Shown: positions 1-64,000 of the stretch, one piece after another
Layout of the letters: every line of letters starts with the position of its first letter
Numbering within the stretch: position 1 is the stretch's first letter
Source of the DNA: Arcobacter roscoffensis
GTDB taxonomy: Bacteria; Campylobacterota; Campylobacteria; Campylobacterales; Arcobacteraceae
Reading direction: 5' to 3'
Length of the DNA: 64,000 nucleotides
Assembly (NCBI RefSeq): GCF_024267655.1
Contig: NZ_CP100595.1
Coordinates: 2,852,001 to 2,916,000 of the forward strand
Made by a program: the position numbers and the translations under genes
Notes under the pieces: model-generated
Told to the model about the DNA's origin: nothing
The model's database searches: none
Seen by the model: the letters and a program-made list of their open reading frames with translations, nothing else

Positions 1-43
1 TTTCACAATTTTATTTAAATTTAAACTTTTACTAAATTTATGA

Positions 44-67
44 TAAAATTGCGAAAAAAGTAATAGG
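44..67 (+). promoter_or_regulatory. Candidate -10 box and ribosome binding site of rimO
   Basis: A TAAAAT hexamer at 44-49 follows a T-rich stretch, the usual look of sigma-70 promoters in Campylobacterota, where a -35 box is often weak. AGG at 65-67 lies six bases before the ATG at 74. This is seen in sequence only; no other signal was found in the first 73 bases. Confidence 0.35.
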
Positions 68-73
68 TAACAA

Positions 74-1426
74 ATGAAATTTACAACTCAAAATCCTGAT
101 AAATCATTACATCTAGTATCACTTGGCTGTACAAAAAACCTTGTTGATTCAGAAGTAATGCTTGGAAAACTAAAAGATTATACACTTACAGATGATACTT
201 CAAACGCAGATGTTATTATTGTAAATACATGTGGTTTTATTGACTCGGCAAAAGAAGAGAGTATCAATACAATTTTAAATTTACATGATGAAAGAAAAGA
301 AGAATCAGTTCTAGTTATGGCTGGTTGTTTAAGTGAAAGATATAAAGAAGATTTACAAAAAGAACTACCTGAAATCGATGTATTTACAGGTGTTGGTGAC
401 TATGATAGAATTGATGAACTTGTAAATGCAAAAAGATCAAACTTTACAAATGATGTATTTTTAGCAAATGATACAAATGATAGAGTAATCACAGGTTCAA
501 ACTACCACGCTTATGTAAAACTAAGTGAAGGATGTAATCAAGCTTGTTCTTTCTGTGCAATCCCTAGTTTCAAAGGGAAACTTCACTCAAGAACTCTTGA
601 ATCTTTAGAAAAAGAAGTAAAATCACTTATATCTCAAGGCTTTACAGACTTTTCATTTGTATCACAAGACTCTTCTTCATTCTTAAGAGACTTAGGAGAA
701 AAAGATGGTTTAGAACAACTTGTTTCGTGCGTTGAAAAAATTGAGGGTATAAAAACTGCTAGAATCTTATATCTTTATCCATCAACTACTACTTTATCAC
801 TTATTGATAAAATTGCAGATTCAAATGTATTTGTAAACTACTTTGATATGCCACTTCAACACATCACACCTTCGATGCTAAAAATTATGAAAAGAGGAAA
901 AGGTGTTGAAAAACTGATTGAACTTATGGATCATATGAAATCAAAGCCAAACTCTTTTGTAAGAACTACATTTATTGCAGGTCATCCAGGTGAAACACAA
1001 GAAGACTTTGAAGCTTTAGCAAAATATATTGAAGAGTATAAATTTGATAGAGCAAATGTATTTTCTTACTCTGATGAAGAAGGAACAACAGCTTCAAAAT
1101 CAGATGCAAAAGTAGAACAAGAAATTATTGATGAAAGAGCTGATATTTTAGGTGAAATCATTGCTCAAACAACTCAAGAATCACTTGAAAAAGAAATAGG
1201 TCAAACTTTTGAGGTTTATGTGGATGGTGAGAGTGATGAACACGAATACTTATTAAGTGCTAGAAAAACTATCTGGGCTCCTGATATTGATGGTGAAATT
1301 TACATCAATGATAATGAATTAGTAGATGAAAAAGGTGAACAAAAACAGTTAGAGTTTGGGAAAATTTATACTGTAAAAGTCACAGAACTTATAGGTGATA
1401 AACTACTAGCAACTGTTATCAAATAA
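74..1426 (+). CDS. rimO: Ribosomal protein uS12 methylthiotransferase RimO
   Basis: RimO is a radical-SAM enzyme that adds a methylthio group to the conserved aspartate of ribosomal protein S12, in the cytoplasm. The 450-aa product has the whole family layout: an N-terminal MTTase domain with the three cluster cysteines in SLGCTKN, VNTCGF and MAGCL, then the radical-SAM CxxxCxxC motif in EGCNQACSFC at about residues 150-158, and a C-terminal TRAM-like region. The N-terminal SLGCTKNxVDSE signature separates RimO from the tRNA enzyme MiaB. Length is normal for the family. The stop codon is one base before the tilS start, so the two genes are probably co-transcribed. Confidence 0.96.
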   Translation: MKFTTQNPDKSLHLVSLGCTKNLVDSEVMLGKLKDYTLTDDTSNADVIIVNTCGFIDSAKEESINTILNLHDERKEESVLVMAGCLSERYKEDLQKELPEIDVFTGVGDYDRIDELVNAKRSNFTNDVFLANDTNDRVITGSNYHAYVKLSEGCNQACSFCAIPSFKGKLHSRTLESLEKEVKSLISQGFTDFSFVSQDSSSFLRDLGEKDGLEQLVSCVEKIEGIKTARILYLYPSTTTLSLIDKIADSNVFVNYFDMPLQHITPSMLKIMKRGKGVEKLIELMDHMKSKPNSFVRTTFIAGHPGETQEDFEALAKYIEEYKFDRANVFSYSDEEGTTASKSDAKVEQEIIDERADILGEIIAQTTQESLEKEIGQTFEVYVDGESDEHEYLLSARKTIWAPDIDGEIYINDNELVDEKGEQKQLEFGKIYTVKVTELIGDKLLATVIK

Positions 1427-1427
1427 C

Positions 1428-2405
1428 ATGAACTTAAACTTTAGTGCAATAAAAGAGTCAAAAAACCTCCTTGCTTTTTCAGCAGGAATAGACTCTTGCG
1501 CATTATTCTTTCTTCTTCTTAAAGAAAATATTCCTTTTGATATTGCTATTGTTGATTATAATCTAAGAGAACAATCAAAAGAAGAAGTAACTTATACAAA
1601 AAACCTTGCTAAAAAATATAATAAAAAAGTTTTCATAAAAGAAGTATTTTTAGAAGGCTCAAATTTTGAAAAAAAAGCAAGAGATATAAGATATGCTTTC
1701 TTTGAAGAACTTATCAAAGAGCATAACTACACTACTTTAATTACAGCACATCAACTAAATGATAAATTAGAATGGTTTATGATGCAATTTTCAAAAGGTG
1801 CAGGACTAAGTGAACTTATTGGCTTTAATACATGGGAAGAAAAAGAGTTTTATAAAATCTACAAGCCTCTTTTAAATACTACGAAAGAGGAACTAGAAAA
1901 CTACCTAAAAACAAATGAATTAAAATACTTTATAGATGAAACGAATAGTGATACAAAATACAAAAGAAACTATTTTAGACACAACTTTAGTGATAAGTTT
2001 GTAAATGAGTTTAAACATGGAGTTATAAACTCCTTTGAATATCTACAAGAAGATATAAACTCTTTAAATACAAATAATAAATATATTCAAAAAATTGCTG
2101 AGCTTGAAATTTATGAAAACTTAAATGATAATAACTTAAATATTAGACTTATAGACAAAAGTTTAAAAAGAAGAGGCTTTATACTTTCAAAGGCTTCAAG
2201 AGATGAGATTTTAAAACAAAAAGAAATTATAGTTTCACATAAAGTATCAGTAAGTATTACAGATAAATATATTTTTATTTGTCCTGCTTCAAAAATAACA
2301 ATGGATAAAAAATTTAAAGAAAAATGTAGAGTAAGAAAAATACCTAAAAATATAAGATTTTATTTATATGAAAAAAATATAGATTTAGATGAGCTAATTA
2401 TTTAA
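1428..2405 (+). CDS. tilS: tRNA(Ile)-lysidine synthase TilS
   Basis: TilS converts the wobble cytidine of the tRNA(Ile2) CAU anticodon to lysidine with ATP and lysine, so that AUA is read as isoleucine. The N-terminal PP-loop ATPase motif is FSAGIDSCALFF at about residues 17-28. The usual form is SGGxDS, so the second glycine is alanine here. Further motifs seen are VDYNLR, the TAHQLNDKLEWFMM segment and the RNYFRH stretch. At 325 residues it is a short form, as in Campylobacterota, with little of the C-terminal domain of E. coli TilS. It starts one base after rimO, and its 3' end overlaps the opposing fliT-like gene by 12 bp. Confidence 0.9.
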   Translation: MNLNFSAIKESKNLLAFSAGIDSCALFFLLLKENIPFDIAIVDYNLREQSKEEVTYTKNLAKKYNKKVFIKEVFLEGSNFEKKARDIRYAFFEELIKEHNYTTLITAHQLNDKLEWFMMQFSKGAGLSELIGFNTWEEKEFYKIYKPLLNTTKEELENYLKTNELKYFIDETNSDTKYKRNYFRHNFSDKFVNEFKHGVINSFEYLQEDINSLNTNNKYIQKIAELEIYENLNDNNLNIRLIDKSLKRRGFILSKASRDEILKQKEIIVSHKVSVSITDKYIFICPASKITMDKKFKEKCRVRKIPKNIRFYLYEKNIDLDELII

Positions 2406-2663
2406 AAATTTTTTCATCTTTCTAGTTTCACTTAAATCATCTCTTGCTTGTGTTTTTTGATTTTTTAGAAAGTTTATACTTTTGAAAAAAAGTTCTTCCA
2501 TTTGTTTAAGATCTTCAAGTTCTAAGTCAAAATCTTCTACACTGTTTTGACCTATATGCTCTTCATACCATAATACAAGAGCATCGGCTTTTTCATAAGA
2601 TTCTAAGGAATCAATCCTTTTTAGTTCTTCTAAGGCCTTTATTGACCTGTCTCTTCTTTCCAT
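2394..2663 (-). CDS. Small charged helical protein after fliS, possible FliT-like chaperone
   Basis: This 89-aa protein is almost entirely charged and predicted helical, with no signal peptide or membrane segment. Its start lies inside the end of fliS (25-bp overlap), so it is translationally coupled to it. A small helical protein directly after fliD-fliS is where FliT, the FliD/FliS-type export chaperone, is found in many bacteria. No FliT signature can be recognised by eye, so the role rests on context alone. The last 12 bp overlap the convergent tilS stop region, so no terminator separates the two genes. Confidence 0.7.
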   Translation of the reverse strand: MERRDRSIKALEELKRIDSLESYEKADALVLWYEEHIGQNSVEDFDLELEDLKQMEELFFKSINFLKNQKTQARDDLSETRKMKKFLNN

Positions 2664-2995
2664 GCTTCAATTAACCCTTGTGCTACTTTCATTACTTGAT
2701 TTACAGCATTTATATTATCGTCAATACCAGCAGAAAAAAGTGTCTCTATTTGATATAAATATAATCCATCTAAATAATATGCAACATCTCCACCATCAAA
2801 GTCTAAAACATTTCTTAACTCATCAAAAATAGCGATTGTTTTATTTATATAAGTGAACTTTGCTTCTATATCACCCTCTTCCATTGCATTTTTTACAAAT
2901 GAAAGATATTTAATTATACCTTCGTATAATTTAAGTATCAGTACATAAGGGTCATCTGAAACTGCGTTTTGTTGATTATATACATCTAATCCCAT
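2639..2995 (-). CDS. fliS: Flagellin export chaperone FliS
   Basis: FliS binds the C-terminus of flagellin in the cytoplasm, prevents premature polymerisation and delivers it to the export gate. The 118-aa product matches the family in length and pattern: an N-terminal YNQQNAVSDDPYVLILKLYEGIIKYL segment (shown in part), corresponding to the family's Y...SPxxLIxMLYDGal helix, followed by KATYINKTIAIFDELRNVLDF-like helices. It lies just downstream of fliD on the same strand, separated by a hairpin, and overlaps the following fliT-like gene. Start chosen at ATG 2995, preceded by a GGAGAT ribosome binding site. Confidence 0.93.
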   Translation of the reverse strand: MGLDVYNQQNAVSDDPYVLILKLYEGIIKYLSFVKNAMEEGDIEAKFTYINKTIAIFDELRNVLDFDGGDVAYYLDGLYLYQIETLFSAGIDDNINAVNQVMKVAQGLIEAWKEETGQ

Positions 2996-3054
2996 AAAGT
3001 ATCTCCGTTATTCATCTAGTAATAAGTATATTATATATTTGCTTAATTTTAAAC

Positions 3055-3083
3055 AAAAAGAGAAAAAATAATTTTCTCTTTTT
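3055..3083 (-). terminator. Hairpin between fliD and fliS
   Basis: A perfect 12-bp stem (3055-3066 with 3072-3083, AAAAAGAGAAAA type) with a five-base loop lies directly after the fliD stop. On the minus strand it ends in TTTTTG TTT, so it can act as a rho-independent terminator or attenuator that lowers fliS expression relative to fliD. Confidence 0.65.
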
Positions 3084-3084
3084 C

Positions 3085-4443
3085 CTAGCTTGTTGTAGAT
3101 TGTTGAATCATCATTTTTAGACCTGAGAAAGAAGATTCAAATTGTGTAATGAGTGCAGTATAAGCTGCAAACTGATTTGCTAACTGACTATATTTATCAT
3201 CTAACTTTTCTATAGATTTTTCTTTTTCTTTTTCAAGAGTTTCTTCTCTTGAATCAATACCTTTTTCATAAGCATCTAATAATCCGCCTGTAAAATTCAT
3301 TTCATCTAAAGTAGCTTTTAACTGTGTTCCAAAACCTTCTTTAGCAGCTGTACCTACAAATATATCTTTCAATTCTTCTGGATTGTCCGATAAAACTTTA
3401 TTGAAAGCAACTAAATCTAGAGATATTTTACCTGTTTTATCTAACTCAAATCCATAATTAAATAAAGATTTATCAGAATTTTCACCATATTCACCAAAGA
3501 ATTTTTCTTTTATTTGAGAAAGCATTGTTCTTAATGATGATTTATCCGCAATAGCACTATCCGCACTATCTATTTCTGTACCAACTAAATCAACTAATTC
3601 ATTATATTTTGAAATAAAATCTGTTATTTGTGTTTCAACAAGAGAAGTATCTTTACTTACATTAATAGATGAAACTCCTTCTTTTGTTGCAGTTATATCT
3701 AAACCATCAACAGTAATTTTATTTTCAGCAGAAGAATAAGCAACCCCATCAACTTCTAAACTCATATTTTGTGCTGTTAAAGTATGATTTGTAGCATTTG
3801 TTGTTGTACCATCTGTTGTATAACCTAGAGCTTGACTAGCTGCACCTGAAATTGTTAAAGCATTTGCAAGCCCTGAACTTTCACTTTTTAAAACTAATCT
3901 ATATGAATCATCACCTACTTGATCTAAAGAGGCATTAATACCTGTAGTATCATTTATTGCAGTTGCTAGTTCATCATAAGTTGCATAAGTCGATGTATCA
4001 AAAGTATGTGTAGTGCCATCAACTTCAATACTTAAAGTTCCAATATCACCTAAAGCATCTTTTGTAGCACCATTAATAGCATCTGATTGATACACATCTT
4101 TTTGAGCTAAACCTTTTACATCAACAGTTGTAATACCTGTGTTTACATTTTTAGAATCGGTTGCATTAAAAACAACAGAATCTCCTGATGTAGTTGCTGA
4201 TTTTTCTTCAAAAGCATTTGATCCACTTGTAACAAATAAGTCAAAAGGTTTTATTGCTGCCAATAATTCATTTACTTTTGCATCAATAGTGGCAAAAGTT
4301 TCTTTTTCTTTTACAATATCTTCTAAATCTGTTTCTAATGGCTCTACTTGGGCTCTTCTCTCTGCTGCTTTTAATTTATCAATTAAATCTTGATTTAAAG
4401 CAGTAGATTGTCCTGTTCCTAATCCTAAAATTCCTTCAGCCAT
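3085..4443 (-). CDS. fliD: Flagellar filament cap protein FliD (HAP2)
   Basis: FliD forms the cap at the tip of the growing filament and helps flagellin fold into place. The 452-aa product has the N-terminal FliD_N pattern (GLGTGQSTALNQDLIDKLKAAE), a central Ser/Thr/Ala-rich variable region with repeated TITSxxxA-type beta segments, and a C-terminal coiled FliD_C region ending in LANQFAAYTALITQFESSFSGLKMMIQQ. It follows flgK by 13 bp in the same operon. Length is within the family range. The low-complexity T/A/D-rich centre is normal for the exposed part of the cap. Confidence 0.94.
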   Translation of the reverse strand: MAEGILGLGTGQSTALNQDLIDKLKAAERRAQVEPLETDLEDIVKEKETFATIDAKVNELLAAIKPFDLFVTSGSNAFEEKSATTSGDSVVFNATDSKNVNTGITTVDVKGLAQKDVYQSDAINGATKDALGDIGTLSIEVDGTTHTFDTSTYATYDELATAINDTTGINASLDQVGDDSYRLVLKSESSGLANALTISGAASQALGYTTDGTTTNATNHTLTAQNMSLEVDGVAYSSAENKITVDGLDITATKEGVSSINVSKDTSLVETQITDFISKYNELVDLVGTEIDSADSAIADKSSLRTMLSQIKEKFFGEYGENSDKSLFNYGFELDKTGKISLDLVAFNKVLSDNPEELKDIFVGTAAKEGFGTQLKATLDEMNFTGGLLDAYEKGIDSREETLEKEKEKSIEKLDDKYSQLANQFAAYTALITQFESSFSGLKMMIQQSTTS

Positions 4444-4456
4444 AATTTACTCCTTA

Positions 4457-6367
4457 TTATCTTTTAAGACCTAATAAAGTCTGTAGCATTTCATCAATTA
4501 CAGTTACAATTTTAGCGTTTGCTGTATATGCTGATTGAAACTTAATTAAATTAACCATTTCTTCGTCTTTATCAACTTTCACATGTTCATTATATGAAGA
4601 TGTTAAAGCTGCTTTAATATCTTTTTGAGTATCTAAAACAAAATCCGTACTTTCTTTATCTTCAGATACAATAGCTCTAATTTCTTGGAAAAACTCTGAA
4701 AAAGATGTTCTATCATTATCTGTTGGGTCTTGTGCCCCATCATTAAAAGATAAATCTTTTTTCCATTGTAATTCAGCTAAATAATCTAAATCTTTTTGAT
4801 CTAAATCATTAATTGCAGTTTCATTAAATTTCAAAGTACCTACACTTGTTCCAGAAAATAGTCCTAGTTTAACAGTATCTCCAACAGTACTATCAAGTTC
4901 ATCAATTGCTTTTTCTCCAAATTTGTACTCATCTATACCTATTCTTATATATTTATCAGTTACATCGGCTAAAACTTTTGCAAACTTATCAAGCTTATCT
5001 TTATAAGTTTCAAGCTTATTGTTTGGTGAATCAGAACTTATGTTATCTGTTTGGATTTTTAAAACACCAGATTTTAAATCAACTTCTTTGTCATAAATTG
5101 CAACATAAGTTCTACTTACAGCATCATGACTTTGAAGTTCATCTTTATAAAAACTATTTCTAACTTCATCAAGATTACCATCACCATCTACATCATTACT
5201 TTCAGTAATAGTAATTCTTCCTTCAAACTTCCCATTTACACCTGGACTATCTGATTCTATAAGTAGAAATTTATCTTCACCATCGATATCAATTTTATCT
5301 CCATGCTCATCAATTCTATAATTACCATTATATGCTGTAATTAATCCTTTTGTACTTGGATTATCATTAATTGCATAAGCCAAAGCTCTTACATAATTAT
5401 TTGCATCTACAACATCAGGAGTACCATCTTCATCAAAATCAATATCTACTGTATTTCCATCTTTGTCAGTATATTGTGAACTACCAACTGTTATAGTTAC
5501 TTCTTGGTCATTATTAAGTTTATATGTTATTTTATCACCAGTTTCTGGAGTATTGCTTACTGCACCTGTAGTATTATCTATAAATGTTAAACTACTTCCA
5601 GTCCCTGCATCATCCGCAAATCTATCAATCTGAGCCTTATGCTCTTCTTGAACGCTCACATCTCTTACATTCGTGTTGTATCTTACTGCTACATTACCTG
5701 CAATTTTAAGTTCATACTCACCATAGGATCTATCTACTTTAATATCAACATAAGAAGATAACTGTTCTTCTAAATAGTCTCTTCTATCAAGTAAGTCATT
5801 TGTAGCTTCTGTTTGCTTACCTAACTTTTCATTGATTTGACCTATTTCACTAAGAATATCATTTACTTTATCTACATTCGAACCTAATTCATGTTCTTCT
5901 AATTCTTGGGCTCTTTCAATTCCTGTATATAAATTCTGTAAAGATTCAACTAAAAGTTTACCTTCGTTTATAAGTCCATTTTTATATACTTCTGAATTTG
6001 GATTTGACCTTAAGTTTTCAACTGCTTGGAAATATCTATTTAAATCTGAAGAGAAACCACTACTGTCAGTCTCTTTAAAAGCTGTCTCTACACTTCCTAA
6101 AATGCTTGAAAGTTTAGTATATCCTTGTTCCCTAGTATTTTCAGTCATAAGCCTGTCAAACATATACTGGTTTGTAACCCTATATGCGTTATCAGCACCA
6201 ACACCACGACCTGTAAATCTAGTGTCAGTTTGCTCAAGCTCTTTTATATCAACAACTCTTTTTTTATAACCAGGAGTATTCTCATTAGCTATATTATTAG
6301 AAACATTCTCAACTGCTATCTTTGCAGCTGTTAAACCCGTTTGAGAAACATTTAATGTATTAAGCAT
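4457..6367 (-). CDS. flgK: Flagellar hook-associated protein FlgK (HAP1)
   Basis: FlgK joins the hook to the filament. The 636-aa product has the conserved N-terminal rod/hook motif (SQTGLTAAKIAVENVSNNIANENTPGYKKR, cited in part) and the C-terminal heptad helix ending NLIKFQSAYTANAKIVTVIDEMLQTLLGL. The middle is enlarged and acidic and contains loops such as DVDGDGNLDE (about 5170-5195) and DIDFDEDGTPD (about 5410-5445) that resemble calcium-binding DxDxDG loops. A strong AAGGAG site precedes ATG 6367. It heads the flgK-fliD-fliS group; the 56-bp gap to flgH may hold a promoter, though no clear sigma-28 or sigma-54 box was found. Confidence 0.95.
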   Translation of the reverse strand: MLNTLNVSQTGLTAAKIAVENVSNNIANENTPGYKKRVVDIKELEQTDTRFTGRGVGADNAYRVTNQYMFDRLMTENTREQGYTKLSSILGSVETAFKETDSSGFSSDLNRYFQAVENLRSNPNSEVYKNGLINEGKLLVESLQNLYTGIERAQELEEHELGSNVDKVNDILSEIGQINEKLGKQTEATNDLLDRRDYLEEQLSSYVDIKVDRSYGEYELKIAGNVAVRYNTNVRDVSVQEEHKAQIDRFADDAGTGSSLTFIDNTTGAVSNTPETGDKITYKLNNDQEVTITVGSSQYTDKDGNTVDIDFDEDGTPDVVDANNYVRALAYAINDNPSTKGLITAYNGNYRIDEHGDKIDIDGEDKFLLIESDSPGVNGKFEGRITITESNDVDGDGNLDEVRNSFYKDELQSHDAVSRTYVAIYDKEVDLKSGVLKIQTDNISSDSPNNKLETYKDKLDKFAKVLADVTDKYIRIGIDEYKFGEKAIDELDSTVGDTVKLGLFSGTSVGTLKFNETAINDLDQKDLDYLAELQWKKDLSFNDGAQDPTDNDRTSFSEFFQEIRAIVSEDKESTDFVLDTQKDIKAALTSSYNEHVKVDKDEEMVNLIKFQSAYTANAKIVTVIDEMLQTLLGLKR

Positions 6368-6423
6368 AGAGACTCCTTTATAGTATATTGTCTAATTATT
6401 GCATTACATTTCTTAAAATTAGA

Positions 6424-7128
6424 TTAAAAAGGCCATATGGCTCTCATGAGTTTAATTCCCCATGGAGTTTCCATAATATCAGCTTCAGTACCTTCTTTAT
6501 CATACATAAGTTTTAGATTAGCTATTTGGTTTGAGCTAATTGAATTTTCAGAACTAATATCATATGGTCTTATCACACCTGTAACTATTATAACTTGTTT
6601 TTGTCCATCAATCAACAACTCTTTAGAGCCTTTAATATAGTAGTTACCATTTTGATATGTTTGTTCTATTATTGCCGAGATTGAAGTAGAAAAACTCTCA
6701 GCAAAACTTGTTTTCACTTCCCCTGAATCAGAGTTACTACTTTGTGTTGAAAAATCAACTCCAAGATTTCTATTAAATTTATCTGCAATTCCAGAAGCTG
6801 TACCACCTAAAGTATTAGTACCAGTACCTGCTAAAAGTCCTCCACCTAAACTACTATTTCTATCATTTGAAAGTTCTCTTTTATTGTTTGTATTTGATGT
6901 TAAATTCTCATCAATGTTTACCTGAATAATATCTCCAATCTGAAGATCTTTTTTATCTGCAAATAATGAAGTCCCTTCCATAGAGTATAGTGAGCCTTTG
7001 TTTTTCTTTGGTTTTGGTTGGGGTTTTGGTATTTGAACTTTTGGTTCTTCAAATTTTATTTGGGGTTCATTTGAGGCACAAGCACTAAAAAAAAGTGCTG
7101 CTATTAAAGGATAGGTGTATTTATACAT
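6424..7128 (-). CDS. flgH: Flagellar L-ring protein FlgH
   Basis: FlgH is the outer-membrane lipoprotein that forms the L-ring around the flagellar rod. The 234-aa product starts with a lipoprotein signal peptide whose lipobox is FFSAC (Cys17). A Pro/Lys-rich linker follows, then the family core GSLYSMEGTSLFADKKDLQIGDIIQVNI (cited in part) and the C-terminal GVIRPYDISSENSISSNQIANLKLMYDKEG block, ending at a terminal Phe, which is normal for outer-membrane partners. It overlaps the preceding orphan gene by 8 bp. Its ring partner FlgI is encoded 3.4 kb away on the other strand. Confidence 0.95.
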   Translation of the reverse strand: MYKYTYPLIAALFFSACASNEPQIKFEEPKVQIPKPQPKPKKNKGSLYSMEGTSLFADKKDLQIGDIIQVNIDENLTSNTNNKRELSNDRNSSLGGGLLAGTGTNTLGGTASGIADKFNRNLGVDFSTQSSNSDSGEVKTSFAESFSTSISAIIEQTYQNGNYYIKGSKELLIDGQKQVIIVTGVIRPYDISSENSISSNQIANLKLMYDKEGTEADIMETPWGIKLMRAIWPF

Positions 7129-7546
7129 TTAGTTTGCTTTTTAATATATATTGAACATCAATAGCAATAATTATTTCATTTAGTGTGTTTTTAACTAAAG
7201 CCATTGTTCCATATCTTACCATTAAAGGCTCAAGATTAGTATTTAATTCACAAATTAAAATTAATCTATTTTCTATAATCTTAACATGTCGTACATTTTC
7301 TTGACCTATTAACTCAACAGCTTTTTGAACTTCACTAACTATTATACCTTCAACTTTTTTCTTTTCGTCATCTTTTGCTTTTTGCTCTTGAAGTGCTGCT
7401 TGTTTAGCTTGAAGTTCAGCTTCTTGTTGTTTTTGCATCTCATTACTCATATGCCAGTAATAACCTGCAAACATAAGAATAACAACAACAAGTGATAAAA
7501 ACTTTATAAGTTTTTGTTTTTTATTTCTCTTTACAGCAACTATCAT
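7121..7546 (-). CDS. Unknown single-pass membrane protein in the flagellar cluster
   Basis: The 141-aa product has a basic N-terminus (KRNKKQKLIK), one transmembrane helix at about residues 14-29, a Gln/Ala/Lys-rich coiled-coil stretch at 35-64 and a small alpha/beta domain at 66-141. The topology suggests a bitopic inner-membrane protein with a periplasmic domain. It lies between fliL and flgH, overlaps flgH by 8 bp and follows fliL by 10 bp, so a flagellar role, perhaps near the stator or rings, is an inference from context. I do not recognise the family. Confidence 0.8.
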   Translation of the reverse strand: MIVAVKRNKKQKLIKFLSLVVVILMFAGYYWHMSNEMQKQQEAELQAKQAALQEQKAKDDEKKKVEGIIVSEVQKAVELIGQENVRHVKIIENRLILICELNTNLEPLMVRYGTMALVKNTLNEIIIAIDVQYILKSKLNV

Positions 7547-7556
7547 TCTTGACTTC

Positions 7557-8093
7557 TTATTTAATTACAAATGTAGTGAAAAGTATTTGCTTAATGTGAT
7601 TAGCTTTAATATCTTCATTTGAAGAAGTCGCTTCATTTAATACAGTATTAATTTCTTCAATTAACTCTTCTTTTAATAAGGCTTTTCCACCAACAGTTAA
7701 TAACTCTTCAGAACTTCTAGCACTTATTTGTCTAATAACAACATCAATAATCTCTGCTCTATAATTTTCTGTTAAAGCAGCAATTGAAGGCTCAACACTT
7801 TTAATAGCAAAAGATAGTTTCATTAGTTTTTCTCTACCTTTTGAGTTAGTAATATTTAATACTAAATCATTAAGCTCTGCTTTAAATGTCTCTTTTGAGT
7901 CACCTGCTTCTTCTTTTTTAACTGTTTCTTCTTGAGTTTGACCATCTTTTGGAGAAAGTACTCCTTGTGAATATAAGAAATAAGCCCCACCAGCTACAGC
8001 TAAAATAAGAATAACAACAAGTGCAATAAGCACTATCATTAATCCTTTTCCACCACCTGAATTATTTCCCTGTGCTTCTGTTTCTTCTGCCAT
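7557..8093 (-). CDS. fliL: Flagellar basal body-associated protein FliL
   Basis: FliL sits beside the MotAB stator and promotes torque or stator retention. The 178-aa product has a short Gly/Ser-rich cytoplasmic N-terminus, one transmembrane helix at about residues 18-42, a Lys/Glu-rich linker and the family's periplasmic domain (NDLVLNITNSKGREKLMKLSFAIK onwards, cited in part) with ELIEEINTVLNE near the end. Its ATG shares one base with the stop of the upstream motE-like gene, which indicates translational coupling. Confidence 0.93.
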   Translation of the reverse strand: MAEETEAQGNNSGGGKGLMIVLIALVVILILAVAGGAYFLYSQGVLSPKDGQTQEETVKKEEAGDSKETFKAELNDLVLNITNSKGREKLMKLSFAIKSVEPSIAALTENYRAEIIDVVIRQISARSSEELLTVGGKALLKEELIEEINTVLNEATSSNEDIKANHIKQILFTTFVIK

Positions 8094-8593
8094 TACTCTC
8101 CCTTTTCATCTTTTATATTAAAATTCTCTAACATTTCAGTTAATTGTGCTGCGTTTTGAACACTTAATGATTTAAATAATAGTGTGATATTTTTCTCTTT
8201 TAATCTAATGATTATATCAAAAACATCTTCAAGTTTTCCCTCAGCAATCATTTCATCAAAAATTTTCGATGCTACTTTTGGCTTCATTTTGTTAAAAATT
8301 TTTGTTGTTTTACTCTCAACTGTTTGATTTATATCTCTTAAAGTTTGTTCATTTTTACTATAAAGTTGCTCAATTTCTTTTTTTTCAGACTCTATTTTTG
8401 CTAAAATTGTTTCTAATTCTTTTTTTCTTTCTTGATACTCTTTTTCTTTTTGGTTATAAAAAAGATTTAATTCTTTTTTTAGCTCTTTAATTTCTAATTT
8501 TTGCTTTGTAAGAGAACTACTATCATTTGACTGCTGGGCATAAGTAAAACAAAAAGATAAAACCACAAACATTAAAATTCTTATCAAAAACAC
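8093..8593 (-). CDS. MotE-like / Cj1496c-like periplasmic motility protein
   Basis: The 166-aa product has a cleavable signal peptide (about residues 1-19, ending TYAQ), a long coiled coil at about 28-95 and a C-terminal MgtE-N/FliG-like helical domain with PKVASKIFDEM and LFKSLSVQNAAQLTEML motifs. This architecture is that of rhizobial MotE (the MotC chaperone) and of Campylobacter Cj1496c, which is needed for motility. It lies between the fliJ-like gene and fliL, matching the Cj1496c-Cj1497c neighbourhood. The function is inferred from family knowledge. Confidence 0.82.
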   Translation of the reverse strand: MFLIRILMFVVLSFCFTYAQQSNDSSSLTKQKLEIKELKKELNLFYNQKEKEYQERKKELETILAKIESEKKEIEQLYSKNEQTLRDINQTVESKTTKIFNKMKPKVASKIFDEMIAEGKLEDVFDIIIRLKEKNITLLFKSLSVQNAAQLTEMLENFNIKDEKGE

Positions 8594-8599
8594 TCCTTC

Positions 8600-9004
8600 T
8601 TAACCACTTATATATTTACTTTGAATATACTCTTCTGAAGCTTCTTGTTCTGCTAAAAGTAACTTCTTTAAAGCTTCTCTTTTTTCTTCTTCTAAAATAT
8701 AGGCAAATTGTTCTGTCTCTTTTTGAAGTTCAATTACCTCTTCTACTACTGCTTCCATAAGCTTTTCAAGTTCTTTTTTTTCTTCATCAAGTTTTGATAT
8801 ATGTTGTCTCATTGTATTTTTATGCATCGCTAAGACTGCAAAATCTGATACTGAACCAAATTTATGAAGTGTTGCTGTATCTATTTTATTTTGAGTAAAC
8901 ATAATTTCAGCATCTAAAGTATCAATTTTTGCTTGTAATTGACCTTTTTCCATTAGTTTTTGATCAGTTTGAGTTTGTTTTAAATTATATAGTTTTTCAA
9001 TCAT
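8600..9004 (-). CDS. FliJ-like flagellar export coiled-coil protein
   Basis: A 134-aa protein predicted to be one long antiparallel coiled coil, with heptads nearly throughout and no signal peptide. FliJ acts in the cytoplasm as the central stalk of the FliI ATPase and an export-gate activator. Length (FliJ is about 145 aa) and position between fliQ and the motE-like gene fit the divergent FliJ of Campylobacterota (Cj1497c type). Sequence similarity to enteric FliJ is too low to be visible, so the call rests on structure and context. Confidence 0.75.
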   Translation of the reverse strand: MIEKLYNLKQTQTDQKLMEKGQLQAKIDTLDAEIMFTQNKIDTATLHKFGSVSDFAVLAMHKNTMRQHISKLDEEKKELEKLMEAVVEEVIELQKETEQFAYILEEEKREALKKLLLAEQEASEEYIQSKYISG

Positions 9005-9007
9005 AAT

Positions 9008-9268
9008 CTAGTTCCCAAATATCAATATCAAATCCCAAAGATCTTTTGTATATGTAGCTATATGATCACCTACCCATGGTAAAGTTACTAATATAAAAGC
9101 TGATACAAAAATCATTTTAGGTACAAAGGATAAAGAAGCATCACTTACTTGAGTTACTGCTTGAAATACTGAAATTATTAAACCAATTATCATACTTACA
9201 ATTAATGATGGCATTCCCAAAATAAGGATGATTTTTACAGTATTCTCTGCAATAGACATTAAATCCAT
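9008..9268 (-). CDS. fliQ: Flagellar export gate protein FliQ
   Basis: FliQ is a two-helix inner-membrane subunit of the FliPQR export gate. The 86-aa product has the family length, two hydrophobic helices (about residues 10-40 and 50-75) and the conserved VSMIIGLIISVFQAVTQVSDASLSFVPK core (cited in part). It starts two bases after the upstream acidic-protein gene ends and is followed three bases on by the fliJ-like gene, so it belongs to a tight operon. Confidence 0.95.
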   Translation of the reverse strand: MDLMSIAENTVKIILILGMPSLIVSMIIGLIISVFQAVTQVSDASLSFVPKMIFVSAFILVTLPWVGDHIATYTKDLWDLILIFGN

Positions 9269-9270
9269 TA

Positions 9271-10473
9271 TTAATCTTTTATCTTGATTGTGATCTCTAA
9301 TGTTTTATTATTTAAAAGTTTAGTAATAAGTTCTGCAATATCTTGTGCACTAGAACTACTTACTTCAATACTTTGTTCATTTTTACTACTATTTGAAGAA
9401 GATGGAAGCTGTGATTCTAAACTCTTAGTATTTATAGATTCCACATCATCTAAATTTTCAATAGCACTTAAAATATCATTTTCATTTAATGAATCTAATT
9501 CTGAAAATTCATCACTCATCTTCTCTCCTTGAATTGTTTCGTCAATATCTTTAGTAAAAGACTCATCCTTAGCTAAAAAGTCTTCACTTAATAAGTCCTC
9601 TAAATCTTCGTGATCTTCTTCAATATTCTCTTCTATTGGCTTAAAGTCCAATTCATTATCTAATTGACTTATTATATCATCATTTTCTAAATCGTTAATA
9701 AGGGAATCTATCTCATTTTCATCATTATTTAACTCTTCTTCAAAGTTTTGAAGTTCACTATCTTCGTTATTGCTGTTTTCATCATAATCAAAAGAACTAT
9801 TGTTTAAGCCCATATCATCTTCAAAATTCATCAAATTTTCTAACTCTTTTTCAGACATTAGATTATCAGACTCATCAATAAAATCAAAGTTTTCTTCAAT
9901 TTTGTCATCTTGTGGTGTTTCTTCTTCGATTATTTCAACAGCTGACTCCTCACCTTTTTCAAGTAATGAAGCTAACTCAGCATCTAATTCAAAATCATCT
10001 GAAAAATCTAAATCAGTTGAGTTATCTAAATTATCTTTAGTTTCTTCAGTTTTATTATTTTCTTCTTCTTGATTGTATGCATCATCTACAATATCTGCAA
10101 TTGAGTTTTGAATATCTTGTGTTTCAGTTTTTTTTTGCTGTTCGTATTTTTCTATAATATATTTTGGGATTTCTTTTAAAGAATCTACTGATAAATCAGC
10201 AATTCCATTGTCAAGAAGAAACTCTTCTTCAATACCATCTTTAGGGGTAAGAAATTTTATTTTTTTTGAGAAGCCATCTTTTTTGATAATTTTTTCATCA
10301 TCAATTAGATATATATCATTAGGATTATTTTTAATAATTGTTTTTAATTCTTCTAGGTTATTAATGTCTTTTATAATGCTATTTGCATCAAGTTTAAATT
10401 TAATATTGGCATGTTCTAAAGTCTCATGAATTTCTTTTTTAAATCCGCTATTACCATAAATATATACATTCAA
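9271..10473 (-). CDS. Highly acidic protein of unknown function at the head of the flagellar cluster
   Basis: The 400-aa product has three visible parts. Residues 1-115 form an alpha/beta domain (VYIYGNSGFKKEIHETL; DIYLIDDEKI) that looks like a receiver fold without a convincing phospho-acceptor Asp arrangement. Residues 120-345 are an extremely Asp/Glu/Asn-rich, probably disordered stretch with repeated short helices of the LxxLL/DLEDLL type. Residues 360-400 are a short helix-strand end (AQDIAELITKLLNNKTLEITIKIKD, cited in part). There is no signal peptide. It is the first gene of the minus-strand flagellar operon, two bases before fliQ. I do not recognise it; an assembly or scaffold role is only a guess. 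Confidence 0.75.
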   Translation of the reverse strand: MNVYIYGNSGFKKEIHETLEHANIKFKLDANSIIKDINNLEELKTIIKNNPNDIYLIDDEKIIKKDGFSKKIKFLTPKDGIEEEFLLDNGIADLSVDSLKEIPKYIIEKYEQQKKTETQDIQNSIADIVDDAYNQEEENNKTEETKDNLDNSTDLDFSDDFELDAELASLLEKGEESAVEIIEEETPQDDKIEENFDFIDESDNLMSEKELENLMNFEDDMGLNNSSFDYDENSNNEDSELQNFEEELNNDENEIDSLINDLENDDIISQLDNELDFKPIEENIEEDHEDLEDLLSEDFLAKDESFTKDIDETIQGEKMSDEFSELDSLNENDILSAIENLDDVESINTKSLESQLPSSSNSSKNEQSIEVSSSSAQDIAELITKLLNNKTLEITIKIKD

Positions 10474-10538
10474 ACCAAAACCCTATAATACAATCATTTT
10501 TATTGTATAGATTATACCTTTTTTTATTAAATTTTTGA

Positions 10539-10563
10539 TAAAATAAATACACTTAATTAGAGG
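10539..10563 (+). promoter_or_regulatory. Candidate flgI promoter -10 and ribosome binding site
   Basis: TAAAAT at 10539-10544 after a T-rich run resembles the rimO promoter. AGAGG at 10559-10563 is a good ribosome binding site for the TTG at 10573 (nine bases), but it directly abuts the GTG at 10564, which therefore cannot be the start. Confidence 0.4.
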
Positions 10564-10572
10564 GTGTTTATT

Positions 10573-11622
10573 TTGAAGTATTTTTTTTTAGTAGTATTAT
10601 TTATCTCATCGTTATATTCCCAAACTATAAAAGATATATCAAACATAATTGGAATTAGAGAAAACCAACTTATTGGATATGGTTTAGTAGTTGGACTAGC
10701 AGGAACTGGTGACAAATCTAAGTTTACCATGCAAAGTTTACAAAACCTTCTTAGAAACTCATATATAAAAATACCAGCAGGGTCAATAAACTCAAAAAAT
10801 ATTGCAGCTGTAATGGTAACAGGGAAACTTCCTCCATTTTCAAGACAAGGTGATAAAGTAAAAATAAAAGTATCTACAATAGGTGATGCAAAATCTGTTG
10901 ATAAAGGTGAGTTACTAATAACTCAGCTAAAAGGTGTAGATGGAAAAGTTTATGCACTAGCCCAAGGAACTATTGTGGCAGATGCTGATAATGAAACAAC
11001 AGGCTTTATTTACGATGGTGCAACAGTTGAAAATGAGATTGACTTTAGTTTAAAAGATGAAGATTCAATTAGACTTAGTTTACTTAAAAGTTCTGCAAAA
11101 AATGCAGACTTAATTCAAACAAAAATCAATAAAAAATTTGGAAGAAAATTAGCAACGGCTTTAGATACAAGAACAATTGATGTAATAAAACCACCTGAGA
11201 TGTCTATTGTTAAGTTTATAGCTTTAGTTGAGGGAATTGAATTAGATTCCAGCTTTAAAAAGAAAATCATAATTGACATGAATAGAAAATCTGTTATTAC
11301 TGGTGGAGATATTATAATAGATCCTGTTACTATTGCAAGAGATTCATTTACGATCAGAATCAAAAAATCTCCACTTAAAGATAATCAATGGAGAGATGAA
11401 AAGCTAAATAAAGGTGTAGATGTTGGTGATGGTGTTAAAATCGTAGATAAACCTGTAGTTGATATAAACAATGCAAGAATTGACACAAGAGCACAACCAA
11501 CTGTTTCTGATTTAGTTAGAGCTATGAAAGTTATGAAGCTACCAATGACAGAGATAATTGATACACTAAAGATGATAAAAGAACTTGGTGCTATTGATGT
11601 TGAATTTGAGATAAGAGGATAG
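10573..11622 (+). CDS. flgI: Flagellar P-ring protein FlgI
   Basis: FlgI forms the periplasmic P-ring around the rod. The open frame begins at GTG 10564, but I choose TTG 10573 because AGAGG at 10559-10563 is correctly spaced for it. The product then starts MKYFFLVVLFISSLYS, a clean Sec signal peptide, and is about 349 aa. Family motifs include RENQLIGYGLVVGLAGTGD, the GSINSKNIAAVMVTGKLPPF block, GGDIIIDPVTIA and the C-terminal ARIDTRAQPTVSDLVRAMKVM (all cited in part). It is transcribed divergently from the large flagellar operon, with fliM starting one base after its stop. Confidence 0.94.
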   Translation: MKYFFLVVLFISSLYSQTIKDISNIIGIRENQLIGYGLVVGLAGTGDKSKFTMQSLQNLLRNSYIKIPAGSINSKNIAAVMVTGKLPPFSRQGDKVKIKVSTIGDAKSVDKGELLITQLKGVDGKVYALAQGTIVADADNETTGFIYDGATVENEIDFSLKDEDSIRLSLLKSSAKNADLIQTKINKKFGRKLATALDTRTIDVIKPPEMSIVKFIALVEGIELDSSFKKKIIIDMNRKSVITGGDIIIDPVTIARDSFTIRIKKSPLKDNQWRDEKLNKGVDVGDGVKIVDKPVVDINNARIDTRAQPTVSDLVRAMKVMKLPMTEIIDTLKMIKELGAIDVEFEIRG

Positions 11623-11623
11623 T

Positions 11624-12742
11624 ATGGCAGAATTTTTAAGTCAAGATGAAATTGATGCACTTTTAGATATTGCCGAACAAGGTGAGGACATTGATAATGC
11701 AACTCCCGCCGATAAAGTTGTATCAAAAGAAAAAAACTATTCAATTTACGATTTTAAAAAACCAAATAGAATATCACCAGAGCAATTTAAAGCCTTTTCA
11801 ACTATGCATGATAAAATGCTAAGAGACTTTATAACAGATCTTTCAGCCATGCTTCGAAAAATTGTGGATATTAAACTTTACTCAATTGAACAAATGACTT
11901 ATGGGGAGTTTATTTTATCTATTCCTCAAATTACATCACTAAATACTCTTTCTATTAAACCTATGGAAGGAAGAATTGTAATTGAATCAAACCCAGGAAT
12001 TTCACATAAAATTATTGCTGAGTTATTAGGTTCAGGTGCAGTTAATACAAGTGATAATCTAGATAGAGAATTAACTGAAATTGAAGTTGAAATACTTGAT
12101 CATTTTTATGAATTGGTTATTAAAAATCTTTATCGAACATGGGATGATGTATCAACTCTTAACTTTAAAGTTGAATCAAAAGATACAAATGCAAATGCAA
12201 TCCAAATTATTTCAGATCATGAGATCGTTTTACTTGTTGTACTTGAAGTAACTATTGATGAAGAGTCAGGTTTCCTATCTATTTGTTACCCTATTTCATA
12301 TATTGAACCCTTACTTGGTAAGGTTGTTGAGAAAGTATTCTCTGAGGGTAAGAATAGAAAATCAAGTAGAAAAAGAGATATTACAACACTTATTTCCGGT
12401 GCTAAAATGAAAATTGAAGCTATTATGGCTGAAACAGAATTAACAGCAGAAGAAATAATTAACCTTAAAGAAAATGACATTATAGTATTTAATAAAAATG
12501 CCACATCAGCTTCTACAAAAGTTTATATTAATAAAAAAGAAAAATTCCTTACAGTATCAGGAGTTTCAAACAATAGAAAAGCTATACAAATTCAAACTAA
12601 TCTTGATAAAGAGAAACAAGAGACATTAGATACATTAAGAGTGATGAGAGAAGAAAGAATCACAAAAGCTCAAGAGACTTCCGAAAATATCAGAAGACTT
12701 CTAAAAGAAAAAGAAGAAGAGAAAAGAAAAGGGAAATATTAA
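11624..12742 (+). CDS. fliM: Flagellar motor switch protein FliM
   Basis: FliM is the middle ring of the C-ring switch and binds phospho-CheY. The 372-aa product begins with AEFLSQDEIDALLDIAEQG, the conserved N-terminal CheY-binding EIDALL-type motif. The CheC-like middle domain follows (about residues 45-225, with GRIVIESNPGISHKIIAELLG), then the C-terminal SpoA/FliN-like domain (about 245-325). A charged helical tail (REERITKAQETSENIRRLL..KEEEKRKGK) extends beyond typical FliM by about 40 residues, which is why it is longer than the usual 330-350 aa. It starts one base after the flgI stop. Confidence 0.95.
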   Translation: MAEFLSQDEIDALLDIAEQGEDIDNATPADKVVSKEKNYSIYDFKKPNRISPEQFKAFSTMHDKMLRDFITDLSAMLRKIVDIKLYSIEQMTYGEFILSIPQITSLNTLSIKPMEGRIVIESNPGISHKIIAELLGSGAVNTSDNLDRELTEIEVEILDHFYELVIKNLYRTWDDVSTLNFKVESKDTNANAIQIISDHEIVLLVVLEVTIDEESGFLSICYPISYIEPLLGKVVEKVFSEGKNRKSSRKRDITTLISGAKMKIEAIMAETELTAEEIINLKENDIIVFNKNATSASTKVYINKKEKFLTVSGVSNNRKAIQIQTNLDKEKQETLDTLRVMREERITKAQETSENIRRLLKEKEEEKRKGKY

Positions 12743-12755
12743 ATTTCCTCTTTAA
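12730..12755. terminator. Weak bidirectional terminator between fliM and pyrC
   Basis: GGAAAT (12732-12737) pairs with ATTTCC (12743-12748) around the fliM stop and is followed by CTCTTTAATTTTT on the plus strand. Convergent genes end on both sides. Confidence 0.4.
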
Positions 12756-12758
12756 TTT

Positions 12759-13783
12759 TTAATCCTCTATACTCCAAGATAAAGTTTCCCCTGCGTACAT
12801 TGGTACTACATTTTCATTTTTATATTCATAAATTTCAGGTACTACAAAATCTTTTTTAACTAATTTTATTTTCTTAGTTAAAGGTTTGAAGTTATATATT
12901 TTTTGAGCATTTAAAGATACAAAAGCGTTTAGGTTCTCTAAAGCTTGGTACTTCTCAAATAACTCAGTTAGTACTTGTAATGCAATTGGTGAAGTAAATA
13001 CACCTGCTGCACAACCACAGCACTCTTTTTTATGTTTTGGGTGTGGCGCAGAATCTGAACCAAACATAAGTTTTGGATGAGCTTTTAAGGCTGCATCTAA
13101 TAAAGCTGATCTATCTTCAGGTCTTTTTGCAATTGGTTTACAGAAAAGATGTGGTTGTAACATTCCACCTGCAACATCATCAAGTGTAATAAGTAAATGA
13201 TGTAATGTAACTGTTGCATGAAGATTATCATATTTATCCATTAATTCCACCGCATCCGCAGTAGTAATATGTTCCATAATAATTGTTAAGTCAGGGAAAG
13301 CAGCAGCAATTGATTCATAAATTGGCATAAACTCTTTTTCTCTATCCATAACAAAACCATTTGTTTCACCATGAACACATAAAGGAATCCCTAGTTTACT
13401 CATTGATTCAAGTGTAGGTCTTAAAACTTCAACATCCATAGAAGAAACACCCGTTTCAGAGTTTGTAGTAATTCCTGCTGGATAAAGTTTAATACCTATA
13501 ATATCATCTTTAACATCTTCCAAAAATTCATAAGAATAATCATTTTGAAAGAAAAGCGTGCAATAAGGCTCAAAAGTATCACCTTCACATGCTTCTTTAA
13601 TTCTTTGTTTATAAGATAATAATGCTTCTTTAGTAGTAACTGGTGGTACCAAGTTAGGCATTATTAAAGCACCACTAAAAGTATTTGATGTTAGTGGACC
13701 AACAAGCTTTAGCATATCACCATCACGTAAGTGAAGGTGCATATCTAAAGGCTCATTAATTTCAAAAGTAGTAACACTACTCA

Positions 13784-13784
<1 letters not shown>
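12759..13784 (-). CDS. pyrC: Dihydroorotase PyrC (class II)
   Basis: PyrC catalyses ring closure of N-carbamoyl-aspartate to dihydroorotate in pyrimidine synthesis. The 341-aa product has the zinc-binding [12 protein letters not shown] motif at about residues 14-25, the metal-bridging lysine in GIKLYPAG (about residue 102), the CVHGET and EHITT histidines and the FGSDSAPHP catalytic-Asp motif (about 247). Length matches type II E. coli PyrC (348 aa). Its ATG overlaps the glnB stop (TAATG), so it is coupled to the PII gene. This is an unusual pairing that ties pyrimidine synthesis to nitrogen sensing, at least transcriptionally. Confidence 0.96.
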
Positions 13785-14164
<380 letters not shown>

Positions 14165-14241
14165 TTAAATTTAAATTATCTAGCCTTTTTTATGACTATT
14201 TAATAATAAAACCAAACAAAACTCTACTCACTTTTCTTATC

Positions 14242-14387
14242 TAAAATTGTAAGAATTGAGTATATTTTGTTTAAGGTCAAGGCGGATTATAAGTTTTACG
14301 TAGGAGCTTACTTCAAGTAAGTGAGTAGTAAAACTTATACTCCAACGCAGAGATTAAGCAAAAGATGCTCAATAACTACAATTTTTA
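14242..14387. repeat. 146-bp nested inverted-repeat element between amtB and glnB
   Basis: Several nested arms pair across one centre. 14242-14251 pairs with 14377-14387. 14258-14274 pairs with 14354-14370, with three mismatches (GAGTATATTTTGTTTAA against TTAAGCAAAAGATGCTC). 14289-14299 pairs perfectly with 14328-14338 (ATAAGTTTTAC / GTAAAACTTAT). A small inner hairpin lies at 14307-14321 (CTTACTT C AAGTAAG). The element overlaps the amtB stop codon, has no T-tract typical of a terminator and has no open frame. It could be a REP/MITE-like intergenic element or a structured RNA. Confidence 0.7.
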
Positions 14388-15569
14388 GAAGGCTCTTTTG
14401 AATTCTGGATACGCCTCTACCCCACACTCTTCAACATCAAGCCCTTGAACCTCTTCATCTTTGTGAGCTCTTAGAGGTAATACTTTATTGATAATGTATA
14501 GAAGTATATATGAAACTACAAAGGCAAAGATTGCTACAACAATTACACCTTTTAATTGTCCCATAAATGTAATATCTTCACCATTTGAAGCAAAGATACC
14601 TACAGCTAATGTACCCCAAATACCATTTACTAAGTGAACAGATAAAGCACCTACTGGATCATCAATTCTTAATTTATCAAAGAAAGATACACCAAATACA
14701 ACTAATGCTCCACCAATTGCACCAATTAAGATTGGAGTATAAATATCATATAAATCTGGACCTGCTGTAATTGCTACCAATCCACCTAAAGCACCATTTA
14801 AGATCATTGTTAAGTCAAGTTTACCATATCTGATTTGCATAACGATCGCTACCATAATAGCACCTGCAAGACCTGCTGTATTTGTATTCATTATAGTTAA
14901 AGCTACTGCATCTGCACCTTCTTTTGAAGCAATTGAACCAACAGAACCACCATTAAATCCAAACCAACCTATCCATAAAAGAAATGCACCTAATGTTACT
15001 AAAGGAATATTTGATGCAGGAATAACTCTAATTCCACCAGTTGGTGTGTATCTTCCTTTTCTTGATCCTATGATTAAAATTGCTGCTAATAAAGCCCATC
15101 CACCAGTTGAGTGAATAACAGTTGAACCAGCTAAGTCATACATAGATAAAGCTAAAGCTGTACCTTCAAGTAAGTTTGCTCCCCAAGTAACATTTACAAC
15201 TAAAGGATAAACAACTGCTGCCATGATAATAGTAAATAATGCTAAGGGAATAACTTTAGCTCTTTCACTAACCCCACCACTCATAATATTTACTACTTTT
15301 CCTACAAATGCCATTTGGAATAAAAATGCTGCCCATTTACTCATACCATCAGCTCCAAAATCACCAAAAGCTATTGAGTAACCAACAAGTAAAAATGCTA
15401 ATGAAGCAATAGCATAAATTAAAGTATTAATAGTTAATACTGCTGTAACGTTTTTTGTTCTAACAATACCTGCTTCAAGCATCGCAAAGCCTGGTACCAT
15501 GAAAATAATAAGAGTCATTGCAAAGATTGCATATAGCGTGTCAATCACGTAAGATACTTCTACACCCAT
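14385..15569 (-). CDS. amtB: Ammonium transporter AmtB (first copy)
   Basis: AmtB trimers conduct ammonium across the inner membrane and are blocked by PII. The 394-aa product is hydrophobic throughout with about 11 transmembrane helices. It has the family motifs GFAMLEAGIVRTKN, DLAGSTVIHSTGGWA and NGALGGLVAITAGPD, and the C-terminal tail VQGLDVEECGVEAYPEFKRAF, which contacts PII. Upstream lies a good sigma-70-like promoter. The stop codon lies within the 146-bp inverted repeat. It is paralogous to the amtB at 16059-17273. Confidence 0.95.
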   Translation of the reverse strand: MGVEVSYVIDTLYAIFAMTLIIFMVPGFAMLEAGIVRTKNVTAVLTINTLIYAIASLAFLLVGYSIAFGDFGADGMSKWAAFLFQMAFVGKVVNIMSGGVSERAKVIPLALFTIIMAAVVYPLVVNVTWGANLLEGTALALSMYDLAGSTVIHSTGGWALLAAILIIGSRKGRYTPTGGIRVIPASNIPLVTLGAFLLWIGWFGFNGGSVGSIASKEGADAVALTIMNTNTAGLAGAIMVAIVMQIRYGKLDLTMILNGALGGLVAITAGPDLYDIYTPILIGAIGGALVVFGVSFFDKLRIDDPVGALSVHLVNGIWGTLAVGIFASNGEDITFMGQLKGVIVVAIFAFVVSYILLYIINKVLPLRAHKDEEVQGLDVEECGVEAYPEFKRAF

Positions 15570-15596
15570 AAAAGATTCCTTTGTTTGTTTTCTTTT

Positions 15597-15625
15597 ATTA
15601 TATAGGTATAAAAAATATTTGTATA
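15597..15625 (-). promoter_or_regulatory. Sigma-70-like promoter of the first amtB
   Basis: On the minus strand TATACA (-35, at 15620-15625) and TATAAT (-10, at 15597-15602) are 17 bp apart, 28 bp before the ATG. A direct repeat, GTATAAAAAATAT, occurs at about 15606 and 15635 next to it. Confidence 0.55.
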
Positions 15626-15692
15626 GAAGGTTTGTGTATAAAAAATATACAATCCAAGAAAAAGTATGTCTCTTGAATTGTATTGTATAGAT

Positions 15693-16046
<354 letters not shown>

Positions 16047-16058
16047 CTATTATACTCC

Positions 16059-17273
16059 TTAGGCTCTTTTGAACTCTGGATAAGCTTCAAGTCCTGTTTC
16101 ATGAATGTCAAGACCATTAATCTCAGTTTCTTCATCAACTCTAAGTCCAATTGTAATATCTAATATTTTCCATACAATGAATGAAGCGATGAATACGAAT
16201 GCACCAATTACAACAATACCTTTGATTTGTGCTAAAATAGTCACATCAGGATTAAAGATACCAACAGCTATTGTTCCCCAGATACCTGCTACTAAGTGAA
16301 CAGATAAAGCACCAACAGGATCATCAATTCTTAACTTGTCAAAGAACGGAACAGCAAATACAACTAAAGCACCACCAACAATACCTTCAACAAATGCAAC
16401 TAACATACCTAAATCAGGTCCAGCAGTACAAGATACAAGACCAGCTAAAGCACCATTTAAAACCATAGTTAAATCAACTTTTTTGTAAATAAGTTGAGTT
16501 AAAAGTGCAGCAGCAATAGCACCAGCAGCAGCAGCCATATTTGTATCAGCTACAACCATAGCAATTCCATCAATATCAACTTTAGAACCTAATGCTAATT
16601 GAGAACCACCATTAAATCCAAACCATCCCATCCATAAAATGAATGTACCTAATGTAGCTAATGTTAAGTTTGAACCAGGAATTGGTCTTACTTGTCCATT
16701 TTTACCATATTTACCTTTTCTAGCACCAAGAATTAGTACACCAGCTAATGCAGCCCATCCACCAACAGAGTGAACAATAGTTGAACCAGCGAAGTCAGAG
16801 AAACCAGCAATTAAACCACCTAATTCAGTTCCTCCCCATGTCCAATGACCTTGAATAGGGTAAATTAAAGAAGATAACACAACAACAAAGATTAAGAATG
16901 GCCATAATTTCATTCTTTCAGCTACTGTTCCTGAGATTACCGATGCAGCAGTTGCAACGAACATTACTTGGAAGAAAAAGTCTGCAAATGCAGGATATGC
17001 TGCATCTGGTGCATTTTCACCACTAAACATTGAGATAGAACCAATGAAGGCATTTCCATCACCATACATTGCATTATAACCTACGAAGTAGAACATAATA
17101 CAAGATATTGAGAATAAACCAATATTTTTAGTTAAAACAGTAACGTTATTTTTTGTTCTTGTTAAACCAGCTTCTAACATGGCAAAACCTGCTGCCATCC
17201 ACATTACTAGTACTCCTGAAAATACAAACAGGAAACCATCTAATATATACTTTACATCAGTAAAATTTTCCAT
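16059..17273 (-). CDS. amtB: Ammonium transporter AmtB (second copy)
   Basis: The 404-aa product has about 11 transmembrane helices and the family motifs GFAMLEAGLTRTKN, DFAGSTIVHSVGGWA and NGALAGLVSCTAGPD, plus the tail INGLDIHETGLEAYPEFKRA. It differs from the first AmtB mainly by an extra stretch (YGDGNAFIGSISMFSGENAPDAAYPA, cited in part) between the early helices. It leads an amtB-glnK operon. The two systems may differ in affinity or in the PII they bind, which is inference. Confidence 0.95.
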   Translation of the reverse strand: MENFTDVKYILDGFLFVFSGVLVMWMAAGFAMLEAGLTRTKNNVTVLTKNIGLFSISCIMFYFVGYNAMYGDGNAFIGSISMFSGENAPDAAYPAFADFFFQVMFVATAASVISGTVAERMKLWPFLIFVVVLSSLIYPIQGHWTWGGTELGGLIAGFSDFAGSTIVHSVGGWAALAGVLILGARKGKYGKNGQVRPIPGSNLTLATLGTFILWMGWFGFNGGSQLALGSKVDIDGIAMVVADTNMAAAAGAIAAALLTQLIYKKVDLTMVLNGALAGLVSCTAGPDLGMLVAFVEGIVGGALVVFAVPFFDKLRIDDPVGALSVHLVAGIWGTIAVGIFNPDVTILAQIKGIVVIGAFVFIASFIVWKILDITIGLRVDEETEINGLDIHETGLEAYPEFKRA

Positions 17274-17302
17274 AAGACTCCTTTGTCAATTTATCTACAG
17301 TC

Positions 17303-17331
17303 ATTATAAAATAAACTAACAAAAGTGTAAA
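17303..17331 (-). promoter_or_regulatory. Sigma-70 promoter of the amtB-glnK operon
   Basis: On the minus strand TTTACA (-35, 17326-17331) is followed after exactly 17 bp by a perfect TATAAT (-10, 17303-17308), 29 bp before the amtB ATG and with AAAGGAG as ribosome binding site. The -35 overlaps a small GTGT-AA-ACAC dyad. No sigma-54 GG-N10-GC box was seen. Confidence 0.7.
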
Positions 17332-17392
17332 CACACCACTTGTATATTTAATATACATTTAGACAAATATTTATTCAACAGTATATTTTATA

Positions 17393-19327
17393 CTAATTGA
17401 CTTCCTTCATTTTGTTTAGTAAATCAAATATATTGTCTAAAATTCCTTCTACAATAATAGATAATGACAATATATTTTTCTCATTTCTTTGTTTAATAGC
17501 CTCACCATAGTTAATCAAGCTTTCATCTAGTTTTGTTGTTAAACTTTTAAGCTCCTCAAAATCATTGACCAAGATAAGCCCGTTATCTTTATATTCATCT
17601 AAAAAACTATATATATTTTGTCTATGTTCTACATTTATATCAATAGAATTAGACTTATTGTTTATTTGATTTAGTATTGCTTGTTTATATTTTGTATACT
17701 CTATTTTCGCACTATTTAATTTCTGGGTAAAACTAAAGTTCTTAATTCTTTTTTCTACTTCTAAATCATATTCATTTAATGAAGCAGCTTTTAGCATATC
17801 TTGAGCAACACTACTTGTTTCAAGTGCTACATCCTTTGTTTGAGTAGCCATAGAAGCATTTTCTTGGGTTAACTTATCCAAATTATTCATTGTTTCATTT
17901 ATTTGAGATAAGTTTATCATCTGCTTTTCGTTTGATTTTGCAACATCATCTATAATCCCTGTATTTTCTTCAATCATTGATGATAATTTTTCAAAACTTG
18001 TTTTCATTTGTTCTGAATATTTCTTTCCATCCTCTGATTTAATATTTGCAACTTCTACTAAATTTTTTATTACTTTTGCAGCTTCAGCAGATCTATTTGC
18101 AAGATTTCTAACCTCTTGTGCAACAACTGCAAACCCTTTTCCTGCTTCTCCTGCAGTAGCTGCTTCTACGGCTGCATTTAATGAAAGAATATTTGTCTGA
18201 AATGCAATTTGATCAATAATGGTTATTGCTTCATTTATTGCTTGTGTTGATTCATTTATTTCATACATTGATTTTTGAGTTACTTCTACTAGTTTTATTC
18301 CTTCTAAAGAGTAATTTTTAGTAGAGTTTGCAATATCTAACATATTTGAAGCTTTTGTGGAAGTTGATGTAATACTTTGTGTAATCATAGTAACAGCAGC
18401 TGTTGTTTCTTCTAATGAACTTGCTTGATTTATTGATGAATTATGTAGTTTTTTAACCAAATTTAAAAGTTCATTAGATTTATCATCTAGAATATTTCCA
18501 TTTTTATTAACCATTGCTAAAAATTCAGATATATTCATACCTATCATATTTAAACATCTAAGTTGTGTATTTACAATTGCACCTATATCTGTTTTATCGG
18601 CTTTTACTGTAAAATCTCTATTTGCATAATCCAAAGATGTCTTAAAAGAGTTCACTATATTAACCCTTAAACTATCTATCATATTATTAAAATTATCTTT
18701 TAACTGATTGATATACTCATTATTAGCTACAGAGTTAATCCTGTATACTAAAAAACCTTTCCCCACCATTTTTGAAACAAACTTTGCCTCATTTATTACT
18801 TCATTATCTATTGCTAAACCATCTTTAATTTTTTCAATATTAAAGTTTAAATTTTTTGCCATCCTTCCAAAATCGTCATTGGTATTTATATCAATAACAT
18901 CCAAATTCTTTTCTGTAGAAGTTAAGTATCTAAAAAACTTTTCTAAGCCTTCATTTATTTTAAATAAAGAGCCTACAATGTATTTGATTATTGCATTTAA
19001 AAAAATTAAAGTTATAAAGCTTATTAAAATAAATACTATAGAACCTAATATTAATTCATTTTTTGTTTCTTCTATTTTATTTACAAGTGTTTTATTTAGT
19101 TCACTTTTTTCATTTTGGCTCAAAGCAATTAGTAATTGATTCACTTTATTTTCTGCATTTAAATTATTACCATTTTCTAAATATTCATATAGATTATTAT
19201 ACTGATTATATTTTTCTATATTTAAATTAAAAATATATAATGAACTGAGTAGATATCCTAGCATTGGTAAAATTATTAATATTATTAATTTTTTCTTTAA
19301 TGAACTATTATTAAATATTGTTTTCAT
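17393..19327 (-). CDS. Methyl-accepting chemotaxis protein with a C-terminal helical extension
   Basis: The 644-aa product has transmembrane helices at about residues 12-30 and 72-100 around a short helical sensor, a HAMP-like region, and a long signalling coiled coil with the hairpin tip [40 protein letters not shown] (cited in part) at about 375-415. After this domain comes an extra helical module of about 110 residues (540-644) that does not show the CZB His/Cys pattern; I do not recognise it. The start overlaps the end of the EAL gene by 17 bp, so phosphodiesterase and receptor are coupled. Confidence 0.9.
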
Positions 19328-20525
19328 TTTCTTTCCTTTTTATCATAATGTCCATACATAATATGTAAGTGTTATTATTCAATGTAAACTTTTTTGCAAA
19401 AGTTTTACATAAACTTCCAGTAGCATATGAAATGTATTTTTGACTTAAAAATATACCTTTTTTTGATTCTAAAGTAATATAGTAATACTCTTTTAAATAG
19501 TGTTCAAAACCATCTTTTGTAGGTCTAAATCTATCATTTATATTTTTAACTAAGACAGTATCATATATCTGTTTTGAGTTTTTTGCATCTATTAAATAAA
19601 CTGCTTCTATATTTTCATATTTTGTTACAGCTTTGTGTAAATTATTATATATTTTTTCTAAAGAGTCGAGATTTGAGATTATATTTTCTACCATTTTACT
19701 ATAGAGAATAATTGCTTCTCTTTTATTATTTATTGTCTTTATATTCTTTTCTTTAAAAATATTTGCGATATATCCAATTTTATTAATAATATTATTTATA
19801 TCATCTTCTTTTATTTCATTTTTGGGTTTAGAAAAGAAATATCCTTGATACAAGTTTATTGAACTTCTTAATGCATTACATATTGACTCTTCTTTTTCAA
19901 CACCCTCTGCTAAAACTCGAATACCTAAATTATGACTCATTTTAGAAATGGCTTTTACTATTTCTTTATTAATCTGATTTTCATGATCACAAAATAATGA
20001 TTTATCAATCTTAATAATGTCAGGTTCAATTATATTAATTCTGTGAAAAGTAGAACTTCCTGTTCCAAAATCATCTAAAGCAATTAGAAAACCTAACTCC
20101 TTATATCTTTTACAAAACTTATTTAAAACTTCAATATTTGTAATTTCATCCTCTTTTATCTCTAAAACAAAGTTTTTAAATGGTATTTTTAAATCTATAA
20201 TGTCTTCTAGAAAACTGTTTATTTTTTCAAAAGACTCCAAATCATTAAGTAATGATGACTCAAAATTTAAAAATAGAATTAAATCATTGTTTTTTTCATA
20301 ATAACTTGAAAATTTTTTAATTGCATTTCTTCTAGCTAATATATCAAGCTCTAACAATAAATTGTTCTGTTTAGCTAATTTAAATAGTAAGTCTGGTGGT
20401 ATGTTTTGTTCATTATAAGTACATCTACATAATGCTTCAAATGCAAAAATAGTTTTCGTTCTAACTGATATTATTGGTTGAAAATGAATATTGATTAAAT
20501 TATTCGCCACTATATTATCTATCAT
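19311..20525 (-). CDS. EAL-domain c-di-GMP phosphodiesterase with C-terminal sensor-like domain
   Basis: EAL domains hydrolyse c-di-GMP. In this 404-aa cytoplasmic protein the N-terminal EAL domain (residues 1-235) keeps the substrate and metal residues: [26 protein letters not shown], the lysine of IKIDKS, AEGVE and QGYFFSKP. It is therefore probably active. Residues 250-400 are a PDC/Cache-like region ([28 protein letters not shown]) without membrane helices. The gene is upstream of and overlaps the chemoreceptor gene. It is probably a cytoplasmic sensor that lowers c-di-GMP; what it senses is unknown. Confidence 0.88.
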
Positions 20526-20762
20526 TTTTATACCTTATTTCTTTTATTAAATTTAATAAATATAGCATTAAATAATTATTTGATGTGCAAAATTCTGTAT
20601 AAACTTTAATCATATGAAAAAAAAATTTGATAAGAAATATTTTTTAGACATTTAAAAAAATTTCTTTTATAAAAATTAAACAGATGTATATAAAATAATC
20701 ATATTTTTCCATCATATTCATAATAAAACTGTATAATAAAGAAAAAATTATCAGGATTTTAA

Positions 20763-21626
20763 ATGAAAGAGTTTATAGAAACCTACAAACAACATAAAGA
20801 TGATATAGAGTTTTTTATACAAGAGAGTATTAGAAATCTAGGTCATTTAAGTTCTTTAAAAAAAGATAACTTTAAACAACTATTTTCTCTTTTCCCATCA
20901 TTAGAATTAGTATATATTACAAATAAAGATACTAAGATTCAAACCTCAGCTAATATATACAAAGATAAAATGGATTTAAGTGCAAAAAATAAAGATAGAT
21001 CCTCTATTATCACAAAACTTGAATTCAAAGATAACAACATGGCATTTTCAAGACCATATATAAGTAGTGCCACAAGAAATAGTTGTATGACAGTTACAGT
21101 TAAAGAGGGAGATGAGATTCTTTTTTTAGATTTTAGAATTGATATCTTACTTGAAAAATTAAATCTACTAGAATTAAATAAACCCTTTCATGCTTTAACA
21201 AAAGGCTTTTATATTCTAGCAGGTTTCTCAATGGCAATACTTGCAATTATTACTATTGGGTTTTCACTATTTGACTTTGTGTATTATTTGTTTATAAAAG
21301 GTGAGATTTCATTGGAAGTTATGTTTAAACCAATTATTGCTTTAACATTAGGTATTGCAATCTTTGATTTGGCAAAAACAATTTTAGAGCAAGAGGTATT
21401 TTTCAAATCCTACTCCAAAAACTCAAAAGTTGAAACAAAACTACTAGTTAAGTTTTTAAGTACAATTATTATTGCTTTATCTATTGAAGCCTTAATTGTA
21501 GTATTTAAAATTGCATTAAATGGTTATGATGAGATGATAAATGCCTTTTATCTGATAGCTGGTATTGCACTTATTCTAATCTCTCTTACAATATTTGTAT
21601 ACTTTTCAAATAAAAAAAGTAAGTAA
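20763..21626 (+). CDS. PDC/Cache-like membrane protein of unknown function
   Basis: The 287-aa product has an N-terminal domain without signal peptide (residues 1-140) that looks like half a PDC sensor (FSLFPSLELVYITNKDTKIQTS; MAFSRPYISSATRNSCMTVTV), followed by four hydrophobic helices at about 150-175, 190-210, 230-250 and 260-280. There is no kinase, GGDEF or receptor output domain. The sensor part resembles the C-terminus of the neighbouring EAL protein in pattern (aromatic-SY-S-ATGS-type block). It is monocistronic, with a shared bidirectional terminator after it. Confidence 0.72.
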   Translation: MKEFIETYKQHKDDIEFFIQESIRNLGHLSSLKKDNFKQLFSLFPSLELVYITNKDTKIQTSANIYKDKMDLSAKNKDRSSIITKLEFKDNNMAFSRPYISSATRNSCMTVTVKEGDEILFLDFRIDILLEKLNLLELNKPFHALTKGFYILAGFSMAILAIITIGFSLFDFVYYLFIKGEISLEVMFKPIIALTLGIAIFDLAKTILEQEVFFKSYSKNSKVETKLLVKFLSTIIIALSIEALIVVFKIALNGYDEMINAFYLIAGIALILISLTIFVYFSNKKSK

Positions 21627-21652
21627 CCCTATTTTAAGGGTATACTTACTTT
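21617..21652. terminator. Bidirectional terminator
   Basis: A long near-perfect stem (AAGTAAGTA-ACCCT with AGGGT-ATACTTACTT) around a TTTTA loop overlaps the stops of the two convergent genes and serves both strands. Confidence 0.8.
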
Positions 21653-23422
21653 AAATCTAGCACCTTTATACTCTTGATTTTTATACATAAACTCATCATT
21701 AAATACTTCAATTTTTCCATGCATATGTTTACAGATTATTTCTTCACACATAAAAAGCCCTATTCCTGTACCTTGTGATTGATGTTTAGTAGTAAAGTAT
21801 GGTTCAAAAATTCTATCTATAATACTTTCATCAACTCCATCAGCACTGTCTTTAATACTTATTATTAAACTTTCATTTTTTGCATATAAATCTAAAAAGA
21901 TAAATCTTTGAGTATTACTTTTTTTTCTTATAAGTTCATCCCTTGAGTTATTTAATAAATTTATCATAACTTGTAAAAGTTCATTTTCAAAAATGTGTAT
22001 TTCAAAATCTTCAATTTGAGTAATAACTTCTATATCTTTATTTTGATAATTACTTTTAACTAAGCTAAATACTTTATCTATAAACTCTTTTGCGTTTACT
22101 GTATTTTTATCTTTTGTAGGTGAGAAAAAGTTTCTAAAATCATCTATTGTATTAGATAAATAATTTGCTGATTTCACTATCATATTTAAGGAATCGTTAT
22201 ACTCATTATCACTTAAAATCCCTATTTCTTTTTTCATTTTGATACCAGTTGCTGCTGTAGTTATAACAGATAAAGGCTGTCTCCATTGATGAGCAATATT
22301 TCCTATCATTTCACCCATTGCTGCCATTTTACTTTGTTGAAAAAGAATTTTATTTTTTTCATAGTTTTTTGTAACTTCTTCTTCAACTGTTTTTTGCAAA
22401 GAACTATTTAAGTTATGAAGTTTGTCTTGGTTTTCATTCAATCGGATATATAGTTTTTTAAGTTCTTTTGAATATAAATAGTGACTTGCGCTATATAAAA
22501 CTAAACCAAGTAAAAGTATAAAGAAAATCAAATATAAAAAGGCATTATGCTTATACTCTTCTATATATTGTATATCAATCTGATTTAATTTTTTAAAGCT
22601 TAAAAAATTTCCTAACTTATTATCATCATAAAAAATAGGTGTGTTAACTATCAGATATTCATCTTTAACTTTATAATCTTTTATTTTTAAGAAATTTTCA
22701 ATATTATTTGTATCTAAATACTCTAAAACTTTTTTATTTGCAGACAAATTAGCTATGTAGTAATCATCAACAAATATTTTTGTAAAAGCATTTTTTTCTA
22801 ACTGCTTCGTATATTTTTTATCAACTACTATTATAGGCTCGAATAAATCACTTTTTCTAAGACTTCTTGAAATTGAGTTAAAGTGTGTTATTGACTCAAT
22901 AACACCTTCAAATTTTCCATCTTTATAAATAGGTACCATTGCCTTAAAAGTCATATCGTATTTACCAACACTTATTGTACTTTTAATCTTAGGTGTTTTG
23001 ATCATATTTTTTAAATCACTTCTTACTTTTGAAAGATCATCTCCTTTTTTCTTGGACCATGAACGATATAAAGATATTCCATTTTTATTGATTACTTGGA
23101 ACCAAACATTTTTAAAATCTGTTTCTTTCCGAAGAAGTAAAGATAACTTATTTAAACTATCTTTACTATACTCTTTACTATTTAAGACCTCAGATACTTC
23201 TGCATTATTTGCTAAAGTTATTGTAAAAGCTAAGGTTGCGTTTTTCTTTTTTTGGATTAATGAATTTATTTTATCGTTAAGGTTACTACTAATAGCATTA
23301 TATTTTTTGTGTAAAAGTTTATTTTCTTTTTCTAAGATATAGTTTGTTGTAATACTAAAAGCAAGCACAGAGACTATAAAATAGATTATGATTGTAAATA
23401 TCTTATAAGAACTTTTTTTCAT
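21629..23422 (-). CDS. Membrane sensor histidine kinase
   Basis: The 597-aa product has transmembrane helices at about residues 8-28 and 295-315 enclosing a periplasmic dCache-like sensor with the RSWSKKKGDDLS and MVPIYKDGKFEGVIESI patterns. A coiled-coil linker follows, then a HisKA-type domain with the phospho-acceptor in MIGNIAHQWRQPLS (about residue 378) and a HATPase domain ending GTGIGLFMCEEI. The HQWRQPL form is the large Campylobacterota/Arcobacter subfamily. No response regulator lies next to it, so it is an orphan kinase in this window. Confidence 0.92.
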   Translation of the reverse strand: MKKSSYKIFTIIIYFIVSVLAFSITTNYILEKENKLLHKKYNAISSNLNDKINSLIQKKKNATLAFTITLANNAEVSEVLNSKEYSKDSLNKLSLLLRKETDFKNVWFQVINKNGISLYRSWSKKKGDDLSKVRSDLKNMIKTPKIKSTISVGKYDMTFKAMVPIYKDGKFEGVIESITHFNSISRSLRKSDLFEPIIVVDKKYTKQLEKNAFTKIFVDDYYIANLSANKKVLEYLDTNNIENFLKIKDYKVKDEYLIVNTPIFYDDNKLGNFLSFKKLNQIDIQYIEEYKHNAFLYLIFFILLLGLVLYSASHYLYSKELKKLYIRLNENQDKLHNLNSSLQKTVEEEVTKNYEKNKILFQQSKMAAMGEMIGNIAHQWRQPLSVITTAATGIKMKKEIGILSDNEYNDSLNMIVKSANYLSNTIDDFRNFFSPTKDKNTVNAKEFIDKVFSLVKSNYQNKDIEVITQIEDFEIHIFENELLQVMINLLNNSRDELIRKKSNTQRFIFLDLYAKNESLIISIKDSADGVDESIIDRIFEPYFTTKHQSQGTGIGLFMCEEIICKHMHGKIEVFNDEFMYKNQEYKGARFKVSIPLK

Positions 23423-23645
23423 TTAATAGACTCTTTAACTATGACATTATTTAATTATTATTTTACATCATTTAATATTTTTTGTCAAGTTATATGTGGA
23501 TTTAAACTTTATATAGAAGTGAAATAATTATCAAACTGTTTATTAAGTATACAATAATTATTAAAATAGAGTAAAAATATACAGTATAATAAATTTAATA
23601 AACAAATTTTGTATAATATCTCTATGATTACAAAGGTTAAATTAT

Positions 23646-24398
23646 ATGCAAGAATATATCGCACAAGATGAAATATCTAAAGAGATTCTAAACTCTGCAA
23701 AACTGCTTCAAGCAGTAAATGTAAATGCTTTAATAATTGGTTCAAATGGTGTGGGAAAAAAATCCCTAGCTAAATATATACTTCCAAAATCCCAAATTTT
23801 TGAGGCAAAAGCTCTACAGCAAGATATCATTGATGAAGTTATTACTATAAAAAATGATGCAATAATAATTGATAAGATACAAGACCTTACAAATATAAGC
23901 TTACTTCTAAAGTGGATTGAAGATAATTCAATAAGAGTAATTGCCATATCAAATAGTGATATTTTAAACCAAAAATTAAAAGATATTTTTTCTATTAACC
24001 TTGAAATCCCAGATTTGTCAAAAAGAGAAAATGATACAAAACTATTAGTACAAAAATTCTCAAAAGAAGCTAGTTCAACTTTAGATATGCATACAATTGC
24101 TACTTCAAAACTTATTATCAACACTTCAAATAATGCCCATAGTTTAAGAAAATCTATTTACTTTTCATACCTTTTTGAAACTATTGGAGAAGAAGAGATT
24201 TTAATGTTTTTAGAAAGGTATTTAAGTGAGCACTTAGATGGTGAAAATGCCTACAAAGACTTAATTTATTTATTTGAAGTACCATTAATAAAAGCTTCTA
24301 CAAAAAAATATAAATCTCAAGTTCAAGTAGCTAAAAACCTTGGACTTAATAGAATTACCCTTAGAAAAAAAATTGACATACACAAAGAGTTATTATGA
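23646..24398 (+). CDS. Degenerate NtrC-type AAA+ protein with Fis-like C-terminus, coupled to glnD
   Basis: The 250-aa product begins directly with an AAA+-like region: Walker A-like GSNGVGKKS at about residues 34-42, Walker B-like AIIIDKIQDL at about 77-86, and a helical lid. It ends in a Fis-type helix-turn-helix (QVQVAKNLGLNRITLRKKI, residues 226-244). It lacks a receiver domain and the GAFTGA loop that contacts sigma-54, so it should not be a normal sigma-54 activator. Its stop overlaps the glnD start (ATGA), which strongly suggests a nitrogen-related role. It may be a DNA-binding co-regulator; the exact function is unknown. Confidence 0.85.
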   Translation: MQEYIAQDEISKEILNSAKLLQAVNVNALIIGSNGVGKKSLAKYILPKSQIFEAKALQQDIIDEVITIKNDAIIIDKIQDLTNISLLLKWIEDNSIRVIAISNSDILNQKLKDIFSINLEIPDLSKRENDTKLLVQKFSKEASSTLDMHTIATSKLIINTSNNAHSLRKSIYFSYLFETIGEEEILMFLERYLSEHLDGENAYKDLIYLFEVPLIKASTKKYKSQVQVAKNLGLNRITLRKKIDIHKELL

Positions 24399-26932
24399 GT
24401 GAATTAAATATACAAATTGAAGAACTTATTTCAAATGGTGCAAGTGACTTTGAGATTTCAAAGGTCTTTAAAAACTATTTTAAAAACTATGTAAACTCAA
24501 TTGATACTACCTTTGAAAGCACTGGGGGTAAAGACTTCTTTATAAAACATACAAAACATACTGACAAATTTCTAATCCAACTTTATAAATATATCTTAAG
24601 AAAAAACTTTGGTTCATACCAACCTATGAGTACATCTGTACCTATTTCACTAATTGCTTTAGGTTCATATGGAAGAGAAGAGTTATGTATTTATTCTGAT
24701 ATTGATATTATGATTTTATATGAAGATATTAAGGGATATAACCTAAGAGAAATTATGGAAGAGTTTATTACTCTTGCATGGGACTGTGGATTAAAACTAG
24801 GTTCAAGAGTGCATGAATTATCAGAAATTGAAGATAGTGTAAAAGAAGATTTAACAATAAAAAGCTCTATTATTGAATCAAGACTTATTTATGGATCGAA
24901 ATATCTTTGGTTTTCATATGAAAAAGTTCTTACTAATATAAGAAGAACAAAACAAAAAGAGTTTATTCTAGACAAATTAGAAGAACATAAACAAAGACTT
25001 TTAAAATACCCACTAAAAATGCAACCAAATATAAAAGATGGTTTTGGGGGATTAAGAGAATCAAATATGATGTATTGGATGGCAAATGTTTTATATGGTG
25101 CAACTAATACAAAACAACTAATTGGAATAGAGTATACAGAAGAAGAGTACAAAAAATATAGACAAGCATTAGAATTTATATTTAGAGTTAGAAATGCTCT
25201 TCATAATATAGCAAGAAAAAAACAAGACCAAGTAACTTTTGATATTTTACCTGATCTAAGTTCAAAACTTGGATTTATAAATAAACCAAGATATACAAAA
25301 GAGCGACAGTGCATGGCAAAGCTTTTAAATAGTTTACATGTAGTTCATAGTTTCTCTGCAACTATGGTAAAAAAGTTTACGAGACCTACTATCTTTAAAG
25401 ATGAAAATATCTCAAAGTTAAGAGAATCAAGGTTTAAAAAGAATTTATATATAGCAGGAAATACTTTATATACTTCATTTAATGCTAAACCAAAAACCTT
25501 AAATGGTTTACTTAAAGAACTTATTTCTCTACCCCAAAATGTTACTAGATTTGATAGATCTTATATTTATTATGCAAGTAAAACTAAGCTTCCGAAAACT
25601 CAATCAAAAGAGTTAAAGAAAAATATTAAAACTATATTATTTAAAGCTAGTCTTTATCCCGTAATGAAGCTTTTATACAATGCAAATCTATTTGAGATAG
25701 TAATACCTTGGGCAAAAATCATTATTGATCAACCTCAATTTGATGGTTACCACCAGCATCCTACAGATGTACACTCTTTAAAAACTTTAAAATTTGCTCA
25801 AAATATTGAAGATGAATATATAAAATCAATTTTTGATTCACTTTCACCTTCACATCAAGTAATAGTAAGACTTGTAGCTCTTTTCCATGATGTAGGTAAA
25901 GGAAGAACACAAGACCATCATATAGTAGGTGAAAAAATATTTAAAGAGATGGGTCATGAGTTTGGCTTTGATGAAAAGCTTACACAATTAGGTGCAAGAT
26001 TAGTTAGATACCACAATATGATGTCTTTTGTGGCAACCCATGAAGACATTTATTCAGAAAAAACTATTTTAAACTTTACAGGTTTAGTAAAAACAGAAGT
26101 TGCACTTAAAATGTTATATGTAGTAACTTATTGTGATATTTCAGCAGTTGGTAAAAATATATTTAATAACTCTACCTCATCACTTTTAAAACAACTTTAT
26201 TTACAATCTTTACCAGCTTTTGAAAATGAAGATTTATTAAATGAAGGAGCTAGAAGAGTTGCAAAATTAAATACCATTAAAAAACTTGATAGATATAAAA
26301 GACTTCCAAATATCAAAAGGAAAAAAATCAACTATATTTCATCAAATCAAATGTTCTTAAGACTAAAGGCTGAGGATATTTTAGATATCGCACTACATGC
26401 TTTAAATGTAAAAGATTACACATACAAAGTAGTAAATAAACCAACACATCTAACAATTAGAATTATTAGAAAAGTTCCTTTAAACTTAGGATATTTACTT
26501 GGTAAGCTAGAGTTTTTAAATATCGCTTCAATGAATATTTTTAAACTATTTGATGATAAAAAAGCCTTTTATATTTCATTTAGTGAGAGAGTTGATGATG
26601 AAGATATTCCTTTTGTGGAAAAAATTATCGAAGACTCATTTGATATGAATAGAACTACAAATTTAGTGACGCCTATAATCAAAAAAGTGAATGTAACTGT
26701 AAACTGCAACCATACAGCTTATCTTGCATCTATGCAAATAAAAGAAAAAGATCAAAAAGGTTTATTTGCTTATATCGCAAGAATATTTGATGATTTTGGT
26801 ATTGATATTGAAAGTGCCAAAATTCATACACATAAAAATCTTGCAAGGGATTTAATTCTTATTGAAAAGAATGGAAACTTCTGTTCAAAACAAGATGAAA
26901 TTTTAGAACTTATGTGTACAAGCGATAAATAA
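24395..26932 (+). CDS. glnD: Bifunctional PII uridylyltransferase / uridylyl-removing enzyme GlnD
   Basis: GlnD uridylylates PII at Tyr51 under nitrogen limitation and removes UMP when glutamine is high. The 845-aa product has the nucleotidyltransferase motif GSYGREELCIYSDIDIMIL at about residues 92-110, a GlnE/GlnD-type helical domain, the HD-domain motif LFHDVGKG (about 498) and two C-terminal ACT domains, including FAYIARIFDDFGIDIESAKIHTH (cited in part). Length is near the E. coli enzyme (890 aa). Many host-adapted Campylobacterota lack glnD, so its presence suits a free-living relative. Targets are probably the two PII proteins of this window. Confidence 0.95.
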   Translation: MSELNIQIEELISNGASDFEISKVFKNYFKNYVNSIDTTFESTGGKDFFIKHTKHTDKFLIQLYKYILRKNFGSYQPMSTSVPISLIALGSYGREELCIYSDIDIMILYEDIKGYNLREIMEEFITLAWDCGLKLGSRVHELSEIEDSVKEDLTIKSSIIESRLIYGSKYLWFSYEKVLTNIRRTKQKEFILDKLEEHKQRLLKYPLKMQPNIKDGFGGLRESNMMYWMANVLYGATNTKQLIGIEYTEEEYKKYRQALEFIFRVRNALHNIARKKQDQVTFDILPDLSSKLGFINKPRYTKERQCMAKLLNSLHVVHSFSATMVKKFTRPTIFKDENISKLRESRFKKNLYIAGNTLYTSFNAKPKTLNGLLKELISLPQNVTRFDRSYIYYASKTKLPKTQSKELKKNIKTILFKASLYPVMKLLYNANLFEIVIPWAKIIIDQPQFDGYHQHPTDVHSLKTLKFAQNIEDEYIKSIFDSLSPSHQVIVRLVALFHDVGKGRTQDHHIVGEKIFKEMGHEFGFDEKLTQLGARLVRYHNMMSFVATHEDIYSEKTILNFTGLVKTEVALKMLYVVTYCDISAVGKNIFNNSTSSLLKQLYLQSLPAFENEDLLNEGARRVAKLNTIKKLDRYKRLPNIKRKKINYISSNQMFLRLKAEDILDIALHALNVKDYTYKVVNKPTHLTIRIIRKVPLNLGYLLGKLEFLNIASMNIFKLFDDKKAFYISFSERVDDEDIPFVEKIIEDSFDMNRTTNLVTPIIKKVNVTVNCNHTAYLASMQIKEKDQKGLFAYIARIFDDFGIDIESAKIHTHKNLARDLILIEKNGNFCSKQDEILELMCTSDK

Positions 26933-26951
26933 AGCAGTAAACTGCTTTATT
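26928..26951. terminator. Bidirectional terminator after glnD
   Basis: AATAAAGCAGT (26928-26938) pairs perfectly with ACTGCTTTATT (26941-26951) over a two-base loop, between two convergent genes. Confidence 0.8.
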
Positions 26952-27708
26952 CTAAAATTTCATTTATTTTAAGTTTATTAATTTCTTCTTTATTTTTTAT
27001 ATTTAGCTGTTTATCTGCAAGTACTCCCATTGATTTACCTTTTATAGTTACATATTCTTTTTCTTGAGAAAAAGACTCTTCTTCTATAAAATCACTTTGA
27101 GAAAGAATATAACAATCTGATAATTCTTCTATAAATTCTACTTTCATATGATAGGAAAAACCAAAACTTAAAGAATCTAAAAAATAAGCTTCACATATAC
27201 TTTTTAGGTTCTTTTGATTATCCTTTATCTCAAAAAATAATAGGCTTGTATCTTCTAAGTAATTATCATTTATAGACATTGGAAAATCAGACTCTTCATA
27301 TCCATCTGTTATTGTTCCTGTAAGTACTATATATTTAGGTGCTAGTTCTTTTTTTTCAATTTTCTTGTTACTAATTAATTTTATAGAATAATGATTATTC
27401 TTAGAAGTTGTAGAATATAGTATAGTTTTTTTAGGCTCTTTATCTATTACTTCTTTAGCTATTTTTTTTTCAGTTAAAATTACTTTATTTTCTTCTTTTT
27501 TAATAATTAATTTCTCTTTATTACTTTCATTTTCATTAAAAATGTTTTCACTTGATATTTCATTTTTTAAGATTCTTTTGCCTACATTTTCTTCTTTATC
27601 TGAAAAATAAAAAAAAGAAAATATTAAACTTACTAAAATAATTCCAAATAAAAATATATTTTTTTTATACTCTTTAAAATAATATTTAAGCATAAGAACT
27701 AACTTCAT
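26947..27708 (-). CDS. Unknown bitopic membrane protein
   Basis: The 253-aa product has a short basic N-terminus, one transmembrane helix at about residues 18-36, a long Lys/Glu/Asn-rich linker (45-110) and a C-terminal domain of about 140 residues with beta pattern (PKYIVLTGTITDGYEESDFPMSI..). It looks like an inner-membrane protein with a periplasmic domain. Its start lies 23 bp inside the end of the upstream gene at 27686-28438, so the two are coupled. I do not recognise the family. Confidence 0.72.
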   Translation of the reverse strand: MKLVLMLKYYFKEYKKNIFLFGIILVSLIFSFFYFSDKEENVGKRILKNEISSENIFNENESNKEKLIIKKEENKVILTEKKIAKEVIDKEPKKTILYSTTSKNNHYSIKLISNKKIEKKELAPKYIVLTGTITDGYEESDFPMSINDNYLEDTSLLFFEIKDNQKNLKSICEAYFLDSLSFGFSYHMKVEFIEELSDCYILSQSDFIEEESFSQEKEYVTIKGKSMGVLADKQLNIKNKEEINKLKINEILE

Positions 27709-28438
27709 TTTTTATATTATAATAGTGTTTTTTAATAATATTGTATCCATCAAGACTTTCTTGATGTTGTTGAATTACTGCAGGGTGTGTTTTAGAATTT
27801 GAAATTGCTTTTTCATGTAAATTTATTACATCATTTAAAAATTTATCAAAATCTATATTCATACTATCTACATCATCTTGCCACAAATTTTTCACCTCAG
27901 CTCCTGCATTAAAAGAAGATAAAATTTCAAACCCAAAATGAGCTTGAGATAAATTTACTTTTACTTCACCAAAAACTGTACTTCTAAAGTTATCATTACT
28001 AATTTCCCTAGCCGTTTCATATAAAGCTTTATTAAAAGTCTTATCATTTGTTGTTCTTGTAGCAAAAAGCATATCAGGAATTTGATTTGGCATAGATACA
28101 ATAGGAACATTACTCAATTGTTCTTTTGTAAGACTACCTTGAGGGAAAGCAATATATTCAAACTTTTCAGCTTGTTCATAAGATAGACTATCCATCTCTG
28201 CTAATGTTATTTTATCATCTTCTAATATTTTTAGAAAAACTTCCCTATCTTCAGATGAGAGTTTACTAAAATGATTAAATTGTTTCATATAATTTATATA
28301 TTTACCACTTGATTGTGTATTTTCAGTACTTTTTTGATTTTCTAGATCTGTAGAAAAAGAATTAGAAGATGACTTTTCATTTTTTAAAGTTTGATTCACT
28401 TGATTATAATTTACATATGAAGTATTTGAAACTTGCAT
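27686..28438 (-). CDS. Unknown cytoplasmic or exported protein
   Basis: The 250-aa product has a Ser/Asn/Gln-rich, likely disordered N-terminus (residues 1-45) without Sec signal, then a helical globular part with EDREVFLKILEDDKITLAEMDSLSYEQ and NLSQAHFGFEILSSFNAGAEVKNL (both cited in part). A disordered N-terminus of this composition is common in type III/flagellar export substrates, but nothing here proves it. It is the first gene of a two-gene operon. I do not recognise the family. Confidence 0.7.
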   Translation of the reverse strand: MQVSNTSYVNYNQVNQTLKNEKSSSNSFSTDLENQKSTENTQSSGKYINYMKQFNHFSKLSSEDREVFLKILEDDKITLAEMDSLSYEQAEKFEYIAFPQGSLTKEQLSNVPIVSMPNQIPDMLFATRTTNDKTFNKALYETAREISNDNFRSTVFGEVKVNLSQAHFGFEILSSFNAGAEVKNLWQDDVDSMNIDFDKFLNDVINLHEKAISNSKTHPAVIQQHQESLDGYNIIKKHYYNIKNEVSSYA

Positions 28439-28455
28439 TATATTTCCTTTTTATT

Positions 28456-28481
28456 AAAAGAAAGAGAATTCTCTTTCTTTT
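28456..28481 (-). terminator. Terminator after the split secreted-protein gene
   Basis: A perfect 26-bp palindrome, AAAAGAAAGAGAA followed by its complement, overlaps the stop codon at 28480 and stands just upstream of the next operon. Confidence 0.65.
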
Positions 28482-29036
28482 ATTTTATATAAGTTACATC
28501 TTTTAAAGTTGCACCATCATAAATATCTAAACTACCACTAATATCAATATCAGACACAGTAGATGCTTGTGATACAGGAATATGTCTTATAAAAAACTTA
28601 TACTCTTTCCCATTAAGAATCTCACCACTGTAACTTCTAATGTTTTTTACTTCCACAAGAACACCTTCTTTATAACCTAATTTTACAACAGGTTGATTCT
28701 GAGGAATTCCATGAACTCTAACCCAAACATATGAACCATAATGATTTTCACCATATACTTCTTTTGTCTCAAGAGCAAACCAGTCTGCTGCAGATTGATC
28801 TCCTATTAAAGTTTCACTTTTATACCTTTTCCCATCATATATGCCAAATCCTGTTTCAATCTTTGTAGCATCCCAACAAAAAGCTTCTGGAGCAGTACTT
28901 GGAGTATTAATTGGTCTACCACCTATTTTAATTACTTGACCGTGTTCCATTTAAGACATTTTGAAGGAAGATCAGCCGCATTTACATTAGCCAAAAACAA
29001 CCCTAAAGACAACAACATAAAAATTATTTTTTTCAT
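28480..29036 (-). pseudogene. Secreted protein gene split by a one-base deletion
   Basis: The long open frame (28480-28950, 156 aa from MEHGQVIKIGG) lacks a signal peptide. Directly upstream, in another frame, ATG 29036 opens a Sec signal peptide (MKKIIFMLLSLGLFLANVNA, then ADLPSKCLK). Adding one A to the AAA run near 28950-28953 would fuse both into one 185-aa secreted protein. The mature part is rich in Gly, Tyr and Ile with an IHGIPQNQPV-like segment; the family is not recognised. The split is either a real frameshift or a homopolymer base-calling error, and other indels in this window favour the latter. Confidence 0.75.
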
Positions 29037-29105
29037 TTTGACCCTTTTAAATAAATATTAAAAGCATAATATAGTTTAAATACTTATATTATTATTAAAT
29101 GATTA

Positions 29106-32100
29106 TTATATACTCATCTTCATAACTAAATTCTTAGCCTTTTTAAAGTCTTTTTTTCCTGTTCCTAGCTTTGGAATATCATCAACTATTTTAATCACAC
29201 TTGGAATCATAAGTTTATTATCAAAAGAGCTATTTATTTTTTGTTTTAACTCATTTACAAACTCTTCATTTACATCTGAGATAAGTAAAACAATCTTTTC
29301 ACCCTTTTTCTCATCTTCAATAGATGTTGCAATATAATCAACTAAACTATCTTCAGATAAATCAATAATAGAAGCTATACCCTCTTCTATTGCACCCATA
29401 CTTACCATCTCACCACCAAGTTTTGCAAACCTTGAGTATCTATCAACAATAGTTAAGAACCCATGTTCGTCAAGTCTTCCCTTATCTCCTGTGACATAGT
29501 ATGTTCTTTTTCCAATCTTCACTAAAACTTCTGAAGTTTTCTTTTCATCTTTTAAATAACCTTTCATTACTTGAATACCAGAAATTACAATCATTCCTTC
29601 ACTCCCTACTTCTAGCTCTTCATGGCTATGGGGATCAACTATTTTTACACTAGTTCCAGGAATTGGCATACCAACACTTCCTACTTTCTGACCAACTTGT
29701 ACACTATAATCAGGTGCTAAAACATTTGGTAAGTTACAAGCAGCAACAGGTGTTGTTTCAGTAACCCCATAACCTTCTAAAATATCTTTACCAAACTTCT
29801 TTTTAAAGTCTTCTCTTACATCAGCTCTTAACTTCTCAGCACCAGCAACAACTAGTCTTAAACTATCAAACATCAAAGGATGAACCTTTGTATTTTTTGT
29901 ATATAATCTAAAGAAAGTTGAAGTTCCTGTCATAATAGTTGCATTATATTTAGATACAAGTTTTCCTATACCTAAACCATCTGTAGGATCAGGATGGGCA
30001 ACACATTTAATTCCTTCAATCAATGGCAAGAAAGTAGTAACTGTAATACCAAAAGCATGAAAAATAGGAAGAGAGCCAACTATAATGTCATCATTACTAG
30101 CATTTAAAATTGATGCTATTTGCTGTGAATTTCCTAAGATATTATCACTTGTAAGTTCAATTCCTTTTGGTTCCCCTTCACTTCCAGAAGAAAATAAAAT
30201 CACAACGGTATCATCTTTTTTTATCTTTTTTACATGTAAAGCTTTTAAGATAAAACTTGGCAAAAACTTCACACTAAGAAGAGTCATTAAGCCTTTTAGT
30301 TTTGAAATTTTAGGTTTTAAATCTTCTACATAAATCACATCTACTAAATCTAAAAGCTCTTTTAAATCTATACCCTTACTTTCAAGTTTTTCTACAAACT
30401 TCTTTGAAGCAACAACAGTTTTAACCTCTGCTTTTGAAACAGCTTTTTTAAGCGAATCTATTTGAGCTGTATAGTTTAAATTTACAGCAGTTTTTCCCAT
30501 CATCAAAATAGATGTATTTATAAAGGCACCTGCTGCTGTTGAAGGAAGTAAAAGTCCAATATTTTGCCCAATAACTTTAGGCTTTAGTAAATCTTTGAAT
30601 AAAATAGAAACAGTTAAAAACTTATTACCACTTAACTCTAAACCCGTTGAATCTGCAAAAATAAAATCACTTCCAACTTGTTTTAATCTATCAAAGATAG
30701 TTTCACTAATAGTTTCTAAATTTTCTATATGCTCATCCCAAGCTTTTGTAGATAAAGCTATCACTTCATTTTTCACTCTAATTACATTTGCTTTTTGCTT
30801 TTTGATTGGTTTTGAAAAAGATACTGTCACACTATTTGTTTTGTATGATTTTTTATACTTTTTACTAGCTCTACTAAACATAGACTCCCATAATCCTCTA
30901 ATATAAAAAGATACTACTTTTACATCATTCTGTGTCATATCTAAGATTTTCTCAAAACCTCTTTTAAACTCACCTAAGTGACCATTTCTAGTAATAGCTC
31001 CTTCTGGAAAAACTACAACTACATGTCCCTCATCTAACTGCCTTGCTATTTCTTTCATAGTTGATTTACTAGAAGCATTAGAAATTGGGATTGCATTAAA
31101 CATTTTTAGTAACCAGTTTAGATACCACTTATCATATATTGGTTTATGCATTACAAACCTAACTTCCCTTGGTGATGACATTAAAATTACGGCCCAATCA
31201 ATCCATGAGACATGATTACCTAAAAGTAAAACCCCGCCACTTGAAGGAATGTTTTTCACTCCATTTACTTCAAGTTTATACTTTAATCCAACTACACTTT
31301 TTACAAAAAGAAGTAACATTGATTGGGGTAATTTAACAACTGTGTATAGTGTTCCTATAACTGTGATTAATAAAATCAAAAAGATTGTACTTAGTGGATC
31401 TAAATTATATAAAGACACAAGAGTAGTTAAGCAAAGCATAAAAAACATTGCTAAGGAATGAAACCAGTTATTACCAGCTAATATTGTTCCTAAAACTCTT
31501 TTTCTTGCATTAAATTGGATTAAAGCATTTAACGGAACTACAAACATTCCACCAAAAATACCAAATACTAAAAATGTCATACTTAACATAAATGCTGATT
31601 CAACAATTGTTGAAATATAAATCATAAAAGCCATACCAAAAGCAGATAAAGGAATAGTTCCAACTTCTATATAATGTTTTGAAATCTTTGAATAAATAAT
31701 AGAACCAATTGCAATACCTATTCCTGATGCTGCTAAAACTCCATTTATTACAAATACATCAGTTACGCCTAAATACTGTTTTGCATAAGATGGAAATACT
31801 GCCATTAAAGCTTGTGATACACCCCAAAATACAGATAGTCCAATTACTGATAAAAATATCACTTTATTTGATGTAATTGCTTTTATATTTTTTGCTAAAA
31901 GTTTACCTTTAAAAAGTTCTTTTTTATCTAATGTTAAAGAGTCATTACTACTATGTGAAGTATTTAATCTTCTTAAAATCACTAAAGATACTAGCATTTC
32001 TAAAAATGCAACAGGTGCTATATAATATGTAAGAGTTAATGTAGCTCTTAAAAGTTCTTCTTTTGTCTTTAAAACCTCTAAAGAGTTACTTACATAAAAT

Positions 32101-32606
32101 GTTTCAAAGACATAAGAACCACTTGCAATTGCAAATAAAATAGCTATAATAGACACTGCTTGTAAAGCTGAATTTCCACGTGCTAGATTCTTTTTACCCC
32201 AAATATCTATAATAATCCCAAATTTCGCAGGTGAATAAATAGCACTTTGAGCAGCTAATAAAACTAGATTTATCATAGCAAGATAAAAGTTACCACTTAA
32301 ATAAGAAAAAATCATAAGAACTGATAAGGTAAAAGAGGAAATGGCCCCATAAATTAGAATATTTTTCTTATTATATTTATCTGATAAAAAACCACTTACA
32401 GTAAATAAAAGTAAAAACGGCACTAATATTAAAGCATTTATTATAGAAATCCATACAACTTGAATACTACCATCAAATATTTTAAATGCAATGTTTTGTA
32501 ATAATATTTTATGGGAAACATCTACAATAACATTTCCAAAAACCACAAATAAAAAAGCAAACTTTATTAACATTAGATTGTTAATACCTTTTGATAAACT
32601 ACTCAT
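29106..32606 (-). CDS. MFS transporter / glycerophospholipid acyltransferase / acyl-ACP synthetase fusion (LplT-Aas type)
   Basis: The 1166-aa product joins three activities for lysophospholipid recycling. Residues 1-415 are a 12-helix MFS domain like the lysophospholipid flippase LplT. Residues 430-630 are a PlsC-type acyltransferase with GNHVSWIDW (HX4D) and FPEGAITRNG. Residues 640-1160 are an AMP-forming acyl-ACP/CoA ligase with FSSGSEGEPKG, EGYGVTETTPV, GDKGRLDEHGF and LGTGKKDFKK. The likely reactions are import of lysophosphatidylethanolamine and its re-acylation with an activated fatty acid. In E. coli these are separate lplT and aas genes. The start codon overlaps the merR-family stop (TAATG), so that regulator probably controls it. 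Confidence 0.9.
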   Translation of the reverse strand: MSSLSKGINNLMLIKFAFLFVVFGNVIVDVSHKILLQNIAFKIFDGSIQVVWISIINALILVPFLLLFTVSGFLSDKYNKKNILIYGAISSFTLSVLMIFSYLSGNFYLAMINLVLLAAQSAIYSPAKFGIIIDIWGKKNLARGNSALQAVSIIAILFAIASGSYVFETFYVSNSLEVLKTKEELLRATLTLTYYIAPVAFLEMLVSLVILRRLNTSHSSNDSLTLDKKELFKGKLLAKNIKAITSNKVIFLSVIGLSVFWGVSQALMAVFPSYAKQYLGVTDVFVINGVLAASGIGIAIGSIIYSKISKHYIEVGTIPLSAFGMAFMIYISTIVESAFMLSMTFLVFGIFGGMFVVPLNALIQFNARKRVLGTILAGNNWFHSLAMFFMLCLTTLVSLYNLDPLSTIFLILLITVIGTLYTVVKLPQSMLLLFVKSVVGLKYKLEVNGVKNIPSSGGVLLLGNHVSWIDWAVILMSSPREVRFVMHKPIYDKWYLNWLLKMFNAIPISNASSKSTMKEIARQLDEGHVVVVFPEGAITRNGHLGEFKRGFEKILDMTQNDVKVVSFYIRGLWESMFSRASKKYKKSYKTNSVTVSFSKPIKKQKANVIRVKNEVIALSTKAWDEHIENLETISETIFDRLKQVGSDFIFADSTGLELSGNKFLTVSILFKDLLKPKVIGQNIGLLLPSTAAGAFINTSILMMGKTAVNLNYTAQIDSLKKAVSKAEVKTVVASKKFVEKLESKGIDLKELLDLVDVIYVEDLKPKISKLKGLMTLLSVKFLPSFILKALHVKKIKKDDTVVILFSSGSEGEPKGIELTSDNILGNSQQIASILNASNDDIIVGSLPIFHAFGITVTTFLPLIEGIKCVAHPDPTDGLGIGKLVSKYNATIMTGTSTFFRLYTKNTKVHPLMFDSLRLVVAGAEKLRADVREDFKKKFGKDILEGYGVTETTPVAACNLPNVLAPDYSVQVGQKVGSVGMPIPGTSVKIVDPHSHEELEVGSEGMIVISGIQVMKGYLKDEKKTSEVLVKIGKRTYYVTGDKGRLDEHGFLTIVDRYSRFAKLGGEMVSMGAIEEGIASIIDLSEDSLVDYIATSIEDEKKGEKIVLLISDVNEEFVNELKQKINSSFDNKLMIPSVIKIVDDIPKLGTGKKDFKKAKNLVMKMSI

Positions 32607-33244
32607 TACACATCCTTTTTAAACTCTTCAATAGTTGATCTATTGAAAATGTATGGTTTAAATGAATTTAAAATATCTAAAACTAAAATCTCAGGTAAAA
32701 AACCAGTTTTTTCTAAAACTTTTGAGCTAAGTTCTCTCTCTAATAAGGCAAGTTTTTTACTTGTAATTACATACTCATTTATAAGTTGGCTTGAAATATC
32801 ATATTTTTTTAACTCATTAAAAGTCTTGATTACTTCAACTTCTGTTTTAAAATAAATATCTTTTTTATCAACTAAGTCTAAAGCTATTGCTTCTTCTAAA
32901 CTAAACTTTTCTAAATCTTTTTTTGAAACTGGATTTTTAATCTCACTTGAAATCATCTGAATTGATTGAAGTATTAAATCTGCTCTATCATTGAAGTTTA
33001 TATTGTAAAAATCAAATAGTTCTTTTATATAATCTATTGAAAAACTAAGATTATCTTTGAAGTACTTAATCATATTTAATACAGTAATTGTAATCTCAGG
33101 ATAATACTTCATATTCTTTGAAGTACTTAAACTATTTGGTAGTAAACCTTTTTTATGATAAAAAGAGATTGTGTGATTACTCAAGCTTGTTTGCTCTACT
33201 AACTCACTCATTTTATAGTAGTTTTTATTATCTATAACTTTCAT
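32606..33244 (-). CDS. MerR-family transcriptional regulator
   Basis: The 212-aa product has an N-terminal MerR helix-turn-helix (YYKMSELVEQTSLSNHTISFYHKKGLLP, cited in part, residues 9-36), with the usual wing MKYYPEITITVLNMIKYF, and a long helical effector part (70-212) without the Cys pattern of metal-sensing MerR proteins. It is coupled to the lipid-recycling fusion gene, so a fatty-acid or lipid signal is a reasonable guess. Its start codon lies within a 24-bp inverted-repeat arm, and its ribosome binding site (AAGGAA, 33251-33256) lies mostly in the internal loop of that structure. Confidence 0.88.
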   Translation of the reverse strand: MKVIDNKNYYKMSELVEQTSLSNHTISFYHKKGLLPNSLSTSKNMKYYPEITITVLNMIKYFKDNLSFSIDYIKELFDFYNINFNDRADLILQSIQMISSEIKNPVSKKDLEKFSLEEAIALDLVDKKDIYFKTEVEVIKTFNELKKYDISSQLINEYVITSKKLALLERELSSKVLEKTGFLPEILVLDILNSFKPYIFNRSTIEEFKKDV

Positions 33245-33314
33245 TTTAAATTCCTTAAAGTAAAGAGTAATACTCTTTACTTTTACTTTGATTTAAAATG
33301 AAAGTTATAGATAA
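33228..33314. repeat. Long inverted repeat covering the merR-family start codon
   Basis: An outer stem of 24 perfect base pairs (33228-33251 with 33291-33314) and an inner stem of 13 perfect base pairs (33257-33269 with 33271-33283, centre base 33270) are separated by a 5/7-base internal loop. The outer arm contains the first five codons of the regulator and its ATG. The ribosome binding site lies at the internal loop. It may be an operator, a translational control hairpin, or the trace of an inverted duplication of the gene's 5' end. Confidence 0.85.
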
Positions 33315-33332
33315 ATTAAATTAAAAAGTCAA
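33304..33332 (-). promoter_or_regulatory. Sigma-70 promoter of the merR-family operon
   Basis: On the minus strand TTGACT (-35, 33327-33332) and TATAAC (-10, 33304-33309) are 17 bp apart. The -35 overlaps the arsA terminator palindrome, and the -10 is inside the outer arm of the inverted repeat. The 17-bp spacing is that of an ordinary promoter rather than the 19-20 bp of classical MerR-activated promoters. Confidence 0.6.
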
Positions 33333-33355
33333 GAGTAGAACTCTTTACTTTTTAA
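33321..33355 (-). terminator. arsA terminator, sharing sequence with the inner palindrome of the next promoter
   Basis: TTAAAAAGTCAAGAGT (33321-33336) pairs with ACTCTTTACTTTTTAA (33340-33355) with one mismatch and a three-base loop, overlapping the arsA stop and followed by T-rich sequence. It shares the AGTAAAGAGT core with the palindrome at 33257-33283, so it may also be an operator. Confidence 0.7.
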
Positions 33356-35123
33356 TTTTTATAAGATTTTCTAGCTCATCTGTACTATTGATTTCCTCTT
33401 TTATCCAAGGTAATAATACTGTTCTATTAGATAACTCATTTTTTATTTTATTTATATAAGTTAGTTCATTTAAACCTTTTTGACAAATAAGATTGTTTAA
33501 ACTATTTGTTAAACTAAAACATCTATTTACTAACCATGAATAAGGTTTTATACCAGCTCTTTGTAAATCTTCTTGTAAATCTTGTGCTTCATGTGTTGGT
33601 GTAGCTTCTGCTAAACTTGTCAATAAAATCTTAGTGAATTTTTCATCTTTTATTCTAGGAAGTAAATTCTTAAGAGCTTCACTCATATCATCTTTTGTAT
33701 TTTTTAAAACCTCTTGATGATAAGCTTTTGAGGCATCTAGTAAAAGCAAAGTATGTCCAGTAGGTGCAGTGTCTAAAACAATAAATCTGTCTTGTGCCTG
33801 TGCCACTGTATTTGCAAAAGCTTCAAATACTGCTATTTCTTCAATACAAGGTGAGCTTAATTCTTCTTTTAATAAAGCCATATCATCATCACTTAAAACA
33901 CCCTCATTTTTAGCAATAACATTATCAACATGTCTTTTTATTTCAACTTTTGGATCAATTCTTTTGATTTCTAAGTTTTTATTATTTTGTTTGATATAAT
34001 CTAAATGAGCAGCAGGATCTGTTGTAGATAAAGTTACTTTATGACCTTTTTTAGCTAATTGTGAAGCGATTAGGCAAGCCATTGTTGTTTTACCAACTCC
34101 ACCTTTTCCCATAGTCATAATCAAACCTTTTTTATCAGCCTCAATATTTTCTAAAAGCTCATCAAAATTTAAAGTATTATCAATTGTTGTTTTTAACTGT
34201 TCATTTAACTCTTCACATGAGTTTTCAAACTCTTTTGCTACTTCATTTTGACCTATTGCTTTTAAACTTTGCATTCCAACTACACCATTTGGATAAAAGC
34301 CTACTTTTGTTTTTTCTAAGTTTTCTAAATTTTTAGGTAGTAAGTCTAAAGCTTCTTTTGATTTTTTTTCAAAAGCCTTTGCTACTTCATCATTATCATT
34401 TGAAGTAAACACTCCATTTATAATCAAATGTTGATTTCTTAAACCTTGTTTTTTAAGTTCATCACTTGCTTTTGAAGCTTCAAGAAAAGATAGTTTTTCA
34501 GCTCTTGAAACTAATATAAGTAAGGTTTTACTTTCATCTTTTAAATTTTCAACTACACTATCATATAATTCTTTATAGTCACTAAGTCCTGATACAGGAC
34601 CTAGACAAGAACTACCACTACTATTATGCTCTATAAAATCATTCCAAGCACTTGGAAGTTCTAAAAGTCTTAAAGTATGTCCAGTTGGTGCTGTATCTAA
34701 AACAATATGGTCATACTCATTTATGATACTTTCATCTCCTACATATTTAGAAAACTCATTAAAACCTGCAATTTCAACAGTACAAGCACCACTTAACTGC
34801 TCTTCCATCTGCTGTATTGCTTCTTTTGGTAAAATTCCCCTATATGGTCCCACTATTTTTTCTTTATACTCTTTTGCAGCTATTACTGGATTTATATTCA
34901 TAGCATAAAGATTTTCAATACTTTTTACTTTTGTGGCACTTGAGTTTAAAGAAGTGTCTAAAACCTCATCAAGGTTTGAAGCAGGATCAGTTGAGATTAA
35001 AAGTACTTTTTTTCCCTTAAGAGCTAAACTAACACTAATAGTACAAGACATAGATGTTTTACCAACACCTCCCTTTCCTGTAAAGAAAAGAAATTTTGGT
35101 ATTTTATTTATTAATTTTTCCAT
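33345..35123 (-). CDS. arsA: Arsenite efflux pump ATPase ArsA
   Basis: ArsA is the As(III)/Sb(III)-stimulated ATPase that energises ArsB. The 592-aa product has both halves of the family: P-loops GKGGVGKTS (about residues 17-25) and GKGGVGKTT (about 339-347), and two DTAPTGHT signal-transduction motifs. The three metal-site cysteines are in SGACTVEI, SSCLGPVSG and SSPCIEEI, corresponding to Cys113, Cys172 and Cys422 of the plasmid R773 protein. It is the last gene of arsB-arsC-arsD-arsA, 10 bp after arsD. It is complete and of normal length. Confidence 0.96.
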   Translation of the reverse strand: MEKLINKIPKFLFFTGKGGVGKTSMSCTISVSLALKGKKVLLISTDPASNLDEVLDTSLNSSATKVKSIENLYAMNINPVIAAKEYKEKIVGPYRGILPKEAIQQMEEQLSGACTVEIAGFNEFSKYVGDESIINEYDHIVLDTAPTGHTLRLLELPSAWNDFIEHNSSGSSCLGPVSGLSDYKELYDSVVENLKDESKTLLILVSRAEKLSFLEASKASDELKKQGLRNQHLIINGVFTSNDNDEVAKAFEKKSKEALDLLPKNLENLEKTKVGFYPNGVVGMQSLKAIGQNEVAKEFENSCEELNEQLKTTIDNTLNFDELLENIEADKKGLIMTMGKGGVGKTTMACLIASQLAKKGHKVTLSTTDPAAHLDYIKQNNKNLEIKRIDPKVEIKRHVDNVIAKNEGVLSDDDMALLKEELSSPCIEEIAVFEAFANTVAQAQDRFIVLDTAPTGHTLLLLDASKAYHQEVLKNTKDDMSEALKNLLPRIKDEKFTKILLTSLAEATPTHEAQDLQEDLQRAGIKPYSWLVNRCFSLTNSLNNLICQKGLNELTYINKIKNELSNRTVLLPWIKEEINSTDELENLIKIKK

Positions 35124-35133
35124 TTTATGTATC

Positions 35134-35457
35134 TTAAAATTTTGCTACAAAAGAAGCAAGTCCTAGTTTTGCACTTAATTCTGGTATTTGAGGATACTCA
35201 CCTTTAAAAACCACTTTATCATCAATAAAAAATAAAGGTAGCTTATCAACACCCTCTTCATTTAGAATTCTAGCAACTTCTTTATTACTTACATATTCTG
35301 CTGGTTCTGTTGTTAAACCATATCTTTTCACATCAAACTTTGATTTATCAAGTGATTTTAAAAAATTTGCTAGTTGAACTAACTTTGTATCCACATCAGT
35401 TCCACAAACTCCTGTAGGACAACACATAGCAGGGTCGTATATTTTTAAAGTTTTCAT
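35134..35457 (-). CDS. arsD: Arsenic metallochaperone ArsD
   Basis: ArsD passes As(III) to ArsA and is a weak repressor. The 107-aa product has the conserved LKIYDPAMCCPTGVCG start, with the cysteine pair at residues 12-13 and Cys18 that make the metal site, in a thioredoxin-like fold. The C-terminal vicinal cysteine pairs of longer homologues are absent, which is common and does not abolish chaperone activity in the family. Its ATG shares a base with the arsC stop. Confidence 0.95.
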   Translation of the reverse strand: MKTLKIYDPAMCCPTGVCGTDVDTKLVQLANFLKSLDKSKFDVKRYGLTTEPAEYVSNKEVARILNEEGVDKLPLFFIDDKVVFKGEYPQIPELSAKLGLASFVAKF

Positions 35458-35858
35458 TATTTTAAAGCCTCCATAACTTTTGGTAACAACACTTCTTCTA
35501 TTTCTCTATAAGTATCTTCAAAAGCATCAAAACCTTTTCCATCTGGGTCTTCAAATCCAACATGAATTACTTTAGTAGCTTTTGGGAACATAGGACAAGT
35601 CTCATTTGCATGATCACATACAGTTACTACTAAATCGTATTCATTATCTATTACTTTATCTATAGTTTTTGAGTGATATTCATCTCTCCAAATTCCTTTT
35701 TGCGTTAATAACTCTTGTGCATTTGGGTTAACTCTTCCACTTGCTCTAACTCCACTTGAATCAGAACTAATACCATCTAATTGTGCATTTATTAATGCTT
35801 CTGCGATAATACTTCTACATGAATTTCCTGTACATAAAATTAAAACTTTTTTTTCCAT
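35457..35858 (-). CDS. arsC: Arsenate reductase ArsC (thioredoxin-coupled type)
   Basis: This enzyme reduces As(V) to As(III) in the cytoplasm for export. The 133-aa product has the low-molecular-weight phosphatase P-loop LCTGNSCRS (Cys10...Arg16 region) and the redox cysteines in TVCDHANETCPMFP (about residues 82 and 89). These make it the Staphylococcus pI258 type that uses thioredoxin rather than the glutaredoxin type. It sits between arsB and arsD. Confidence 0.95.
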   Translation of the reverse strand: MEKKVLILCTGNSCRSIIAEALINAQLDGISSDSSGVRASGRVNPNAQELLTQKGIWRDEYHSKTIDKVIDNEYDLVVTVCDHANETCPMFPKATKVIHVGFEDPDGKGFDAFEDTYREIEEVLLPKVMEALK

Positions 35859-35885
35859 AATATTTATCTTCCTTTATATTAAAAT

Positions 35886-37154
35886 TTAAAAAATAGCTAG
35901 TGCTAATAATACTATCAATAACACAGGTGGTGTTATGATTAGACCAAACTTACTATATTGAGCAAATGAAATATTTACACCCTTTTTAGCTAAAACATGA
36001 AGCCAAAGAAGAGTTGCTAAAGAACCAAAAGGAGTCATTTTGGGTCCTAAGTTACAACCAATAATATTTGCATATGCTAAAGCTTGATTAACATTTTCAC
36101 CCATATTATCTAAGGCTATATCCATAATCATAACAGTTGGCATATTATTCATAATAGCACTTAAAAAGGCTGATAAAAATCCAGTTGCAACAATAGCAAA
36201 GGTATCTCCTCTTGTTGCAAAGTCTTGTAAAAGAAGAGTTAAATAATCAGTTAAACCCTCATTTTCAAGTCCATAAACAACAATATATAAACCTATACTA
36301 AACCACACAACCTGCCATGGAGCTTCTTTAATAATACTCTTTGGTTCAACACTTTTAAAAGCAGTTGCAATAAGTAAAAATATAACTCCCCCACCAAGAG
36401 CAAAAACGGCTACTGGTAAATCATAAGCATCACCAACAAAGTATCCAACTAAAAGTAAAGCTAAAAATACCCATGAAAGTTTAAACATTCTTTCATCTTT
36501 TATAGCAGAACTAGGTTCTTTTAAAAGTGAAATATCAACTTGTTTTGGAATATCTTTTCTTAAAATCAACCATAAAAATAAAATTGAAGCCAAAACACTT
36601 ACAATATAAGGAATAATCATATTAGCCATATAATCAGCAAAACCTATATCAAAATAGTTAGCAGTTACAATATTTGTAAGGTTTGAGAAAACAAGAGGTA
36701 AAGAAGCACTATCAGAGATAAACCCACCTGCAAGTAAAAATGCAACAATTGATTTCATATTTAACTGCAAAATCCTCATCTTAGCTAATAAAATTGGAGT
36801 TAAAATAAGTGCTGCCCCATCATTTGCAAAAAGTGCAGAAACAAAAGCCCCTAATAAAATAGAATAAACAAACATCTTCATTCCACTACCATTTGAGAAT
36901 TTTGCCATTTTTAAGGCACACCATTCAAAAAATCCAATCTCATCTAAAACCATAGATAAAATAATAATACCTATAAAAGATAAAGTTGCATCCCAAACTA
37001 TATCAGTTACTATCCAAACATCTGAAAGAGAAACAACTCCTAATAAAAGTGCAACTATTGCACCAATAACTGCTGTTGTTCCTATTTGAAGATTTTTGGG
37101 TTGCCAAATTACAAAAATAAGTGTAATAATAAATATACTACTTGCTAAAAACAT
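35886..37154 (-). CDS. arsB: Arsenite efflux permease ArsB
   Basis: ArsB exports arsenite across the inner membrane, alone or with ArsA. The 422-aa product has about 11-12 hydrophobic helices and family segments such as FANDGAALILTPILLAKM, ISDSASLPLVFSNLTNIV and NMPTVMIMDIAL (cited in part), which are typical of the ArsB/NhaD ion-transporter fold and not of Acr3. It is the first gene of the arsBCDA unit, with the ArsR-type operator 26 bp upstream of its start. Confidence 0.95.
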   Translation of the reverse strand: MFLASSIFIITLIFVIWQPKNLQIGTTAVIGAIVALLLGVVSLSDVWIVTDIVWDATLSFIGIIILSMVLDEIGFFEWCALKMAKFSNGSGMKMFVYSILLGAFVSALFANDGAALILTPILLAKMRILQLNMKSIVAFLLAGGFISDSASLPLVFSNLTNIVTANYFDIGFADYMANMIIPYIVSVLASILFLWLILRKDIPKQVDISLLKEPSSAIKDERMFKLSWVFLALLLVGYFVGDAYDLPVAVFALGGGVIFLLIATAFKSVEPKSIIKEAPWQVVWFSIGLYIVVYGLENEGLTDYLTLLLQDFATRGDTFAIVATGFLSAFLSAIMNNMPTVMIMDIALDNMGENVNQALAYANIIGCNLGPKMTPFGSLATLLWLHVLAKKGVNISFAQYSKFGLIITPPVLLIVLLALAIF

Positions 37155-37179
37155 ATAAATCCTAATTTCTTTTATTTTT

Positions 37180-37202
37180 ATATATCAAGATATATTGATA
37201 TG
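37180..37202. promoter_or_regulatory. ArsR-type operator upstream of arsBCDA
   Basis: A 23-bp sequence containing the dyad ATATCAA-N6-TTGATAT, identical to the one at 37931-37953. The ATATCAA/TTGATAT form is typical of ArsR/SmtB operators. It sits where it would cover the arsB promoter. Confidence 0.85.
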
Positions 37203-37216
37203 AGAGTTTATAAAAA

Positions 37217-37240
37217 AAGAGTAACACTTTGGTTACTCTT
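37217..37240 (-). terminator. Rho-independent terminator of the arsR unit
   Basis: AAGAGTAAC (37217-37225) pairs perfectly with GTTACTCTT (37232-37240) over a six-base loop, followed on the minus strand by seven T residues. It overlaps the stop of the cyclotransferase-like gene and separates the arsR unit from arsBCDA. Confidence 0.85.
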
Positions 37241-37583
37241 CCATTTCTTGAACTTCTGGTTTTAAAGTATAAAGAAAAGTATCTACTTCTAACTCATCAT
37301 ACCTTTCAACTGTTACTTCTTTTCTTAAAAACTCATCACCCTCAAACTCATCTAAATAATCCCAATTGTCGATTAAATTATCAGAGTAAAATAAGTACCC
37401 ATGAACTGTATCATTTCCAGCTTCTAAATTAATTCCTGGATAGCCCATAGAAGCTGACCAACCAGCATCTATTAGTTTCCCTTTTACAGTTGCAGGAACA
37501 AATTTTCCTACAATATTTTCTAGAACATGTCCATTTGGACAGTTTGGCATAAGTGTCCCATAAACAAAAAGTGTTTCTTTCAT
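37233..37583 (-). CDS. Gamma-glutamylcyclotransferase-like protein in the ars locus
   Basis: The 116-aa product has the GGCT/AIG2 fold markers: VYGTLMPNCPNGHVL at residues 6-20 (YGSLxxG loop) and the acidic LDEFEGDEF motif at about 77-85 holding the expected catalytic glutamate. Such enzymes release 5-oxoproline from gamma-glutamyl compounds. The gene starts one base after the arsR stop region (shared base at 37583) and is transcribed with arsR under the same operator, so a link to thiol or gamma-glutamyl chemistry during arsenic stress is inferred. Its substrate is unknown. Confidence 0.85.
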   Translation of the reverse strand: MKETLFVYGTLMPNCPNGHVLENIVGKFVPATVKGKLIDAGWSASMGYPGINLEAGNDTVHGYLFYSDNLIDNWDYLDEFEGDEFLRKEVTVERYDELEVDTFLYTLKPEVQEMEE

Positions 37584-37888
37584 TAACTACAAGCCTTTAT
37601 TAGATTTGGTAATTGAATATCTAAAGTCATAATCTCTTTTATAGCATGGCTTCTAAACTCATCAAGAGGAGCTCTTACACTATAGTAAGCCCATCTTCCT
37701 TGTCTATCAACTCTTAAGAAACCAGCTTCTTTTAAAATTTTTAAATGTCTTGATAATCTTGATTGAATCATATCAAAAGAGTGCTCTAAATCACAAACAC
37801 AACAAGAGCCGTGAATATTTATAAATTTAAGTATTTTTACTCTTGTTTCATCACTTAATGCAGAAACAGATTTTAAAAAAATATCCAT
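37583..37888 (-). CDS. arsR: Arsenic-responsive repressor ArsR
   Basis: A 101-aa ArsR/SmtB winged-helix repressor. The alpha-3 metal site CCVCDLEHSF (about residues 32-41, CVCDL form) is the As(III)/Sb(III) site of classical ArsR. The recognition helix is QSRLSRHLKILKEAGFL and the wing is RQGRWAYYSV. It is expected to bind the two ATATCAA-N6-TTGATAT operators, one of which covers the -35 of its own promoter (autoregulation). Confidence 0.95.
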   Translation of the reverse strand: MDIFLKSVSALSDETRVKILKFINIHGSCCVCDLEHSFDMIQSRLSRHLKILKEAGFLRVDRQGRWAYYSVRAPLDEFRSHAIKEIMTLDIQLPNLIKACS

Positions 37889-37910
37889 TTAATCTCCTTT
37901 GATTTTTAGA

Positions 37911-37939
37911 ATTATATCAAATTATTTCTAATATATCAA
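37911..37939 (-). promoter_or_regulatory. Promoter of arsR overlapped by the operator
   Basis: On the minus strand TTGATA (-35, 37934-37939) and TATAAT (-10, 37911-37916) are 17 bp apart. The -35 lies inside the operator at 37931-37953, so ArsR binding would exclude RNA polymerase. Confidence 0.75.
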
Positions 37940-37953
37940 GATATATTGATATG
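37931..37953. promoter_or_regulatory. ArsR-type operator upstream of arsR
   Basis: Exact 23-bp copy of the site at 37180-37202, with the ATATCAA-N6-TTGATAT dyad. Confidence 0.85.
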
Positions 37954-38012
37954 TAACTATCAAATTACTTTTAAGAGACTATTCAGTAAAATATATATTA
38001 TTAAGGACAAAA

Positions 38013-40478
38013 ATGAGATTGAAAAAACTACTACTATTTTATATAACTTTTACTCTGTTTTTTAGTTTCTTATATGCACAGAATTTTAATATTTTAAAAA
38101 ATAATACAAAAAAAAATATTGATACTTTAGCATATCAACTTAACTTCTTAACACCAAATTATCAAAAAAACGAAAAAAAAATTAGAGACTTACTTAAGTT
38201 ATACTATGAAAACTACTCAAATATTGTAGCTTTTGAAATAAAACAAGAAAGAAGATATCTTTATAGTTCATATAAAAAAGATGAACAAATGTATCTTTTA
38301 AAAAATAGAATTTTAAAAGATCCTAAATATAAAACGAAGCAGTTTTATTCAACAGACATTTTAAATGAAGAAAACAAAATAGTAGCAAAGCTAATAGTCT
38401 ATTTTAAAGAAGAGATAAAATTCACAAAAGAGGAACTTCTGTACCTTCAAAATAAAAAAGTACTAAAAGTTCAAAATGACTCAAACCTACCTCCTTATAA
38501 CTTTAATGAAGATGGATTACAAAAAGGTTTTTCTATTGATTATATGAATCTTATTGCAAATAAACTTGCAATTGAAGTTCAGTATATTCAAGGAAACTGG
38601 GACAACTTTTTAAATATGCTTGAACACAATGAACTTGATTTAATGTTAAACGTTCTAAAATCAAAAAAGAGAGAAAAAAGATTTCTATTTACAAGCAAAG
38701 CTTATGCTAGTTCACCTCTTGCTATGCTTACGAGATTAGATCATAAAGATGTGCATACTTTCAAAGAACTTGAAGGTGAAACTATGGCTTTAGTTAAAGG
38801 CTATCATAGTTATGATAGAGTTAAAAATAACTATCCAAAAATCAATATTTTTCCTACAACTAATACTTATAGTATGATTGAAGCTGTTGCAACTAAAAAA
38901 GCTGATGCTTCTTATGGTTTAAAAACAGTTCTTGATTACAATATAAATAGGCATCTATTTACAAACTTAAAAACCATGGAAAACCATGATGATAAAGAAC
39001 TTAGTTTTTATATAACTGTAAATAAAGAAAACAAAATTTTAAAATCAATCATTGAAAAAGTTCAAAAACAAATCTCAAAAGAAGAGATAGAAAAACTAGA
39101 AAAAAAGTGGTTTAAAAAAGCAAAACTAGAAAAGATAAAAAGTAAAGACTTTTTATTAACACAAGATGAAATCTCATACTTAACAAAAAAACAGAAAGTA
39201 AAAATGTGTGTTGATCCAAACTATTTACCATATGAATATATAGATGAAAATGGCAACTTTATTGGAATAACATCAAACTTTATGGAACAACTTTCAAAAA
39301 ATAGTGGTATTAATTTTGAGCTTATAAAAACCACTTCATGGAGTGAATCTTTAGAGTTTATTCGTAAGGGTGATTGCGATATTTTACCAAATACAGTTCA
39401 AACAAAAGATAGAGAAAACTATCTAAACTTTACTCAAGACTACTTTGAATTTTCAAATGTAATAGCTACAAAAGATAATGAAATATTTATTGATTCAATT
39501 GAATCACTAAATGGTAAAAAGGTTGCTGTTATAAAAAATCACTCAATTGCAGAACTAATAAAATTTAGATACCCTGAAATTGAGCTAATAGAAGTATCAA
39601 ACAGTCAAGAGGGCTTAAAAAAAGTTAAACAAGACAAAACTTATGCTTTTATAGATTCCTTTCCCTCACTAGCCTACAACTTGCAAAATTCAAAAATAAA
39701 TGATATAAAAATATCAGGGAAGATAAAACTTACAAGTAAATCAAAAATAGCCATAAGAAAAGATGATTTAATTCTTCAAAGTATTCTGAATAAAGCTATT
39801 AATTCTATAAAGCCACATGAAAAAGAAGCATTGCTAAATAGGTGGCTAACTATCATAAAAGAGAAGAAGTTAGATATTGAACTTTTAGTAAAAATTGTAT
39901 TATATATAGTTGCTATTTCTTTATTTATTATTCTATTTATCATATACAGAGCAAATAGAAAACTAAAAAATATGAATAAAGAGTTAGAAAAAATCTCTCA
40001 AACAGATAAACTAACATCTATTTTCAATAGAACAAAACTTGATATGATTTTAGAGTTAGAGTTTAAAAATAAAAAAAGATATAAAAAACCTTTATCTTTA
40101 ATACTTATAGATATTGATTACTTCAAAAAGATAAATGACACTTGTGGACATTTATGTGGAGATGAAATACTTAAAGAGTTCTCAAATCTTCTTAAAATTA
40201 ATATCAGAGAAACTGATTTTATTGGAAGATGGGGTGGTGAAGAGTTTTTAATAATCACACCATTCACAAATGAAGAAGAAGCTTTTATTTTAGCCCAAAA
40301 GTTAAGAGAAAAAATCGAAGATTTTAATTTCTATGAAAATATAAAAGCAACTGCAAGCTTTGGAGTTTATGAAGTAAGAAATGGCTCTATAAATAAATCT
40401 TTATCAAATGTAGATGATGCTTTATATGAAGCAAAAAACTCTGGAAGAAACTGTGTAAAAATTTGCAAAGGAGAGTAA
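38013..40478 (+). CDS. Diguanylate cyclase with two periplasmic solute-binding domains
   Basis: The 821-aa product has a signal peptide/anchor (residues 1-23), a small Cache-like region, two SBP_bac_3 amino-acid-binding-type domains (about 145-370 and 385-610), a transmembrane helix at about 628-650 and a C-terminal GGDEF domain (about 665-815). The active site is RWGGEEFLI, and an RETD inhibitory-site motif stands five residues before it, so synthesis and product inhibition are both expected. It probably changes c-di-GMP in response to a periplasmic solute. It is monocistronic, divergent from arsR. Confidence 0.92.
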   Translation: MRLKKLLLFYITFTLFFSFLYAQNFNILKNNTKKNIDTLAYQLNFLTPNYQKNEKKIRDLLKLYYENYSNIVAFEIKQERRYLYSSYKKDEQMYLLKNRILKDPKYKTKQFYSTDILNEENKIVAKLIVYFKEEIKFTKEELLYLQNKKVLKVQNDSNLPPYNFNEDGLQKGFSIDYMNLIANKLAIEVQYIQGNWDNFLNMLEHNELDLMLNVLKSKKREKRFLFTSKAYASSPLAMLTRLDHKDVHTFKELEGETMALVKGYHSYDRVKNNYPKINIFPTTNTYSMIEAVATKKADASYGLKTVLDYNINRHLFTNLKTMENHDDKELSFYITVNKENKILKSIIEKVQKQISKEEIEKLEKKWFKKAKLEKIKSKDFLLTQDEISYLTKKQKVKMCVDPNYLPYEYIDENGNFIGITSNFMEQLSKNSGINFELIKTTSWSESLEFIRKGDCDILPNTVQTKDRENYLNFTQDYFEFSNVIATKDNEIFIDSIESLNGKKVAVIKNHSIAELIKFRYPEIELIEVSNSQEGLKKVKQDKTYAFIDSFPSLAYNLQNSKINDIKISGKIKLTSKSKIAIRKDDLILQSILNKAINSIKPHEKEALLNRWLTIIKEKKLDIELLVKIVLYIVAISLFIILFIIYRANRKLKNMNKELEKISQTDKLTSIFNRTKLDMILELEFKNKKRYKKPLSLILIDIDYFKKINDTCGHLCGDEILKEFSNLLKINIRETDFIGRWGGEEFLIITPFTNEEEAFILAQKLREKIEDFNFYENIKATASFGVYEVRNGSINKSLSNVDDALYEAKNSGRNCVKICKGE

Positions 40479-40492
40479 GCCTACTCTTCCTT
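40468..40492. terminator. Bidirectional terminator between the GGDEF gene and lrgB
   Basis: AAGGAGAGTA (40468-40477) pairs with TACTCTTCCTT (40482-40492) with a single bulge, overlapping both stop codons. Confidence 0.6.
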
Positions 40493-41207
40493 ATGCTTTT
40501 AGAAACTGAATAATTAAAGGCAAAAATACTGCTGTAAAAATTCCACTTAAGCCCATAGCTAAAGCTGAAAAAGCTGCTGCTTTTTGGCTTATCTCAATTG
40601 CTCTTGCTGTTCCTATTCCATGAGAAACTACACCTAAAGCAAAACCTTTTGAAGTATCATGTTTTATTTTTATTACTTTAAAAATAAAAGTCCCTAAAAG
40701 TGCTCCTATTATTCCTGTAATAATCACAAAGCCAACAGCAAGTGATGGAATAGCACCTATTTGTTCACTTGTAATAATAGCAATTGGTGCAGTAATTGAC
40801 TTTGTAGTCATAGATAAAATAGTTGGCATATTTGCATCAAAAACCCATAGCAATAAAACTGCTATTAAAATAGAGAAAATTCCTGCAATAACTAAAGTTA
40901 TCATAATTGGTAAAAACAAAGACTTTATATATTTTAAGTTCTTATATAAAGGAAGTGCTAAAGCAACAGTTGCAGGTCCTAAAAAGAAATGAATTATCTC
41001 AACTCCTTTAAAATACTCTTCATATGAAACACCTGTTATAAACAAGACACTCATTATAATAATATATGAAATGATAATTGGCTGGAGTAAAGTGTGTTTA
41101 TTAAACTTTTCATAAATAATAATTCCTAATTTAAAAGAGCCTAAAGTAAGTATCAACCAAATAAGTGTTGAGTTTGAGATATAATCTATTAGTGCATCTA
41201 TATTCAT
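40491..41207 (-). CDS. lrgB: LrgB/CidB-family membrane protein
   Basis: The 238-aa product has about seven hydrophobic helices and family segments SMTTKSITAPIAIITSEQIGAIPSL and SHGIGTARAIEISQKAAAFSALAMGLSG (cited in part). LrgB works with LrgA; the pair is described as holin/antiholin-like and, in some bacteria, as a carrier for pyruvate or glycolate. It overlaps lrgA by four bases (ATGA). The operon is divergent from a YheO-like regulator, with dyads in the promoter region. Confidence 0.9.
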   Translation of the reverse strand: MNIDALIDYISNSTLIWLILTLGSFKLGIIIYEKFNKHTLLQPIIISYIIIMSVLFITGVSYEEYFKGVEIIHFFLGPATVALALPLYKNLKYIKSLFLPIMITLVIAGIFSILIAVLLLWVFDANMPTILSMTTKSITAPIAIITSEQIGAIPSLAVGFVIITGIIGALLGTFIFKVIKIKHDTSKGFALGVVSHGIGTARAIEISQKAAAFSALAMGLSGIFTAVFLPLIIQFLKA

Positions 41208-41554
41208 TTTTTACCCTCTTGTCTAATCGTTAAATAATCCATTAATTTTGCGCAAAAAGCTAAAGCTATAATAGTTCCAAAAAATAGTGCAATTGTAATT
41301 GCCCAAAACTCTTTAGAGATAATATCAATTTGAGTTATAATACCCATAGCAGCTGGAATAAAAAGCATTGGCAAATATTTTAAGTGAATAAAAACTGCAT
41401 TATCTAAACTTTCAAAACTACTTTTTCTAAGTATTAAAAAAATAAGTAGTAAAACCATTCCAATAACTGGACCTGGTACTAATAAATCAAATAGTTTTGC
41501 AATACATTCGCCTAAAAACTGAAAAACTAAAAGTGTAATAATTCCTTTTAACAT
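41204..41554 (-). CDS. lrgA: LrgA/CidA-family membrane protein
   Basis: The 116-aa product has four hydrophobic helices and the family core LVPGPVIGMVLLLIFL plus KYLPMLFIPAAMGI (cited in part). It is the first gene of lrgAB, and its start is 36 bp from the nearest TAGAC-type dyad. The exact transport or regulatory role is not settled for the family; the regulator next door is of the type that controls amino-acid or small-molecule use, so a transport role is favoured. Confidence 0.9.
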   Translation of the reverse strand: MLKGIITLLVFQFLGECIAKLFDLLVPGPVIGMVLLLIFLILRKSSFESLDNAVFIHLKYLPMLFIPAAMGIITQIDIISKEFWAITIALFFGTIIALAFCAKLMDYLTIRQEGKK

Positions 41555-41590
41555 ATATAAATCCTTAAAAAATGAAATTATACTTTATTG

Positions 41591-41634
41591 TAGACATTTT
41601 GTCAATTTAAAGTTTTATATAGACACTTTGTATT
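41591..41634. promoter_or_regulatory. Paired TAGAC-type dyads between lrgAB and the YheO-like regulator gene
   Basis: TAGACATTTTGTCAA (41591-41605) and TAGACACTTTGTATT (41620-41634) start 29 bp apart. The first has a GACA-TTT-TGTC dyad. The same motif recurs at 43182-43215. They are probable binding sites of the adjacent YheO/DauR-like regulator. Confidence 0.6.
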
Positions 41635-41662
41635 TTAAAGTTCTTTATTGTATCATGCTTTT

Positions 41663-42271
41663 ATGAATAAAGTATTAGAAACATTTACCCCATTATGCGA
41701 CTCAATAGGCAAACTTTTTTATCCAAATGTTGAAGTTGTCCTTCATGATTTAGAGACTCAAAAATTAGTACATATAGTAAACCCTTTTTCAAAAAGAGAG
41801 ATTGGTGATGACATGCTAAATGATGTAAAAGATTTTGAGTCCATAAAAGAAGATATTGTAGGACCATATAATAAAACAAATATTGATGGAACAAAATTAA
41901 AAAGTGTTTCAACTCTTTTAAGAGATACAAATAGTAAACCAATTGGAATTATCTGTATCAATTTTAAAGTTGAAGTTTTTGAGAAAATGTATGACTCTTT
42001 AAAAATGCTTCTAAATATTGAAGATAAAAGTTCACAACCGCAAACTATTTTCTCTCAAGACTGGAAAGAACATACCCATAATACAATCAATAAATTTTTA
42101 AAAGAACATAATTTACAACTTGGGGATTTAAAAATAAAAGAAAAAAAAGAGTTAATTATATATTTAAATAAAGAAGGTATTTTCTCTATCAGAAATGTTG
42201 TAAGTTACCTTTGTGAAGTTTTAGATATTTCAAGAGCTACTATTTATAAGTGGCTAAAAGAAGATAAATAG
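41663..42271 (+). CDS. YheO/DauR-like transcriptional regulator (PAS_6 + HTH_22)
   Basis: The product of about 202 aa has an N-terminal PAS-like domain (FTPLCDSIGKLFYPNVEVVLHDLE; GICINFKVEVFEKM, cited in part) and a C-terminal helix-turn-helix (GIFSIRNVVSYLCEVLDISRATIYKWLKE, cited in part). These are the marks of the YheO/DauR family, whose known member DauR regulates D-arginine use in Pseudomonas. The frame is open from a TTG at 41648, but ATG 41663 fits the family start better; neither has a strong ribosome binding site. It is divergent from lrgAB with two dyads between them. Confidence 0.87.
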   Translation: MNKVLETFTPLCDSIGKLFYPNVEVVLHDLETQKLVHIVNPFSKREIGDDMLNDVKDFESIKEDIVGPYNKTNIDGTKLKSVSTLLRDTNSKPIGIICINFKVEVFEKMYDSLKMLLNIEDKSSQPQTIFSQDWKEHTHNTINKFLKEHNLQLGDLKIKEKKELIIYLNKEGIFSIRNVVSYLCEVLDISRATIYKWLKEDK

Positions 42272-42292
42272 TAAAGCCTAAGCTTTACTATT
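42267..42292. terminator. Bidirectional terminator
   Basis: AATAGTAAAGC (42267-42277) pairs perfectly with GCTTTACTATT (42282-42292) over a CTAA loop, covering the stop codons of two convergent genes. Confidence 0.8.
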
Positions 42293-43142
42293 ATGATTTA
42301 AAAAGTTGATAAATTGAAGAGAAATCTTCATCTCCCTTACCCATCATTTTCATTTTTGAAAATAGCTCTTTTGGCATAGCTGCACTATAAAGTGGCTTTT
42401 GCATAGAGTAAGCTAAGTCTTGCAATAAATGTAAATCCTTATTTATTGCATCATTTGAAAAGTGTGCAGAGAAATCCTCATCTATTAACTTCTGTTTTTT
42501 AGCATTTAAAACAAGTGAAGTTCCCCCACCTACTCCTAAAATATCTAAAGCTTTAGATTTATCTATATCGCAATCTTGAGCTAAAGAAGTACACTCAGCA
42601 ATTGTCGCCATAAAAGAACCTAAACAAAGGTTATTAATAAGTTTCATTTTTGTAGCAGCAGAGGGTTTTTCTAAAAAGAAAATCTCTTTTCCAAATTTTT
42701 CTAAAAGTGGCTTAACTTCATTAAATACTTCTTCTTTCCCAGAAGCAACTAAAGTTAAAGCTCCTATAAGTGCAGGTGCAACACTTCCAAATACAGGATT
42801 TTCAAGATATTTTCCACCTACTTTTTCCACTTGTTCATGAAATTTCAATACATCTTCATAATGGTTTGTAGATAAATCGATAATTGTTTTACCTTTTACT
42901 TCATCACATAAAAGTCCATTTTCTCCATTTAAAATATTATCAACAGCAGGAGAATCAAAAAGACATAAAAAAACTACATCACATTTTTTTAAAATATCTT
43001 TTGGAGTATCTACTATTTCATAACCTAAATTTTCAACTTTTGATTTTGTTCTATTATAAACTACAAGTTCTTCACCCATTTGAGTTAATCTTGTAGCAAT
43101 TGCTTGACCTAGATTACCAAGTCCTATAAATCCTATTGCCAT
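42291..43142 (-). CDS. NAD(P)-dependent beta-hydroxyacid dehydrogenase family protein
   Basis: The 283-aa product has the N-terminal dinucleotide-binding motif GFIGLGNLGQAIATRL (residues 4-19), the NRTKSK cofactor-specificity loop that favours NADP(H), the substrate motif ENPVFGSVAPALIGAL (about 118-133) and the catalytic lysine in KLINNLCLG (about 165-173). This is the 3-hydroxyisobutyrate dehydrogenase/GLYR1 superfamily; substrates may be small aldehydes or hydroxyacids and cannot be told by eye. It is divergent from the flavin-fold gene at 43255, with two dyads in between. Confidence 0.9.
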   Translation of the reverse strand: MAIGFIGLGNLGQAIATRLTQMGEELVVYNRTKSKVENLGYEIVDTPKDILKKCDVVFLCLFDSPAVDNILNGENGLLCDEVKGKTIIDLSTNHYEDVLKFHEQVEKVGGKYLENPVFGSVAPALIGALTLVASGKEEVFNEVKPLLEKFGKEIFFLEKPSAATKMKLINNLCLGSFMATIAECTSLAQDCDIDKSKALDILGVGGGTSLVLNAKKQKLIDEDFSAHFSNDAINKDLHLLQDLAYSMQKPLYSAAMPKELFSKMKMMGKGDEDFSSIYQLFKS

Positions 43143-43181
43143 TAGTATCCCTTATTTTTTTTAGATGATTATATTAAAATA

Positions 43182-43215
43182 TAGACTTTTAGTCAATATA
43201 TAGACATTTTGTATT
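43182..43215. promoter_or_regulatory. Paired TAGAC-type dyads between the dehydrogenase and flavin-fold genes
   Basis: TAGACTTTTAGTCAA (43182-43196), with a GACT-TTT-AGTC dyad, and TAGACATTTTGTATT (43201-43215) start 19 bp apart. They match the motif in front of lrgAB, suggesting one small regulon. Confidence 0.6.
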
Positions 43216-43254
43216 TTTGATATTTTATGATATATTTATTTTCAAAGGATTTTA

Positions 43255-43803
43255 ATGGCAAATTTTACTAATAAACTATCAGAAGATGATATAAATTTTA
43301 TAAAAAAACAAAAAATGTTTTTTGTATCTACTACACCTAAGGAAGGAAAAATAAACCTTTCTCCAAAAGGTTTAGATGATACATTTAAAATCATAAATGA
43401 AAATAAAATTTTATGGCTAAACTACTTTGGAAGCGGAAATGAAACAGCAGCGCACTTACTTGAAGATAAAAGAATGACTCTAATGTTTTGTGCATTTGAA
43501 GGTAGTGCTAATATTTTAAGACTTTATTGTATAGCTAAAGTAATACAAGAAAAAGATGAAAACTGGGATGAATATATTTCTCATTTTCCTATTAAAAGAG
43601 CTGCAAGACAAGTTTTTGAAGTTACAATAGAAAGTATAAATAACTCTTGTGGTATGGGTGTTCCTCTATATGATTACTTAGGTCAAAGAAAAGAACTTAC
43701 AGATTTTTATGATAATTCATCAAAAGAAGACCATATTGCTTATATGAAGAAAAAAAATCAGGTAAGTTTTGATGGAAAAGAAACTAAATTATTTGAAAAA
43801 TAG
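43255..43803 (+). CDS. Pyridoxamine 5'-phosphate oxidase-family (FMN-binding split barrel) protein
   Basis: The 182-aa product has the split-barrel pattern: FFVSTTPKEGKINLSPKGLD near the start, LWLNYFGSGNETAAHLLEDKRMTLMFCAF in the middle and RAARQVFEVTIESINNSCGMGVPLYDY later (all cited in part). The ETAAHLLED segment is typical of the family of general-stress or flavin/F420-like proteins rather than of PdxH itself, so a role in vitamin B6 synthesis is unlikely. Probably FMN- or heme-binding; its substrate is unknown. It is part of the putative YheO-like regulon. Confidence 0.87.
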   Translation: MANFTNKLSEDDINFIKKQKMFFVSTTPKEGKINLSPKGLDDTFKIINENKILWLNYFGSGNETAAHLLEDKRMTLMFCAFEGSANILRLYCIAKVIQEKDENWDEYISHFPIKRAARQVFEVTIESINNSCGMGVPLYDYLGQRKELTDFYDNSSKEDHIAYMKKKNQVSFDGKETKLFEK

Positions 43804-43806
43804 AAA

Positions 43807-43834
43807 TATAAAAGAGCAATAATGCTCTTTTATA
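43807..43834. terminator. Bidirectional terminator
   Basis: TATAAAAGAGCA (43807-43818) pairs perfectly with TGCTCTTTTATA (43823-43834), loop ATAA, between convergent genes. Confidence 0.85.
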
Positions 43835-44222
43835 CTAAAGGATCTTCTCCACTCTCCCAAGAAGCTAAGAACTTCTCAACTAAGTGAAAATCTTCGCCTT
43901 TGTGTTCTGTAAAGGTTAAATATTGATTTTTTGTATCTACTTGAAAGTTTACTTTTACAATCTCCATAAATCTAAGAGCTAATTCTCTTCTTTTTTCTAT
44001 AGTTCTACCTTCTCTAATATCTAGATTCATTAAACAAATATCATCTTTTGGGTCTGCTCTTCCAATGCTTAAAGAATATTTTTCATATTCTCTTAAAGAT
44101 ATTGCAATGTGGTCTTTTCCTGTATCCATAACTTCGCTAAAAACATCTCTTATTTGCTTTGCAAACTCTTCTTTTGTTTCTTTACAAACTTTTTTGTTTA
44201 TTTCAAACTGTAAATGAGGCAT
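43830..44222 (-). CDS. Tautomerase-superfamily protein
   Basis: The 130-aa product begins MPHLQFEINKK; proline after Met1 is the catalytic base of this superfamily. The rest fits two beta-alpha-beta units, with KDHIAISLREYEKYSLSIGRADPKDDICLMNLDIREGRTIEKRRELALRF (cited in part) resembling 5-carboxymethyl-2-hydroxymuconate isomerase or malonate semialdehyde decarboxylase-like members. The substrate cannot be read from sequence. A 9-bp dyad (44234-44258) lies directly upstream and could be an operator. Confidence 0.85.
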   Translation of the reverse strand: MPHLQFEINKKVCKETKEEFAKQIRDVFSEVMDTGKDHIAISLREYEKYSLSIGRADPKDDICLMNLDIREGRTIEKRRELALRFMEIVKVNFQVDTKNQYLTFTEHKGEDFHLVEKFLASWESGEDPLV

Positions 44223-44233
44223 GAAAATTCCTT

Positions 44234-44258
44234 TTGTAAAATTTGATATATTTTACAA
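44234..44258. promoter_or_regulatory. Dyad upstream of the tautomerase gene
   Basis: TTGTAAAAT (44234-44242) and ATTTTACAA (44250-44258) form perfect 9-bp arms with a 7-base spacer, 12 bp before the ATG. It resembles an operator rather than a terminator. Confidence 0.5.
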
Positions 44259-44312
44259 GTATTATCTAGCAATAAAATAACAATAATAAAAAAGGGGATT
44301 TTAAAGAAAGCA

Positions 44313-44333
44313 AGATGGGCATAAAGCCCATCT
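44313..44333 (-). terminator. Terminator of tkt
   Basis: AGATGGGC (44313-44320) pairs perfectly with GCCCATCT (44326-44333) just after the tkt stop. The minus-strand tail TTGCTTTCTTT is T-rich. Confidence 0.7.
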
Positions 44334-44340
44334 AATAAAA

Positions 44341-46257
44341 TTAGTTTTTAAAGTCAGCTACAATGTTAGCTTTTAGTTTGTCAATAGTAAATCCAAACTC
44401 TTCAAATAAGTCACCAGCAGGTCCTGATGCACCGAATGTATCCATTCCAAATACAACATCAGCAAATCTGTAGTACTCTAATCCTCTTGCAGCTTCAACA
44501 GCATATACTTTAGTATTTTTATCAATTACTTGATCAATATACTCTTTATTTTGCTCAATAAATAAGTCATAACAAGGAACAGAAACAACATTTGCATAAA
44601 TTCCTTCTTCCTCTAATTTGCAAGCAGTTTGTAATGCTAACATAAGCTCAGAACCAGAAGCCATGATTGTAATGTTTGCATTATCTCTTTTTTTAAGTAA
44701 GTAAGCACCATTTGAAACTTCACCAAATGCTTTTTCTTCTTTTAATACTCTTAATCCTTGTCTTGAACAAACAAATGCAGTTGGAGCTGACATTTTTAAT
44801 GCAGTTTTCCAAGCATCTACATTTTCAGTTGCATCAGCAGGTCTGAATGTATAAAAATTAGGTAATGCTCTAAATTGAGATAAATGTTCAATCGGTTGGT
44901 GAGTTGGTCCATCTTCACCTACTCCAATAGAGTCATGTGTCCATATAAAGTGTTGTGGAATTGAAGCTAATGCTGCAATTCTTGCACTTGGTTTTAAGTA
45001 ATCTGAGAATACAAAGAATGTTGCAGAGTAAACTCTGAATAATCCATATAAATTCATAGCATTTGAGATAGCTGCCATTGCATGCTCTCTAATACCAAAG
45101 TGAATGTTTCTTCCTGATGGGAAATCACCCATTTCTTTTAATTCAGTTTTATTTGATGGTCCTAAATCTGCTGAACCACCTAAGAATCCAGGAACAGCTT
45201 TTGCGATTGCATTTAAGATTTTACCATTTGAATCTCTTGTAGCAACACTTGAATCAGCTTCAAAAGTTGGGTATTCAACTGCATCAAAATTAGGGTTTTG
45301 TAATTCTTCGATTTTAGCTTTTGCATCAGCAGATAAAGAGTCATTCCACTCATTTTCAGCAATAGAACCTTTGATTAATTTATCAAATGCACCTTTTACA
45401 TCAGCTGGTACATGGAATGTTTCATCAGGATTAAATCCTGCTTTTTTCTTAGATGCTGCAATATCATCGTGACCTAATGGAGCTCCATGAGAATGGTGCG
45501 AACCTTCCATAGTTGCAGACCCTTTAGCAATTGCAGTTTTTGCAATAACTAATACAGGTTTAGTAGCATCTTTAGCAGTTACTAAAGCTTTATCAATTTG
45601 ATCAAAGTTATGTCCATCAATTTCAATTACTTCAAAATCAATACCTTGGAATCTTTTCTTAACATTTTCAGACCAAGCAATAGAAGTATCACCCTCGATT
45701 GTAATTGAGTTTGAATCATAAATGATTACTAAGTTATCTAAGTTTAAGTGACCTGCTGTTGAGCAAGCTTCGTAAGAAATACCTTCTTGTAAATCTCCAT
45801 CACCACATAAACAATAAACTTTATGATTAATTACTTCTTTTCCTAAAGTGTTTTGTGCATATTTCGTAGCCATTGCAAAACCAACTGCATTTGCAATACC
45901 TTGACCTAAAGGTCCTGTTGTAATTTCAATACCATGTGTATGACCATACTCTGGGTGACCTGGTGTTTTAGAGTGAGTTTGTCTAAAGTTTTTCATATCA
46001 TTTACAGATACATCAAATCCCCATAAATGTAGTAATGAATATACTAATCCTGTTGCGTGACCACCTGAGAATACTAATCTATCTCTGTTAAGCCATTTAT
46101 CATTTGCTGGATTTAAGTTTAAGTGATTACTTAAAACTGTAGCAATATCAGCTAGACCCATTGGTGCACCTGGGTGTCCTGAGTTTGCTTTTTGAACCAT
46201 ATCAGCAGCTAAGAACCTAATCGTATCAGCTTGTTTTTGCAATAGTTGTTTTGACAT
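44341..46257 (-). CDS. tkt: Transketolase
   Basis: Transketolase moves two-carbon ketol units between sugar phosphates in the pentose phosphate pathway with thiamine diphosphate. The 638-aa product has the N-terminal SGHPGAPMGLA, the cofactor motif GDGDLQEGISYEACSTAGHLNLDNLVIIYDSN (cited in part; GDGxLxEG...N), IREHAMAAISNAMNLYG and the donor-binding EDGPTHQPIEHL. Length is normal. It is monocistronic, with a terminator directly downstream. Confidence 0.97.
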   Translation of the reverse strand: MSKQLLQKQADTIRFLAADMVQKANSGHPGAPMGLADIATVLSNHLNLNPANDKWLNRDRLVFSGGHATGLVYSLLHLWGFDVSVNDMKNFRQTHSKTPGHPEYGHTHGIEITTGPLGQGIANAVGFAMATKYAQNTLGKEVINHKVYCLCGDGDLQEGISYEACSTAGHLNLDNLVIIYDSNSITIEGDTSIAWSENVKKRFQGIDFEVIEIDGHNFDQIDKALVTAKDATKPVLVIAKTAIAKGSATMEGSHHSHGAPLGHDDIAASKKKAGFNPDETFHVPADVKGAFDKLIKGSIAENEWNDSLSADAKAKIEELQNPNFDAVEYPTFEADSSVATRDSNGKILNAIAKAVPGFLGGSADLGPSNKTELKEMGDFPSGRNIHFGIREHAMAAISNAMNLYGLFRVYSATFFVFSDYLKPSARIAALASIPQHFIWTHDSIGVGEDGPTHQPIEHLSQFRALPNFYTFRPADATENVDAWKTALKMSAPTAFVCSRQGLRVLKEEKAFGEVSNGAYLLKKRDNANITIMASGSELMLALQTACKLEEEGIYANVVSVPCYDLFIEQNKEYIDQVIDKNTKVYAVEAARGLEYYRFADVVFGMDTFGASGPAGDLFEEFGFTIDKLKANIVADFKN

Positions 46258-46341
46258 AATTATCCTAATTTGTAAAATGAAGTTTTCTTGTAAGTCGTGA
46301 TTATATCTAAATTTATTTAAATAGAATTTGAAGCAAGGTAT

Positions 46342-47142
46342 TTATAGTTTTGGAATAGAAATAATGAACAAAGCCCCATCTTGTTTATTTTTAACTTCAA
46401 GCTTGCCACCCATATTATTTTCAATAATAAGTTTTGACATAAAAAGCCCTATTCCTGAACCATTTACTTTCTCATAAGTAAAAAAAGGATCAAAAACTTT
46501 TTCAATAGGTTCTATTCTTATACCACCTGCATTATCGTGAATAGAAGTGATAACTAAACCATCTTTTTCTTCTATAATAATATCTATTTTAGGCTCTTCT
46601 ATTTTTCTTTGTACTAATACATCTTTTGCATTATTTATTATATTTATCAAAGCTTGAGAATACTCGTTTTTATAAGCTAAAATTGTAGGGTTCTTTTTAA
46701 TAATAATATCTAAACTTATATTATGAGCTTTAAGTCCACCATTGATTATATTTATGGTTGAGTTTATTTGTTGAAGTATTTCAAACTTCATTTTTTCTTT
46801 ATCTTTTGAAAAAAAGTTTTTAAAATCATCAATTGTAGAAGACATATATTTTGTAATCTCATTCAACTGTTTTATTGAATCTTGAAGTTCGTCATTTTCT
46901 ATATGAATTCCCATTTTTAATTTTGCTTCAATTGGTAAAAATAAAGATGATATTTCCATAAGAGGTTGCCTCCATTGATGAGATATATTTGCAAGCATTT
47001 CACCCATAGATGCCATTTTTGCTTGTCGAAAAAGTAGCTCATCTTTTTTCCTATTTTTTTCTAACTCTACTTTAATTTTTTTTTCAAGTTCTTTATTATG
47101 CTCTTCTAGTTCTAAAAAGTCTTCAAGTTTTGTTTGTCTCAT
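46342..47142 (-). CDS. Soluble sensor histidine kinase without sensor domain
   Basis: The 266-aa product lacks membrane helices and a sensor. It has an N-terminal coiled coil (residues 8-35), the HisKA-type motif MLANISHQWRQPLMEIS (about 48-64) with the phospho-acceptor histidine and a HATPase domain with N-box VLVQRK-like NIINNAKDVL, DNAGGI and GSGIGLFMSKLI. It may depend on another sensor for input. It is divergent from the Ser/Thr kinase gene at 47225 (82-bp gap) and has no response-regulator neighbour. Confidence 0.9.
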   Translation of the reverse strand: MRQTKLEDFLELEEHNKELEKKIKVELEKNRKKDELLFRQAKMASMGEMLANISHQWRQPLMEISSLFLPIEAKLKMGIHIENDELQDSIKQLNEITKYMSSTIDDFKNFFSKDKEKMKFEILQQINSTINIINGGLKAHNISLDIIIKKNPTILAYKNEYSQALINIINNAKDVLVQRKIEEPKIDIIIEEKDGLVITSIHDNAGGIRIEPIEKVFDPFFTYEKVNGSGIGLFMSKLIIENNMGGKLEVKNKQDGALFIISIPKL

Positions 47143-47224
47143 TTTACTTCTTTAATGATAATTTTTAAGATAATTTAGAATATCCTAATATTAATAAAGA
47201 AAAAATATATTTCAAAGATTAAAA

Positions 47225-48469
47225 ATGAAAGTAGACAATTATAATATAGTAAAACAGATAGCCAAAGGTGCATTTAGTGATATTTATCTTGCAAAAAAAG
47301 ATAAAAAGTTTTATGTGATAAAAAAAATTCCTAAATATATAGATAACTTTAATAAAATCCAAAATGAAATATCTTCACTTAAAATTATGAATAATTATAA
47401 AAACTCTATCAAGTTTTACGAAGCAAAAAAACATGATGATTTTATCTATTTTGTTTTTGACTATGTAAAAGGTGGGGATTTACACTATCAAGTTATGAAT
47501 AAATATAAATTCTCACCAGAAGAAATCGAAAACTTCATATTTGATATTTTAGAACAAATAGAGTTTATCTTTAAACACCAGCGTCTTCACAATGATATAA
47601 CCCCTTTTAATATATTGAAAAAAAATAATAAATTTTTTCTAATTGATTGGGGTATAAGCAATAGTGCTAATATCAATAGTTCAGTTTTACATAAAGGACA
47701 TAAAATATATACTGCACCAGAGGTTTATGCAGGAAGTAGAGGCTTACACTCAGAAATATACTCTTTAGGATGTTGCTTATATTTTTTACTTACAAAAAAC
47801 ACCATTTACAATCTTAAGGATGAGGATTCATTGATTAAAAAAATCTATAATCATGAGTTTATCTTTCCTAACATATCAAAAATTAAAGATGAAAAATACA
47901 GATACTTAGTTCTTAGAATGCTTGAAAAAGATTATAGAAAAAGAGCCTCTATAAATGAAATAAAAGAGATTTTAAACAAAGACTTTATAGTTCCTAAAAA
48001 TTATAAATATATTTGTAAATATTTTCAAAAGAAAATCGAAGAAGTAAATGATTTTGAGCTTTGTAAAGAATTAGCACCTATTAATTATCAAGCAAATGAG
48101 ACTTTAGCTTTATTTTATGAAGATGGAGTTTTTACTAAACAAGATATGGTTAAATCTTATCTTACATATAAAAAAACAGCTTTTAAAGAGTACATTCCTT
48201 CAATATCCAGTCTAGGCGTTCTATATTTTAAAGGAAAAGGAGTTAAGAAAAACTATGAAAAAGCATATGAGTTTTTTATAAAATCAAAAGACTTCCCTAA
48301 ATCACAATATTTCATAGCTTTAATGCTTGAAAAAAATTTATGCAAAGATAAAAATGATTATATTTATTGGTACAAATTAGCAGCTTTTAATGGTTTTGAA
48401 TTAGCAGTTAATAAACTCGTCTATTTAAAAATACCTATAGAGTTTGAAAGTTTTAGTTTAGAAGATTAA
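47225..48469 (+). CDS. Hanks-type Ser/Thr protein kinase with Sel1-like repeats
   Basis: The 414-aa product has a full protein-kinase domain (residues 1-260): glycine loop IAKGAFSDIYLAKK, ATP lysine in YVIKKI, catalytic loop LHNDITPFNIL (Asp and Asn kept, Arg of HRD replaced), DWG in place of DFG in LIDWGISN, and YTAPEVY as APE motif. Residues 290-405 form two or three Sel1-like repeats (SLGVLYFKGKGVKKNYEKAYEFF, cited in part) for protein contacts. There is no membrane segment. Such kinases are uncommon in Campylobacterota. It is divergent from the histidine kinase gene and convergent with the giant adhesin. Confidence 0.9.
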   Translation: MKVDNYNIVKQIAKGAFSDIYLAKKDKKFYVIKKIPKYIDNFNKIQNEISSLKIMNNYKNSIKFYEAKKHDDFIYFVFDYVKGGDLHYQVMNKYKFSPEEIENFIFDILEQIEFIFKHQRLHNDITPFNILKKNNKFFLIDWGISNSANINSSVLHKGHKIYTAPEVYAGSRGLHSEIYSLGCCLYFLLTKNTIYNLKDEDSLIKKIYNHEFIFPNISKIKDEKYRYLVLRMLEKDYRKRASINEIKEILNKDFIVPKNYKYICKYFQKKIEEVNDFELCKELAPINYQANETLALFYEDGVFTKQDMVKSYLTYKKTAFKEYIPSISSLGVLYFKGKGVKKNYEKAYEFFIKSKDFPKSQYFIALMLEKNLCKDKNDYIYWYKLAAFNGFELAVNKLVYLKIPIEFESFSLED

Positions 48470-48494
48470 AGAAAAAGCATTTCTGCTTTTTCTT
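48469..48494. terminator. Bidirectional terminator between kinase and adhesin
   Basis: AAGAAAAAGCA (48469-48479) pairs perfectly with TGCTTTTTCTT (48484-48494), loop TTTC. On the plus strand it is followed by CATTTTTATAG. Confidence 0.8.
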
Positions 48495-48499
48495 CATTT

Positions 48500-51400
48500 T
48501 TATAGATCAGGTTCAATTGATACATCTTCATCAATTAGAACTTTGATATTTGATGTTGTTGCACTAGTGCCTTTATAAACACTGTATTTGTCTCCATCAA
48601 TCTCTTTTGTTCCCTCATTTGACCATAATTCTTCACTATTTTCTAGTGAAATTTTATTGTCACCTTCTTTAAAGATTTTTAACTCTTCACTTGCACTTTC
48701 AATAACTTCATCAATATCAATATTTACATCTTCAATATTAGTTGATACTTCATCTTTTGATACTAAAGCATCATTTGGAATAAGTGCCTCTAAATCAACA
48801 TCTTGAGCAATAAATTCAGTGTTTGAAGCAATATTAAATTCATTTAATTCATCTAAAGTGATTAAGTTATCTTCACCAATAACTGAAGTTTCAACTGTTG
48901 CTAATACTTCTCCATCTTTAATAAATGTAATATCATCTTCTTCATTAAATACAAACTCGCCTTTATCACTTGTAACACCTTTAATTCCTGATGTAGTTAC
49001 ATATTCAATATTACTTAGAGGTTTGTTTCCAAGTGTAGCTAAAGTCAAGTCATCTGAGATATGTTCATCAAACTCTTCTTCTTTTAAGTCTGTGTATTCT
49101 ACAAGCATATCTTTTACGTGTTGCATTGCATCTTCTTCGCTTATATACTCTTTACCAAGTGACTCAACTAAAGTTTTTACTTCCTCTTCTGAAGCTGTTC
49201 TTAAATCAATAGAAACACCCTCTAAAGCAGCTCTAATTTCTTGTGAAATTACAATACCATCATATGCATCTGCATTTATATCTAAAGACTGTAAGAATGT
49301 TGCTAAGTTTTCTAAATATTCATCATTTAAATCAGTTCTTTCAACATCTGCAATATCTTGTAAGAAAGTTTTTCCACTTGCCACATCTTGGGCAGTTGCC
49401 ACACCTAAGATAACCCCACCAATTTTAAAGGTAATAGAATCACCCTCTTTATAACTAAAGTTACCATCTTTATCAGTGATACCTTTTACTCCTGAGCTAG
49501 TTTCGTACTCAACACCTTCAACAACACCATCAATTAATTGTGCTGTTTTATTACCAAATTTATCTACAGTAATTGTTGCCTCTTCACCATCAATAGAACC
49601 TCTATAAACTCCATCGTTTGACTCATGTGCTGTAACCGATGCTCTAATAGAGTTAAACTCATAAGTTGATGGAACTCTATTTATAAGTCCATAAACATCT
49701 GCATTATTTGGAACTGTATATGTTCCATCTACATTTGGATGAATTTGAACATTATTTACATAAAGGTTCATTCCATTTGGAATGCTTGACAATGTTACTT
49801 TTGAAAGTGTTTCACTTCCATCATTATCATTTAATGAACTCTCAACTGATATTTTATATTTATATGTATTATAACAATAGCCAGTGTTTCCACCCCATGC
49901 GAAATATCCTCCACCATAACTATCATCACCATACGAATAACTACCACTTCTATATCCATCGTCACCGTACCAAGATCCATCACTACTATAAGTTCCCATT
50001 ACATAGTATCCTGATGAACCTGAACCATATTTAATAGTCTCTACATAACAAACTTCCATTGCAAGATTTGGAGAATCTGCTTCATCATCAATACCAACTA
50101 CATCAACTAAAGCTGTTGCACTATCATATCCACCATTTCCATCTGTAATTTGGTAATTGATTTCTATTGTGTCTCTTTCACCTTTTGTTAAATCAAAGTT
50201 TTCATTTGGAGTAAATCTTACTTTATCAACTCCATTTACTGTTACAATTTCTGCTGTTCCTACTATTTTTCCATTTAGCATTACATTTGAGTCAACATTT
50301 GTAATTCTTAATGTATCACCATCTGCATCAGTATCATTTGCTAATACATTAATATTTGTTGCTATATTTTCCCATACTGCAACTCTATCATCTACTGCAT
50401 CAGGAATAGCATTAGATGATTGTGTTCCACTGATATTTATTTTAACTGTACTTGTTGAAGTATCTCCATCTTTATCAGTAATAGTATATGTAAACTCCTC
50501 AACTATATTTTGATTAGCAGCAATATTATCTTTTGTATGCTGATTTACTACAAATCTATAGTTACCATTTGCATCTACAGTCATTGTTCCATATTGACTT
50601 GTTAAATCTCCCCAAGTAATTGATTCTAATCCATCTGCACCTGCTGCGTAGTTTATACTTCCTGATACTTCTGGAAGTTCAGTAGCAGGTTTAATACTTG
50701 CAAAAATTTCAAACTTATTACTTGCTGCTTCATCTGTATATATTGTTTTTACATATTGTCCATTTGAGTTTCTAAATCCTTCAACTGTAAAGGCAAAATC
50801 TTTCCCATCAACATTTACATGAATATCGCTATCAGGTAAAGTTATATAATCTCTTGGGTCAGCACCACTATTTGGCGTTTCAGTATGATCAAGTAAAATA
50901 TTAAAACTAACAGGAACTAGTTTTCCATTTATCATTACATCCATATTCATAGTCATTGTTGTTTTATCTAAGTTCGATGAATTTGCATACGTTGGCCAAT
51001 TTTCATGAGTAAAGTCTGCAAGTTTAAAAATACCATTTGTATCCACTTGTGAACCTGTACTAGATGTAAACATTGAATTATCTTCTAAAATATACCCTGA
51101 ACTTTTACCATAATTTGTATTATAACTTCTATATGGTGTTCCCCAATAGATCGAATCTTTATAAGCATCTGAATCCGTATTTTGTTCTAAAGTTTGATAT
51201 GTTCCATTATTAAATTTCGAATTTACAAACCCTGCTTCTAAATTTTTAATAAATACAGTATCTTTCTCAACGACTATAGTTTCTTCTGATTTATTAGCAA
51301 CACCTGAATCATCTTCAATATCAACTCTTAAGTTTCCAGTAGATGTAAACTTACCATCACTTACATCAACTTTAAAGTTTAGAGACAACACATCTTCAAC

Positions 51401-54400
51401 ATTTTGTACAGGATGTTCAACGTTATCAAATAACTCTACTTTATAATTACCACTATCATCAATAGTAACTTTTAGAACATCTTGAGTTCCTACTTTACCA
51501 ACTAAAGTATTTGTACCTTGACCACTCCAAGTAATAGCTTGACCATTTGTAGCTCTTAATATTTCAGCTGGAGCTCTTAATGTAACACTTAAACTATCTT
51601 CAATATTTGCATCACTTACAGAAACTTTTCCTAAATAAACTTTTGAATTTGTACTATCAGGGTTCCCTTGAGCATCTTTAATTCCAGCAGTTAATGCTTC
51701 TTCTGAAACTACAGCATAACCATTTGTAACAACAGGTGCTTCATCAACTTTATTTACTGTAAGAGTAACTGTTGCTGTATCAGTTCCTCCATTACCATCA
51801 CTAATAGTATATGTAAAGCTATCATTTCCAATATACTCAGAATTAGGTGTATACTTAATTGTACCATCACTATTTATAGAAACTGTTCCATTTGTAGGTT
51901 GAGTAACTGATGTTACTGTTAATGTATCATTATCTGGATCAGTATCATTATTCAGAACATTAATATTAATTGCTGAATTCTCACTTAATGATTTTGTATC
52001 ATCAACTGCATCTGGTCCAATATTTGCAGCATCATTTTCTACAATCTCACCAGTAACACTATTTGCATTAGTATCTACACTAATAATATTTGAATCAATG
52101 ATATTTGAAGTTACAGAATCTATACTTAATTCATAAGATTCATTTCCTTCATAAATTGTATCATCTATAGTTTTATTAAAGATATATGTTCCACTTGTTC
52201 CACCATAAATTCTAACTGTATTTTGAGAGCTATAATCTACATTTTCTGTTGCTCCATTTGGATTAGTAGGAGTATAAGTTAATCTTACTTCAACATATCC
52301 TCCAGCTGGAACAGCTACTGGATTTCCATTTTGATCATATAGTTCAACTCTATGAGCTAATGTATCTCCCTCAACAACACTATCATTTTCAACTAATTTT
52401 ACAATAATAGAATCTGGTAATTCAGGTGTTTTATTCTCTACAGATACTTGAATATTAGTAGTTGCACTATCACCATCACCATCTGTAACTTTTACAGGAA
52501 CTGAAATATCTCCAAGTGTAGTTGGTTTTAATTGTTCAACAGAATACTCACCATTTGAACTATTCATTCTAACTATTAATGAACCATCATCTTTTGTTAA
52601 AGTTGATTTATCAGTGCTTAAAGTCCATCCTGCTTTAGAATCTAATTCATATGAACCTTTTCCATCTGCTCCAAAGTTTACATCTAATCCAGAGTTATCA
52701 GATAAGCTTCCAGTATGTGTTATAGAACTTGCTGTCATTTGAATATCATCTAATGCCATACCCCAGTTATCATTACCTTCACCTATTTCTTTAAACTCTA
52801 ATCTATTAGAACCATCACCTGACCCTCCTTCAACTTGAAGGTTCATAGTTTGCCAAGAACTATTATCACCATCAACAGTTGCGATAACTTCACCATTCCA
52901 AATAACTTGCATTTTTCCTGAATCAGCTTCATTTGCTTGAGTGAAGGCTTTGTCTCTAAATGCGAAACTTAAATCATAAGTTACTCCATCTTGAGCACCA
53001 CTTATAATTTGCCCAATATGAGTATTTTCTATATCAGAATCATTAGAGTTTGTTTCACCTAAATCCATATAATTTTCACCATCATCAGCTCCAACACTTG
53101 CATGAGCTTGTTCATGTGGTTCCATCCACATAGATGATTTACTTAATAACTCCCAACCTTCCATAGCTTGAAGACCAATCCATGAACCACTTGATAAATC
53201 TTTGTTTTCTACAAACGCATCACTTCCAGAAGTTTTAAATCCTGTAACATTTTCAAAACTTCCATTTATAATCATATTTGTAAACTGTGCATTATCAATA
53301 CTTACAGTTTCTGCATTTGTATTATCAACAGTTACAATATCATCTGCAATATCAATATTTAAAGTAGCTTCAACATTTCCAGCTACAGTTGTTCCTTCAA
53401 GTAAAACAGATAAAGTTTCTAAATCTTCACTTGTAATATCTCCATGATCAATTACATCTTTTAGCATAACTGTATATTCATTATTTGCTTCATCTAATAT
53501 AATCTCAAAGATTTCTCTTGTTCCTGATTTTCCAACTAATGCGTTTTTATTGGCTGATAACTCAAGAGTTATAGCTTCGCCTTTAGATGTTAAGTTTGTT
53601 GTTTGCCCAGCTTTAAATGCAACATCAACATCAAGATTTGTATTGAAACTATATGAGCCTGTAAATGTTTTAACAGTGCTATATCCATCATTATCAGAAG
53701 TATTTACAAGTGCATCTTCATCAACTAATGCTCTATCTATATTCATTACAAATGACTCATCATCAGTAATTTCAGTAGTTACAGGAGTATTGTCAATATC
53801 AAACTGTTCATAATCTTCTGTATTACTAATAGATAAGATACTTACTTTAAATACTTCATTTCCTTCAAATAAAGTATCAGCAATAGTTTGAATATCAAAC
53901 TCAACACTACTTGAATCCTTTGGTATTATAACTGTAGCAATTTCAGTAATATCTTCATTTGTAGTTGTATCTACATATGTGTACTCTAAAGTTACTACCA
54001 TGTCTTCTTTTGCAATTACTGGATTGTCATTTTCATCTTTTAACTCAACTTTGTAAGAAGATTTTTCACCTTCATTTACTGATGAGTCTCCCGTAATACT
54101 TGCAGTTACAACATCAGTATTATCTACTATTGTTCCTGTTACACTATTATCTGTTGTGTCAATTCCAATATTACCTAAACCATTTACATTCGTATTAACA
54201 GATTTTACACTAAGAGTATAAGACTCAGTTCCTTCTTTAAATAAGTCGTTTACTACTTCATTAATAACTTGTACACTATTAACACCATCAATCGTACCAA
54301 CTATTTCAACTTGCACAATTTTTGGTGCTGTAAAGTCTTCATTGTTAGTTGAATCATTTGTGTATTCTAATTCTACAGTTACTTTTTGTCCTGCTCTTAA

Positions 54401-55978
54401 ATTAATTGGGGCACCATTTTGATCTACTAACTCTAAATTATGAACTAACTGCGCACCGTCTGCTTCTGTAATAGATGAATCACCAGTTAATTTAATAAAG
54501 GCTTGGAAATTTGCATCAATATCAATATTTAAACATCCTGTTGCACCATCACCATCTCCATCTACTACATGGAATGGAACTTCAAGTTTATCAATACCTG
54601 TATTTGGAACAAATTGTGTTACTTCATATGTTGGATTGTCATTATTTACATTGTTTGCTTCAAGTTTTACTAAAATTTCACCTGTGTTAGCATCTTTTCC
54701 TAATAAAACTTTACCATTATTGTAAACAAGCCATTCTAGGTCTGGACCTGTTCCATCGTTATTATTAACAATAACACCAGTTCCATCACTTAAATCACCG
54801 TCTCCCCAAGTAAATGAAAGTTTTCCACCATCAAGTTTAGGTCCATTTTCATCTGCTGGTCCATCTGCACCAAAACTAAAGTCTAGTTTATTTCCACCGC
54901 TATTGATAACTAATACACCATTAATATTTACTATAGTTGCTAACATCTCATCTGTTAAGTCATTTACATTTCTAACTACAAATGTATCATGTCCATTTGC
55001 AACATCTGCAATTTGATCTAAACTACCTCTATAGTTTCCATCTAGATCAACATTTGTTCCTATACCTATAGAGTATACATCATCAAAGTTTGCTTCTGCA
55101 AACGCTTTCCACTCAGGGATTAGACCAGAAATGTTATCTGAACCATTTGCATCACCTGCTGTTGCATTTCCATCAGAAAGCATATAGAAGATTTCTTGAT
55201 CAGATGATGGTTTTGGATCAGATGAAGTATCATAAGTATCCATTGTATCTCTTAATGTATCTTCATAATTTGTATATCCACCAGAAGTTAAAGCTGAAAG
55301 AGCATTTTTAGCATCTGTTGAACTTGTATACCATTGTGAAGCAGATGCATCTGTATTAAATGAAACAATCTTAACATTTACATCACCCATATTTTCATAT
55401 TTTTCTATAAGTTTAATGGCTGCTTGAATTGCAAGTTGCATCTTACTTCCTAAACCACTACCCATACTTCCAGAGTTATCTATCGCAATAACTAAGTTAG
55501 TATCTGTTTCTTTATATTGTGAGTCAGCATCAATTATAGTACAACTAGCTGTTGGAATATCATCTGCGATGTCTATATTAATATCTGCTACTGCAACATG
55601 TCCTAACTGTGTTTTAGCAATAACACTAAAACTTAAATCACTAATTAAATCCTCAGATGTGAAATCAGGATGATCAACTACATCTTTTAATTTAAATGTG
55701 TAAGTACCCTTATCTTCATTTAATGAAACTTCAAATATTTCTCTTCCATCTGCTGAAAGACCTTTAATCACTTCATTATTAGAAGAGTATCTTAATGAAA
55801 TACTTTCACCTTTAGATGTTAAAGTTGTATCTTGTCCTCCTGAGAATGCTAAATCTACATCCAACTTAGTATTTAGACCTAAATTTCCTGTAAACTCTTT
55901 AATATCTGGATCATATGAATCTTGATCCGAAGTTCCCACTAGTGCATCTTCATCAACTTGAGTTGGATCAATTGACAT
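48500..55978 (-). CDS. Giant type I-secreted adhesin, C-terminal part (about 2,490 residues)
   Basis: This is the C-terminal part of a protein that continues upstream. ATG 55978 is internal: the frame runs on into the repeat array (DTAVTTSITDNDSLYMSIDP). Approximate modules: T1SS-143-like (residues 8-145), VWA with MIDAS start AIDNSGSMGSG (158-350), Ig/Calx-beta-like (492-738, two), T1SS-143-like (748-887), galactose-binding-like NGSFENVTGF..MALDDIQM (897-1082), Ig-like (1193-1318), cadherin-like (1320-1412), T1SS-143-like (1420-1563), cadherin-like (1857-1963), a Tyr/Gly-rich insert (1977-2040), twin YETSSGVKG modules, and a C-terminal type I secretion-type end (YKGTSATTSNIKVLIDEDVSIE). There are no RTX nonapeptides. 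A LapA/SiiE-like surface adhesin is inferred. Confidence 0.88.
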   Translation of the reverse strand: MSIDPTQVDEDALVGTSDQDSYDPDIKEFTGNLGLNTKLDVDLAFSGGQDTTLTSKGESISLRYSSNNEVIKGLSADGREIFEVSLNEDKGTYTFKLKDVVDHPDFTSEDLISDLSFSVIAKTQLGHVAVADINIDIADDIPTASCTIIDADSQYKETDTNLVIAIDNSGSMGSGLGSKMQLAIQAAIKLIEKYENMGDVNVKIVSFNTDASASQWYTSSTDAKNALSALTSGGYTNYEDTLRDTMDTYDTSSDPKPSSDQEIFYMLSDGNATAGDANGSDNISGLIPEWKAFAEANFDDVYSIGIGTNVDLDGNYRGSLDQIADVANGHDTFVVRNVNDLTDEMLATIVNINGVLVINSGGNKLDFSFGADGPADENGPKLDGGKLSFTWGDGDLSDGTGVIVNNNDGTGPDLEWLVYNNGKVLLGKDANTGEILVKLEANNVNNDNPTYEVTQFVPNTGIDKLEVPFHVVDGDGDGATGCLNIDIDANFQAFIKLTGDSSITEADGAQLVHNLELVDQNGAPINLRAGQKVTVELEYTNDSTNNEDFTAPKIVQVEIVGTIDGVNSVQVINEVVNDLFKEGTESYTLSVKSVNTNVNGLGNIGIDTTDNSVTGTIVDNTDVVTASITGDSSVNEGEKSSYKVELKDENDNPVIAKEDMVVTLEYTYVDTTTNEDITEIATVIIPKDSSSVEFDIQTIADTLFEGNEVFKVSILSISNTEDYEQFDIDNTPVTTEITDDESFVMNIDRALVDEDALVNTSDNDGYSTVKTFTGSYSFNTNLDVDVAFKAGQTTNLTSKGEAITLELSANKNALVGKSGTREIFEIILDEANNEYTVMLKDVIDHGDITSEDLETLSVLLEGTTVAGNVEATLNIDIADDIVTVDNTNAETVSIDNAQFTNMIINGSFENVTGFKTSGSDAFVENKDLSSGSWIGLQAMEGWELLSKSSMWMEPHEQAHASVGADDGENYMDLGETNSNDSDIENTHIGQIISGAQDGVTYDLSFAFRDKAFTQANEADSGKMQVIWNGEVIATVDGDNSSWQTMNLQVEGGSGDGSNRLEFKEIGEGNDNWGMALDDIQMTASSITHTGSLSDNSGLDVNFGADGKGSYELDSKAGWTLSTDKSTLTKDDGSLIVRMNSSNGEYSVEQLKPTTLGDISVPVKVTDGDGDSATTNIQVSVENKTPELPDSIIVKLVENDSVVEGDTLAHRVELYDQNGNPVAVPAGGYVEVRLTYTPTNPNGATENVDYSSQNTVRIYGGTSGTYIFNKTIDDTIYEGNESYELSIDSVTSNIIDSNIISVDTNANSVTGEIVENDAANIGPDAVDDTKSLSENSAININVLNNDTDPDNDTLTVTSVTQPTNGTVSINSDGTIKYTPNSEYIGNDSFTYTISDGNGGTDTATVTLTVNKVDEAPVVTNGYAVVSEEALTAGIKDAQGNPDSTNSKVYLGKVSVSDANIEDSLSVTLRAPAEILRATNGQAITWSGQGTNTLVGKVGTQDVLKVTIDDSGNYKVELFDNVEHPVQNVEDVLSLNFKVDVSDGKFTSTGNLRVDIEDDSGVANKSEETIVVEKDTVFIKNLEAGFVNSKFNNGTYQTLEQNTDSDAYKDSIYWGTPYRSYNTNYGKSSGYILEDNSMFTSSTGSQVDTNGIFKLADFTHENWPTYANSSNLDKTTMTMNMDVMINGKLVPVSFNILLDHTETPNSGADPRDYITLPDSDIHVNVDGKDFAFTVEGFRNSNGQYVKTIYTDEAASNKFEIFASIKPATELPEVSGSINYAAGADGLESITWGDLTSQYGTMTVDANGNYRFVVNQHTKDNIAANQNIVEEFTYTITDKDGDTSTSTVKINISGTQSSNAIPDAVDDRVAVWENIATNINVLANDTDADGDTLRITNVDSNVMLNGKIVGTAEIVTVNGVDKVRFTPNENFDLTKGERDTIEINYQITDGNGGYDSATALVDVVGIDDEADSPNLAMEVCYVETIKYGSGSSGYYVMGTYSSDGSWYGDDGYRSGSYSYGDDSYGGGYFAWGGNTGYCYNTYKYKISVESSLNDNDGSETLSKVTLSSIPNGMNLYVNNVQIHPNVDGTYTVPNNADVYGLINRVPSTYEFNSIRASVTAHESNDGVYRGSIDGEEATITVDKFGNKTAQLIDGVVEGVEYETSSGVKGITDKDGNFSYKEGDSITFKIGGVILGVATAQDVASGKTFLQDIADVERTDLNDEYLENLATFLQSLDINADAYDGIVISQEIRAALEGVSIDLRTASEEEVKTLVESLGKEYISEEDAMQHVKDMLVEYTDLKEEEFDEHISDDLTLATLGNKPLSNIEYVTTSGIKGVTSDKGEFVFNEEDDITFIKDGEVLATVETSVIGEDNLITLDELNEFNIASNTEFIAQDVDLEALIPNDALVSKDEVSTNIEDVNIDIDEVIESASEELKIFKEGDNKISLENSEELWSNEGTKEIDGDKYSVYKGTSATTSNIKVLIDEDVSIEPDL
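49860..50040 (-). other. Tyr/Gly-rich insert in the adhesin
   Basis: About 59 residues with 14 Tyr and 15 Gly (for example SYSYGDDSYGGGYFAWGG) lie after the second cadherin-like module. The nearby Cys residues (VCYVE and GYCYN) are rare in this protein. The composition is unlike the acidic Thr/Val-rich modules around it. Confidence 0.75.
54930..55505 (-). other. VWA domain within the adhesin
   Basis: The stretch encodes NLVIAIDNSGSMGSG (metal-ion-dependent adhesion site DxSxS at about 55470-55490), a later Thr in the GGYTNYEDTL loop and SDGNAT as the third motif. VWA domains bind ligands through a divalent metal. This marks a probable ligand-binding module next to the repeat array. Confidence 0.8.
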
Positions 55979-56252
55979 GTATAAGCTATCATTATCTGTA
56001 ATTGATGTTGTTACTGCTGTATCATCTACAGTTACATTTTCAAACTGATCTTTTCCTGCTGTTACAGCATTTAATGCAATATCAAACTCTTCTGTTCCTT
56101 CTGTATATACATCATCTTTTGTGGCAACTTCTACTGGTGCTTCACTTGAACCTTTTGGAATTGTTACTTCTACAGTCTCTGTGATATCCTCACCTTCTGC
56201 TGTTGTATATGTATATGTAAAGTCTACTGTTAAATCTTCTGTAGTTACTACT

Positions 56253-58004
56253 GGGTTGTCCCTGCATCATCTGTTAATGTTACTTTATATGTTGCACTCT
56301 CACCTTCAGTTACATCTGTATCTACACCTACTAATTTAACATTTACATTATCTTTCTCATTTGGTGTATCTGGATCGTTTGGATTATATGGATCGCTCTC
56401 ATCTGTAATTGATGTTGTTACTGCTGTATCATCTACAGTTACATTTTCAAACTGATCTTTTCCTGCTGTTACAGCATTTAATGCAATATCAAACTCTTCT
56501 GTTCCTTCTGTATATACATCATCTTTTGTGGCAACTTCTACTGGTGCTTCACTTGAACCTTTTGGAATTGTTTACTTCTACAGTCTCTGTGATATCCTCA
56601 CCTTCTGCTGTTGTATATGTATATGTAAAGTCTACTGTTAAATCTTCTGTAGTTACTACTGGTTGTCCTGCATCATCTGTTAATGTTACTTTATATGTTG
56701 CACTCTCACTTCAGTTACATCTGTATCTACACCTACTAATTTAACATTTACATTATCTTTCTCATTTGGTGTATCTGGATCGTTTGGATTATATGGATCG
56801 CTCTCATCTGTAATTGATGTTGTTACTGCTGTATCATCTACAGTTACATTTTCAAACTGATCTTTTCCTGCTGTTACAGCATTTAATGCAATATCAAACT
56901 CTTCTGTTCCTTCTGTATATACATCATCTTTTGTGGCAACTTCTACTGGTGCTTCACTTGAACCTTTTGGAATTGTTACTTCTACAGTCTCTGTGATATC
57001 CTCACCTTCTGCTGTTGTATATGTATATGTAAAGTCTACTGTTAAATCTTCTGTAGTTACTACTGGTTGTCCTGCATCATCTGTTAATGTTACTTTATAT
57101 GTTGCACTCTCACTTCAGTTACATCTGTATCTACACCTACTAATTTAACATTTACATTATCTTTCTCATTTGGTGTATCTGGATCGTTTGGATTATATGG
57201 ATCGCTCTCATCTGTAATTGATGTTGTTACTGCTGTATCATCTACAGTTACATTTTCAAACTGATCTTTTCCTGCTGTTACAGCATTTAATGCAATATCA
57301 AACTCTTCTGTTCCTTCTGTATATACATCATCTTTTGTGGCAACTTCTACTGGTGCTTCACTTGAACCTTTTGGAATTGTTACTTCTACAGTCTCTGTGA
57401 TATCCTCACCTTCTGCTGTTGTATATGTATATGTAAAGTCTACTGTTAAATCTTCTGTAGTTACTACTGGTTGTCCTGCATCATCTGTTAATGTTACTTT
57501 ATATGTTGCACTCTCACCTTCCAGTTACATCTGTATCTACACCTACTAATTTAACATTTACATTATCTTTCTCATTTGGTGTATCTGGATCGTTTTGGAT
57601 TATATGGATCGCTCTCATCTGTAATTGATGTTGTTACTGCTGTATCATCTACAGTTACATTTTCAAACTGATCTTTTCCTGCTGTTACAGCATTTAATGC
57701 AATATCAAACTCTTCTGTTCCTTCTGTATATACATCATCTTTTGTGGCAACTTCTACTGGTGCTTCACTTGAACCTTTTGGAATTGTTTACTTCTACAGT
57801 CCTCTGTGATATCCTCACCTTCTGCTGTTGTATATGTATATGTAAAGTCTACTGTTAAATCTTCTGTAGTTACTACTGGTTGTCCTGCATCATCTGTTAA
57901 TGTTACTTTATATGTTGCACTCTCACCTTCAGTTACATCTGTATCTACACCTACTAATTTAACATTTACATTATCTTTCTCATTTGGTGTATCTGGATCG
58001 TTTT
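56253..58004 (-). other. Cluster of ten single-base indels in repeat copies 1-5
   Basis: Relative to the 405-bp consensus: extra G at 56253-56255, extra C at 56260-56262, extra T at 56571-56573, missing C at 56709, missing C at 57113, extra C at 57521-57522, extra T at 57593-57596, extra T at 57787-57789, extra C at 57801-57802 and extra T at 58001-58004. All are in short homopolymers and no substitutions were seen. The net change is +6, so the frames on both sides agree, but read literally the stretch contains stops. Confidence 0.85.
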
Positions 58005-61000
58005 GGATTATATGGATCGCTCTCATCTGTAATTGATGTTGTTACTGCTGTATCATCTACAGTTACATTTTCAAACTGATCTTTTCCTGCTGTTACAGCA
58101 TTTAATGCAATATCAAACTCTTCTGTTCCTTCTGTATATACATCATCTTTTGTGGCAACTTCTACTGGTGCTTCACTTGAACCTTTTGGAATTGTTACTT
58201 CTACAGTCTCTGTGATATCCTCACCTTCTGCTGTTGTATATGTATATGTAAAGTCTACTGTTAAATCTTCTGTAGTTACTACTGGTTGTCCTGCATCATC
58301 TGTTAATGTTACTTTATATGTTGCACTCTCACCTTCAGTTACATCTGTATCTACACCTACTAATTTAACATTTACATTATCTTTCTCATTTGGTGTATCT
58401 GGATCGTTTGGATTATATGGATCGCTCTCATCTGTAATTGATGTTGTTACTGCTGTATCATCTACAGTTACATTTTCAAACTGATCTTTTCCTGCTGTTA
58501 CAGCATTTAATGCAATATCAAACTCTTCTGTTCCTTCTGTATATACATCATCTTTTGTGGCAACTTCTACTGGTGCTTCACTTGAACCTTTTGGAATTGT
58601 TACTTCTACAGTCTCTGTGATATCCTCACCTTCTGCTGTTGTATATGTATATGTAAAGTCTACTGTTAAATCTTCTGTAGTTACTACTGGTTGTCCTGCA
58701 TCATCTGTTAATGTTACTTTATATGTTGCACTCTCACCTTCAGTTACATCTGTATCTACACCTACTAATTTAACATTTACATTATCTTTCTCATTTGGTG
58801 TATCTGGATCGTTTGGATTATATGGATCGCTCTCATCTGTAATTGATGTTGTTACTGCTGTATCATCTACAGTTACATTTTCAAACTGATCTTTTCCTGC
58901 TGTTACAGCATTTAATGCAATATCAAACTCTTCTGTTCCTTCTGTATATACATCATCTTTTGTGGCAACTTCTACTGGTGCTTCACTTGAACCTTTTGGA
59001 ATTGTTACTTCTACAGTCTCTGTGATATCCTCACCTTCTGCTGTTGTATATGTATATGTAAAGTCTACTGTTAAATCTTCTGTAGTTACTACTGGTTGTC
59101 CTGCATCATCTGTTAATGTTACTTTATATGTTGCACTCTCACCTTCAGTTACATCTGTATCTACACCTACTAATTTAACATTTACATTATCTTTCTCATT
59201 TGGTGTATCTGGATCGTTTGGATTATATGGATCGCTCTCATCTGTAATTGATGTTGTTACTGCTGTATCATCTACAGTTACATTTTCAAACTGATCTTTT
59301 CCTGCTGTTACAGCATTTAATGCAATATCAAACTCTTCTGTTCCTTCTGTATATACATCATCTTTTGTGGCAACTTCTACTGGTGCTTCACTTGAACCTT
59401 TTGGAATTGTTACTTCTACAGTCTCTGTGATATCCTCACCTTCTGCTGTTGTATATGTATATGTAAAGTCTACTGTTAAATCTTCTGTAGTTACTACTGG
59501 TTGTCCTGCATCATCTGTTAATGTTACTTTATATGTTGCACTCTCACCTTCAGTTACATCTGTATCTACACCTACTAATTTAACATTTACATTATCTTTC
59601 TCATTTGGTGTATCTGGATCGTTTGGATTATATGGATCGCTCTCATCTGTAATTGATGTTGTTACTGCTGTATCATCTACAGTTACATTTTCAAACTGAT
59701 CTTTTCCTGCTGTTACAGCATTTAATGCAATATCAAACTCTTCTGTTCCTTCTGTATATACATCATCTTTTGTGGCAACTTCTACTGGTGCTTCACTTGA
59801 ACCTTTTGGAATTGTTACTTCTACAGTCTCTGTGATATCCTCACCTTCTGCTGTTGTATATGTATATGTAAAGTCTACTGTTAAATCTTCTGTAGTTACT
59901 ACTGGTTGTCCTGCATCATCTGTTAATGTTACTTTATATGTTGCACTCTCACCTTCAGTTACATCTGTATCTACACCTACTAATTTAACATTTACATTAT
60001 CTTTCTCATTTGGTGTATCTGGATCGTTTGGATTATATGGATCGCTCTCATCTGTAATTGATGTTGTTACTGCTGTATCATCTACAGTTACATTTTCAAA
60101 CTGATCTTTTCCTGCTGTTACAGCATTTAATGCAATATCAAACTCTTCTGTTCCTTCTGTATATACATCATCTTTTGTGGCAACTTCTACTGGTGCTTCA
60201 CTTGAACCTTTTGGAATTGTTACTTCTACAGTCTCTGTGATATCCTCACCTTCTGCTGTTGTATATGTATATGTAAAGTCTACTGTTAAATCTTCTGTAG
60301 TTACTACTGGTTGTCCTGCATCATCTGTTAATGTTACTTTATATGTTGCACTCTCACCTTCAGTTACATCTGTATCTACACCTACTAATTTAACATTTAC
60401 ATTATCTTTCTCATTTGGTGTATCTGGATCGTTTGGATTATATGGATCGCTCTCATCTGTAATTGATGTTGTTACTGCTGTATCATCTACAGTTACATTT
60501 TCAAACTGATCTTTTCCTGCTGTTACAGCATTTAATGCAATATCAAACTCTTCTGTTCCTTCTGTATATACATCATCTTTTGTGGCAACTTCTACTGGTG
60601 CTTCACTTGAACCTTTTGGAATTGTTACTTCTACAGTCTCTGTGATATCCTCACCTTCTGCTGTTGTATATGTATATGTAAAGTCTACTGTTAAATCTTC
60701 TGTAGTTACTACTGGTTGTCCTGCATCATCTGTTAATGTTACTTTATATGTTGCACTCTCACCTTCAGTTACATCTGTATCTACACCTACTAATTTAACA
60801 TTTACATTATCTTTCTCATTTGGTGTATCTGGATCGTTTGGATTATATGGATCGCTCTCATCTGTAATTGATGTTGTTACTGCTGTATCATCTACAGTTA
60901 CATTTTCAAACTGATCTTTTCCTGCTGTTACAGCATTTAATGCAATATCAAACTCTTCTGTTCCTTCTGTATATACATCATCTTTTGTGGCAACTTCTAC

Positions 61001-64000
61001 TGGTGCTTCACTTGAACCTTTTGGAATTGTTACTTCTACAGTCTCTGTGATATCCTCACCTTCTGCTGTTGTATATGTATATGTAAAGTCTACTGTTAAA
61101 TCTTCTGTAGTTACTACTGGTTGTCCTGCATCATCTGTTAATGTTACTTTATATGTTGCACTCTCACCTTCAGTTACATCTGTATCTACACCTACTAATT
61201 TAACATTTACATTATCTTTCTCATTTGGTGTATCTGGATCGTTTGGATTATATGGATCGCTCTCATCTGTAATTGATGTTGTTACTGCTGTATCATCTAC
61301 AGTTACATTTTCAAACTGATCTTTTCCTGCTGTTACAGCATTTAATGCAATATCAAACTCTTCTGTTCCTTCTGTATATACATCATCTTTTGTGGCAACT
61401 TCTACTGGTGCTTCACTTGAACCTTTTGGAATTGTTACTTCTACAGTCTCTGTGATATCCTCACCTTCTGCTGTTGTATATGTATATGTAAAGTCTACTG
61501 TTAAATCTTCTGTAGTTACTACTGGTTGTCCTGCATCATCTGTTAATGTTACTTTATATGTTGCACTCTCACCTTCAGTTACATCTGTATCTACACCTAC
61601 TAATTTAACATTTACATTATCTTTCTCATTTGGTGTATCTGGATCGTTTGGATTATATGGATCGCTCTCATCTGTAATTGATGTTGTTACTGCTGTATCA
61701 TCTACAGTTACATTTTCAAACTGATCTTTTCCTGCTGTTACAGCATTTAATGCAATATCAAACTCTTCTGTTCCTTCTGTATATACATCATCTTTTGTGG
61801 CAACTTCTACTGGTGCTTCACTTGAACCTTTTGGAATTGTTACTTCTACAGTCTCTGTGATATCCTCACCTTCTGCTGTTGTATATGTATATGTAAAGTC
61901 TACTGTTAAATCTTCTGTAGTTACTACTGGTTGTCCTGCATCATCTGTTAATGTTACTTTATATGTTGCACTCTCACCTTCAGTTACATCTGTATCTACA
62001 CCTACTAATTTAACATTTACATTATCTTTCTCATTTGGTGTATCTGGATCGTTTGGATTATATGGATCGCTCTCATCTGTAATTGATGTTGTTACTGCTG
62101 TATCATCTACAGTTACATTTTCAAACTGATCTTTTCCTGCTGTTACAGCATTTAATGCAATATCAAACTCTTCTGTTCCTTCTGTATATACATCATCTTT
62201 TGTGGCAACTTCTACTGGTGCTTCACTTGAACCTTTTGGAATTGTTACTTCTACAGTCTCTGTGATATCCTCACCTTCTGCTGTTGTATATGTATATGTA
62301 AAGTCTACTGTTAAATCTTCTGTAGTTACTACTGGTTGTCCTGCATCATCTGTTAATGTTACTTTATATGTTGCACTCTCACCTTCAGTTACATCTGTAT
62401 CTACACCTACTAATTTAACATTTACATTATCTTTCTCATTTGGTGTATCTGGATCGTTTGGATTATATGGATCGCTCTCATCTGTAATTGATGTTGTTAC
62501 TGCTGTATCATCTACAGTTACATTTTCAAACTGATCTTTTCCTGCTGTTACAGCATTTAATGCAATATCAAACTCTTCTGTTCCTTCTGTATATACATCA
62601 TCTTTTGTGGCAACTTCTACTGGTGCTTCACTTGAACCTTTTGGAATTGTTACTTCTACAGTCTCTGTGATATCCTCACCTTCTGCTGTTGTATATGTAT
62701 ATGTAAAGTCTACTGTTAAATCTTCTGTAGTTACTACTGGTTGTCCTGCATCATCTGTTAATGTTACTTTATATGTTGCACTCTCACCTTCAGTTACATC
62801 TGTATCTACACCTACTAATTTAACATTTACATTATCTTTCTCATTTGGTGTATCTGGATCGTTTGGATTATATGGATCGCTCTCATCTGTAATTGATGTT
62901 GTTACTGCTGTATCATCTACAGTTACATTTTCAAACTGATCTTTTCCTGCTGTTACAGCATTTAATGCAATATCAAACTCTTCTGTTCCTTCTGTATATA
63001 CATCATCTTTTGTGGCAACTTCTACTGGTGCTTCACTTGAACCTTTTGGAATTGTTACTTCTACAGTCTCTGTGATATCCTCACCTTCTGCTGTTGTATA
63101 TGTATATGTAAAGTCTACTGTTAAATCTTCTGTAGTTACTACTGGTTGTCCTGCATCATCTGTTAATGTTACTTTATATGTTGCACTCTCACCTTCAGTT
63201 ACATCTGTATCTACACCTACTAATTTAACATTTACATTATCTTTCTCATTTGGTGTATCTGGATCGTTTGGATTATATGGATCGCTCTCATCTGTAATTG
63301 ATGTTGTTACTGCTGTATCATCTACAGTTACATTTTCAAACTGATCTTTTCCTGCTGTTACAGCATTTAATGCAATATCAAACTCTTCTGTTCCTTCTGT
63401 ATATACATCATCTTTTGTGGCAACTTCTACTGGTGCTTCACTTGAACCTTTTGGAATTGTTACTTCTACAGTCTCTGTGATATCCTCACCTTCTGCTGTT
63501 GTATATGTATATGTAAAGTCTACTGTTAAATCTTCTGTAGTTACTACTGGTTGTCCTGCATCATCTGTTAATGTTACTTTATATGTTGCACTCTCACCTT
63601 CAGTTACATCTGTATCTACACCTACTAATTTAACATTTACATTATCTTTCTCATTTGGTGTATCTGGATCGTTTGGATTATATGGATCGCTCTCATCTGT
63701 AATTGATGTTGTTACTGCTGTATCATCTACAGTTACATTTTCAAACTGATCTTTTCCTGCTGTTACAGCATTTAATGCAATATCAAACTCTTCTGTTCCT
63801 TCTGTATATACATCATCTTTTGTGGCAACTTCTACTGGTGCTTCACTTGAACCTTTTGGAATTGTTACTTCTACAGTCTCTGTGATATCCTCACCTTCTG
63901 CTGTTGTATATGTATATGTAAAGTCTACTGTTAAATCTTCTGTAGTTACTACTGGTTGTCCTGCATCATCTGTTAATGTTACTTTATATGTTGCACTCTC
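58005..64000 (-). CDS. Giant adhesin, Ig-like repeat region, open to the window edge
   Basis: Copies 6 to 20 of the 135-aa unit form one uninterrupted minus-strand frame of almost 2,000 codons with no possible start codon, so this must be the middle of a protein whose N-terminus lies beyond 64000. Each unit looks like an Ig/Calx-beta-like fold (VKLVGVDTDVTEGESATYKV; VDFTYTY; DDVYTEGTEEFDIAL) joined by a Pro/Asp/Asn linker (DPYNPNDPDTPN). Three diverged relatives lie in the C-terminal part. If the indels at 56253-58004 are errors, the visible protein exceeds 5,100 residues. The role is probably an extended stalk that holds adhesive tip modules away from the cell. Confidence 0.88.

Follow-up and report, generated by a model that had tools for sequence, protein, structure and literature searches.

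Two divergent promoter regions in Arcobacter roscoffensis, lying around the gene of a PAS-domain regulator, share pairs of a short dyad. Do the genes that start from these regions form one regulon, what would be the sign of its control, and what would it serve? A preliminary description of this locus had proposed that lrgAB, the regulator, a dehydrogenase and a flavin-fold gene are controlled together. We analysed the locus computationally within a 64,000-nucleotide stretch of the genome, called the window below, and compared it with related genomes.

Genes of the locus

The locus contains, in this order, lrgB, lrgA, a divergent regulator gene, a dehydrogenase gene, a divergent PNPOx-type gene and a tautomerase-family gene. 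lrgB (40491 to 41207, minus strand) and lrgA (41204 to 41554, minus strand) are adjacent and overlapping, and encode proteins with the LrgB (PF04172, 249.4 bits) and LrgA (PF03788, 82.5 bits) domains. LrgB reached 182 bits against the NCBIfam equivalog TIGR00659 (CidB/LrgB autolysis modulator), below the cut-off of 249.7, and was therefore not assigned to that named equivalog. The regulator (202 aa, 41663 to 42271, plus strand) has a PAS_6 domain (PF08348, 88.9 bits for a gathering score of 27) and an HTH_22 domain (PF13309, 59.8 bits for 29.6). These domains, together with 40% identity to DauR, bear out its initial classification as YheO/DauR-like, and its ATG at 41663 is kept in all 10 close orthologues. 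A sequence search of the PDB with the regulator gave a single, chance-level match (E 0.89). Its structural model (pTM 0.55) retrieved many PAS folds, with TMq values of 0.27 to 0.41 that are too weak to name a ligand; these matches include sensor domains with pyruvate, malonate or citrate in their solved structures.

The dehydrogenase (283 aa, 42291 to 43142, minus strand) is a beta-hydroxyacid dehydrogenase with PF03446 and PF14833 (NAD_binding_2 and NAD_binding_11). It is nearest to N-PAC/GLYR1-type proteins, its best PDB matches being 2uyy, 3pef, 3pdu and 3doj, and GLYR1-type enzymes are glyoxylate/succinic semialdehyde reductases. Beta-hydroxyacid dehydrogenases have a catalytic lysine, and a serine in the substrate-binding motif. 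Lys167 of the window enzyme aligns with this lysine, and is kept in 22/22 sequences of the family and in 20/20 of the second family described below. The serine of the GLYR1-type motif, in contrast, is absent: all 22 sequences of the family have Phe118 in its place, and the 20 of the second family have Leu or Phe. Given this replacement, and since no named NCBIfam equivalog reached its cut-off with this protein, the dehydrogenase was assigned to superfamily level only.

The PNPOx-type split-barrel protein, hereafter the flavoprotein (182 aa, 43255 to 43803, plus strand), carries PF01243 (42.7 bits for a gathering score of 28.1). Nothing solid came out of a sequence search of the PDB; the structural model (pLDDT 82.6) is a PNPOx-like, FMN-type split barrel with 2htd as best fold match (TMt 0.83), and HupZ/HutZ heme proteins are also among its matches. 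Two relatives of this gene, L120 (genome G065) and L127 (G098), have an in-frame stop or are fragmentary.

Paired dyads in two promoter regions

The dyads TAGACATTTTGTC, TAGACACTTTGTA, TAGACTTTTAGTC and TAGACATTTTGTA were found at 41591, 41620, 43182 and 43201, as first reported, and they do lie in pairs in two divergent promoter regions. Dyads 1 (41591 to 41603) and 2 (41620 to 41632) are 29 bp apart between lrgA and the regulator gene, and dyads 3 (43182 to 43194) and 4 (43201 to 43213) are 19 bp apart between the dehydrogenase and flavoprotein genes; none was given a strand. The form common to the four is the 13-mer TAGACWYTTWGTM, TAGAC-W-Y-TT-W-GT-M, or TAGAC-N5-GTC when reduced to the dyad. 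The motif as originally written, corresponding to the 14-mer TAGACWYTTTNGTM, was one letter too long and fits none of the four copies exactly; with 2 mismatches allowed, it gave 31 matches for 25.2 expected and recovered, of the four copies, only the one at 41591. A dyad was also looked for upstream of the tautomerase-family gene of the window (130 aa, 43830 to 44222, minus strand), and none was found.

Four copies of the 13-mer were counted in the window, for 0.04 expected, and none of 100 shuffles reached 4. In the whole genome (3,154,193 bases), 6 exact copies were counted, 4 of which are those of the window, as compared to 3 for the reversed control, and the remaining two both lie within long coding ORFs. 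The genome count and the shuffles together rule out a chance origin of the dyads.

The relaxed form TAGAC-N5-GTM had 73 matches in the genome and its control 56, so that single degenerate copies carry little meaning. Of the 73 matches, we inspected the four of the window, the two other exact copies and, without overlap, 16 found in 14 stretches of our choice; all 16 are inside ORFs. The preliminary description had named a dyad common throughout the genome as an argument against its own proposal, yet the exact 13-mer is present only 6 times in 3.15 Mb. A genome-wide repeat is likewise ruled out, the exact form being rare and the relaxed matches near control level, with those that were read in ORFs. 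The specific feature is the paired, intergenic dyad with an AT core.

Dyads and regulator within the family

Relatives of the regulator are present in 27 of the 104 family genomes, and close ones (62 to 100% identity) in 10, namely G000, G091, G066, G058 and G077 to G082. In all 10, a dyad pair with a spacing of 29 or 30 bp adjoins the regulator gene. Eight of these pairs are located between lrgA and the regulator gene, and those of G066 and G058 between a short-chain dehydrogenase (SDR) gene and the regulator gene, the G066 SDR matching PF00106/PF13561. lrgAB has been relocated downstream in G066, yet lrgA has its own dyad there. The first dyad of G077 and G078 reads TATAC. G091, the next relative of the window genome, has a second pair at the dehydrogenase/flavoprotein region, with 29 bp between dyads compared to 19 in the window, which is one helical turn less in the window. 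A 1123-aa cadherin-domain gene separates the regulator gene from the dehydrogenase gene in G091 (L037:4633-8004), where both dyad pairs are kept.

A matrix was built from 21 lrgA, regulator and SDR sites, excluding the dehydrogenase/flavoprotein sites, and its null was taken from 2000 shuffles, with a maximum of 15.7. Duplicate upstreams were omitted, as were stretches of less than 120 or 130 bp and matches below 55 or 60% identity or starting past residue 6, and the 52 close lrgB places yielded 42 distinct lrgA upstreams. Nine of these scored above all shuffles, all from regulator-bearing genomes, for which the test is circular; the next best score was 7.8. An lrgA site was thus present in 9/10 upstreams from genomes with the regulator versus 0/32 from genomes without (Fisher 2e-8, kinship ignored). 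The test is not circular for the dehydrogenase and flavoprotein upstreams: 2/35 and 2/22, respectively, scored above all shuffles, with next best scores of 11.2 and 8.0. In both sets, the two belong to the window genome and G091, and their sites score 18.7 to 21.9. None of the 31 dehydrogenase and 18 flavoprotein upstreams from genomes lacking the regulator had a site, as for lrgA. Among regulator-bearing genomes, the matrix scan detected no site at lrgA, dehydrogenase or flavoprotein genes in G058, and none at the dehydrogenase or flavoprotein genes in G066.

A strict pattern for the pair was found at 22 places in 19 of 398 genomes of the order. All 9 places in the family (47 genomes sampled) are at the promoters described here; outside the family, it occurs at only 13 places, compared to 39 there for the reversed control.

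A second family

A regulator with 53 to 57% identity was found in 20 of 24 sampled genomes of genus g39, family f20, which is perhaps Sulfurospirillum. It faces an orthologue of the dehydrogenase (61 to 68%) in 20/20 loci, with some 80 to 100 bp between the two genes. This region keeps TAGAATTATAGTC and, 18 bp further, a dyad like TAGACACTTTATC; the first dyad deviates at one conserved base (TAGAA). With the matrix of the first family, pair sums were above the 99th percentile of shuffles in 20/20 loci, the spacing being 18 bp in 18 of them, and the best single score was above this percentile in 15/20. The loci are closely related, so they amount to one line of evidence, not twenty. Of 13 g39 genomes searched, 8 have a close lrgB orthologue (54 to 65%), located away from this locus, and a perfect dyad in G281 is the only site among their 8 lrgA upstreams.

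Co-regulation through the dyads is well supported by these comparisons. As to the shared regulon proposed initially, the dyad pairs do track the regulator through two families; the flavin-fold gene is its weakest member, with dyads in only 2 of 22 upstreams (the window genome and G091). Might the dyads instead bind another factor, encoded elsewhere, the neighbouring regulator being incidental? That the regulator binds them is our inference, and no more than 5 of the 19 relatives sampled outside the phylum have a dyad beside them (see below). The pairs adjoin the regulator gene, however, in every family genome with a close regulator (10/10) and every second-family locus (20/20), and the dyad is missing from all lrgA, dehydrogenase and flavoprotein upstreams scored from family genomes without it. 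We regard a factor encoded elsewhere as very improbable.

Promoters and sign of control

The predicted lrgA promoter, TTGACA-N17-TATAAT (41577 to 41605, minus strand), matches the sigma-70 consensus at 12/12 positions, and the predicted dehydrogenase promoter, TTGACT-N17-TATAAT (43168 to 43196, minus strand), at 11/12. Dyad 1, taken with the next two bases, extends over the -35 box of lrgA into the spacer, and dyad 3 over the -35 box and spacer of the dehydrogenase gene. On the other side, dyad 2 overlaps what is probably the -35 region of the regulator gene, whose predicted promoter is TTGTAT-N17-TATCAT (41628 to 41656, plus strand), and dyad 4 is upstream of the flavoprotein gene. Both rightward genes have poor -35 boxes, with the dyad overlapping the -35 region or directly next to it. 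The -10 box of the regulator gene is placed 6 nt before the ATG (41651-41663), with no visible Shine-Dalgarno sequence, and G091 has the same layout; from this arrangement, the regulator mRNA may be leaderless, a property that would be conserved in G091.

All nine lrgA promoters with a dyad have TTGACA-N17/18-TATAAT (12/12), compared to 10/12 for the best of 33 without. The nine are related rather than independent sequences, and TTGACA overlaps in part with the dyad's conserved GTCAA. Dehydrogenase promoters with a dyad score 11 and 12, and four without a dyad also score 12, so a strong promoter alone proves nothing. These four (L076, L077, L078 and L085) have a perfect TTGACA-N17-TATAAT before the dehydrogenase gene in genomes with neither a close regulator nor a dyad.

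As dyads 1 and 3 each overlap a -35 box with their right arm, the repeats could simply be promoter parts, TTGACA-like boxes and AT-rich spacers that resemble an operator. The left arm TAGAC is, however, as conserved as the right one, the spacings differ by one turn, and the four perfect dehydrogenase promoters just mentioned contain no dyad. Of all the explanations considered, this is the one to which we give the least credit.

In G281, the dyad comes directly past the lrgA -10 box (TATAAT), at the start region. Dyads over the -35 box and spacer, or at the start region as in G281, are in repressor positions, and the regulator is most likely a repressor, as judged from this layout. Alternatively, the same regulon could be activated, with the dyads near -35 serving as activator sites from which the ligand-bound protein recruits RNA polymerase. 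This would suit the poor -35 boxes of the regulator and flavoprotein genes, which the dyads overlap or abut. A precedent exists in HeuR of Campylobacter jejuni (heme uptake), a protein of the same phylum with a PAS domain and an HTH, which is reported as an activator of the chu genes (PMC5111405). That paper identified no binding site for HeuR, whereas the window regulator is a predicted repressor with a candidate dyad operator. The lrgA promoters, moreover, are already perfect with a dyad in the -35 box and spacer, and the G281 dyad is downstream of -10. Activation is in our opinion unlikely, if less so than the two preceding alternatives.

The repressor reading can be put as follows. The 202-aa regulator would repress its own gene and the neighbouring ones under the control of a ligand, acting through the paired TAGAC-N5-GTC dyads, and we hold this to be the probable mechanism. 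It would bind the dyads pairwise, at distances of 18-19 or 29-30 bp that differ by one helical turn. The leftward dyad would mask the -35 box and spacer of the strong lrgA and dehydrogenase promoters, and the rightward one the -35 region of the weaker regulator and flavoprotein promoters. A small metabolite sensed by the PAS domain would free the regulator from DNA, and LrgAB, the NADPH-type dehydrogenase and the flavoprotein would be switched on together. Dyads, positions, conservation and promoter overlap are directly observed; binding, repression and release by a ligand are inferred from them. The locus is very probably a genuine small regulon with a defined candidate operator and repressor control. 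PAS_6/HTH_22 regulators occur widely, and for most of them we have met no description of a ligand or an operator; this locus offers a defined candidate operator, for which genomes with and without the regulator are built-in controls.

LrgAB and the dehydrogenase as partners

Among the 104 genomes searched, a close dehydrogenase was found in 48, lrgB in 51, and both in 38 (Fisher 1.5e-8, kinship ignored). In 29 of these 38 genomes, lrgB lies no more than 6 kb downstream of the dehydrogenase gene and on the same strand, and in 24, the window's own included, no more than 1.3 kb. Many genomes in which the dehydrogenase gene and lrgAB adjoin have no regulator, and the gene neighbourhoods indicate that the two belong together also without it. 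L200 and L205 share one gene order: transketolase, dehydrogenase, tautomerase, lrgA, lrgB, arsR, GGCT and arsB, with one opposite-strand gene after transketolase in L205. In the window, the same genes are interspersed with the regulator, flavoprotein and a GGDEF gene, and the two resulting transcription units have the dyad in common. The regulator-lrgAB unit was present and no close dehydrogenase orthologue was found in the six genomes G077 to G082. In four loci of one genus (L203, L204, L209 and L210), the setting is different, and the dehydrogenase gene comes after those of an exporter of the LysE type and a regulator of the AraC type (Pfam was run on L203 and on the exporter of L209).

LrgAB/PftAB relatives of Bacillus, Streptococcus and Staphylococcus are described as pyruvate transport systems. 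They share the LrgA and LrgB Pfam families with the window pair, and those met in the literature search are linked to LytST or to a regulator of the ArsR type, whereas the window lrgAB is tied to a PAS_6/HTH_22 protein. The circuit may serve a small organic acid, and the initial suggestion that such an acid, or an aldehyde, is taken up and detoxified agrees with the gene families. LrgAB might then carry a small oxo- or hydroxy-carboxylate that the dehydrogenase interconverts; this is the least certain step, and such a shuttle is our best guess, though a doubtful one. Views on LrgAB are divided between a role in cell death and one in carboxylate transport; its link here to a specific dehydrogenase gives growth and transport tests a short list of small acids to start from. 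The openly accessible literature searched contained no report joining lrgAB to a PAS_6/HTH_22 regulator, and none of a DauR operator. As far as it shows, the gene combination is new and the circuit ordinary in kind.

Regulator relatives beyond the phylum

DauR of Pseudomonas aeruginosa regulates dauBA, for D-arginine catabolism, and responds to D-arginine or D-lysine. The window regulator belongs to the same family (40% identical over 98% of its length), but differs in its neighbours, lrgAB and a beta-hydroxyacid dehydrogenase instead of dauB and dauA. A GAC-N5-GTC dyad was looked for in the P. aeruginosa dauB/dauR record, and none was found.

Of 169 plasmid records with a regulator relative, 18 were read, and a Paludibacterium locus in addition. 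The relatives read outside the phylum mostly adjoin genes for amino-acid enzymes or transporters, such as dauBA, ornithine cyclodeaminases, aminotransferases and RidA; no lrgAB was found next to them in the stretches examined. In the 250 bp upstream of 19 such regulators, GAC-W-N3-W-GTC is present in 6 copies in 5 regions, and ranks top of all 64 triplet dyads (runner-up 3 copies in 3 regions), a post hoc result from a small chosen sample in which 14 of 19, P. aeruginosa dauR included, have no dyad. The five regions come from Rhizobium, Paludibacterium, Phaeobacter and Streptomyces, and comprise all three relatives with at least 41% identity, plus Phaeobacter and Streptomyces.

Plants pair a glyoxylate reductase with an LrgAB-type glycolate/glycerate translocator. 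It is conceivable, though we lean against it, that GAC-W-N3-W-GTC is the ancestral operator of a cross-phylum DauR-like PAS_6/HTH_22 clade, bound as tandem dyads about 2 or 3 helical turns apart. The regulons of this sensor family would then be readable from sequence, and one Campylobacterota branch would have been recruited to a hydroxyacid dehydrogenase and LrgAB, in parallel to the plant pairing.

The genome of the window encodes a second PAS_6/HTH_22-type regulator (L159, 2246500-2255500), only 29% identical to the window regulator, which is nearer to DauR (40%). No GAC-N5-GTC dyad was found when looked for at this locus. The gene of this paralogue is divergent from RidA-like and D-amino-acid-dehydrogenase-like (dadA-like) genes, and the locus is probably a D-alanine system.
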